IMG/VR virus record: IMGVR_UViG_3300025099_000070
Location: 1-35,379 of that record
Length of the DNA: 35,379 nucleotides
Source: a virus
Reading direction: 5' to 3' (one strand)
The number at the start of each line of letters is the position of its first letter. The first letter of the stretch is position 1. Shown here in pieces: positions 1-35,379 of this stretch. Under the pieces are notes generated by a model. It was not told where the DNA came from, did not search any database, and was given only the letters and a program-made list of their open reading frames with translations. The position numbers and the translations under genes are program-made.

Positions 1-18
1 TTTGTTTGAAATTTCCAT
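1..18 (-). CDS. Start of a further minus-strand gene (truncated by window edge)
   Basis: Only the first six codons are visible (MEISNK). An ATG at 18-16 is preceded by a GAGGAAC-like SD about 7 bases upstream, the same arrangement as most genes here. It follows the helicase gene in the same direction across an AT-rich 87-base gap, so it is probably the next replication or nucleotide-metabolism gene. The product cannot be named. Confidence 0.5.
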
Positions 19-105
19 TATAATGTTCCTCTATTTTTTCTTGATTTTATTATTTCGGTATAACCGTTGTGTATATAATAATTATGTGTATATATGTATA
101 TAGCT

Positions 106-1464
106 CTATTCATCCGAAGGTTTCTCCTTTAATTCCATAAATTTATTTGCTAATCTTTTACGTAGAAATTCTTGTCCACCATCCATTTGCTTTTGCGCAT
201 CTTGACCTTGAGCTGAAGCTCCTTCGTATATGTGAATTTGTCCGTTTGACGTATTCATTTTACTTGGCAACGTAATTCCATCAGGTCCAAACCTATTTTT
301 AATAACATGCCACCTTCCAGTTCCTGCTATTTTGTCTTCCACTTTTCTTGACAGTGATATTACAAAATCAGCTGTCATAATCTTTGAATAAGATTCTGCT
401 ATTTTCTCTGCTCCAATAACATCCTCCTCTAATGCAGATCTATTTGCTTGAGATGCTGTCCAAACTGGTATTTCATATTCTCCTGCCATACCTCTAAGGT
501 CTTCATAGATATTACCAAGTTCATGTCTTACTTCTTTACCATTACCTCTTAATAGATCCGCATAATCTACTATCACTATATCCGGCTTAAATCCTTGTAT
601 GGTGCACTTATCAATATGTGCACGAATAGTGTTCACAGTAGCACCCTTTGTTGGAAAATATTTCACTATCAATTGCCCTTTGAGTTTATTCACCCGTTTT
701 TCAACATCCTCTTTATGAAACTTCAAATTTTGCGCTGCTATACCAGTAAATACAGAATCAAATCTTAATCCGACATACGCTTGATTTAATTCTAATGTAT
801 AATGAACTACCGTCTTACCTGCTTTTACTGCATTGGCTGCTACATTGACTAATCCCCAAGATTTACCGATACCAGCTGGGGCTACGAATACTCCTAATTC
901 ACCTGCTCCTAATCCTCCATCAGCCATATCATCTATTACTTCCCATCCTGTCTTGACGGTCTTACGTAAACTTTCTTCATACCGAGCATCTATATCAACA
1001 TTGTAATCATGTCCAATGTCTTTATCGCCTCCTGCCTTCATTGCTTCGTCAATTTTGGTTTTTATACCATCATAATCTCCAAATTGCAGCAACTCAACTG
1101 ATTGAGTTATAGCTTGTTTTATCTTTTGATTCTTACAGAATTTTATAGTTTCATCCTTAACAAAATCAAGGTCTGAAGCTTCAAAGTTCCGCACTGCATC
1201 TTTAAGATGTTGAACAATCTCAGTTTTAAGAACATCATTCCCAATATCTTCTAATTTTACCTTCATTACTTCTAATGTTGGTTGTGATTTGAATTCTATA
1301 TAATAATCTGTGATTGTGGACATCATCCACTTATTGGCTTCTGATTCAAAATATTCAGGATCTAGAATATCCATAATCTGTTGTAAGAATGGTTTATCTT
1401 TGAATAAACAAGCTATCAATTTCGATTGAAAGCTATATCCGTATTTTAAGAATGTATCTGACAT
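106..1464 (-). CDS. gp41: DnaB-family replicative helicase (T4 gp41-like)
   Basis: 452 aa. Residues about 1-150 form a helical N-terminal region like the DnaB/gp41 collar. The RecA-type ATPase core follows: Walker A APAGIGKS at 195-202, Walker B IVIVDYADLL at 296-305, the TASQANRSA segment near 337-344 (motif H3) and KNRFGPDG near 389-396, which holds the likely arginine finger. The protein should act as the hexameric 5'-3' helicase that unwinds DNA at the phage fork. It is the last gene of the run SSB-UvsX-exonuclease-helicase, as expected for a T4 replication module. Start chosen at the ATG of MSDTFLKYGY; it lies only about 9 bases after a predicted promoter -10 element, so the mRNA may be nearly leaderless. 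Confidence 0.9.
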   Translation of the reverse strand: MSDTFLKYGYSFQSKLIACLFKDKPFLQQIMDILDPEYFESEANKWMMSTITDYYIEFKSQPTLEVMKVKLEDIGNDVLKTEIVQHLKDAVRNFEASDLDFVKDETIKFCKNQKIKQAITQSVELLQFGDYDGIKTKIDEAMKAGGDKDIGHDYNVDIDARYEESLRKTVKTGWEVIDDMADGGLGAGELGVFVAPAGIGKSWGLVNVAANAVKAGKTVVHYTLELNQAYVGLRFDSVFTGIAAQNLKFHKEDVEKRVNKLKGQLIVKYFPTKGATVNTIRAHIDKCTIQGFKPDIVIVDYADLLRGNGKEVRHELGNIYEDLRGMAGEYEIPVWTASQANRSALEEDVIGAEKIAESYSKIMTADFVISLSRKVEDKIAGTGRWHVIKNRFGPDGITLPSKMNTSNGQIHIYEGASAQGQDAQKQMDGGQEFLRKRLANKFMELKEKPSDE

Positions 1465-1472
1465 ATGCTCTT

Positions 1473-1501
1473 AATATAAGAAAAATATTTGTAGTATGCA
1501 A
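1473..1501 (-). promoter_or_regulatory. Early/middle-type promoter for helicase gene
   Basis: On the minus strand TTGCAT (1501-1496), a 17-base spacer ending in TTTCT, then TATATT (1478-1473). The same layout occurs at four other gene starts. The -35 overlaps the end of the exonuclease gene. The expected transcription start (about 1467-1465) is immediately before the helicase ATG. Confidence 0.7.
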
Positions 1502-2539
1502 CTAAACTAATGAAAAAGCATGTAATGGCATAAAAACTTCTTTTAGCCAAAATTCATGATTTCTAATAGCTGTGTTCATCTTATCTTCTACCAACATTAA
1601 CTGGAATTTTGGTTTATTCAAAGATGGAATTGGATTGTGTACAATATTTCTAATTGTTTCTTTTGCTCGTCCTGATATATCTACATCGTGGAGTTGCATT
1701 AGTTTGTGATTTAATTCTAGTAAGTCGTAGTTCTCATTGATTGCATTTAACATTTTTATCTTACTGTCTGCTGAAAGCTTAATGAGATCTTCTATTGTAA
1801 CTTTTTGTTCTTCTGATAGCTCTGGTACTCTTTTAAGTAAAGATTTTAGTCCTACTCCTGGAATACCTGGAATGTTATCTGACTTATCTCCACTTAAAAC
1901 TCTATACATTAAATAATTTGGAGCTGATATTCCAAACTCTTCTAAGATATCGTCTTTGAAGTACATTTTCTTTTTTGTAGGACTCCACACACCTATTCTT
2001 TCGTCGATTAGTTGTAAAAAGTCTTTATCTGATGACATAATGAAATGTCTAGATTCTGGAAGCACTTGTTGTGTTATGTATGCCATTGCATCATCTGCTT
2101 CTATATTTTCTATAGACATACACGTTACTGGTAGTGTGTCTAAATAGTTTATCAACCTTCCAAGTTGCATTTTCATGTTTTCTTGTTGATCGGTTAATGA
2201 TCCTCCACCAGCTTGATATGCTCTGTTTAGTTTTTGTGATGGTTTTCTATTTCCTTTATAAGCAGGAAACAGTTTACGTCTTCTCTGACTACCACCTTTA
2301 CCATCAAAACATATAATAACTCTTGTAGGTTTAATCTTTTTGATTGCAGCCCCTATAGACATTAGAAATCCACTAATACCACCAACATGAATTCCATCAT
2401 CATTTGTTGCTGGAGATACTGACCAAGATCGTATGAAGGTATTGAGGCCGTCAATAACTAATATCCTATCATTGATATTGCTACTAACAGCCTCGTTTTC
2501 CTTTAACGAATCCAATATAGAAAAATACTTGTTTTTCAT
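1502..2539 (-). CDS. rnh: 5'-3' exonuclease / flap nuclease (T4 RNase H-like)
   Basis: 345 aa of the FEN/PIN superfamily. Metal-binding acidic motifs are in the expected order: LVIDGLN at 27-33, ICFDGKGGSQRRR at 76-88, IEADDAMAY at 146-154 and SSDKDFLQL at 169-177. A helix-hairpin-helix clamp GDKSDNIPGIPGVGLKS lies at 217-233. The basic stretch RRRKLFPAYKGNR is the typical helical-arch region. The role is removal of RNA primers and flaps during phage replication. It lies between UvsX and helicase; an AAAGG SD precedes the ATG at 2539, and UvsX stops only 12 bases upstream, so the genes are co-transcribed. Confidence 0.88.
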   Translation of the reverse strand: MKNKYFSILDSLKENEAVSSNINDRILVIDGLNTFIRSWSVSPATNDDGIHVGGISGFLMSIGAAIKKIKPTRVIICFDGKGGSQRRRKLFPAYKGNRKPSQKLNRAYQAGGGSLTDQQENMKMQLGRLINYLDTLPVTCMSIENIEADDAMAYITQQVLPESRHFIMSSDKDFLQLIDERIGVWSPTKKKMYFKDDILEEFGISAPNYLMYRVLSGDKSDNIPGIPGVGLKSLLKRVPELSEEQKVTIEDLIKLSADSKIKMLNAINENYDLLELNHKLMQLHDVDISGRAKETIRNIVHNPIPSLNKPKFQLMLVEDKMNTAIRNHEFWLKEVFMPLHAFSLV

Positions 2540-2551
2540 AACCTTTATTCT

Positions 2552-3682
2552 CTATCCTTCTGGTACTGGTTCATCACTCAGATCAATATCATCTACCCCC
2601 AATTTGTCTGTTTTGTATTTCATAATACTAACATCACACATTTTTTGATAGATTTGATTTTTTAGATCTTCATTGCCCTCAAGCAATCCTTTCCAATCTT
2701 TGGATAAGAATTTATGAATTTCTCCGGTATCAGTATCTGTATATCCGTACCACGCACCTGATTGCGTAACTAACTTGTGGTTTTTCAATACATTCAACCA
2801 TCCACCATAATCATCCACTCCACTCTCAAATAGAATTTCAAATTCAGCTTTTCTCAAAGGTGGTCCCATTCTATTTTTGATAACTTGAGCACTCGTTTTC
2901 ATTCCAACTACTACATCTTGCTTGTCAACTTTTGTTTTCAGTTGTCCCATAGATTTTAATCGAAGTCTACAGCTTGAGTGAAACCCTACTGCTTTACCAC
3001 CTGATGTTGTCCATGGATCACCGAACATTACTCCCAACTTCTGACGAAGCTGGTTTGTGAACACTAGACATATTCTTTGTCTACCGATCATCTGAGTAAC
3101 TTTTCTCATTGCTTTTGATAGAATTATAGCTTTTGAAGTTGCCCAACCGTCTTTCTCATAATCCGCTTCCATTTCTACTTTCGTAGATGCTCCAGCTAAT
3201 GAGTCTACGACGATCGTTACCAATCTGTCTTTACTAGACTCTCTAACTTTGTTTATGATATTTTCAATTGATTCAAAGATATCTTCAATCGTTTCCAATT
3301 GTACATATAACATCTTTGATACATCCATACCAATAGCACGTAAGAACTCTTCGTTCATTGCGTTTTCAGTATCAATATAAACCGCTAAGCCATCTTTCTT
3401 TTGAGTATTAGCAAGTAGGTGAGCAGCGAGTAATGACTTACCCGATGCTTCAAGACCAGTTATTTCGGTAATTCTACCAACTGGTATTCCACCATGAGGT
3501 CTGTTTGCAATAGCTAGATCAAGCGTAGATGATCCAGTCGAAATCCACTCTGTTAAATCAGTTGGAGTATCTTCTGATCCATCTAAGAAATGTGCTACTT
3601 TATAATCTTTGAATTGTTTATTCAACGATGCTGCGAGCACCGTAGCCAGTTCATCCCTGACTCCTGCTTTATCTTTTGCCAT
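2552..3682 (-). CDS. uvsX: RecA/UvsX-type recombinase
   Basis: 376 aa. The RecA core shows Walker A GLEASGKS at 76-83, the catalytic-glutamate region YIDTENAMNEEF near 102-113, Walker B LVTIVVDSLA at 154-163 and the FTNQLRQKLG strand followed by a DNA-binding loop (WTTSGGKAVGFHSS). The canonical GxxxxGKS P-loop is more RecA-like than that of T4 UvsX. The acidic C-terminal tail (about 360-376) is typical of RecA/UvsX and probably modulates displacement of SSB. It should promote strand invasion for recombination-dependent replication. An AGAGG SD precedes the ATG, and the SSB gene ends 10 bases upstream. Confidence 0.92.
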   Translation of the reverse strand: MAKDKAGVRDELATVLAASLNKQFKDYKVAHFLDGSEDTPTDLTEWISTGSSTLDLAIANRPHGGIPVGRITEITGLEASGKSLLAAHLLANTQKKDGLAVYIDTENAMNEEFLRAIGMDVSKMLYVQLETIEDIFESIENIINKVRESSKDRLVTIVVDSLAGASTKVEMEADYEKDGWATSKAIILSKAMRKVTQMIGRQRICLVFTNQLRQKLGVMFGDPWTTSGGKAVGFHSSCRLRLKSMGQLKTKVDKQDVVVGMKTSAQVIKNRMGPPLRKAEFEILFESGVDDYGGWLNVLKNHKLVTQSGAWYGYTDTDTGEIHKFLSKDWKGLLEGNEDLKNQIYQKMCDVSIMKYKTDKLGVDDIDLSDEPVPEG

Positions 3683-3692
3683 AACTTACCTC

Positions 3693-4463
3693 TTACTTAA
3701 ATAATTCATCAAATGCATCGTTAACATCATCTACTTTCTTAGTCGACGATTGTGTTGATGTTTGCGTTGAAGCTGGTGCCGATTGTCCTACTGGAGTCTC
3801 ATCACCTGATCCTGGTTCTAACCATTCTGCTAATGCTTGTTTAAGATCATCGTATGATACTTCTTTGAAAATATCAGTAATATTCTTTTGACCATCCATT
3901 ATCATATTTGCAACATCTTTATTGTCTGTTGCAGCGGTTTGATTAGGTTTCACACGGATTGTAGTTTGTGGGAAATTTTTTCCAGTTTCTTCTTTTGTTA
4001 AGAATTCAACTGTAATGTCTCTTCCTGCTTGTAAATCTGTGATGTCACCATAATCTGGATCAGCGATAAAACTTAGTAGCTCTTGATAAACAGTCTTACC
4101 AAATCCCCAAAACTTAACACCTTCTGATTCTTGTCCTCTTACTAAGACAGGGACATAAGTTCTTAAAGTTGGATCAAGCTTTCTAGCCATTTGCCAATCA
4201 TCTTTATTACCGGTAGCTTTTAATTGCTCTGCAAATTCCGTTACTGGATCTGCTTTACCAAATGTTACTGGTGACAAGTAGTTCTTTTGTCCTAAGTTGT
4301 AGTGAAAGTACAATTCAATGAAAGGATTATCCTTGTTGTGTTGATAAGGTACGATTCTGATTTGTTGTTTGCCTGGTTCAGGCTTCCACAAGTTTGAAGT
4401 TCTTGTAGTCTGTGATTGCAAGTTATTTAATTTCTTGCGAATAGCGTCTAAGTCAATTGCCAT
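3693..4463 (-). CDS. gp32: Single-stranded DNA-binding protein (T4 gp32-like)
   Basis: 256 aa. The N-terminal basic segment (KKLNNLQSQTTRTSNLWKP) is like the gp32 cooperativity region. A central OB-fold-like core is rich in aromatics (FIELYFHYNLGQ, FWGFGKTVY). A low-complexity Ser/Thr/Gln linker leads to an acidic C-terminal tail (VDDVNDAFDELFK), the usual hook for UvsX and helicase loaders. There is no cysteine in the protein, so the zinc module of T4 gp32 is absent. A GGAG SD lies upstream of the ATG. It is first in the SSB-UvsX-exonuclease-helicase run and has both an early-type promoter and an ATATTTATA box upstream, as expected for a protein needed throughout infection. Confidence 0.85.
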   Translation of the reverse strand: MAIDLDAIRKKLNNLQSQTTRTSNLWKPEPGKQQIRIVPYQHNKDNPFIELYFHYNLGQKNYLSPVTFGKADPVTEFAEQLKATGNKDDWQMARKLDPTLRTYVPVLVRGQESEGVKFWGFGKTVYQELLSFIADPDYGDITDLQAGRDITVEFLTKEETGKNFPQTTIRVKPNQTAATDNKDVANMIMDGQKNITDIFKEVSYDDLKQALAEWLEPGSGDETPVGQSAPASTQTSTQSSTKKVDDVNDAFDELFK

Positions 4464-4519
4464 TTTTTAATCTCCGTTTGTTAATTAGTTAATAAAATTA
4501 TTTAGTCATTAGTTACCTA

Positions 4520-4529
4520 TATAAATAGG
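4520..4529 (-). promoter_or_regulatory. Putative late box (TATTTATA) upstream of SSB
   Basis: The minus strand reads CCTATTTATATAGG, a near-palindrome around TATTTATA, 57 bases upstream of the SSB start. It belongs to the set of boxes found before structural genes. It lies downstream of the early-type promoter at 4551-4579, so SSB may have dual control. Confidence 0.4.
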
Positions 4530-4550
4530 CTTCTAGAATGATTTACATTA

Positions 4551-4579
4551 AATATACGAAATAAAATCTGTGTTTGCAA
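4551..4579 (-). promoter_or_regulatory. Early/middle-type promoter for SSB operon
   Basis: TTGCAA (4579-4574), 17-base spacer ending TTTCG, TATATT (4556-4551) on the minus strand. Predicted start near 4544 gives a leader of about 80 bases before the SSB ATG. Nearly identical to the element at 4951-4979. Confidence 0.75.
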
Positions 4580-4581
4580 CT

Positions 4582-4926
4582 TTATTTCCATAAAATTTGA
4601 ATTGCCACTAAAGCACATGCAAGTACTAACGAAACCATCGTTTTTGAATTTATTCCCTCATTCATATGAATGCTCGTTAATATTGCAAATGACGAAATTC
4701 CAGTTGCAAATCCTATAAATCTACCTGGCCATAATGACCCATCGAAATACATTACAACATATTTAGTTGCAACGATGAATGCGTATGATATTGGTATTGA
4801 GAATATACATGCCATTAAGAATGGATGATCTTTTGCCCATTTATTGATGAATTGTGCATTTGTTTGATACCAGATCAATATCTGACCAATAAAGAATAAT
4901 AATATTCCATATATAAAATTTGCCAT
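4582..4926 (-). CDS. Small four-helix membrane protein, function unknown
   Basis: 114 aa with four hydrophobic stretches: about 3-21, 37-60, 70-88 and 95-112. They are separated by short polar turns (NAQFINKWAKDH, FDGSLWPGR, HMNEGINSK). No enzymatic motif is seen. It is flanked by two copies of the TTGCAW-17-TATATT promoter: one drives it from 4951-4979, the other fires the SSB operon just after its stop codon. It is therefore its own early-type transcription unit. The leader is about 18 bases with an AAAGG-like SD. A role in the inner membrane during takeover or superinfection exclusion is possible but unsupported. Confidence 0.7.
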   Translation of the reverse strand: MANFIYGILLFFIGQILIWYQTNAQFINKWAKDHPFLMACIFSIPISYAFIVATKYVVMYFDGSLWPGRFIGFATGISSFAILTSIHMNEGINSKTMVSLVLACALVAIQILWK

Positions 4927-4950
4927 AGTCTTTGCCTTTTATTTAGACTA

Positions 4951-4979
4951 AATATACGAAATTAAATTGAAGTTTGCAA
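4951..4979 (-). promoter_or_regulatory. Early/middle-type promoter for membrane protein gene
   Basis: TTGCAA (4979-4974), 17-base spacer ending TTTCG, TATATT (4956-4951), followed by TAG as in other copies. It lies between the stop of the 133-aa gene and the start of the membrane protein gene. Confidence 0.75.
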
Positions 4980-4983
4980 CAGA

Positions 4984-5385
4984 TTAGTTGTTTTTCTTGA
5001 TATAAATTACGTCTTCGATTTCAGTGTTAATTCTTCGAAGTCCATCATCATTTGTAACGAGCATTGTATTCTTATAATTATCCCAATCTACTTGATATGT
5101 TACGTCAAGAACTCCATTATTTAACAACTTAATCAGATTGTTTAATGCGTTTATAGTATATAACGTGTTTGTGTTTTTCTTACGGTGTAGTGATATGGTA
5201 TTTTCCATTATAGTAAAATCGCGAGATGCATCTATGTTGTATGTGCACATTAGATCATTAGCACTTCCAGCTTCTCTTAATACAAAGATCTTATTATATA
5301 AAACCGTGTATGTTTGGATAATGATATCTACTGTATCTGCTAAGTGTGGTTTTTGTGCGAATGTACATAGTAGCTGTGTTCTCAT
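4984..5385 (-). CDS. Conserved phage protein of unknown function (133 aa)
   Basis: Starts MRTQLLCTFAQKP; the body is mixed alpha/beta with segments VDIIIQTYTVLYNKIFVL and NTLYTINALNNLIKLLN. I recall similar small proteins (a KPHL...VDII...Y..LY.KI pattern and a TLYTINALN segment) in marine T4-like phages, always unnamed. No catalytic motif is evident. Its ATG overlaps the stop of the 732-aa gene by one base (TAATG), so translation is probably coupled. Three cysteines are present with no metal-binding pattern. Confidence 0.7.
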   Translation of the reverse strand: MRTQLLCTFAQKPHLADTVDIIIQTYTVLYNKIFVLREAGSANDLMCTYNIDASRDFTIMENTISLHRKKNTNTLYTINALNNLIKLLNNGVLDVTYQVDWDNYKNTMLVTNDDGLRRINTEIEDVIYIKKNN

Positions 5386-7583
5386 TATTTGTCACTCCTA
5401 ACTGATTGCGCAGCTTTTATTCTTGCCTGCATCGCTTGAGCATATTGTATAATAGTTCTTGTAGTTCCAGTAGGTCCGTCAGACGATCTGTAAGTCTTTC
5501 GACCTAGTTCAATCGGTTCTCCACCTTCTTCTGCGATAACATATGTAAATACAACTTTACCAGTTACAATTCCACCTTTTTCTCCTCCTGGACCATATGT
5601 GAGTTTTTCTTCTTCTTTTACTCTGAATTTATCTTTGAATTCTTGTAAACTGTTTACTCCCAGTGCTGCTCTCAGTGTATCTCTATTAGCTACCGTACCA
5701 CCCATATGAATATCAAATGCATTTGACATTATAGCTTTCAAACGCTTCTTTTGATCTGGTTCATTTGCATCATATTTATTATCATCTAATATATCCAAAT
5801 GGAATCCTTCTGTTACTTCTTGAGCTTCTTCCAGATCTCCTAATGGTGGTGGTCCTGAATCTACTTGATTTAATTTATTCTTACGATCTCTATGTATATC
5901 AACTACTTGATTTCGTCGTTTAGCTAATACTTTTTTTATGTTGATATCATCTGGTGCATCCTTCCCCATTTTTTTAGATAGTTTTTCAGCTATTTTTGAT
6001 ATCACCTTTAGATCGTCTGCTTTTTTTCCATCCGCAAATTTTGCATCATCTGGAGTTGGTGTTTTTATGAATGATCGTATTGCTTGTATCTTCTCTTTAT
6101 TAGACATATTTTGAGGATCTGCACCTTCTGGTATATGAGCTTGGTATTTTGGTTTTAACTGACCCTTGCTATCTAAAAGTGCTTGATCTAAATAGTTCTT
6201 TTTATTTTTTTTCATTTCCGCTTCAAGGACTTCTACTTGTTCATCTAAATCATAATTTTCAAGAGATCCAGCTATTGCAGCAGTTTGGTCATTGTATGTC
6301 GTTTCAATTGCAATCATTTGACTGTTGTGATTTTCTACCACCTTCTGAGCAGCAGCTTTCTTTTCTGGAGATAATGTTGTATTTGCGTCAATTCTTTTCT
6401 CTAAATCAGCCATATCATTACTTAATGTTTTACTACCTTGTGGATCCGATGGATCAGTCTTGTCTGAGTGAAATTGAATCAGTAGAGTTCCATTTTCATC
6501 CATGACAAAGGTTGCTGTATCTGATGGATTAAGCGTTTTACCTGATTCTTGGATCAACAATTCTACATCTTCTTTTCGTAGGGTAGTTCCATCAGGCATT
6601 ATTACTTTTTTAGCATTTGCTACTGCTTTTTTCTGGGCTGCAAGTGATTTGGCTGTACCGTAGAAAGTTTGTGTGTTTTTTGGAGTACCAAAATTACCAC
6701 TTTCTTGTAGATTTGATATTCTTTCTTGTGAAATAGAGTGTTTGTCTTTTGCTGCTCTGGCTACGATTAAACATTTTGAATATGTAGCTATTTGCCGTTC
6801 AGCTAATTTGAATGCTTCTGGATTCTCAGGGTTATCAATAGTACCGCTTCCTTTGGCTTTGTTCCTAGCTTCCCAAAATCTAGCTGGTATATCGTCTTTT
6901 ACTTGTCCTGAATAACTTTGTTCTTGACCTAGTGCAGTTTTACCAAATTCATTATACATCTTATCAGCTAATTCTTCTTCAGACATATCAGGGTTGTTAT
7001 CAAGTATATGCATACCTTCTCCTGATACTATCTCATTGAACGCTGAACCTGCACTTCCAGGTGCTGGCTTCTTAATTTCTCCAGTATATGGATCCTTTAT
7101 CTTATTTTTCTTGTAATATGCTTTTGAGCCTTTATACCCATGTTCTAATACATCATGCTTGTCTTGATTATCTCCATCTTCTAAGTTACCATGAACTCCA
7201 GTTGATGATCTTTTTACTTCAACATCTTTTGGAGCGTCTTTTTCGGGGGTATCGTCATTTTGTTTGCTGGTGGATTTAGATCCTTTGCTGGCTGCTTCTA
7301 TATCTTCTGGTGATGCATTCTTTTTGAGAACATCGTGGATATCTGGATTTATATTTTGTACTGCATACACTCGTCCAGATTCTTTATTCTTAACTAAATG
7401 TTTTGCTTTTTCAGTTAGAAATTCAATCGTTTCTTCTATTACTTGAGTTGGATACTTTTTAGATTGAAGTGTTTCGCGCAATACTCTTAAATCTTGTATG
7501 TTATACGGTTCATCTGCAAATCCGTGTGGATGTAGATAAAACCAATCTTCAATTACTTCATCAATGAGTTGTTTCAAGTTCAT
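5385..7583 (-). CDS. Large low-complexity phage protein, possibly virion-associated
   Basis: 732 aa, very rich in K, D, E, A and N. The N-terminus (1-70, MNLKQLIDEVIEDWFYLHPHG) is helical and looks ordered. Residues about 85-160 are charged and probably disordered. The middle has long helical or coiled segments (VEVLEAEMKKNKKNYLDQ). The C-terminal 130 residues look like a folded domain (FHLDILDDNKYDANEPDQKK; FDIHMGGTVANRDTLRAALG). No enzyme motif is recognised. Its start codon lies inside the end of the PolA-like gene (23-base overlap), so translational coupling is likely. There is only a weak SD. A packaged internal protein or structural protein is possible, but this is inference. Confidence 0.7.
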   Translation of the reverse strand: MNLKQLIDEVIEDWFYLHPHGFADEPYNIQDLRVLRETLQSKKYPTQVIEETIEFLTEKAKHLVKNKESGRVYAVQNINPDIHDVLKKNASPEDIEAASKGSKSTSKQNDDTPEKDAPKDVEVKRSSTGVHGNLEDGDNQDKHDVLEHGYKGSKAYYKKNKIKDPYTGEIKKPAPGSAGSAFNEIVSGEGMHILDNNPDMSEEELADKMYNEFGKTALGQEQSYSGQVKDDIPARFWEARNKAKGSGTIDNPENPEAFKLAERQIATYSKCLIVARAAKDKHSISQERISNLQESGNFGTPKNTQTFYGTAKSLAAQKKAVANAKKVIMPDGTTLRKEDVELLIQESGKTLNPSDTATFVMDENGTLLIQFHSDKTDPSDPQGSKTLSNDMADLEKRIDANTTLSPEKKAAAQKVVENHNSQMIAIETTYNDQTAAIAGSLENYDLDEQVEVLEAEMKKNKKNYLDQALLDSKGQLKPKYQAHIPEGADPQNMSNKEKIQAIRSFIKTPTPDDAKFADGKKADDLKVISKIAEKLSKKMGKDAPDDINIKKVLAKRRNQVVDIHRDRKNKLNQVDSGPPPLGDLEEAQEVTEGFHLDILDDNKYDANEPDQKKRLKAIMSNAFDIHMGGTVANRDTLRAALGVNSLQEFKDKFRVKEEEKLTYGPGGEKGGIVTGKVVFTYVIAEEGGEPIELGRKTYRSSDGPTGTTRTIIQYAQAMQARIKAAQSVRSDK

Positions 7584-8856
7584 ATTTAATGTCCGTCATG
7601 TTATTGTAATTATAGCCATGTTTCACTTTAACTGGAAACTTGATGGAGTCTATTACATCGTTTATAAATATCTGTTCGTCGGACAAATCAAAGTCAAATA
7701 AGAAGGAATCATACGTATATAGCACGAGTTTTGAGCGATATTTCTGCATAACCTTGTAAATTTCCGATAAAATCGAGATGTTATTCTCGGTTTCAAGTGA
7801 TTGGATGTAATAATTGAATAATTTCTGTGGTGTCATACTAGTTAACACATTCTTATACATCGGCCTCTTAAATAAATATGTGGGAATTGAGTTTTCCGTG
7901 TTAAATTCATGCCATAACTTTTTAATCAGCTTATCTACTTTTGCGAAGAATTCAATTTGCAAGAATTCTTTTGGGACTCCACCATATAATATACGAAAAC
8001 TTATTTCTTTAGATTCATTATATTCATCTTTGGTAAGAGTATCTTTTCCAAAATATTGCTTGCCAAGATATTCATGAACTGATCCGGTTGGTAATTCATG
8101 ATCCAACACATCTGCTATTAGTCTTATATGATAAGCATCAAAATCCATCTCTATAAGCTTACCATTTGAAAATCTACTTACAAATCGCTCTCTAGATCCA
8201 TCCTCTTTATTGAGAGCTGCATAATTTATGTTTTGGAATCGATTAGATGGTCTTCCAGTAGTCGTATATGGATTATATTGCGTATATTCGTATCCAGCTT
8301 CGGTATATAATCCTTGCTTCTCGATTTCATGTAATATTGGAATTGTTATATCATTATATGCATTGAAGTATTCGTTCTTTTTAAGATATATATTGGTTAT
8401 TCGTGTCAATTCGTTTTTTATCGATTGTACTTTCTCAAGATGTTTAGATATTGGAATTATTTGATTGGTATCTGATCTATTCCAGAACCTAGATGATATG
8501 AAATCATGAGATGTTGTGTTGTGTTGTTCTAAATCTACCGTCTTACCACACTCGATCCATTCGATCATGTTAATATCTATTAGATTACAATTGAGAAAAT
8601 ACATTACACTTTTCTTATCTATTGTAAATAAAGTTTTATCTGCTAGATGTTTATCTATTATAGTTAAATCTGCTAACCATACTGCCTCTGGGTGGTTGAT
8701 TGGTATTATTTGTATGTCTTCAGATATGAATATCAATAAGCTGATATTGTTGTTCATCGGGTGTTGTATATCGTTACAATATATAGGGATTATGATGGAA
8801 TTATCCAATCCATCCAATGCATCTATCAAAGATTCTTGTGATTCTATTATATTCAT
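7561..8856 (-). CDS. Degenerate family A DNA polymerase-like protein
   Basis: 431 aa. The C-terminal part keeps the PolA palm/fingers order: TTTGRPSNRFQNINYAAL at 198-215 (compare TGRLSS..PNLQNIP), motif A IEMDFDAYHIRLIADVL at 235-251 with Asp238, a motif-B-like KEISFRILYGGVPKEF at 283-298 and motif C LVLYTYDSFLFDFD at 377-390 with Asp383 in YDS instead of HDE. The N-terminal about 110 residues follow the layout of a 3'-5' exonuclease domain, but the DxE metal site is not visible. The thumb is very short. It could be a minimal repair polymerase or a non-polymerising relative. It has its own early-type promoter at 8873-8901. Confidence 0.72.
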   Translation of the reverse strand: MNIIESQESLIDALDGLDNSIIIPIYCNDIQHPMNNNISLLIFISEDIQIIPINHPEAVWLADLTIIDKHLADKTLFTIDKKSVMYFLNCNLIDINMIEWIECGKTVDLEQHNTTSHDFISSRFWNRSDTNQIIPISKHLEKVQSIKNELTRITNIYLKKNEYFNAYNDITIPILHEIEKQGLYTEAGYEYTQYNPYTTTGRPSNRFQNINYAALNKEDGSRERFVSRFSNGKLIEMDFDAYHIRLIADVLDHELPTGSVHEYLGKQYFGKDTLTKDEYNESKEISFRILYGGVPKEFLQIEFFAKVDKLIKKLWHEFNTENSIPTYLFKRPMYKNVLTSMTPQKLFNYYIQSLETENNISILSEIYKVMQKYRSKLVLYTYDSFLFDFDLSDEQIFINDVIDSIKFPVKVKHGYNYNNMTDIKYELETTH

Positions 8857-8872
8857 AACCTAAATTTTATCT

Positions 8873-8901
8873 AATATACGAAATTATTTTCGAATATGCA
8901 A
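8873..8901 (-). promoter_or_regulatory. Early/middle-type promoter for PolA-like gene
   Basis: TTGCAT (8901-8896), 17-base spacer ending TTTCG, TATATT (8878-8873) on the minus strand, just after the stop of the 223-aa gene. Predicted start near 8866, about 10 bases before the ATG at 8856. Confidence 0.75.
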
Positions 8902-9573
8902 CTAATACCCTCCTCTATCTCCTCCCGAATCATCTGGACTTAGTGTTGGAGATTCTGATACACCTACATTATCCTTCAATATATCATCTGGGTCAATGTT
9001 CGATTTATACTCTAACCTTGCATGATCCACATCTGTGTGATAAGGCCCTTCCATAGGTCCATGAGTTGGATGTATGTGATACAACCCTGAATATTCTGTA
9101 TTGATATCATTCTTGTATACTAAAAGTCCCGGAGTTGATTCTAAATTTTCTTGCATTTCGAGCTCGAGATTTGCAAATAATGTATAGTCGTTTACCGCAG
9201 CTGATAATTTTGGATTATGTTTGAGTAATTTATCCACTCTTTTTTTATTGACCGTGAATACACCTTTTGACTGTATTACACCATCTTTTACTTTATCGAA
9301 TCTAGGTCCTTTCAATTTCCAATCGATTGATACAGCCTTCCATAAATGTGGACTTATACCTTTTTTCGGATTAGCTACATTTTGATGTTGTTTGTCATCA
9401 ATTTCCACTACACGATTATCTATTTCTGATATAACAAAATATCTAAGGAAATGCCCCATTTTATATTCAGCTCTAGTAGGTATCATCGGATTATGTATTG
9501 GAGAATTAAACTTTCTGTGATCCGTCATTTCAGCTGAATTGTCTATTATTTTATTATATTCGTAGTTGCTCAT
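8902..9573 (-). CDS. Phage structural-type protein with YHIH motif (unknown function)
   Basis: 223 aa. It carries GLYHIHPTHGPMEGPYHT near residues 167-184, a short His/Gly motif that I recognise from baseplate and tail proteins of marine T4-like phages. Several His residues are spaced so that they could bind a metal, but this is not established. The C-terminus is Asp/Ser/Gly-rich (SPTLSPDDSGGDRGGY). It follows the hub gene by 6 bases with a GGTGGAG SD, so it is probably co-translated with the baseplate genes and belongs to the virion. Confidence 0.65.
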   Translation of the reverse strand: MSNYEYNKIIDNSAEMTDHRKFNSPIHNPMIPTRAEYKMGHFLRYFVISEIDNRVVEIDDKQHQNVANPKKGISPHLWKAVSIDWKLKGPRFDKVKDGVIQSKGVFTVNKKRVDKLLKHNPKLSAAVNDYTLFANLELEMQENLESTPGLLVYKNDINTEYSGLYHIHPTHGPMEGPYHTDVDHARLEYKSNIDPDDILKDNVGVSESPTLSPDDSGGDRGGY

Positions 9574-9579
9574 GTTGTA

Positions 9580-12500
9580 TTATACTCCACCTTCAGGTTT
9601 GTTAGTTTTAGCTTCATTAGTTTCGTCAACATCATTATAAGATACATTACCGTTTATATTTATTGACATTCCTCCTATATTTGCATCTATTTCTTTCTGG
9701 GCAGCTGATTCTTCATGATACCACGATATAGGACTTCTAGTAAATTGTAATTGATCCTTACTTAGTTTCTTAAAGTTTATTCCTTCTTGTTTATTGAAGG
9801 CTCCTCCTCCTTGTCCTATAGTATAAACTCCCATATCAGTAGGTCGTCTACGCATTATAGCTTCTATTGTAGTTTTCCAACCAGATGTCGAGACATCATG
9901 CTTTACGTTTGTAACTTGAAAACATATAGTGTCTTTATATCGTTGTGGAAGATGAGTTGCTGTAACTGCATGTCCGAAGTGAATGCCGCTCAACCCATCT
10001 ATCTCGAACGACATCTTCAATGGAATTATATTATGATCTAATAATGCGTTGTCTCCTGCATTTGCATTATTTCTATCATTTAATATCGTTTTCAAAATTC
10101 TATCTGCATTGTTGATATGTTCTTCTGATAAATTTTCATGTATATGGAATGATAAGGTATGTCCTAATGATTGTACACGTTTTTCGGGTGATTTTGGGAC
10201 TACAAATATATCATCACTTTCTTCCGTTTCAGATGATACTATGGGTACCGAGACGTTTTCATGTGCAATATCGACAAACATATTTCCTAGCTCATAAAGA
10301 CTGTTTGGAACGGATCCATCATCATTCATAGTATTATTTCCATATAATGCTTGTACTGCCATGGCATTAGGTATCTTACTTTCCAATGAATAACCTCTTA
10401 CCATACTATCAGTTCTCATTACAGGGAATTCAGCTACTAAATCACACATTAAATTTGAATAATTAGCATCCACTATTCGAGTCGTTCCTGAATCTACACC
10501 ACCGTCTATCATAAACTTGAAATTCCATATATTACCACATGCTCCAGATATACCATCCAATACTTTTTGCATTGCGTCTTTGATCGTAGTTGCTTGATCA
10601 AAACAATCATATATAAATTCAGTATTTATCAGTATGTGAGATAAGTATCCATATTTCCTATCTGGATCGTCTGTGAATCTTTTATATCCCGATAAATCTG
10701 CGAGCATGGTATTTGCTGCATCATCTCCATATAGTTCTGGCTTAAATGCTGTGTCTCCTGGAGAAGTTACTATTCCCGTCTGACCTGGTAATATACACAC
10801 TCTCGGATCAGTTGATGCTAAGTACTTATGATTACATATTTTACTCGGCAAACTTACTGTTTGATACATTTCAGTAGGTACTCCACTTCCAATTCCATAG
10901 AAGTAAGTAGAAAGATTATTAGATGCATCTGAAAATCCATAATTATATCCATATACCGATGTATCAATAGCTGCTGGTTCTGATCCATCCTCTAATGTTT
11001 TCTTTTCTTCACCTTGATAATCTGACAATCTTGATTCTAAATTTATCGGTTGTATCCCAACTGAACCTACCGGTACATTGTTAGCAGTCATATCATTTAT
11101 ATCTACATTATAGCCTCCATCATTATAATCGAGGATCTTCTTTTGGAAGTTTTCTACACTTATCTTTCTCCCCAAGTCAGTACAATCTTCTGGAGTCTCT
11201 CTCGGTTCACCTGCTAATCTATGATCCCCACTATCAAATTTCACTAGTTTATGTCCTGATTTAGACTCTATAGCTATATTATCATTGACAATTTGTTCTA
11301 ACACACTGAATGGTATGAATATTTCCCCATCAGTAATTTTTCTATATTCCTCATATTGTGAGTACGCATCTGCGAATGCTAATTTTTTAGCTAAGGCTGC
11401 ATTCTTCTTCTTTTCACGGACTTCATTCATAAATTTTTTCTTTGCATCAGCAATATCACCTACGAGCCTGAAAGTTCCATCTGAATTTAATCTAGAATAA
11501 TGGCCAAATAAAGGCATAGGATAATCTATGAAAGGTGAATTTATTCCTGAAGGTAGAGTTCTAATTCTTATTGTTTCACGTCCTGATCCGGAAAGCCAAC
11601 CTGCTTTGGTACCATAATCTTGACCTACAGCTGAATATCCTGCAGGGGCTGTTGATCCTGCATGATACAACCCGAATGAATTTTTGTCTTGAGCTCTTCT
11701 CCAAGCACCACCTGCCATTGAATGCATATCTATACCAGATCTTAATCTCCCATGAATACCTATCGATGGATACTGTACATGTATTGCTCCTAGATATCTA
11801 CCTACATTACCACCCGTTAAATAATTTGGTAGTCCGTATCCATTATTCTTAGCTCCTCCAGCTCCTACCATCACATCCATTTCTTGCCAAGCTGATTGGG
11901 CTGGTGATATCTCTGTATCATTGGTGTAATAGTTAGTTTTTGTAATTGGATTAACACCTCCAATATAATTAGCTACAGTTGAACTACCAGGAATCGATCC
12001 GAAATGTTTAGTTATATAATTTTCTATATCCTTATCAAAACCTGCTTCGAATCCTAACGTTGCTGCATCTCCTGCATGTTTGCATGCACTTTTAAGTGCT
12101 TGCCCTAAAGTGCTTAACGGGCCAGCTGCACTTGGTAATGCATTACCAGAACTACCGATGTGTTTACCTGTATAGGTTTTGATCTGTCCACTTCCCTTAC
12201 CACCCGAATAGAATCCCGGAAACACTTTTGAAACAACATGGAGCATTGGATGAGAAACGAAAGATGCTTTTTTTGCACCGGAAAGAGTCTTATCCATCTT
12301 TCCTGCATACACTTCAGAAGATGGTTGATTTTCACTACCGTAGTTGGTATGGACGTATCTGTAGTAATCATAGAAGCCTTTAATAAGATTACCTCCTTTT
12401 GAAGGATTGTCATCATATGTTCTTAATGGAGAGTTAATTGTATCTGACCAGTTGCTGGCCCAAGGACCACCAGTTCCCCACGGAAGATATGCTCCAGTTA

Positions 12501-14352
12501 ATAATCTATATTTTTTACCTCCAATTGTAATCTCTTCTCGGTACATTGCTTGAACTGATGGAGCTCCTGTTCCTCCATAAAATACGTCATTATAAGTTCC
12601 TTTCCCTAAACCTTGTACATCCACATCACTATATGATTGTCCTAATAACGATCTAGATCGTTTGGAGTCTGTCCAAGGTGCCTTCGTCGATCCTATAAAA
12701 TAGAACCACGTACCATAACCTCCAACACTGGGGCCGGATGTTCTCTTATAATGAGAACCCCAAGTTGATGGAGCAATCATTTGACCATAATACGTCTCAC
12801 CAACAGAAGCTGGTTTTTTAGATAATCCATAATTTGTCTTTAGGTCACCACCATACTTATGTTGGTTATTGATACCACTCTCAGCATCTCCCGATGTTGC
12901 TCCAACAGTTGCTGTACTTTTTGCCATTACTCCACTTCCTGCACTATTTTTTGCAACTGCTGGGGCTATGATATCTCCAACATAATTTGCTATCGTTTCT
13001 TGTGCAATCTGTTTTGCTAATTTCTTTTGAACATCTGCATTTTTATTTCCATTTGTAACTGAATTTTTGGCAGCATCCGCTATTCGATTTCGTTCGGCTG
13101 CAGCTTGTTGCATTTTATATTTATAATACCATCTTGGAAAAGCTGGCATTGAAACATTTTCAGCACCTAGAATACTAAGATCGCCCGTCTGTCCTGCTAT
13201 CTTTCCGTTTAGTCCTACTGATAATGCTGCGGCATGGAATGATGGATAATATTGGTTTGGGAGAGTTCCCATTTTTGATTCTAAATGTTGTTGTGCTATA
13301 TTTCCATTAGCATCATATGCAATTCCTGTTCTAGAATGTTGAGTTTCCTTTCTATCCTTCGGTTCTATATTAAATTTTAATGCATTATATCTAGTCGAAA
13401 TTTTTCCTATTGAATGAAATAAAGGAGCATGAGCTGATTTAATCTGAGTTCCCAGCATAGCTTCACCACGAGATCTCATTGATATCCTACAATCGAAAGA
13501 TCCATTTTCTTTTGCTGACCAAGTATAATTTGTTATTGTTGCAATTGCTCCTTCATAAGAATAATTTAATGACTTTGATTTATCTAACAATGTTGAATGT
13601 AGTTTTGTTACATTTGATAAAACTTCATTATCAGTTATATCTACCAAGTTTTGTTGAACATTTCCTCCAGATGAATCTACTGACCATCCCCATTCCAATA
13701 AACATGTTATGCCAGGTGCCATAAATAATGATTCTATCATTTGTAATTGAGCGAAGTCGTGACATTGTACCGACATATCAATTTTTTTCAATGATCCTAA
13801 TTGGCCAACATTCTCAATAGAGATGTTAGTTATACCTGGAGTCGGTACCCCTGCTCGTGAATTCTTATCACTTCCTGGTCCTCCTCGGTTGGTTTTATAC
13901 CCTTCAAGTTTATTTCCGAAATTTCCTTCGAATCCACTATTATAGGTTGCATAATCGTCTAATATATTTGTATAGGTAGTAGGGTCTAAAGATGTATTCA
14001 TCATATCTTTCAATCCTCCTCCATATAAAACATTTTTTAATCTGTGGTGGTTTTTTCGTGGATGAGGATATATATGTTCTTCTCCAAAAGATGGCCACTT
14101 CTCTCTTGCTTCATCTATAGTTCCTCCATTGTTCGCCCAAAAAGTTCTGAACGAATTATTCATACTATCCCTAAGAACTGCGAATGAAGCTGCTCTAACC
14201 CACGGTGTTCTACTAAGCTTCCACTCACTTGCTCCGGATATACCGCTTGATAAATCTAATCGTGTTCCTCCCGATGAATTACCTAATACCTGTGCACGTT
14301 TCTCTAATTCATTCAGCACCGTTTCTGGGATTGGTGATAAAAATAATGCCAT
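9580..14352 (-). CDS. Giant baseplate hub/structural protein (gp27-like ends, 1590 aa)
   Basis: 1590 aa, about four times T4 gp27. The N-terminal third contains VQCHDFAQLQMIESLFMAPG and CLLEWGWS (about 196-225), typical of the large structural proteins of marine T4-like phages. The C-terminal section (about 1330-1530) has LSFEIDGLSGIHFGHAVTAT and a strand pattern ending in CFQVTNVKHDVSTSGWKTTI, like hub proteins that close with ...VTxVxHxVxxxxWxTxI. The central about 550-950 region is Gly/Ser/Tyr/Trp-rich and looks like an inserted beta-rich module. It lies between the LysM gene and the YHIH gene, in the baseplate cluster. Start: ATG with AGGAAAG upstream. The gp27 equivalence is inferred from local patterns only. 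Confidence 0.7.
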   Translation of the reverse strand: MALFLSPIPETVLNELEKRAQVLGNSSGGTRLDLSSGISGASEWKLSRTPWVRAASFAVLRDSMNNSFRTFWANNGGTIDEAREKWPSFGEEHIYPHPRKNHHRLKNVLYGGGLKDMMNTSLDPTTYTNILDDYATYNSGFEGNFGNKLEGYKTNRGGPGSDKNSRAGVPTPGITNISIENVGQLGSLKKIDMSVQCHDFAQLQMIESLFMAPGITCLLEWGWSVDSSGGNVQQNLVDITDNEVLSNVTKLHSTLLDKSKSLNYSYEGAIATITNYTWSAKENGSFDCRISMRSRGEAMLGTQIKSAHAPLFHSIGKISTRYNALKFNIEPKDRKETQHSRTGIAYDANGNIAQQHLESKMGTLPNQYYPSFHAAALSVGLNGKIAGQTGDLSILGAENVSMPAFPRWYYKYKMQQAAAERNRIADAAKNSVTNGNKNADVQKKLAKQIAQETIANYVGDIIAPAVAKNSAGSGVMAKSTATVGATSGDAESGINNQHKYGGDLKTNYGLSKKPASVGETYYGQMIAPSTWGSHYKRTSGPSVGGYGTWFYFIGSTKAPWTDSKRSRSLLGQSYSDVDVQGLGKGTYNDVFYGGTGAPSVQAMYREEITIGGKKYRLLTGAYLPWGTGGPWASNWSDTINSPLRTYDDNPSKGGNLIKGFYDYYRYVHTNYGSENQPSSEVYAGKMDKTLSGAKKASFVSHPMLHVVSKVFPGFYSGGKGSGQIKTYTGKHIGSSGNALPSAAGPLSTLGQALKSACKHAGDAATLGFEAGFDKDIENYITKHFGSIPGSSTVANYIGGVNPITKTNYYTNDTEISPAQSAWQEMDVMVGAGGAKNNGYGLPNYLTGGNVGRYLGAIHVQYPSIGIHGRLRSGIDMHSMAGGAWRRAQDKNSFGLYHAGSTAPAGYSAVGQDYGTKAGWLSGSGRETIRIRTLPSGINSPFIDYPMPLFGHYSRLNSDGTFRLVGDIADAKKKFMNEVREKKKNAALAKKLAFADAYSQYEEYRKITDGEIFIPFSVLEQIVNDNIAIESKSGHKLVKFDSGDHRLAGEPRETPEDCTDLGRKISVENFQKKILDYNDGGYNVDINDMTANNVPVGSVGIQPINLESRLSDYQGEEKKTLEDGSEPAAIDTSVYGYNYGFSDASNNLSTYFYGIGSGVPTEMYQTVSLPSKICNHKYLASTDPRVCILPGQTGIVTSPGDTAFKPELYGDDAANTMLADLSGYKRFTDDPDRKYGYLSHILINTEFIYDCFDQATTIKDAMQKVLDGISGACGNIWNFKFMIDGGVDSGTTRIVDANYSNLMCDLVAEFPVMRTDSMVRGYSLESKIPNAMAVQALYGNNTMNDDGSVPNSLYELGNMFVDIAHENVSVPIVSSETEESDDIFVVPKSPEKRVQSLGHTLSFHIHENLSEEHINNADRILKTILNDRNNANAGDNALLDHNIIPLKMSFEIDGLSGIHFGHAVTATHLPQRYKDTICFQVTNVKHDVSTSGWKTTIEAIMRRRPTDMGVYTIGQGGGAFNKQEGINFKKLSKDQLQFTRSPISWYHEESAAQKEIDANIGGMSININGNVSYNDVDETNEAKTNKPEGGV

Positions 14353-14355
14353 AAC

Positions 14356-14658
14356 CTATCTTTCCTGATTTAATTTTTGTAAATCTGCGTTAATTTTTCC
14401 TACTTCTTGTGGGATCCTAATTTGAGATCCCGGTTTTGTAAACAGGGTACCACCTGTTATATTATTTGCTTGAGCAATAATCCACCATTTTGAAGGATCT
14501 CCATAATACTCATTAGCTATTGTATCCAATCTTTGTCCATCTCTTACCGTCACATATAGATCTGTAGATCTTGGCATGATTGGTGGGTATACAGTTTGTC
14601 CTTGTATACGTTTCTTATCTTTTTTAATAATGGGATTGTTAAATTCATATCTATTCAT
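14356..14658 (-). CDS. gp53: LysM-type baseplate protein (T4 gp53-like)
   Basis: 100 aa. Residues about 30-85 form a LysM-like fold: VTVRDGQRLDTIANEYYGDP, then WWIIAQANNI and a closing GSQIRIP. In phages this architecture is found in the baseplate wedge protein gp53 and in tail protein X-type proteins, and helps assemble the hub/wedge. Its start is GGAGATAATATATG, a translation signal repeated at gp23. It lies 3 bases from both neighbours (gp48-like protein upstream, hub downstream), so all three are translated from one message. Confidence 0.78.
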   Translation of the reverse strand: MNRYEFNNPIIKKDKKRIQGQTVYPPIMPRSTDLYVTVRDGQRLDTIANEYYGDPSKWWIIAQANNITGGTLFTKPGSQIRIPQEVGKINADLQKLNQER

Positions 14659-14661
14659 ATA

Positions 14662-17600
14662 TTATCTCCTACCCAACACACCACCTAGAACTTTTCCAGC
14701 ACCCGAGCTTGCAAATGATCCAGGTCCTCCTCCCATAACTCGATCTAGTAGTGATGGTTTTGGGAATTTACCATCCGCTTTTCCTTCTTTATCAGTAACC
14801 CATGCTCCATCCGCATCCATGAATCCAAACATATCTCCTCCTACTTTTCTATTGGCTGAAGCCATTGATGTGAATCCTAATGTAATATCAATAACCTGAG
14901 GAAGTTGGGCTACTTGTCTACCATCTTTATCGATAGCTTGATTACCCAATGTCCCCTTTGCAACATCCTTTAATTTATTTAGACCTGTGTTTACTAATCC
15001 TGATATTCCACCTTTCATTGCACTATCTAATAGCTGTCCTCCAAGCCCTTGTCTATAGTTATGATCTTCTAGGTTTATATCCCACGGAGCTGAAGTATCG
15101 ACTGTAATGTTAACCGAATCGAAAAATCCTGGTTCATCATTAAACCAATCTCCTAAAGTCAATCCAACGACTGGCCCTTTCATTTGTTGAGTAGCCTCAT
15201 CAATGTGGGGATAACATAAACTAGTTAAATAATTCACCTTTGTCCACATCATCTTTACATCATATCTAGATAAAGCAGCTACTTTAAGGTTAAAACTTAG
15301 TTTTCTATCAGATGCTCCTTCATATAGAAATAAATTATTTGGACGACCTAAATATTTTACACCAGTCCACGTTGCACCTACCGAATCATTTATAGCTGTT
15401 ATGTATGATCTAAATCTTAACGTCTTTTTCCCTATAGGATCTTTGATATAGAATTTTATCAAATCTCCATATTCTTTTTCCATCGCTTTAATGTCTACAC
15501 CAGTGATAGCTTGTTGAGTAATTGCATCTCCTCCATAAGGCTTTGTTTTAGTCGTAGCTTGTCTATAATCTCTACGTGCTAGTCCAGGTCTTCCTTGATT
15601 GTAAGAACCTCCTCTAGATACCAAATTATTTACATCATAATTTGCAATGGTAGATTCTCCATAGAAAGTTGCTAATGGATCATTGATTAACGCTCTAAAG
15701 TCTAAATGTGAAACAGCTCCAGAACTTGCAACTCCATAAGCTACCATCAATCCTGGATATCCAAGAACAGAATAATATCTATTGGCTGTTGTATTACCCG
15801 CTTGAGCTATATTAGTAAATTCAGGGAACCATCCATCTGCTAATGAGCTTCCACCTGAGACTATTCCGAAATGCTCTAAACCTTTATGAAGACCTTGATT
15901 TCCTTGCAAAGTATATGAATTGTGAGTTTCCCATATTCTATAAGTCTTTTTTCGCTTCATCATTTTTTTAAGTTCATCAAAACCTGCTTTTGCAGATGAC
16001 AAATTCTTACCAGATAGAGCTGGGAATGCACTCTCATACCATTTTTCATCTGCTCCTGATTTAATCTTATCTATTATATAGCTTCCGTATGAAGTTCCTT
16101 CGTCTACAGTATTATCTTCAAAATTCTTTTCATATGATTTAGGTTTGTCTCCTAATGGTATTCCATATTGTGTTATACCTGATCCATCGTTGTATAGTTT
16201 AGGTAGTTCATTCTGCATATCACTACTTAATCCTGCAACTCCTGTGATAGTAGTATCCATTCCATACGGTCCTAAACGGTGTATGTATGCACCACCAACT
16301 TGTCCCGTTCTGGCACTTGAGAAATTTTCTTGAAATTCTACTTCATCAGTACCATTTACCAATTGAATATTATTTATCGGTCCAGTTGAGTTTATTGTAA
16401 AAGTTCTAAGAGCCACTGGTGTTAGATGGCTATTTACATCGTATGATATTGCAGTAGGAGTACCTGTATTTGCGGTTGCGAAAGTTGAACCTTGACCGAA
16501 AGCTGATTCAACGATCGATTTATGACTATATCTATTTGATATTCCTGGATGTGTGTATGTGTCGTTTTCAATTCCTAAATACTTGGATCCCTCCTCTCCT
16601 CCACCAAATGTTTGCGACATGTTTGGTGTGAATCCAACCGTATAATGATCGTCTATCAAACTATTACCTAGTTCTATCTGATCAGCTAGAGTTACTACAT
16701 CAGTTGCGACTGTAGGATTAGTTTTCCCAACTTGTTCGTATGTTTTTCCACCAAATAATGGAGTACCAATCGTTTGACTATCTTCCAACGTATCCGTTGT
16801 AAACGAATCTTTTCCACCAGTAATAGTTACTTCTGATATTGGTGTTATCGTGTCTTGTCCATCTACAATAAAAGATTGTACCATATCTAATCCAAATACT
16901 GAAGCGTTATTGGCGTGTAGAGTATCTATATTTCCAGAATGTAATCCTGTAATAGTGATATCACTATATGGTGATGTTGCTGAACTAAGTACTGTGAATG
17001 TTTGTCCTTGATTATTAGATATCGCATTTGTTATTATATCATATCCAAAATTAAATGTTACTGAGTTTGCATCTGTAGCATCGAATGGAATTACATAATT
17101 AAGTGGTGATGGAGTTAGTTGTGATATGTACGTAGCTGGTGCTATGTTTATTGCACTTATATCTTGCAATCTATGCTGTGTGCTTCCATCTGGTTCTATA
17201 AATCCTATAGTATTAAAATCAGTGGTATATTTATTGTTTATTTTATCGTGTATTTCAGTTGTTGCATCGATATGATATCCTACTCTAAATGGTTGATTTA
17301 TCGATGCTATTCCTTGTGATGACCAGTAGTAATTTTCAGGTGCTTGGCCTGTCGAAGTAGATTGTACATTATCAAACGCTAAATTACTAGAAATAGCAGT
17401 GTTGGTTCCAGTCGTTGTATGAATGTGGAATGTTCCAATACCATTTATAGAATTTAATGAAGTTGAATATGATGATGGATTTCCAGTAACATCTAGAAGT
17501 GAAGAATATGGTAATGCTCCACCTGATTTTACAGGTCTTTCTGAGAATGTATGCGAATCCGAATCGTTAATACTAACTAATGATCCATCAGATTTTACTG

Positions 17601-18249
17601 CTTTTCCATATTGATATATTGCTGGAGTAAGATCTCCTTCATTCTGGATTCCGAATGTAGTTGTATTTTCTATTTCTATATGACTTGGAAGTTTATTACC
17701 ATTTCCATCTGTTTTAACTTGATATCCTTCTAGAACAGATTGAATTGGTTCTATATTACTAGTTTCAAATCTACCCTTTAATACTGATATTACTGGATCT
17801 ATTCCACTGACTTCAAATCTTCCATCTGTAGCTATGGTTGGTATTACTATATTAGATTCCTCATTCCTACCTTTTGGATTAGTTTGTTCTGGATCATATG
17901 TGCTGGTTTCATTATTGCCAGATATAGATATTTCATTAACTTTTACTGGGCTGGTTTCAAATCTTCCTTCTAGTGAAGTTTGAGTTATATCAACAGACGC
18001 TAATCTAATTAGTTTAGATTCAAAATTGTCTGTGTATCGTGTTTTTGTGTCGGGTTGATCAAAATTAGTTGGAATTATTGGATTTCCTGCAGGATCTGAT
18101 TTAATTTCTGGTCGTTTGTAAGTTTCTAATTTACCATGGACATCTAGATCAGACATCTCTCTATCCGGTTGTTGGAACCTTCCGGTTGGTTTGGATGGTT
18201 CTTTCTTGAAATAGTCTGATAGATCTGATGTTAAATTTTTAAGTGCCAT
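14662..18249 (-). CDS. Baseplate/tail-tube-cap protein (gp48-like C-terminus) with 16-aa repeats
   Basis: 1195 aa. Residues 77-178 consist of six 16-residue repeats of the type LxGRFETSxxxPxxSV plus a partial unit. A long beta-rich, Ser/Thr/Asn/Gly-rich region follows to about 720. The C-terminal section (about 960-1120) contains KLSFNLKVAALSRYDVKMMW, KVNYLTSLCYP and GPVVGLTLGDWFND, the pattern of the T4 gp48/gp54 tube-cap family. The last residues are Gly-rich. T4 gp48 is about 364 aa, so most of this protein is an added N-terminal region, perhaps forming a fibre or collar around the baseplate. A GTGGGGAA SD precedes the ATG, one base from the tape-measure stop. Confidence 0.65.
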   Translation of the reverse strand: MALKNLTSDLSDYFKKEPSKPTGRFQQPDREMSDLDVHGKLETYKRPEIKSDPAGNPIIPTNFDQPDTKTRYTDNFESKLIRLASVDITQTSLEGRFETSPVKVNEISISGNNETSTYDPEQTNPKGRNEESNIVIPTIATDGRFEVSGIDPVISVLKGRFETSNIEPIQSVLEGYQVKTDGNGNKLPSHIEIENTTTFGIQNEGDLTPAIYQYGKAVKSDGSLVSINDSDSHTFSERPVKSGGALPYSSLLDVTGNPSSYSTSLNSINGIGTFHIHTTTGTNTAISSNLAFDNVQSTSTGQAPENYYWSSQGIASINQPFRVGYHIDATTEIHDKINNKYTTDFNTIGFIEPDGSTQHRLQDISAINIAPATYISQLTPSPLNYVIPFDATDANSVTFNFGYDIITNAISNNQGQTFTVLSSATSPYSDITITGLHSGNIDTLHANNASVFGLDMVQSFIVDGQDTITPISEVTITGGKDSFTTDTLEDSQTIGTPLFGGKTYEQVGKTNPTVATDVVTLADQIELGNSLIDDHYTVGFTPNMSQTFGGGEEGSKYLGIENDTYTHPGISNRYSHKSIVESAFGQGSTFATANTGTPTAISYDVNSHLTPVALRTFTINSTGPINNIQLVNGTDEVEFQENFSSARTGQVGGAYIHRLGPYGMDTTITGVAGLSSDMQNELPKLYNDGSGITQYGIPLGDKPKSYEKNFEDNTVDEGTSYGSYIIDKIKSGADEKWYESAFPALSGKNLSSAKAGFDELKKMMKRKKTYRIWETHNSYTLQGNQGLHKGLEHFGIVSGGSSLADGWFPEFTNIAQAGNTTANRYYSVLGYPGLMVAYGVASSGAVSHLDFRALINDPLATFYGESTIANYDVNNLVSRGGSYNQGRPGLARRDYRQATTKTKPYGGDAITQQAITGVDIKAMEKEYGDLIKFYIKDPIGKKTLRFRSYITAINDSVGATWTGVKYLGRPNNLFLYEGASDRKLSFNLKVAALSRYDVKMMWTKVNYLTSLCYPHIDEATQQMKGPVVGLTLGDWFNDEPGFFDSVNITVDTSAPWDINLEDHNYRQGLGGQLLDSAMKGGISGLVNTGLNKLKDVAKGTLGNQAIDKDGRQVAQLPQVIDITLGFTSMASANRKVGGDMFGFMDADGAWVTDKEGKADGKFPKPSLLDRVMGGGPGSFASSGAGKVLGGVLGRR
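17716..18021 (-). repeat. Six 48-bp coding repeats (16-aa units) in gp48-like gene
   Basis: The translated units are exactly 16 residues each, beginning at residues 77, 93, 109, 125, 141 and 157, with a partial unit at 173. Key residues: Gly at position 3, Arg/Asn at 4, Phe/Asn at 5, Glu at 6, Ser at 8, a hydrophobic residue at 10. GRFETS recurs at residues 95-100 and 159-164, GRFEVS at 143-148. Two or three more units may precede at Gly23, Gly39 and Gly55, also 16 apart but out of register by 8. Confidence 0.75.
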
Positions 18250-20289
18250 TTAGTTCCCCACGTAGCTTTTTGACATAGCGATAGTTTCACCTACTTTCTT
18301 ACCATCCATTATTACTTCACCTGGTTGCGATAACAAATTCGCAATATTATTTAACGCTGTCAGAATAGCTGTATTATCTCCTCCTCCACCTCCTCCTACA
18401 GTAGCATTAGCTTGTCTCAATAAGCCATCTAACTTTGTTCCTCCAATAACTAAATCATCTTTACGGAATTTTTGCATTCTACCGCCACGAGATATGAAAT
18501 CGGCTGCTTCATCATCTGATGCTGATACATCACGAACCATACTGGCTGTGTCTATAGCCATGGATATACCAGTTCCTACTCCTGGAATAAATGATGCTAA
18601 ACCAGAAGCTATTTCCATACCAGCTCCAAGCATATCACCTTTTCTGAATTTAGAAACTGCGAATCCAAAACTTATCAATGCTCCAATAATTGGTACTTTT
18701 TTGAATACCTTTAGAAGTACTGATCCAGCTTTACCAACTGCCTTTGCCGCCATTCCAAACATACCTTTGATTCCTTTTGGGAAAGCTTTCGTAAGTAGTT
18801 TTATCATGCCATCCCAAGTCTTAAATACAAACCTTGCGACGCTGGCAGCTCCAGCACCAACTTTTTCATTGAATGCTGCTATTTGCATTATTAAATTTCC
18901 TAAGAAACTTCCCACTGCTGCGAAGGCGTCAAAGATCTTACCAATATTAGTTTCACCATCAGCTCCTACTACAGTTAACCAATCCCAAACCTGTCCAAGC
19001 CAGCCTACTATTTCTCTAATCGCAGGAGTAAGTTTAGTTACTACAAAGGTTTCAACATCTGCTATCATAGTTGTTGCGTCTTCTGAGCCTAAAAACTTCA
19101 TAAATTTTTGAGCATACGGCATTAGAATATCACCAAGAACTTTTCCTAACCTATGAAGTGTGGCATTTAAGCCTTCCATTGTAGTTGCAATTATTTTTAC
19201 ACCTTTAGCTTGATCCATTTGAGCTTTTGCCATATCTTCAGCTCTTTGTTCTTCTAGATCTGCTTCTTTTTCTCCAGTACCAAGAGCCTTTTTCATCTCT
19301 CCTACAGACATATTAGTAGCTTTTGCTAATGCTTGCTTTTGCACAACATTCATTTTATTGAATTCAGATAATCCACCTACCTGTCTTAACATCTCTTTTG
19401 CAGCTCCTACTTGATCTCCGTCCATAGCTAATTGTCTAGCTTTATCAAAATTAAGAGTTTTACCAGTAAGAACCTGAGCTTCCATTTCTGCTTCTATACT
19501 TGATTCAAAATCTAATAATCCATTAGCTATCTTTGCTGTGGATTCTAATGATAGACCTAAACGTCTGGCTTCTACGGTAGCTTTTACTAATTCTTTAGGA
19601 TTCGATCCTAAGAATCCATGTACATCATCTGATATATTTGCAAGATCATCCATTACCAAGTTAATTGGTACACCTGCTGCATTTGATAAGTCTTTTGCAA
19701 AATTCTGAGCTTGCATTGCCGTCTTTTCAGTGGCACCTTGCGTCAACATAATATTAGACATAATTTTTGCTGATGTATCTTTACCAATACCAGCTCCAAT
19801 GGAGAATCTAGTTATATGATCTGCCATTTGAGCTGTTGCATAATCAACATTACCTAGAGCGTTATTCATTCCTTGAATTGTTTGAATACTACCATCAATG
19901 GATTCACCAAAGTGTCTATACCTTTCATGTAGTCCAGCAACTTGCCTCTGTGCTTCACCGAGATTTTCACCAACTAAACCGGTAGCTCGAGCTGTTGCGG
20001 TCGCTCTAACTTCCCATTCTGTTGCATATTTTAATGATAATGCGAATAGACCAACGAGTCCTTTCATTGGATTCATTATTCCTGCGACAACGGCTCCCCC
20101 CACTGCAGCTAGTTTAGCTCCAATTTCTCCAGATTGATTAACTATGTCTTTTGTCGTCTCAGCTACACTACTCATGGATTTTCCAATGTTATTTTTAACA
20201 CTGGTTCCTGCATTTTTAGCTGCTGCTCCAAATTTCTTAGTGCCCGATACGGCACTAGACATAAATGATTTGAATTTAGATTCTTCCAT
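18250..20289 (-). CDS. Tail tape measure protein
   Basis: 679 aa, close to the 590 aa of T4 gp29. It is helical and Ala/Gly/Lys-rich, with a hydrophobic stretch near 60-90 (AKLAAVGGAVVAGIMNPMKG), long amphipathic helices through 100-400, and hydrophobic helices near 540-600 (VPIIGALISFGFAVSKF; GLASFIPGVGTGISMAID). A G6 run precedes a helical C-terminus. It lies directly after the gp26-like/gp51-like pair, which is the normal position of a tape measure after its chaperones. A GCGGAG SD and a GATATTTATA box lie within 30 bases of the ATG, so it probably has its own late promoter. It sets tail length and is ejected ahead of the DNA. Confidence 0.85.
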   Translation of the reverse strand: MEESKFKSFMSSAVSGTKKFGAAAKNAGTSVKNNIGKSMSSVAETTKDIVNQSGEIGAKLAAVGGAVVAGIMNPMKGLVGLFALSLKYATEWEVRATATARATGLVGENLGEAQRQVAGLHERYRHFGESIDGSIQTIQGMNNALGNVDYATAQMADHITRFSIGAGIGKDTSAKIMSNIMLTQGATEKTAMQAQNFAKDLSNAAGVPINLVMDDLANISDDVHGFLGSNPKELVKATVEARRLGLSLESTAKIANGLLDFESSIEAEMEAQVLTGKTLNFDKARQLAMDGDQVGAAKEMLRQVGGLSEFNKMNVVQKQALAKATNMSVGEMKKALGTGEKEADLEEQRAEDMAKAQMDQAKGVKIIATTMEGLNATLHRLGKVLGDILMPYAQKFMKFLGSEDATTMIADVETFVVTKLTPAIREIVGWLGQVWDWLTVVGADGETNIGKIFDAFAAVGSFLGNLIMQIAAFNEKVGAGAASVARFVFKTWDGMIKLLTKAFPKGIKGMFGMAAKAVGKAGSVLLKVFKKVPIIGALISFGFAVSKFRKGDMLGAGMEIASGLASFIPGVGTGISMAIDTASMVRDVSASDDEAADFISRGGRMQKFRKDDLVIGGTKLDGLLRQANATVGGGGGGDNTAILTALNNIANLLSQPGEVIMDGKKVGETIAMSKSYVGN

Positions 20290-20306
20290 TGTATTCTCCG
20301 CGCATA

Positions 20307-20316
20307 TATAAATATC
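20307..20316 (-). promoter_or_regulatory. Putative late box GATATTTATA before tape measure gene
   Basis: The minus strand reads GATATTTATA, 18 bases upstream of the ATG at 20289, with the GCGGAG SD in between. The arrangement is almost the same as at the tube gene (22074-22083). Confidence 0.5.
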
Positions 20317-20331
20317 GAGGAGCTACAATAA

Positions 20332-20709
20332 TCAACGTCTCGTTAGCTTAGGATTCACCATGATATTTTTTTTCGTTTTAATATCAGGACGTTGTATTCT
20401 AGTCTTAGAATTTTGCTGATCTGTTGCGAATTTATGGCTATCTTTTTTGTGAGCGTTGTCGTTAGCTTCATTCTGATGCTTTACCGCTTTCACTACAAGT
20501 TGAAGGTAATTACGCCTCATCCAAATAGGCATATGATATACCTCATTGTGAGTGAACCCCTTGCCATAATAGGTTAGGTCAAATATTTGTTGGAATAGAT
20601 CTTGTCTGTGATCAGGATGTAGGCCAAAAAAACCCGGCGTTGATCGGGAAATCCGACACCTCCTCGTAACCACACTGGCCACACTCATAATCATACACCA
20701 TGTTTGCAT
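20332..20709 (-). CDS. gp51-like tail assembly protein, probably made by frameshift from gp26-like gene
   Basis: The open frame is 125 codons, but its first 28 overlap the end of the gp26-like gene and have no good start or SD. The conserved-looking part begins at about 20625: DLFQQIFDLTYYGKGFTHNE, then VYHMPIWMRRNYLQLVV. This matches the small gp51-type tail/hub assembly proteins (a GF..xEVYxMPxxxRxxY pattern, from memory). The tail is Lys/Asn/Gln-rich and basic. The frame joins the gp26-like frame at GGGTTTTTTTGG (20635-20624), so a +1 or -2 shift would give a fusion of about 368 aa. It lies just before the tape measure gene, where lambda G-T type chaperones sit. A non-AUG start (ATT at 20652 after AGGAGG) is an alternative. 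Confidence 0.6.
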   Translation of the reverse strand: MQTWCMIMSVASVVTRRCRISRSTPGFFGLHPDHRQDLFQQIFDLTYYGKGFTHNEVYHMPIWMRRNYLQLVVKAVKHQNEANDNAHKKDSHKFATDQQNSKTRIQRPDIKTKKNIMVNPKLTRR

Positions 20710-21439
20710 CTGGGGTATGGGATTTTATTTGGTTTCTAAATGCTTGTGCATCCCTTGATAAGAATTCCGTTTCAATGAAATTATCAACATGAGATCTATC
20801 ATCATTACCATCAACGGATAAAATACACATCTTCATTCGTGTAGTTAATTCTGGATCTACTCCAGTTCGTTTTGATCTCTTCTTAGCTATTTTTAAGGCA
20901 TCTTCTACCTTACGCTCTATTCCATGTGTCATTAACTGGTATGTAATAGATCGCTTCGATGCTGGAAGTTTGAATTCGAATACTTTGGCTCCCTTTGTGT
21001 AGGACTCAAAGTCTATATCTCTATCCTCTACTTCAGATAAATTAACTACTTCAGTAGATTTTGTACCACATTCAGGGCATATTGATTCTATTGGATACTC
21101 AGCGCCATATGCTAATATACGTCCCGCTATCATAAGAGAGTTCTTATCACCGATCAATAAATCATTGTAGTTAATTTTTGATACGATAATAGACTGCATG
21201 AATTTGTCAATTACTGTACCATTTTTTATAAGATTTTGTGAAGTAAGAATATCCTCTTCTTTTGCTGTTGGATATTTCATTTCTATCTTTCCTATCGATA
21301 GTGGACTATCATCTGAGTAGAAATGTCCTTTACTTGGTAATTCAACTTCCTCTGTTGGAAATTTATATGTTTCTGATTGAATTGAATCTGCTACGAGTTT
21401 TTGTTTTAACTCTTCATCTGTCATTTGGTGTTGTGCCAT
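20612..21439 (-). CDS. gp26: Baseplate hub/tail assembly protein (T4 gp26-like, zinc-ribbon)
   Basis: 275 aa. The N-terminal PTEEVELPSKGHFYSDDSPL (28-47) and EMKYPTAKEEDILTSQNLIK (53-72) are the hallmark of the phage T4_baseplate/gp26 family. Two CxxC pairs, C121/C124 and C253/C256, enclose an insertion of about 130 residues and probably form one split zinc ribbon. In T4 gp26 takes part in hub assembly; its position before the tape measure suggests a chaperone-like role here. Its last codons (NAGFFWPTS) include the T7 run where the gp51-like frame could be entered. It starts at an ATG after AAAGGAG, downstream of the tube terminator. Confidence 0.78.
   Translation of the reverse strand: MAQHQMTDEELKQKLVADSIQSETYKFPTEEVELPSKGHFYSDDSPLSIGKIEMKYPTAKEEDILTSQNLIKNGTVIDKFMQSIIVSKINYNDLLIGDKNSLMIAGRILAYGAEYPIESICPECGTKSTEVVNLSEVEDRDIDFESYTKGAKVFEFKLPASKRSITYQLMTHGIERKVEDALKIAKKRSKRTGVDPELTTRMKMCILSVDGNDDRSHVDNFIETEFLSRDAQAFRNQIKSHTPDANMVYDYECGQCGYEEVSDFPINAGFFWPTS
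20624..20635 (-). other. Candidate translational frameshift site GGGTTTTTTTGG
   Basis: The minus strand reads GCC GGG TTT TTT TGG in the gp26-like frame, four codons before its TGA. Skipping one T (+1) or slipping back two (-2) enters the gp51-like frame as GGC CTA CAT. A perfect AGGAGG lies 23 bases upstream (20659-20664). That distance is longer than usual for a stimulator, but it is well placed (6 bases) for an ATT start at 20652-20650 in the second frame. Confidence 0.55.
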
Positions 21440-21493
21440 AACTTATTCTCCTTTATTGATATTGTTCTATATATACATATGTATGCATACAAA

Positions 21494-21517
21494 AAATGCC
21501 CAAGTTTTTGGGCATTT
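21494..21517 (-). terminator. Rho-independent terminator after tail tube gene
   Basis: A 10-bp stem AAATGCCCAA/TTGGGCATTT (21494-21503 with 21508-21517) with a 4-base loop, followed on the minus strand by a T-rich run (21496-21491). It lies 50 bases past the tube stop. It would limit read-through of tube mRNA into the gp26-like gene, which fits the large excess of tube protein a virion needs. Confidence 0.85.
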
Positions 21518-21553
21518 CTTTTATATAATTGGGTTCTTTTGCATGAGTACAAT

Positions 21554-21561
21554 TATAAATA
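21554..21561 (-). promoter_or_regulatory. TATTTATA box downstream of tube gene (doubtful)
   Basis: The minus strand reads ACTATTTATAATTG directly after the tube stop. Unlike the other boxes it lies upstream of a terminator rather than a start codon, so a promoter here would make only a very short RNA. Confidence 0.25.
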
Positions 21562-21566
21562 GTTTT

Positions 21567-22055
21567 TTAGAATTGTAGTATTGCGTAGTCGTATTTCAAT
21601 GTTAATGAGATTGACATTGGATCTTGAGTTGACCAATCCATTTCACCAAATCCTGCTTCTCCGATGTAAGCACCTTTTAGTGTCCATTCTTCAACTTTAT
21701 CACCTACTGGTCCTAGCATGTTAAAAGTTACATCTTTTTTATAAAAATCTGAATATCCTGCTCTACCTGTTACCGATTCGTGGTGTAATCTAACCCACTC
21801 CATTACAGCTTGTGCAGCTGATGGAACAACCGGATCATATAATTCTACAGTTACATCTGACCACGTCGCTTTACCTTTAATTTTTCTTTGTACGTTGATG
21901 TGATCTAATACAACCTCTTCAAATGTTACCGTAGGTCTTGATGCTTTCTTTACAAGATAAGCTGGGATACCTTCAATAAACATAATGAACCTATTCGCAA
22001 CCTTTGGTTCAAAGGGTGTAAAGAATATTTCATTTGAGTCTAATAATTGTGCCAT
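21567..22055 (-). CDS. gp19: Tail tube protein (T4 gp19-like)
   Basis: 162 aa, the same size as T4 gp19 (163). Begins MAQLLDSNEIFFTPFEPKVA followed by NRFIMFIEGIPAYLVKKASR, the typical start of the T4-type tube beta-barrel. Later come WSDVTVELYDPVVPSAAQAV, EWTLKGAYIGEAGFGEMDWS and the closing SISLTLKYDYAILQF. Monomers stack as hexameric rings inside the sheath. It has its own GATATTTATA box, a strong AGAGGAG SD, and a strong terminator after it, so it should form a monocistronic late transcript. Confidence 0.93.
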   Translation of the reverse strand: MAQLLDSNEIFFTPFEPKVANRFIMFIEGIPAYLVKKASRPTVTFEEVVLDHINVQRKIKGKATWSDVTVELYDPVVPSAAQAVMEWVRLHHESVTGRAGYSDFYKKDVTFNMLGPVGDKVEEWTLKGAYIGEAGFGEMDWSTQDPMSISLTLKYDYAILQF

Positions 22056-22073
22056 CTAAGTTCTCCTCTTTAA

Positions 22074-22083
22074 TATAAATATC
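22074..22083 (-). promoter_or_regulatory. Putative late box GATATTTATA before tail tube gene
   Basis: The box on the minus strand is 19 bases upstream of the tube ATG, with AGAGGAG between them. It lies in the 43-base gap after the sheath stop. Confidence 0.5.
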
Positions 22084-22098
22084 TATCTTCCTCAGTTT

Positions 22099-24699
22099 TT
22101 ACTCTGGAAAAGTAGCTCCTGTTGGTAATACTGTGAAGTCTAATACAATAAATTCTGCCGTTCTTGTTGGTTGGATCATTATATTACCTACTAATTTGTT
22201 TCTATCTACTACATCTGGGGTATTGTTAGTATCATCCATTACTACTTTGAATGCATGTAAACCGCTTCTTTGTTGTACGCTTTCTAAGTATGGATTAACA
22301 GTACCTAAGAATCTATTTCTCGTTGCTGCGGTGTTTTGTTCGAATACTAAGAATCTTGAAGTCGATGCAATGAATTTTTTCAATGCTATTAACAATCTTC
22401 TTACGTTAATTCTATCAAGTGCTGATCTTTTCTTTTGTAAAGTTTTTTGACCCCATACACAAACTCCTTGATTAGGGAATGTTGCAATTGGGTTTACTCT
22501 ACCTTCATATAAAGTATCTCTTTCACCGTGAGTTAACCTTGTAGTTGCTTCAGTGATTGCAGTTAATAGTCCTCTATTAAGACCAGCTGGTGCGAACCAT
22601 GGTTCTCCACCGCCTGAATCATTTCCTGCGAATACACTTGGCATTATAGCTGATGGTGGCAATGGTGTTACTATATTATTTACCGCATCATTATACATTA
22701 ACCATGGGAAGTAAGTACCTGCATAGCTTGAATCATAATTAGCTGCGTCTGTTACTGCATCTGCAATAATTGTTGATACTACTTGTGTTGGGGAATCGTC
22801 ATATTTTGCTACATCAAAGATTAAGAAGCAATCACCTCTTTGTTCAGTCTTATTGATCGCATGAGTAATCGTTGCAGGACAATTGTCTGTAATAATTCCT
22901 GGCATTGATAATAAGTTGATGTCAAATTCATCTGCGTTTGATAAAGCATTTATTGCTTTTTTATATGCTTTTGTTCCTTCTGATGTAGAATCTGTAAAGT
23001 CCATTCCGAATGTATTCGTTGTACCCATACTCTTACCAGTCAAAGAAACCTGTGCAGGGTGTTTTCCATCTTGGCCACCTTGGAAAGGAACCATAAATCT
23101 TCTTTGCAGTTGATGAGTTTGAGATCCCATTGAGATCATATGTCCAGCATTTGCTACATTTCCTGTCAATACATCTGATGCTGATACATGACCTTGCATG
23201 TTAGATAAGTTGAAGTCTACATTTGTTCCTACACCATTTGCCGTTGAAGGTATTGGCGCTAAGTAGTTTACATTATCAGTTGCATCGAAATCGAAATTAA
23301 ATCCGTAGAATACACCCGGTTCATAAACGTCTGTAGTTTCTTCTTGTTTTGTTACAAACGATGCTGAAGGCATGTATAGATCGTTTGTTGTTGGAATTGC
23401 TTGTTCAATCGCTCTATATCCAAATGGAGCATCTGTTACTGGTATTCCTTGTGTGCTTACCCCATTGGATACTTCTACTCTTACATATCTAGATACATTT
23501 GGATACGTGTTAACACCAATTACTTTACCTTCATCATTGATTTTGTAGTATCTATCACCAATTCTTCTTGCAATATAATTTGCATCTCTTGGGTCTAATG
23601 TTAATCCAGTATGTTCCTCTATTACGTTTGCACTATTATCATCTGTTGCATCATACGTATATGGTGTATCAAATGGTAAACCAGTTTGTTTGATCGTTCT
23701 AATTTGTAAATCAAACGTTGGATATTTTGTATCCGTTCCACCATTTGCCGCTTTCATGTTTAGTATTGAAACTTTTAACTCATAGTTTGTAGTTTCACCA
23801 TGACCTAAGTGATGTAATTTGAATAGGTTATTCGCAGCTGAACCAGTGTGTTGGTTTGTGATCCATGGAGTTGTAGCTCCTTTATATCCGTCAGCGTAAA
23901 CGTGATCTACAGCTTTTGTCATTGTAAAGGAATTAGATTTAACATCATCAATAGTTGAGAAATTTTTATTGTAGTATTTTACATATGCTTCTTTATTTGA
24001 ATTAGGACTTGTACCTAATACCGTATCGATTGAGTTATTATCTGATGATAATAAAGATGCTGATATTCCATATAATCTACCTGCTGCACCTGCAGTTCCA
24101 TCACCTGATCCTGATACTTTTGCTGGTACTGAAGTTCCTGCAGCTATATTACCAGATCCTGATAAATTAAGTACGAAGTTTTGTAATGATGCTGATGGAG
24201 TATTAGCTTCAAGAGCTGGAGCTGCTAAAACAGCATCCGCTGGAGTTAGGTAAGATCCGGAAAGATCTATTTCTTTAGTTGATAACTCATGTTCTGTTGG
24301 ATATAATACCGCAACTACATTTTGTGTTTTACTATTACTTAAAAAAGTATTAGTTACTGCAGTTGCTGCAGCTACTGGTAGTTTGTTGTTAATTTTAAGC
24401 ACTAATGGACTTGTTACAGTCACATCTGCAGAACTTAACACTCTTACTACAGTCATTACATTTCCACCTTGTTCGAAATATTCTCTTACAGTATGTGGAA
24501 CGTATGTTGTTGGGTTTCTTTCCAATCCACCAAATTTGGATTCAAATTCAGTATAGGATGTTACTTGTGTAGGCCAGAACGCTGGGCCTTTTTGGGTTGT
24601 ACCAATTACTGCTGCACCTATTTCTGCAACACCTTGTGGTATAAACGAAAGGTCCTTTTCTCGGGTGAATACACCAGGACTTACAATTCTTTCAGCCAT
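22099..24699 (-). CDS. gp18: Contractile tail sheath protein (T4 gp18-like)
   Basis: 866 aa, compared with 659 in T4. N-terminus SPGVFTREKDLSFIPQGVAE and GAAVIGTTQKGPAFWPTQVT is the hallmark of T4-type sheath subunits; NPTTYVPHTVREYFEQGGNV follows. The conserved core returns from about 610 (SMPGIITDNC; ERDTLYEGRVNPIATFPNQG; VCVWGQKTLQ; LDRINVRRLLIALKKFIAST). The protein ends with PTRTAEFIVLDFTVLPTGAT. The extra length sits in the middle (about 130-560), a variable surface domain. The SD is AGAGGAG, and a TATTTATA box lies 50 bases upstream. It forms the contracting outer layer of the tail. Confidence 0.93.
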   Translation of the reverse strand: MAERIVSPGVFTREKDLSFIPQGVAEIGAAVIGTTQKGPAFWPTQVTSYTEFESKFGGLERNPTTYVPHTVREYFEQGGNVMTVVRVLSSADVTVTSPLVLKINNKLPVAAATAVTNTFLSNSKTQNVVAVLYPTEHELSTKEIDLSGSYLTPADAVLAAPALEANTPSASLQNFVLNLSGSGNIAAGTSVPAKVSGSGDGTAGAAGRLYGISASLLSSDNNSIDTVLGTSPNSNKEAYVKYYNKNFSTIDDVKSNSFTMTKAVDHVYADGYKGATTPWITNQHTGSAANNLFKLHHLGHGETTNYELKVSILNMKAANGGTDTKYPTFDLQIRTIKQTGLPFDTPYTYDATDDNSANVIEEHTGLTLDPRDANYIARRIGDRYYKINDEGKVIGVNTYPNVSRYVRVEVSNGVSTQGIPVTDAPFGYRAIEQAIPTTNDLYMPSASFVTKQEETTDVYEPGVFYGFNFDFDATDNVNYLAPIPSTANGVGTNVDFNLSNMQGHVSASDVLTGNVANAGHMISMGSQTHQLQRRFMVPFQGGQDGKHPAQVSLTGKSMGTTNTFGMDFTDSTSEGTKAYKKAINALSNADEFDINLLSMPGIITDNCPATITHAINKTEQRGDCFLIFDVAKYDDSPTQVVSTIIADAVTDAANYDSSYAGTYFPWLMYNDAVNNIVTPLPPSAIMPSVFAGNDSGGGEPWFAPAGLNRGLLTAITEATTRLTHGERDTLYEGRVNPIATFPNQGVCVWGQKTLQKKRSALDRINVRRLLIALKKFIASTSRFLVFEQNTAATRNRFLGTVNPYLESVQQRSGLHAFKVVMDDTNNTPDVVDRNKLVGNIMIQPTRTAEFIVLDFTVLPTGATFPE

Positions 24700-24748
24700 G
24701 TTTTTTACTCCTCTAATTATCGATAATTTATATAGGTCGTCGACCGCA

Positions 24749-24756
24749 TATAAATA
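24749..24756 (-). promoter_or_regulatory. Putative late box before sheath gene
   Basis: The minus strand reads GCATATTTATATGCGG, 50 bases upstream of the sheath ATG. It forms a short palindrome CATAT-TT-ATATG. Confidence 0.45.
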
Positions 24757-24783
24757 TGCAGAAGTAAATCAAAACATATTATT

Positions 24784-25065
24784 TTAAGCTTCGTTTGGAG
24801 TAAATACACCCGTTTGGATATTAACATTACCTGCACCATATTTACCATTTAGATCTGAAACGAATTGTTTTTCGTCAGATTGAGTAGCTTCATATTCTGC
24901 TGTTAATTCACCTTTTGAATTGTCCAATCTTTGCATTGCTTGTTCTAATAATAGTCGATCTACTTCTAATTGTCCCATCTTAGCAGTGATGGTTTGATAT
25001 TTTGTTTGTAAATCTTTAATCTTTGCTAATTCTTCTGAATCAAACTTTTTTTCTTCTGTTGCCAT
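24784..25065 (-). CDS. Small coiled-coil protein, unknown function
   Basis: 93 aa. Residues about 8-70 are one or two long helices with heptad spacing of Leu/Ile/Val (LAKIKDLQTKYQTITAKMGQ; LEVDRLLLEQAMQRLDNS), followed by KYGAGNVNIQTGVFTPNEA. The end resembles small phage proteins that close with a short beta-strand after a coiled coil. No catalytic features. It lies between the connector genes and the sheath with a GGGAG SD, so it is probably a minor structural or assembly protein. Confidence 0.65.
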   Translation of the reverse strand: MATEEKKFDSEELAKIKDLQTKYQTITAKMGQLEVDRLLLEQAMQRLDNSKGELTAEYEATQSDEKQFVSDLNGKYGAGNVNIQTGVFTPNEA

Positions 25066-25131
25066 TTTATAACTCCCTTATTATAGTTTTATTGTATATA
25101 CATATATAACAGTTGAACCAAACACCTGATC

Positions 25132-25353
25132 TTATTCAGGATTTGTTGTCCATTCTGCGGTATTCATCAATGATAAAATATCCGAATGATTGTACTGTGG
25201 CAGACCAGATAAAAAATCTGGCATTTCACCTTTGAATTTAAGAACGGTTTTAGTTTTATCGTTTGATAGCCTCAAAGTATCTTGGCTTTCTTGTTGTATT
25301 TTATCGAATTCAATTGCTGCTACATCAGCCATATTATATATTACATAAATCAT
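25132..25353 (-). CDS. Small protein between connector and sheath genes, unknown
   Basis: 73 aa from the first ATG. That start follows GAGATAATATATG, nearly the same signal used by gp23 and the LysM gene. An internal ATG at 25332 (MADVAAIEFDK) lacks an SD. The sequence KFKGEMPDFLSGLPQYNHSD is acidic and aromatic. No family recognised. The ATG lies 8 bases after the stop of the LamG fusion gene, so translation is likely coupled. Confidence 0.55.
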   Translation of the reverse strand: MIYVIYNMADVAAIEFDKIQQESQDTLRLSNDKTKTVLKFKGEMPDFLSGLPQYNHSDILSLMNTAEWTTNPE

Positions 25354-25361
25354 ATATTATC

Positions 25362-27077
25362 TCAAATTGCTACAATATCATCTGCTGACATGTTAATCAT
25401 AGTTCCATCAAAGTAAGTCGTAAATGATGGATGTGCAGTATGTACATCTTTGATCGTTGGGAAAGACCAGGTTCCGCTAGGATCGCCCATTCTCCAATAT
25501 CCTCGTAATGATGCACTACTGTCATAGAGTCCATTATTAGATGTAAGATCAAATGGAACTTTATTATTATAGATTGCTTCTATTTCATCTGCAGATAGTA
25601 CGTCATTCCATATAGCAACTTCATCCAACTGGCCAGCGAATGGCGATTCAACAGAAGTAGAAGAAGCCCAATCACCTCCTAACATTACTTGCGCAGATGC
25701 ATTAAGATAAGATATATCAGCTCCAGCTGCTGCTTGGCCTTGACCTATTAGTACTCCATTCATGTATAATGCGTGCACTCCTGTTGCCTTTTGATAACTC
25801 ATAGCAAAGTGATGCCATCCATTACTATCAGCTAAAGCTGTGGAGTATCCGTTTACATCAAATTGACTGTCAAGTGCTAGGGTACCTATAGTATGTAGAT
25901 ATCCGCCTGATCCCGCACCAGTATCCGTTACTCGTATATCACTGGAAACTTTGATGGCATCACCTAGAGCCCAACTTCCTCTGAGCTCTATCTTCCATCC
26001 TCCAGTTGAAACACATCCTATCGGTACAACTATCTGATGTTGGCCAAGTCCGCTCCAATCTGCCAGTTTTGCCCAAATAGAATATGTCAGATTATCAGTA
26101 GGTTTTATTAGTGCATTATTTCCGAGATTTATACAATCATCTACTCCATCAAATTCTACTGCATAATTATTCTCGAATACAACTTCTTCCGGTATTGTGG
26201 TTGGAGGACTTTCCTCAATTTCAATTAACTGACCACCTTGTTCAACTACAGCCCTAGTATTAAATACCGTTTGTACTGGTCCGAATGTTTTTACTTCTTG
26301 ATCTGCAAGAGCTTTATTCATAGAATCTGGAATTATGTATCCTTCCATACTAATGGTAAATGCTGTTCTGACTGTTCTATCTACATCTGCTGCTAATTCT
26401 GTTTCCGATGAGAAATCTTCAACTAACGCTCTAAACTTAAATTTTTCTGGATCTCCCCAATATGAATCTTCTGCATAGTTTATAGATTCAACTATTTTAT
26501 TCATTTGCTCTACATATTCTGTCCATATAATACATTCATACGTTAATGTGACGAAATCTGGTATTACGACGTTATAATTTTCAGTGCTTGGTTTTATATC
26601 ATTTAATACTGCGAAGTTATCATATCTGTTTCTATTATTGTATTGTTTTTGAAATGTATAGTGAAAGTGTGGGTTATTAGCATCTAATTTGTTACTTAAA
26701 TTTCTATTCTTTGCAACACTTGTTCTTCTATAAACAATCGCAGGTATTTGCAGTTTTCCTTGTTGATCTCTAAGATATCCATTTTCTTGTACAGATACCC
26801 ATCTTTCTGGTGATCCGTATATCATTGGTACTTTTACGTATTCATCGCCATCATCTACCGTCGGTTGAATTATATTATCAAAATAATATTGAATACATTC
26901 ATCTATATCATACAGACCTAGATAATAATTCTTAACAGTATCATCCCGTTTTACTTGATCACCACGGTTAGTTGCAATATTAGATTGAGGTGCACCTGTT
27001 AACTTATTTAGAGGGTCAGTTCCCGTCACTACAGCTCCCATAGCTGATCCTCTTATTTCTCTCTTTCGATCTGACAT
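25362..27077 (-). CDS. Tail connector/completion protein fused to a LamG domain
   Basis: 571 aa in two parts. Residues 1-255 (YYLGLYDIDECIQYYFDNII; VPMIYGSPERWVSVQENGYL; NYNVVIPDFVTLTYECIIWT) look like the tail-completion/sheath-stabiliser protein encoded beside gp14 in T4-like phages; gp15 is the closest guess. After a linker of about 45 residues, 304-545 is a concanavalin/LamG fold: AVEFDGVDDCINLGN, LTYSIWAKL, GWHHFAMSYQKATGVHALYM, and FAGQLDEVAIWNDVLSADEI. LamG domains bind glycans or proteins, so this adds a probable surface decoration at the neck. The ATG overlaps the stop of the neck gene. Confidence 0.7.
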   Translation of the reverse strand: MSDRKREIRGSAMGAVVTGTDPLNKLTGAPQSNIATNRGDQVKRDDTVKNYYLGLYDIDECIQYYFDNIIQPTVDDGDEYVKVPMIYGSPERWVSVQENGYLRDQQGKLQIPAIVYRRTSVAKNRNLSNKLDANNPHFHYTFQKQYNNRNRYDNFAVLNDIKPSTENYNVVIPDFVTLTYECIIWTEYVEQMNKIVESINYAEDSYWGDPEKFKFRALVEDFSSETELAADVDRTVRTAFTISMEGYIIPDSMNKALADQEVKTFGPVQTVFNTRAVVEQGGQLIEIEESPPTTIPEEVVFENNYAVEFDGVDDCINLGNNALIKPTDNLTYSIWAKLADWSGLGQHQIVVPIGCVSTGGWKIELRGSWALGDAIKVSSDIRVTDTGAGSGGYLHTIGTLALDSQFDVNGYSTALADSNGWHHFAMSYQKATGVHALYMNGVLIGQGQAAAGADISYLNASAQVMLGGDWASSTSVESPFAGQLDEVAIWNDVLSADEIEAIYNNKVPFDLTSNNGLYDSSASLRGYWRMGDPSGTWSFPTIKDVHTAHPSFTTYFDGTMINMSADDIVAI

Positions 27078-27682
27078 TATATTCCTCTAATCCCCAATCC
27101 CTTGGTCGTTCTATTGAAACCATTTCGTATTTCTTCTATCTTCAACTTGCTTCGTCTCGATTGGTGAGTATTAACTATTATAGATAAACTAGATCCGAAT
27201 ACTTCTTGATATCCTCCTATCTGTAGCGGTGTTCCGTATTCTGGATCTCCTACTACCATATCACCAATGTTTCTATCTTCTTTTGCAGTTGTAGTCTTTT
27301 CGTGTTTACCCATAAAATATTGATTTTCAGTTACACCATCCACTTCCCAATACTTTTCATCCCAAGCTATTACATCACCTACTTCCAATACTACATCAGC
27401 TACCGTTTCTAACTCATATTTTAGAAATGCAAACATCGCGGTTTGAGTCATATCCGGTCCGAATTCATCTGAAGACCATGCTTGGTCTTCGTGAGTGATT
27501 AAACTGGCTACTCTAACTCCTGGTTTGTATATTTTTCTTAACGATTCACCGTATAAATTAGTATTAGTATCATATAGGGATATCTTGAATATATCGATAG
27601 TAGTATCTACGATATTATTTAGCAGCTCTCTATTAAGAGTGCGTACAAGTGCTACATCTCTATCTCCTCCAAATAAAGCCAT
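27077..27682 (-). CDS. gp14: Neck/head-completion protein (T4 gp14-like)
   Basis: 201 aa. MALFGGDRDVALVRTLNREL at the N-terminus and YDTNTNLYGESLRKIYKPGV in the first third match the marine T4-like neck protein gp14 pattern. The middle has WSSDEFGPDMTQTAMFAFLK and VGDVIAWDEKYWEVDGVTEN, and the C-terminus is basic (HQSRRSKLKIEEIRNGF). It should join filled heads to tails together with gp13. A GGGG SD lies before the ATG, and the gp13-like stop is 3 bases upstream. Confidence 0.78.
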   Translation of the reverse strand: MALFGGDRDVALVRTLNRELLNNIVDTTIDIFKISLYDTNTNLYGESLRKIYKPGVRVASLITHEDQAWSSDEFGPDMTQTAMFAFLKYELETVADVVLEVGDVIAWDEKYWEVDGVTENQYFMGKHEKTTTAKEDRNIGDMVVGDPEYGTPLQIGGYQEVFGSSLSIIVNTHQSRRSKLKIEEIRNGFNRTTKGLGIRGI

Positions 27683-27685
27683 AAA

Positions 27686-28837
27686 TTACCCCATGTATAT
27701 ATGTAATGGAACTCTGTTAAGTTGTTCTTGTTGGAATTCAGATATTTCCTTTTCACGTTCCATTAAATTCCGTTTTGATGCTAATTCTAAATCTTCTCTA
27801 AGTTGAACAATTAACTCTGACTTTTCAGTCGCAGCTTCAGACCTAAGAGTATCTCCATCCAAAGTGGTTTCAGCTCCTGGAATTGGAATGGATCCATATT
27901 TACTTCTAATTGTTCCTAGCAATTCTTTTGAACTAGCTAATGCATATTTTCGTATCCACTGTTTTCCCGCATCGTTTATTGAACTATACGTTAATGCGTT
28001 GTATGGTATGTCACTAAAATCGCTTATACTACCAACTCCTGATACACTTGGTTTCCTTTGACTTGTTCTGATGTAATGAAAATACATTGTATAGTTTTCT
28101 TGCGGAGATGGGAATACTTTCAATTTATTATTTACCAATTCAAACGTATATGCTGATTTTCTAATGAGGTCGTTAAATTCAATTGCTTGTATTCTTAACA
28201 AATCTGCATTCATTGGCATCATTAAAAAGCTAGTTGCTGCAGATCCTCCAAATCCAAACTGATTTAACATAGCTTGCGATCCTTGTCCTGTTCCCATGAA
28301 TGGGTCAAAGAATCTAGATATAGCTGGACTCTCTTGGTGAAATACTCTTTTTACTTCAATACTATCTGTTCCAGGTGTTCCTGATTCGTATGTTGTTACT
28401 GACGAATCATCAAGATCGTATACTTGACTACCACTTGTTACAGAAATGGATCCACTAAAATAATCAATGTTTCCACCCACACCTGCTTCAGATCCATATC
28501 CTTGTGATAATTCAATCACTCTAGCTAAAGATGGTGTAATATTATTACCTGACAATTCATTTCCAGTTGATGATCCACGCATTTGCAGTAAATTATCTTT
28601 AATATTGAGAAAGTTTATCTGCGCTCCATATTCTGATACTGCTTCTTCGAAACATGCAAATAATCCGTCTTGATTTAATTCAATATCTACAATAGGATAT
28701 CCCATTCTTTTGCAACACCATTTTGCTGTTGATACTGCTTCCGTTTGAAATTCACTATCTGAATCGTATAAACCGAATGGAGTACTCGATCCACTAGTGA
28801 ACGTTGCTGTTCCATCCCATATTCTTGTAGTTGCCAT
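27686..28837 (-). CDS. gp13: Neck protein (T4 gp13-like)
   Basis: 383 aa. TAKWCCKRMGYPIVDIELNQ, then a helical ACFEEAVSEYGAQINF, a Gly/Ser-rich middle, and a C-terminus with YALASSKELLGTIRSKYGSI and IPGAETTLDGDTLRSEA, which is a signature of neck proteins in marine T4-like phages. The last 60 residues are a charged helix. It works with gp14 at the head-tail junction. A GGGAA SD and a GATATTTATA box lie just upstream, so this is probably the first gene of the neck-connector unit. Confidence 0.75.
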   Translation of the reverse strand: MATTRIWDGTATFTSGSSTPFGLYDSDSEFQTEAVSTAKWCCKRMGYPIVDIELNQDGLFACFEEAVSEYGAQINFLNIKDNLLQMRGSSTGNELSGNNITPSLARVIELSQGYGSEAGVGGNIDYFSGSISVTSGSQVYDLDDSSVTTYESGTPGTDSIEVKRVFHQESPAISRFFDPFMGTGQGSQAMLNQFGFGGSAATSFLMMPMNADLLRIQAIEFNDLIRKSAYTFELVNNKLKVFPSPQENYTMYFHYIRTSQRKPSVSGVGSISDFSDIPYNALTYSSINDAGKQWIRKYALASSKELLGTIRSKYGSIPIPGAETTLDGDTLRSEAATEKSELIVQLREDLELASKRNLMEREKEISEFQQEQLNRVPLHIYMG

Positions 28838-28868
28838 ATACTTCCCTTTAGAGTCTAGTTTGTGTATA

Positions 28869-28878
28869 TATAAATATC
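28869..28878 (-). promoter_or_regulatory. Putative late box GATATTTATA before gp13-like gene
   Basis: The minus-strand box overlaps the phoH stop codon (TAG at 28880-28878) and lies 32 bases upstream of the gp13-like ATG. Confidence 0.5.
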
Positions 28879-29555
28879 TATGATATACCCTTTTCAGTAT
28901 ATTTTGGAATCAAATTATCTAGTATTGGGTGTCTATGATTTTCTAACAGTTTAATCGTATGTAATCCTTCTACATTTGTAATTTTTGACAAGAATGCTAA
29001 TCCACTATCCATCTGTCGCTTCAAATCCACCTGATCACTATCTCCACAGAACATCATTCTACTTCCTTTACCGATTCTTTGCACAATCATGAAGGTTTGT
29101 TGGTTATCTAGATTCTGACATTCATCAACAATAACACAACTGTTTAAGAATGTTCTACCTCTCATATACGATACCGGCACTATTTCTATTTGCCCATCTT
29201 GAATCATTTTATCAATTCTTTCCTTTCTTAATAACTGATACATGTTTGAATATATCGGAGCTACCCATGGATCCATCTTTTCTTTAATGTTTCCAGGTAG
29301 ATGTCCCATATCTTCTTTAGACACTGTTGGTCTTGTTATTATTATTTTTGTTATGTGTTTTTCAAGTAATTGATGTAGTGCAATTTGACACGCTAGTAAT
29401 GTTTTTCCAGAACCTGCTTTTCCGATAATTGTTGAAATTGTGTTGTGGTAAATCTCTCCTTTTGCTTTTTTTTGTTCTTCGTTAAGTGATAGTAAGAATC
29501 TGTAACCTTTTTTGTTGTTTTTTGGACGATCGTTTGCGAATTTGTACTTTGCCAT
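28878..29555 (-). CDS. phoH: PhoH-like ATPase
   Basis: 225 aa from the ATG at 29555, chosen because AGGAGAG lies 6 bases upstream. A longer frame to 29687 would run through a probable box and has no SD. Walker A GKAGSGKT is at 45-52, ITRPTVSKEDMGHLPG at 73-88, Walker B VIVDECQN at 141-148, and the sensor MMFCGDSDQVD near 167-177. This is the classic PhoH-like P-loop NTPase, very common in marine phages; its function during infection is not settled (an RNA-associated helicase-like activity is proposed). Its place between gp23 and the neck genes, behind a GATATTTATA box, suggests late expression rather than phosphate control. No Pho box was noticed. Confidence 0.9.
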   Translation of the reverse strand: MAKYKFANDRPKNNKKGYRFLLSLNEEQKKAKGEIYHNTISTIIGKAGSGKTLLACQIALHQLLEKHITKIIITRPTVSKEDMGHLPGNIKEKMDPWVAPIYSNMYQLLRKERIDKMIQDGQIEIVPVSYMRGRTFLNSCVIVDECQNLDNQQTFMIVQRIGKGSRMMFCGDSDQVDLKRQMDSGLAFLSKITNVEGLHTIKLLENHRHPILDNLIPKYTEKGIS

Positions 29556-29608
29556 GTGAACTCTCCTATTATTTGGGTTTAGGATTACAAGGATAATATA
29601 TCCTTTAG

Positions 29609-29618
29609 TATAAATATC
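29609..29618 (-). promoter_or_regulatory. Putative late box GATATTTATA before phoH
   Basis: The box lies just after the gp23 terminator and 54 bases before the phoH ATG. A small palindrome GGATA-N3-TATCC (29591-29603) follows in the leader. Confidence 0.5.
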
Positions 29619-29639
29619 AAAATATACGTATATACAAGC

Positions 29640-29667
29640 AAAAAAAAGACCCGCACTAGGCGGGTCT
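29640..29667 (-). terminator. Rho-independent terminator after major capsid gene
   Basis: An 8-bp GC-rich stem AGACCCGC/GCGGGTCT (29647-29654 with 29660-29667), a 5-base loop, then a run of 8 T on the minus strand. It is about 30 bases after the gp23 stop. Confidence 0.93.
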
Positions 29668-29697
29668 CTTAATAAATCAATTATCAATAGTTAACTA

Positions 29698-31437
29698 TTA
29701 AATAGCGTCTAAACCTTTAATCTGTACAACACCATAGAATTCTGGTCTAACGATCTTTTTCGCATAACGCGTCATCACACCTTTTCTTGGAGTGAAGTTT
29801 TTCGGATCGTAAACTAGAGGAGTCATAATCAATGGAACATATGGAGCATAAACAGCACCTGTTTCCAAGAATTGTCCACCTCTAAAGCCCATTAAGATTT
29901 GGTTTTCTAACATGTAAGGGTTTTTGTAAACTTGGTATCTTGAATTAAGAGCACCAACTTTTTGAACACCCATTGCAAAGTCAGATTTGTTTCCATCAGT
30001 ATCAGCAGCATATCCTGGAATTGATTCTAGAATAGTTGCAACTTTTGGAGAACAAACTAAGAAGTTTGCACCACCACGCATAGTTTTTTGGTGAATAGTA
30101 TTAGAAACTTTTTGGATCTTAGTACCTAAAGTTTGGAACCAAGTACCTTGATTATAAGCTTCAGGTCCTGCAGCAGCTGCTGAGAATGTTGAAGTTCCAG
30201 CATCATAAGTTTCACCAATTTTAGCTGACCAGTAGTCTTTAGTTAAAGCATTTCTGAATAACATGTCTAAGATTTCTAAGTCAATTTCCATAGAAACGTA
30301 CTCAGATAACATAGAAGTTAATTCAGCTTCAGCGTCGATAGAGTGGTAAGCGTTTAAGTCTTGTGCGAACTCAGGAGTCCATACAGCTTTCAGCTTTCTA
30401 GTCTTAGCAACGATTGCTTCACTTCTTAATTGTACATCAATTTCTGGAATACCTAAGTCAGTTTCAGCATTTGCATGAGTTCCTGCTTGATCTTGCTCAA
30501 AGTCACCTCTGTTAACATCAGTTGGAGCTTTGTGGTATTCAATACCTAAGTCAGTTTCACCACCAGTTATAGAACCAGATACAACAAACTGTACGTGAGT
30601 TGTTCCAGCTGAACCGTCAGCAGCAACTAATTTAGTAAATTGAGGGAAAGTAGCAGCGATTTCACCAGTACCGTTAGATTTAAGAACAAATGCTCTTATA
30701 CCTTCCTTGTCCATATCAGTGATATCAGATGCTAATACTCTAATTACCTTAATAGTATCATCACCAGTTCCTGTTGCACCTTGTGTAGATTGATAAGATG
30801 CAGAGAAATCTGAATCCCAGTTAAATACTGCGTCAGTAGCTAAAGCAGAAGATCCTGAGAATAACTGTGGAGCTGTAGTTACAGCTGCAGTTGCACATTG
30901 ATCATCTACTGTACCTAAGTCATCAATTGCTATATTGTTAATAGAAAAACCGTACGAGCCTGCACCATATAAACCACCAGTTGGATCACCAGCAGCGTCA
31001 GTAGTACCATGTAAAGTACCCGCTTGAGTTTGTGTTGTGTCGTTCAAAGTGAAGGCACCATTTAATGCTCCTCCAGCTACTGAACCACCATATTTGAAAT
31101 CTAACCAGAAAACTAGACCTGATGGTAAGTTCATTGGTTGTACGCTAACAAAATCTTTTGCAGCGATTTCGGCAAAAATTCTTCTTACCAATGGAAGAGC
31201 AACGCCCGACCATTCCTCGTAACCAGAAGCGCCTGTGCCTCTGCCACCAGTTGAAGCTTCATCAATCAATTGACGAGCTTGGTTTTCTAGAAGAACGGCC
31301 ATTCCGTGCTTGTCATAATCATGGTCAATACCTTCTAATAATCCGGTCTTATCCCATTTTCCTACTAATGCACGAGTCTTGTCAAGTTGCTTGTTGTATG
31401 TATTACCAGCATCTTGTATTAGTCCTGAAACGTTCAT
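29698..31437 (-). CDS. gp23: Major capsid protein (T4 gp23-like)
   Basis: 579 aa, HK97 fold of the T4 type. The N-terminal delta domain ends at LIDE (57-60), a good (I/L)xE site for gp21, so the mature protein would begin ASTGGRGTGASG at 61. Then come YEEWSGVALPLVRRIFAEIA, VSVQPMNLPSGLVFWLDFKY, ETDLGIPEIDVQLRSEAIVA, KTRKLKAVWTPEFAQDLNAY and the C-terminal RYAKKIVRPEFYGVVQIKGL. Residues about 105-330 hold an enlarged insertion domain. The start uses AGGAGATAATATATG. It is preceded by its scaffold gene and followed by a strong terminator. Confidence 0.95.
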   Translation of the reverse strand: MNVSGLIQDAGNTYNKQLDKTRALVGKWDKTGLLEGIDHDYDKHGMAVLLENQARQLIDEASTGGRGTGASGYEEWSGVALPLVRRIFAEIAAKDFVSVQPMNLPSGLVFWLDFKYGGSVAGGALNGAFTLNDTTQTQAGTLHGTTDAAGDPTGGLYGAGSYGFSINNIAIDDLGTVDDQCATAAVTTAPQLFSGSSALATDAVFNWDSDFSASYQSTQGATGTGDDTIKVIRVLASDITDMDKEGIRAFVLKSNGTGEIAATFPQFTKLVAADGSAGTTHVQFVVSGSITGGETDLGIEYHKAPTDVNRGDFEQDQAGTHANAETDLGIPEIDVQLRSEAIVAKTRKLKAVWTPEFAQDLNAYHSIDAEAELTSMLSEYVSMEIDLEILDMLFRNALTKDYWSAKIGETYDAGTSTFSAAAAGPEAYNQGTWFQTLGTKIQKVSNTIHQKTMRGGANFLVCSPKVATILESIPGYAADTDGNKSDFAMGVQKVGALNSRYQVYKNPYMLENQILMGFRGGQFLETGAVYAPYVPLIMTPLVYDPKNFTPRKGVMTRYAKKIVRPEFYGVVQIKGLDAI

Positions 31438-31470
31438 ATATTATCTCCTAATAAATTATAGCTGTTGATA

Positions 31471-32607
31471 TTATTTTATCAATCCAGCTAGTTTCTTAAA
31501 CCTATCAGCCATTACATTACCTTCGTTAAGAGGTGTTGCTTTAGCAGCAGGTTTTGTTGATTTTGAAGGTTTTGATGCTAAACCTTCTGTAATTTTTTTA
31601 ACTTTCTTCGTCGCTTTTGCATCGTATTTAAGCGATTCAGCTAATGTAGAGTAAACTAATTTTACTTCTCTAACTGATCCCGCTCTATCAAAAGTTTCGA
31701 TCACTCTTAGTTTTTGACCTTCGTCAAGACCATTATTTCTAAACAATTTGTTTGTAAATAATAGTTTAGCGTTTAGCAAATTAACTTCAGAAAGTTTATC
31801 TTTCATAAATCTGATAGTAGCATACGCTTCTTTCAGTTTTTTAGTTTCTTCTGCCACTGGAGACTCAGGTTGTTCTACTGATTCACCTGCTTCACCGTCA
31901 TCTACACCAGCAGTATACTGGTCTTCTGATAATGATTTGATGATTTCTTCTAGATCAACTGGTTCTTCTTCGCCTTCTTCTGCATTCTCAGAAATCTTGT
32001 CCATGTTTTCGTCTTCAGATCCCATGGTGTTTCCAGGTGAAGTTTCAGTCTCTGCTTTTTCTTCATCATCGCCGTCAGCTACAACAACTTTATTGTCGCC
32101 GTTACCAACACCTGATGAATCAGATTGTTCTGCTACTGGTTCTTCATCTTCCATTTCTTCTTCAGTTCCCATTTCATCTTCAAGTTCTCTAATGATTGCT
32201 TCAAGTTCCATATCGTCTGCAGGAGCTTCTTCTTCTTCAGCCGCATCCATTTCCGGTGCCATTTCTTCACCTTCTTCTTCAGCTGCGTCCATTGCTGGAG
32301 CTTCCATTTCTTCTTCTTCAGCAGTTTCCATTTCTTCATCTTCGTGGCCTTCTTCATCACCAGTAGACATTTCCATTTCTTCTCCTTCGTAAGTCCCTTC
32401 TTCTTCAGAATCTAAAGCTGGTTCAGCTACTGGTTCTTCAACCGGTACATCTTCAACTTCCTCTTCTTCTTCTTCACGGATTTTTGCAGATAACATAGAT
32501 TGAAGTTTTGGCGTAAACGCTTCTTCAAGAGCTAGTTTTGCGTTTGCTATAGCAGTTTCTCTAACAGCTTTAGCATCAGCGATTGCTTCTTTTAGTAATT
32601 TGTCCAT
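31471..32607 (-). CDS. gp22: Prohead core/scaffold protein (T4 gp22-like)
   Basis: 378 aa. The helical N-terminus (MDKLLKEAIADAKAVRETAI) precedes a long Glu/Asp/Met-rich low-complexity region (about 45-250), with MDAAEEE occurring twice and many LxE-type sites that gp21 could digest. The C-terminal helical domain (LKEAYATIRFMKDKLSEVNL; NAKLLFTNKLFRNNGLDEGQ) is the conserved gp22 part that binds gp23. It builds the core on which the capsid forms and is then degraded. It has a leader of about 120 bases with three hairpins and a TATTTATA box. TATAGGAG precedes the ATG. Confidence 0.85.
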   Translation of the reverse strand: MDKLLKEAIADAKAVRETAIANAKLALEEAFTPKLQSMLSAKIREEEEEEVEDVPVEEPVAEPALDSEEEGTYEGEEMEMSTGDEEGHEDEEMETAEEEEMEAPAMDAAEEEGEEMAPEMDAAEEEEAPADDMELEAIIRELEDEMGTEEEMEDEEPVAEQSDSSGVGNGDNKVVVADGDDEEKAETETSPGNTMGSEDENMDKISENAEEGEEEPVDLEEIIKSLSEDQYTAGVDDGEAGESVEQPESPVAEETKKLKEAYATIRFMKDKLSEVNLLNAKLLFTNKLFRNNGLDEGQKLRVIETFDRAGSVREVKLVYSTLAESLKYDAKATKKVKKITEGLASKPSKSTKPAAKATPLNEGNVMADRFKKLAGLIK

Positions 32608-32639
32608 TACTTTTCTCCTATATTATGTTTAATTGGAAA

Positions 32640-32729
32640 TATAGCTATTGATGAGCTATAATAGAATTTGTTTAAGAAATCTAACAATATTATTGTTGAT
32701 TTCGTTAGACACTATATCATTGATAGTGT
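32640..32729 (-). promoter_or_regulatory. Three consecutive hairpins in the leader of gp22
   Basis: Three inverted repeats lie between the late box and the gp22 ATG: ACACTAT/ATAGTGT (32709-32715 with 32723-32729), AACAAT/ATTGTT (32683-32688 with 32692-32697) and TATAGCT/AGCTATA (32640-32646 with 32654-32660). None is followed by a long T run, so they are not ordinary terminators. They may be mRNA-stability or translation-control elements. Confidence 0.45.
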
Positions 32730-32736
32730 ATTCACA

Positions 32737-32744
32737 TATAAATA
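32737..32744 (-). promoter_or_regulatory. Putative late box before gp22
   Basis: The minus strand reads ATATATTTATATGTG, immediately after the bS21 terminator and 130 bases before the gp22 ATG. gp22 needs a promoter here because the terminator isolates it from upstream transcription. Confidence 0.45.
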
Positions 32745-32753
32745 TATATACAT

Positions 32754-32786
32754 ATAAAAAAAGAGTAGATTTCTCTACTCTTTTTC
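32754..32786 (-). terminator. Terminator after bS21 gene, possibly bidirectional
   Basis: Stem GAGTAGA/TCTACTC (32763-32769 with 32774-32780). On the minus strand the loop is GAAA, a stable GNRA tetraloop. The stem is flanked by A and T runs on both sides, so it could work in both directions. It lies 17 bases past the bS21 stop. Confidence 0.88.
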
Positions 32787-32802
32787 TTCATTTTAGCTAT
32801 AA

Positions 32803-33156
32803 TTATCGGATTTTTCTGAAATCCCAGACTGTATTCCTGTCATATCTAGCTCTATCTCTATCAAGCTTCTTTTGCCAACGTTGAGCTTCTTCCATCTTAA
32901 CTCTCTTTACTTGAGATTTTTTAGTGTAATACCTACGTTCTCTATACTCCGATATTACTCCAGCTTCCTTCATCTCTTTTTTGAGTTTTTTGAGTGCTAG
33001 CTCAATATTACCATCCAATACCTTTATACCAAGTGCTCCTGGTATGAAGTATTCGTGTTTACCACGTCTTGGTCTACGAAATCCTTTTTTGAAATTTTTG
33101 TGAGGAGGACCACTATCTCTCCTTCCATCTTGGCTACTGCCTTTGTCTTTTTGCAT
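32803..33156 (-). CDS. rpsU: Ribosomal protein bS21 homologue
   Basis: 117 aa. Residues about 43-108 match bacterial bS21: GIKVLDGNIELALKKLKKEM, EAGVISEYRERRYYTKKSQ and a KR-rich helical tail. E. coli bS21 is 71 aa; the extra length is a basic Gly/Arg/Lys-rich N-terminal extension (1-42) and a short C-terminal tail (RNTVWDFRKIR). bS21 sits on the 30S platform near the anti-SD end of 16S rRNA, so a phage copy could replace the host protein and bias initiation. It is flanked by an early-type promoter (33190-33218) and a terminator within the capsid cluster. It has no SD: the leader before ATG is AT-rich (ACAAAAATTGTACGT). Confidence 0.92.
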   Translation of the reverse strand: MQKDKGSSQDGRRDSGPPHKNFKKGFRRPRRGKHEYFIPGALGIKVLDGNIELALKKLKKEMKEAGVISEYRERRYYTKKSQVKRVKMEEAQRWQKKLDRDRARYDRNTVWDFRKIR

Positions 33157-33189
33157 ACGTACAATTTTTGTTAATAAATTTATTTATAC

Positions 33190-33218
33190 TAAATATAAGA
33201 AATATTTTTTGATTTTGC
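33190..33218 (-). promoter_or_regulatory. Early/middle-type promoter for bS21
   Basis: TTGCAA (33218-33213), 17-base spacer ending TTTCT, TATATT (33195-33190), followed by TAG on the minus strand. The predicted start, near 33183, gives a leader of about 27 bases. It is the only copy of this element seen among the head and tail genes. Confidence 0.78.
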
Positions 33219-33220
33219 AA

Positions 33221-33817
33221 CTATATTCCGTAGAATTTTATAATAAGTTTTCCTGCTGTGTATATACCCGCAGTTCCTGATGTACCATTCGTCATGTATA
33301 TATAATCATCGGTAGATGGCACTCCCGTTATAGTTGATGTAGTTTTGAACTCACCTGAGTCTCGTGCTGAATCTGAAGTAAGTATTACTGCATTACTTTG
33401 AGTCACAGTTGCAAATGTACTTTGAATTGAAGCTGAGAATGCAAGATCTACATCATTCACCGATCCAGCTAAGGTTTCTCCACAACCTAAGTCAACTTTG
33501 TATAGATTCCCATGAATCGCAGTATCCCACTTTAATAGATAGCTAGAGTCTGATCCACTTATTCCTATAATTCCATTATCCGCAGCTGATCCACTCAACC
33601 CTTGAAGATCCATAATAACCGTTGTGATTTTTTCGCCATTGAGTTCTGCTATATCTAGTTGGTATGTATCACCAGTCCCTTGAACTCCAGTACCATAATC
33701 CACAGATGTTGATGTTGGTGCTGCTGTCGTATCAATTAAACTCTCAAACTCTGTTTGAGATGGAATACTTCCCTTTTGAAAATATCCTTTTAACGTAGAT
33801 TTAGTTACACGTGCCAT
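33221..33817 (-). CDS. Putative virion/fibre-type protein, unknown
   Basis: 198 aa. The N-terminus VTKSTLKGYFQKGSIPSQTE followed by FESLIDT resembles the yF..G..Pt...F..LIDs module at the start of many phage tail-fibre and decoration proteins. The rest is Ser/Thr/Gly-rich, beta-strand-like (ITTVIMDLQGLSGSAADNGI; LAFSASIQSTFATVTQSNAV) and ends in KLIIKFYGI, a typical beta-sandwich finish. It may be a head decoration or a fibre protein. Only a weak SD is seen; the previous gene ends 5 bases upstream, so translation may be coupled. Confidence 0.65.
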   Translation of the reverse strand: MARVTKSTLKGYFQKGSIPSQTEFESLIDTTAAPTSTSVDYGTGVQGTGDTYQLDIAELNGEKITTVIMDLQGLSGSAADNGIIGISGSDSSYLLKWDTAIHGNLYKVDLGCGETLAGSVNDVDLAFSASIQSTFATVTQSNAVILTSDSARDSGEFKTTSTITGVPSTDDYIYMTNGTSGTAGIYTAGKLIIKFYGI

Positions 33818-33822
33818 TTAAT

Positions 33823-34338
33823 TTACTTATCCGATTTTTTTGCTACTACACCTAATTTATGATGTAAATAAGAGTCTTGATCGTCTACTTCACCATCATT
33901 ATCTACATCTTTATCTTTCATTGCATCGAATTTAGTTGCAGCTTCTGTATCATCTATGTGATCTGTAGCTTCATTCATATCGAAATATTTAGATAATCTC
34001 ATACCTATCTCTTCATATAAAGATTCAGTACGTTGTTGTAGAACGCTCATTTCTTTTGCTGCTTTTTCAAATAATTTAGTCGCTCGAGATACTTCAGTCA
34101 TATCTCTTTTTACTGACATATTGTCGAACCAATCATCACCTTCTGATAAAGCTATATGTCCTGCTGTTTCCGTTAATTCTTTGATAGATTGTACTGTTTC
34201 TTTTAGAGAAGCTTCTCTATAGATATTTTTTCCGAACGAGGAGAAATTGCTAATGTTTTCTAAGAAAGCCTTTCTATCTTCCTTCGTTACTTTTGGTCTA
34301 TCGCTTTCAAACGATTCGTATATTTTTTTTAATTTCAT
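33823..34338 (-). CDS. Helical protein with one EF-hand-like calcium loop, unknown
   Basis: 171 aa, mostly charged helices. Near the C-terminus DVDNDGEVDDQD (144-155) fits the 12-residue EF-hand/dockerin loop, with Asp at 1, 3 and 5, Gly at 6 and Asp at 9 and 12. It is followed by SYLHHKLGVV. I recall similar D-D-DG-D loops next to YLxxxLG in other marine T4-like phage proteins. It lies between the gp21 unit and the 198-aa gene with an AGGAG SD, so it may be a head or core component. Confidence 0.62.
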   Translation of the reverse strand: MKLKKIYESFESDRPKVTKEDRKAFLENISNFSSFGKNIYREASLKETVQSIKELTETAGHIALSEGDDWFDNMSVKRDMTEVSRATKLFEKAAKEMSVLQQRTESLYEEIGMRLSKYFDMNEATDHIDDTEAATKFDAMKDKDVDNDGEVDDQDSYLHHKLGVVAKKSDK

Positions 34339-34348
34339 TATATTTCTC

Positions 34349-34639
34349 CTAAAGGTACTTTGTTGATGTCTTTTTAAGTTGATCGGTCATTTTTTCCATT
34401 GTTTTTTTACAAGACGTCCACATTTTGTCTAATTTATTAAATTCACTTCTCGGCATTTTATCTTCATCTACCATCATTTCGAAGTGAGTAAGGTAAGTTT
34501 CCATAAACTCATCAGCTTTGAATTCAAACTGCTTTTGAAAATCACTACCAGCGTTTTCATTTAACGATCCTTGTATTGATTTTTCTCTTAACCACTTTCC
34601 ATGATTGAATTTACCGTTTTTATTTACATATTTACTCAT
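34349..34639 (-). CDS. Small helical protein next to prohead protease, unknown
   Basis: 96 aa, Lys/Met/Glu-rich and predicted all-helical (FKADEFMETYLTHFEMMVDE; DKMWTSCKKTMEKMTDQLKK). No motif found. The ATG overlaps the gp21 stop by one base (TAATG) and has an AGGAG SD, so it is tightly coupled to the protease. Position in a T4-type head cluster suggests a small prohead core protein, which is inference only. Confidence 0.6.
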   Translation of the reverse strand: MSKYVNKNGKFNHGKWLREKSIQGSLNENAGSDFQKQFEFKADEFMETYLTHFEMMVDEDKMPRSEFNKLDKMWTSCKKTMEKMTDQLKKTSTKYL

Positions 34640-35250
34640 TATAGATCTCCTAATATATCACGAATGATTGAATTCGTTTTGCAATACTTATCACATACGT
34701 CCCATTCACTTGCTTGGTTATTTACACCTTCATTTACTGGTGCCATAAAAGCTCCATGCGTTGAAGGATTTGAAACAAAGTCCCAACATATCAATTCAAA
34801 ATCATCTTCTACCGCTACCGTGTTTTCACCTATTGATTTAACTGATCCTAACCCTCTACTAGATATTCCTAATTTAATACCTGCTTTTAGTAATTCTTTT
34901 AGTATATTTCCTGACGGTGTTCCTAGAATCTCTACTTTTCCTACTACATCATCTCCTTTCCACCATACATCTTGTACGTTGTGTGAAACATTTTGTAAAT
35001 TTACTACAGATGATTCTGGATGATCTAATTCTCCAAGAGCTCTTCTCTCAGCTATTTGAACCTTTTTATAATTTTCCACTTCACGAGCTAAAATATCTTT
35101 TGGATAAACTCTTCCGTTTTGATTTTTTGCTCCAGATCTTTGCAACACTCCTTGTACAATAACACGTCCTCCGTTAGCTTCTTCAGATTCTTTAATCATC
35201 TGAGGTGTTATTTGGAATGTTGTATAATCTATTAAAAGTTCTTTTGCCAT
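34639..35250 (-). CDS. gp21: Prohead maturation protease (T4 gp21-like, S78 family)
   Basis: 203 aa. GVLQRSGAKNQNGRVYPKDI at 34-53, the catalytic His region RALGELDHPESS (70-81; His77) and the Ser region KLGISSRGLGS (126-136; Ser130 or Ser131) are the hallmarks of T4-type prohead proteases. VEDDFELICWDFVSNPSTHG follows. In T4-like heads it cuts gp23, gp22 and core proteins after (I/L)xE. An AAGGAG SD precedes the ATG. It is followed by the two small genes and precedes the scaffold and capsid genes as in T4. Confidence 0.93.
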   Translation of the reverse strand: MAKELLIDYTTFQITPQMIKESEEANGGRVIVQGVLQRSGAKNQNGRVYPKDILAREVENYKKVQIAERRALGELDHPESSVVNLQNVSHNVQDVWWKGDDVVGKVEILGTPSGNILKELLKAGIKLGISSRGLGSVKSIGENTVAVEDDFELICWDFVSNPSTHGAFMAPVNEGVNNQASEWDVCDKYCKTNSIIRDILGDL

Positions 35251-35261
35251 CTCTTATCTCC

Positions 35262-35378
35262 TTAGGATCTATTTGCCCAAGCATTTCTCAGTTTATAAAT
35301 ATCAAAAAGAATACGTCCAACCTCTTTTCTGATCATCTTTCGTATTTGATCTAATTGATTTTTTTGAAATCCGTCTCC
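35262..35378 (-). CDS. C-terminal end of a head-cluster protein (truncated by window edge)
   Basis: The frame entering from the right edge reads 38 residues to a TAA at 35264-35262, including QIRKMIRKEVGRILFDIYKL and RNAWANRS. It is basic, helical and ends 11 bases before the gp21 ATG. In T4 the gene before 21 is 68 (prohead core), so a gp67/gp68-like protein is possible, but too little is visible to name it. Confidence 0.6.
   Translation of the reverse strand, partial: GDGFQKNQLDQIRKMIRKEVGRILFDIYKLRNAWANRS
35294..35303 (-). promoter_or_regulatory. GATATTTATA box upstream of gp21 (inside the preceding gene)
   Basis: A GATATTTATA sequence lies 44 bases before the gp21 ATG. It also codes for Asp-Ile-Tyr in the preceding gene, so chance from coding cannot be excluded. 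Confidence 0.35.
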
Positions 35379-35379
35379 T

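Follow-up and report, generated by a model that had tools for sequence, protein, structure and literature searches.

Genomic setting of the small polymerase gene

The DNA analysed here (the window) is a virus record of 35,379 bases with a T4-type gene content, comprising a major head protein, head maturation protease, tail sheath, tail tube, baseplate, PhoH, gp32, UvsX and a gp41-like DnaB helicase. The gene under study is a real ORF of 431 aa on the minus strand at 7561-8856, the position and length already given in an earlier note on this DNA, and from the ORF, a structural model and alignments it is predicted to encode a compact family A DNA polymerase, here called small PolA. Its upstream gene lies 45 bp away, and its stop is overlapped by 23 nt by the start of a 732-aa ORF on the same strand (5385-7583), a possible case of translational coupling. 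This ORF, without an assigned function or a confident family, lies between small polA and a 133-aa gene and is highly variable in length and sequence across relatives.

Wherever the flanks reach far enough the gene order is fixed: tail genes, small polA, the 133-aa protein, gp32, uvsX, 5'-3' exonuclease and helicase. The same order is found in the named members of the family, Flavobacterium phage immuto, Microcystis phage Mel-JY01 and the uncultured 484-kb phage LR756508. In the window the genes from small polA to the helicase are all on the minus strand. In most loci with a flank long enough, the conserved 133-aa protein (4984-5385) is encoded between the genes for small PolA and gp32. It matches no known family, immuto and LR756508 too have it beside small PolA, and it may be a partner of that enzyme. 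The gp32-like single-stranded DNA-binding protein (3693-4463, PF08804) is followed by the UvsX/RecA recombinase (2552-3682), by a 5'-3' exonuclease of the Pol I N-terminal/flap nuclease family (1502-2539, PF02739), which is the proposed partner in function, and by the gp41-like DnaB replicative helicase (106-1464); recombinase and helicase were recognised by domain and PHROG matches. Elsewhere in the window, a 1590-aa protein of the tail/baseplate module (9580-14352) has no PHROG match and counterparts of about 600 to 1590 aa, and a scaffold-like 378-aa protein (31471-32607) with long acidic low-complexity stretches adjoins the major head protein.

The earlier note ascribed to small polA a promoter of its own, and a candidate is present within the 45-bp gap in the form of the promoter-like motif TTGCAT-N17-TATATT (8873-8901, minus strand), 16 bp upstream of the start codon. 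Exact sites of TTGCAW-N17-TATATT also precede orf114, gp32 and the helicase, and sites with one mismatch precede the clamp loader gene gp44 and a FolE-like gene. A fifth exact site (33192-33220) lies inside the head module, upstream of a 117-aa gene (32803-33156). The window holds six sites with at most one mismatch, five of them exact, where 1.6 are expected, and a generic sigma-70 scan of promoter-like sites gave no excess (22 found, 27.8 expected). The sharing of this motif by small polA and the replication genes makes co-transcription likely, although small polA sits behind tail genes. In a 62-kb contig with an identical small polA (G001), ATATTTATAT-like stretches precede the structural genes for sheath, tube and tape measure, e.g. 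upstream of positions 3808, 7946, 10590 and 12356; unlike the motif before the replication genes, these are possible late promoters.

Family membership and distribution

Taken alone, the window sequence has no Pfam or PDB match in single-sequence searches, falls below the curated cut-off of Pfam DNA_pol_A (PF00476, 34.3 bits), and yields only a weak PHROG match to DNA polymerase (E 0.0076). It is too divergent for such searches to be of use, and a family alignment was therefore required. Relatives do pass the Pfam cut-off (immuto 42.7, L045 45.8, L019 37.0 and L072 37.7 bits), the family profile matches Pol I in the PDB by sequence (E 5e-7), and HHalign of the family against a Klenow-led alignment returned probabilities of 98.4-99.4%. 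The profile search that the earlier note had proposed thus succeeds through the family, and its results, with those from the model below, place the 431-aa protein as a highly divergent predicted family A DNA polymerase whose relation to the family is above chance.

The viral family comprises 199 confirmed loci in one scan, at least 552 in a profile scan and 312 in the immuto branch. Across a large aquatic T4-type phage lineage, represented by hundreds of contigs, small polA is conserved and syntenic, and not the oddity of one phage. A cellular origin or host gene was rejected, since a scan of bacterial and archaeal genomes gave only seven matches, each on a short metagenome-bin contig that is probably phage. 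With 73% identity to L003, the gene has diverged more quickly than the replication genes around it (92-97%). It is under purifying selection, with omega at 0.05-0.14 over the gene; in each pair compared, the value was smaller for the polymerase part than for the N-terminal part.

Fold and active site

An alignment-guided AlphaFold model of small PolA (pLDDT 93, pTM 0.90) has its best PDB matches in the Klenow fragment (1kfd, TM 0.80) and other Pol I structures including Bst Pol I, which bears out the PolA fold expected in the earlier note; Pol nu and Pol theta were also returned by the fold search. Residue equivalences were taken from HMM-HMM alignment to Klenow, not from coordinate superposition. 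In this alignment the two palm aspartates, proposed previously as the catalytic pair, correspond to those of E. coli Pol I (D238 = D705, D383 = D882), and further equivalences are R202 = R668, K283 = K758, F287 = F762, Y291 = Y766, N348 = N845 and Q352 = Q849, all of them invariant or almost so across the family. D238, R202, H243, F287, Y291 and Q352 are invariant in 201 of 201 distinct family proteins, K283 is kept in 200 of these, and D383 in 199 of 199. The finger helix follows the K758...F762...Y766-G pattern with K283, F287, Y291 and G292. TGRPS, LYGG, both aspartates and YDS in place of HDE were all read correctly in the earlier note, but its QNI was not: Q208-N209-I210 is out of register with the QNI of PolA, whose Q-N pairs with N211-Y212 in the alignment, and the residue typical of the family is G209.

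Other positions depart from the typical family A pattern of Glu710, Arg754 and an HDE motif C. In motif A (aa 238-243, 8128-8145, minus strand) H243 replaces E710, and this His is found in all 201 family proteins. In the finger O-helix (aa 279-292, 7981-8022, minus strand) Y279 replaces R754, a position with Tyr in 184 and Arg in 17 of the 201. Motif C is Y-D-S (aa 382-384, 7705-7713, minus strand), the family having Tyr at the H881 position and Ser or Ala at that of E883. These changes mark a variant rather than an exclusion from family A, since E883 also varies in accepted PolAs (PMC9324360). The polymerase of Thermus phage Tt72, assayed and active, has Ser at the E883 position (PMC9324360), as do Roseobacter phage PolAs, so YDS gives no argument against activity, and small PolA is, as judged from its conserved residues, likely still catalytic. 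In E. coli Pol I, E710 is a steric block to ribonucleotides and helps to form a stable ternary complex (PMC9324360). Glu occupies this position in E. coli Pol I, in the large PolA of immuto and in Roseobacter phage PolAs, and the invariant His at the predicted ribonucleotide gate is the signature of the family and its most unusual feature. The replacement of the Glu710, Arg754 and His881 equivalents could impair or alter nucleotide use.

Reduction of the thumb and the N-terminal domain

The thumb is reduced, as the earlier note had supposed: about 80 residues, E. coli ~564-643, are without counterpart in the HMM-HMM alignment to Klenow. By model and alignment the remaining region (8251-8466, minus strand) consists of two long helices (aa 136-156 and 162-181) followed by motif 1 with R202. 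From this truncation low processivity would be expected. Preceding it is an N-terminal exonuclease-like domain of aa ~1-130 (8467-8856, minus strand, model and alignment). The DEDD ligands were not found at the positions of E. coli D355 and E357, where the window protein has P24 and Y26, consistent with the lack of visible metal ligands remarked upon previously, and where the family has P or V and S, Y, L or F, respectively. Ligands corresponding to D424 and D501 were not detected either, in a part of the N-terminal domain where the alignment is weak. A subgroup of 341-342 aa misses the domain altogether; this short form, modelled separately, reached a pLDDT of 89 and matched Pol I at E 3e-15, with a TM of only 0.57 by its own length.

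Replicase and primase in the lineage

T4 replication is a textbook system with one DNA polymerase. A homologue of gp43, which the earlier note advised to look for in the rest of the genome, is present and complete in G001, and thus in the same phage: a family B polymerase of 837 aa that includes an exonuclease domain, alongside the clamp loader subunits gp44 and gp62 and GroEL-like genes. On this ground small PolA was rejected as the replicase. Among 23 records with the small enzyme, a family B polymerase was found in 15 and a full-length family A polymerase (777-796 aa) in seven, both together in none and neither in one, a 114-kb fragment. The full-length PolA takes the place of replicase in immuto (L081:37898-40231) and six IMG/VR records (G013-G017 and G019), with family B in T4-type relatives, and in immuto its gene adjoins GroES/GroEL, near the place of gp43 in G001. 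The main replicase has been exchanged between families B and A within one T4-type lineage. The persistence of the small enzyme through this exchange implies that its task is not redundant.

The window's own phage is known from fragments only, and the test for a primase rests on records of the lineage. A gp61-like primase (phrog_47) is encoded in 13 of the 23 records and is missing from none of the 11 that reach 133 kb, and for the lineage a replacement of the primase by small PolA was rejected. The earlier proposal of a specialised repair or priming enzyme stands in its first half, a specialised and non-replicative role being likely, and a role in priming is unlikely given this separate primase.

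Proposed function

The account we favour, with confidence somewhat above even, is that small PolA is a compact, active, low-processivity, non-proofreading family A polymerase with an accessory role in gap filling, shared with the 5'-3' exonuclease encoded nearby. It would work beside a true replicase, gp43 or, in the immuto clade, the full-length PolA. The co-located exonuclease would take off RNA primers or flaps and small PolA fill the resulting short gaps, or small PolA may act at patches that gp32 and UvsX help to make in repair and recombination; polymerase and exonuclease together would then resemble a cellular Pol I "in separate parts". For an enzyme with established fold, catalytic residues, purifying selection, separate replicase, fixed neighbourhood and shared promoter motif, we infer the polymerisation itself, its low processivity and the gap-filling task. 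The link to the exonuclease is one of co-location only. T4 relies on gp43 itself to close Okazaki gaps, and the need for another polymerase is therefore not obvious.

A bolder version, which we hold possible and clearly less probable, is a two-polymerase system throughout the lineage, in which a minimal PolA with a rebuilt gate (His for E710, mostly Tyr for R754) would carry out a dedicated task, on the lagging strand, in gaps or linked to ribonucleotides, that is beyond both gp43 and the full-length PolA replacing it.

The main rival, unlikely in our judgement, is a recombination or lesion-bypass polymerase of the Pol theta/nu kind, extending D-loops made by UvsX or bypassing damage in recombination-dependent replication. 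The neighbouring uvsX and gp32, the family A palm without a proofreading site, the altered nucleotide contacts H243 and Y279, and the return of Pol nu and Pol theta in the fold search would all suit it. However, these polymerases are no closer than bacterial Pol I in sequence or fold, and small PolA, lacking Pol theta-type insertions, is reduced and not elaborated.

We give little weight to a polymerase tolerant of ribonucleotides or an enzyme that primes de novo. Such an activity would build on H243, invariant where E. coli Pol I, the large immuto PolA and Roseobacter phage PolAs have Glu, since E710 sterically excludes ribonucleotides in E. coli Pol I (PMC9324360). Yet the bulky His may itself act as a gate, F287 (F762) and Y291 (Y766) are retained, and the gp61-like primase in each of the 11 records that reach 133 kb argues against a need for priming. 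Very little weight is given to a dead polymerase that would serve the replisome without catalysis, in a structural or regulatory capacity, as a DNA-binding or clamp-bound accessory. The lost thumb and the replacements at H881, E883, E710 and mostly R754 could be read in this way, but the preservation of the active site speaks against this: equivalents of D705, D882, K758, Y766, Q849 and R668 in about 200 distinct proteins are unexpected without catalysis, and Tt72 pol is active with a D-S motif C (PMC9324360). That small PolA is the sole or chief replicase, as a far-diverged substitute for gp43, has practically nothing in its favour beyond its location in the replication cluster with helicase, gp32 and uvsX, against a full-length gp43 with exonuclease domain in the 62-kb contig and a full polymerase in 22 of the 23 records.

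On the favoured reading of an accessory polymerase, a large aquatic T4-type lineage would retain a second, minimal polymerase at a fixed site in its replication cluster. Since the small PolA stayed while the main replicase switched between families B and A, the division of labour among phage polymerases becomes directly testable, and the 341-342-aa forms offer enzymology unusually small natural family A polymerases with a predicted altered nucleotide gate.

Comparison with known systems

With Klenow and bacterial Pol I (PF00476), small PolA shares the fold, the order of motifs and the equivalents of D705, D882, K758, F762, Y766, N845, Q849 and R668. It differs in having about 80 thumb residues fewer, no DEDD ligands found, His at E710, Tyr at R754 in most members, and Y-D-S/A at H-D-E. 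The Tt72 polymerase is likewise of family A with a D-S motif C, but has 703 aa, active proofreading, Glu at E710 and a full thumb (PMC9324360).

Within the lineage, immuto KNV73_gp001 (NC_055915), annotated 'DNA polymerase family A', belongs to the same family (34% identity) in the same neighbourhood, whereas the replicase of immuto is the 777-aa family A enzyme KNV73_gp199 and that of the window's phage is of family B. Mel-JY01 WWT39333.1, labelled hypothetical protein, and its counterpart in LR756508, which is without annotation, are also members (~32%) in the same neighbourhood, with a family B polymerase elsewhere. The Mel-JY01 protein named 'DNA polymerase I' (TIGR00593), WWT39339 (L083:25366-26406), is the separate 5'-3' exonuclease. 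Through such naming, name-based surveys would miscount polymerases in phages of this kind, and counts of that name should not be taken to refer to this enzyme.

Far-T4 phages resemble the window's phage by gene content, with T4-type modules, queuosine genes and a phoH gene located close to that of the capsid, and the part of Roux et al. (2015, PMC4360716) drawn on here makes no mention of a small second PolA in them. Within the subset of literature covered, on immuto, Far-T4 phages, Mel-JY01 and dual phage polymerases, no description of small PolA was found, and its apparent position as second polymerase beside a replicase likewise has no published account within this incomplete coverage.

The closest analogy is offered by the group 2.2 jumbo phages, which are T4-type and combine a family B replicase with a second, reduced polymerase, a minimal Pol III alpha suggested to serve one strand or repair (Iyer et al. 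2021, PMC7824862). Their second enzyme has a polymerase beta fold, is split in two proteins and is unrelated to family A (PMC7824862). By this analogy, small PolA appears as the family A parallel to the minimal Pol III alpha of the jumbo phages.

Follow-up and report, generated by a model that had tools for sequence, protein, structure and literature searches.

The window, a 35,379-nucleotide stretch of viral DNA from IMG/VR record IMGVR_UViG_3300025099_000070, carries on its minus strand a series of tail genes in which the sheath, the tube, a hub-like protein, the tape measure protein (TMP), a tube initiator, a LysM protein, and a large ORF follow one another, and the same order is found in the other neighborhoods listed. 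The TMP is homologous to the annotated TMP of Flavobacterium phage immuto (E = 7.4e-16), and the tubes found in relatives match the tube of the window in 96 of 96 cases. The features of the region are collected in Table 1.

Table 1. Tail genes of the window and subdivisions of the initiator ORF.
Feature	Position	Strand	Basis
LysM baseplate wedge (gp53-like), 100 aa	14356..14658	-	phrog_7145, E 1.6e-12
Tube-initiator (gp48-like) ORF, 1195 aa, with N-terminal repeat arm	14662..18249	-	ORF and fold
Tail-tube-like initiator domain (predicted), residues 909-1140	14830..15525	-	AF2 and VIA
Variable middle region, residues 191-908	15526..17679	-	L002 comparison of residues 191-740
Main 16-residue set, Gly95-Gly175 (residues 95-190), last unit partial	17680..17967	-	
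Degenerate spacer, residues 71-94, half-period register break	17968..18039	-	
First 16-residue unit set, Gly23/39/55 (residues 23-70)	18040..18183	-	
Conserved N-terminal tip motif, residues 1-20, MALKNLTSDLSDYF...	18190..18249	-	18/20 identical to L002
TMP, 679 aa, directly upstream of the arm gene	18250..20289	-	homology, synteny
Tail tube protein, 162 aa, proposed partner of the units	21567..22055	-	phrog_4542, E 1.5e-29
Tail sheath, 866 aa	22099..24699	-	phrog_23, E 3.4e-68

The initiator ORF begins with a repeat array, first noticed at 17716-18021 (residues 77-178) and found here to keep a 16-residue period over residues 23-190. Residues 1-200 give 34 self-identities at lag 16, against 11.8 expected, with 29 at lag 32 and 20 at lag 48, and across lags 3 to 49 none of 5000 shuffles scores as high as 34; the repeat is real. 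Glycines 95, 111, 127, 143, 159, and 175 mark a main set with a spacing of exactly 16, and glycines 23, 39, and 55 mark an earlier set of the same exact spacing, which, as the initial annotation had noted, is out of register with the main one, the offset being 40 residues or 2.5 periods. Its count of six perfect units is slightly generous, in that five are clear (GRFETSPV.., GNNETSTY.., GRNEESNI.., GRFEVSGI.., and GRFETSNI..), the unit preceding Gly95 is degenerate, and the Gly175 unit is partial. Likewise, the repeats are exact in register but not in sequence, with any two units of the array identical at 4-10 of 16 residues, which marks them as old. All units are kept in a relative that is 64% identical overall (L002). 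Between the two proteins, residues 21-190 are identical at 131 of 170 positions with zero indels (54 synonymous and 39 non-synonymous codon differences), and residues 191-740 at 267 of 536 (50%) with 27 indel columns (119 synonymous and 269 non-synonymous differences). By this comparison, the array is under constraint and better conserved than the middle of the protein. The tip that precedes it has a form common to relatives with and without arrays: MALKDLKSDLSKFR, MALLDLSSDLSRYR, and MPLLDLKTNLKSLKYG.

In the AlphaFold2 (AF2) model, residues 909-1140 have pLDDT values of ~75-90 across most of the core. This model superimposes on the T4 baseplate-tube chain 5iv5_BE, presumably gp48, with a VIA Z of 11.2 and an rmsd of 3.4 over 144 residues, and on the corresponding chains of P1 (9ay5_G), PVC (6j0n_b), and AFP (6rao_G) with Z scores of 12.2, 11.1, and 10.9; the best Foldseek match is 9qgl_7A (E = 6.4e-6). 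As modeled, the C-terminal domain folds like tail-tube initiators, and the original label "gp48-like" is right as a description of fold. Sequence profiles do not bear the label out: PHROGs and Pfam scans assign no family to the initiator or its relatives, and PDB sequence profile searches with the initiator return nothing useful and no named initiator family. The known tail-tube initiators (T4 gp48, the Pvc5/Afp5 type, P1, and Mu gp43) share the tube-like C-terminal fold, with VIA Z scores of 10.7-12.2 in the best rows, and their genes likewise lie beside those of the TMP, a LysM wedge protein, and the hub. The Mu initiator is described in the excerpted text of PMC11915804 as a hexamer with a tube-like barrel.

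The arm, by comparison with the core, is predicted to be disordered over residues 1-200, with block-mean pLDDT values of ~30-56 and almost no secondary structure over residues 1-180, and five consecutive 44-residue units of a relative also adopt no predicted fold (mean pLDDT 33.8). The initial annotation had suggested structure prediction of this region and had offered two readings, a β-helix or fiber stem, and a row of binding sites for a repeated partner at the baseplate. In the monomer predictions that were run, which are of low confidence, no regular β structure is seen over either the 16-mers or the 44-mers, and the first reading is therefore unsupported. The strict register speaks for a fiber, and periodic arrays can form fibers, but with no predicted fold in either unit type and no reason for the unit-by-unit match to TMP length described below, a fiber stem at the baseplate is most improbable, as is a disordered brush that sticks to the host. 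The second reading fits much better, except that, on the evidence, the sites would lie along the tail, at about one unit per tube ring, and not at the baseplate. The possibility that the arm is itself a tape measure protein was rejected, as no helices are predicted apart from residues 11-14 and a separate, homologous TMP gene is present.

Relatives were collected with a profile of the C-terminal domain (68 viral loci) and with class-specific profiles (64 and 80 loci) in overlapping scans; out of 269 ORF hits, 195 have a complete TMP, and these reduce to 127 unique initiator-TMP pairs. With full-length queries, scans recovered only the window's own virus and L002; the two-member C terminus brought in just one further relative, which is repeat-free, and a scan of genome contigs found no relative. 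The homologue in phage RM378 is short, and no repeat is seen on reading its sequence. A periodic array is present in 75 of the 127 pairs and absent from 52. Where present, it sits after the N-terminal tip and before the rest of the protein, and the unit varies: 15 residues (EKFLGETTPxxMDNS type), 16 (the window), 17 (LR756508), 16 plus 21 (L270), or 44. The 44-mer class has many members, among them Microcystis phage Mel-JY01, a cultured isolate with a named host, unlike the window virus. Its protein WWT39329.1, annotated as hypothetical, has a homologous C terminus, the same gene order, and a TMP of 1348 residues, with ~20 detected units of 44 residues in place of the 16-residue units of the window; the name Mel-JY01 gave no match in a literature search of open PMC papers.

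The initiator gene lies directly downstream of the TMP gene in all 75 array-bearing records, with a gap of -1 to 80 nucleotides. A gap of at least 240 nucleotides is found in 33 of the 52 repeat-free relatives (L018, L092, and L033, for example), compared with 0 of 75, and in 32 of these 33 it holds a predicted Pro/Gly/Asn-rich ORF of 67-189 residues, which may take the place of the arm as a separate protein. The gap ORF of L033 has 189 residues and, by eye, about four 37-residue repeats. Since array-free relatives with the same tube family exist (52/127), the arm is dispensable in general. The 16-mer class of the window itself consists of two viruses with the same array and TMPs of 679 and 682 residues; it offers no length variation, and the window takes the explanation of its array from the relatives.

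Comparison of repeat number among related phages, also put forward in the initial annotation, shows that the number varies and tracks TMP length, a match foreseen by neither of its readings. Disorder together with a unit length that is not conserved had been named there as grounds against those readings; disorder is indeed predicted and the unit length is 15, 16, 17, 37, or 44 by class, but it is the number of units that follows the TMP. Throughout, TMP length is used as a stand-in for tail length. In the 15-mer class, 37 members reduced to 29 non-redundant viruses, the correlation of unit number with TMP length is r = 0.94, and phylogenetic contrasts give r = 0.91 (N = 28, p = 1.3e-11). Linear correlation with TMP length is not significant for the part of the protein that follows the array (r = 0.26, p = 0.18) or for the hub (r = 0.23, p = 0.26; 25 of the 29 viruses), the rank correlations of both controls being weakly positive (0.39 and 0.42, p ~0.035). 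In a further control, the gp48 length of 49 repeat-free relatives does not correlate with TMP length (r = 0.21, p = 0.15). The fit in this class is TMP = 296 + 1.819(±0.108) × array end, a slope of 27.3 ± 1.6 TMP residues per 15-mer, or ~41 Å at 1.5 Å per residue; when detected 15-mers are counted instead, the slope is 34.1 ± 2.4. The 15-mer model is not clearly improved by including linker length or GF units.

In the 44-mer class, the 44-mers are preceded by a zone that in several members is itself periodic, at 16 or 34 residues. Singly, the 44-mer count (R2 0.48) and the preceding zone (R2 0.26) are weak predictors, so both are needed: in 34 viruses, TMP = 360 + 22.2(±0.8) per 44-mer + 1.365(±0.059) per residue of the preceding zone, with an R2 of 0.969, and with an R2 of 0.94 on 29 contrasts. 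With missing 44-mers filled into long gaps, the R2 drops to 0.960 and the slope becomes 19.5 ± 0.9. The 44-mer coefficient minus 16 times the zone coefficient is 0.36 ± 1.03, that is, one 44-mer equals one 16-mer equals ~22 TMP residues. A division of the 44-mer into 15 + 15 + 14 residues, which would give three rings per unit, was dropped, as one 44-mer behaves as one 16-mer. Raw residue length of the arm was also rejected as the ruler, with an R2 of 0.545 in this class against 0.969 for unit count. Four irregular records (L253, L255, L256, and L257), first excluded, then used as a held-out test, and then included, have initiators of 2837-2984 residues with long irregular inserts between 44-mers and spacings of up to 109. 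Their unit number fits the TMP; when held out, TMP length is predicted with an error of 16-23 residues by unit count and ~100-185 by residue count. It is units that count, not residues, in the match to TMP length, with fewer TMP residues per unit in the 44-mer class (22.2 ± 0.8) than in the 15-mer class (27.3 ± 1.6). When the five unit types are pooled, 67 viruses in all, the correlation of unit number with TMP length is r = 0.99, a value that uses a 15.5-residue unit taken from the fitted ratio and array ends set by eye for the window, L002, L095, and L270. Because this value is partly between-class and rests on a fitted unit length, more weight is given to the tests within classes and within pairs.

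Pairs of sister viruses vary the two genes in small steps. The initiators of L219 and L222 are identical at 893 of 895 residues, with two substitutions, and the second has exactly one more 15-mer; its TMP has been swapped for one that is 24 residues longer (682 to 706) and 41% identical, the tubes are 100% identical, the sheaths 95.7%, and the hub and everything downstream are shared (96.7-100% per ORF). Between L141 and L143, two 16-mers are lost and two 44-mers gained, with TMPs of 1183 and 1188 residues; between L144 and L147, 47 residues, or three 16-mer units, are lost and three 44-mers gained, with TMPs of 1293 and 1289. One 44-mer gained between L260 and L268 is accompanied by 21 more TMP residues. 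Some close pairs depart from this pattern: L199 and L232 differ by one unit with a TMP change of -2, and L174 and L069 have no unit difference and TMPs that are 38 residues apart. Shared ancestry, or a drift in gene length that lengthens both genes without any physical link, would produce some correlation, and the pooled r is indeed inflated because array length and TMP length both differ between the two big classes. However, the relation persists in the tree contrasts of both classes, the rest of gp48 and the hub do not follow the TMP linearly to a significant degree, and 16-mers and 44-mers are exchanged in compensating numbers at constant TMP length. This explanation is largely excluded by these tests and is very improbable.

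The spacing per unit points to the rings of the tail. Phage tube rings are 38.5-42.8 Å high in the excerpted text of PMC8718954, and that of PMC5099701, citing Katsura, gives 0.15 nm of tail per TMP residue for TP901-1. At 1.5 Å per residue, 22-27 TMP residues per unit correspond to 33-41 Å, close to a ring of ~40 Å, which suggests that the number of units is the number of rings spanned. Counted from residue 1, the units per predicted ring range from 0.59 (the window) to 1.07 on the calibration excerpted for TP901-1. A 15-mer, from its chain length, would not be able to span two rings. The array is likely to form a flexible arm on the tube initiator that is matched to the tail at about one unit per tube ring, whatever the unit length (15, 16, 17, or 44). 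One arm would extend from each subunit of a presumably hexameric initiator and run up the tail, and each unit may dock on one tube subunit, as the 33-41 Å spacing and the match in unit count would suggest. If the units dock in this way up the tail, the conserved tip would come to lie near the end of the tail closest to the head. Such an arm could brace the tube, act as a second ruler with the TMP, or both.

Of the candidate partners, the tube is the most likely: it stays unchanged where the TMP has been swapped (L219/L222, the cleanest pair), and all 96 tubes are homologous. Binding to the TMP, with units docked on successive stretches of it inside the lumen, could be read from the adjacency of the two genes in 75 of 75 array-bearing records and from the tracking of TMP length, which follows from the construction of the test. 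In the L219/L222 pair, however, once the additional unit is set aside, the arms are 99.8% identical and the tubes 100% identical, alongside TMPs of 41% identity; a dependence of the arm on TMP sequence is hence hard to see, and the TMP is an unlikely partner. An arm laid along the sheath, on its inner face or outer surface with one unit per sheath ring, would give the same counts, since T4 has 138 copies each of sheath and tube according to the excerpted text of PMC3004832, and with equal ring numbers the correlation cannot separate the two partners. In the L219/L222 pair, the sheath is 95.7% identical. With T4-like radii and dimensions, however, the ring step on the outer surface is ~54 Å along the helix and 15 fully extended residues reach ~52 Å, so an outer path would be barely possible, and sheath rings collapse on contraction. 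A course along the sheath is quite doubtful.

Phage tails reach an exact length, and the usual explanation names only the tape measure protein. The proposed arm resembles the tape measure proteins (T4 gp29, lambda gpH, and TP901-1 TMP) in that their length is likewise matched to tail length. It differs in being a second protein, anchored to the initiator, not predicted to be helical, matched by unit count, and accompanied by a separate TMP gene. In TP901-1, repeated elements of the TMP influence tail length, according to the excerpted text of PMC5099701. No initiator repeat arm matched to tail length was found in a search of open PMC papers or in excerpts from them. A further likeness to the arm lies outside phages. 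On muscle thin filaments, nebulin is a modular chain anchored at one filament end, with one module per subunit and a module number matched to filament length. The match of module number to length is shared (pooled r = 0.99 in 67 viruses, with TMP length as proxy); the arm differs in belonging to a bacterial virus tail and in having modules of 15-44 residues, and no sequence relation is expected. A more far-reaching form of the proposal gives the contractile tails of this large group of phages two matched rulers, in which six arms would run the full tail beside the TMP with one unit per tube subunit, the tip would signal or cap the last ring, and length would be counted in rings by unit number, as by nebulin on actin; TMP and arm would then have to co-evolve. 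This form is a real possibility, if somewhat short of an even chance.

If the arm is as proposed, tails would contain a second chain that is part of the initiator and matches TMP length in units, not residues; a tail component of this kind would be new and well suited to counting rings. Natural experiments are at hand in the TMP swap with one extra unit and in the exchanges of 16-mers for 44-mers. The proposal would also explain the puzzling, very long, repetitive "hypothetical proteins" of these phages.

Other minus-strand genes of the window include one at 25362-27077 for a tail terminator-like protein with a weak match to T4 gp15 (phrog_347). Residues 310-499 of this protein match the lectin-like domain Laminin_G_3 (E = 8.2e-18), which could decorate the neck and bind sugars there. 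The interval 31471-32607, flanked by the protease and major capsid genes, encodes a very acidic, Glu/Asp-rich protein of 378 residues that, by position only, is probably a prohead core or scaffold protein. By eye, the 431-residue product of 7561-8856 resembles part of a DNA polymerase A, and Pfam gives only a weak, unrelated match. A longer IMG/VR record of 62,289 bases (L001) matches the window with 99.96% identity over 15,585 bases, so that more of the same virus is available.
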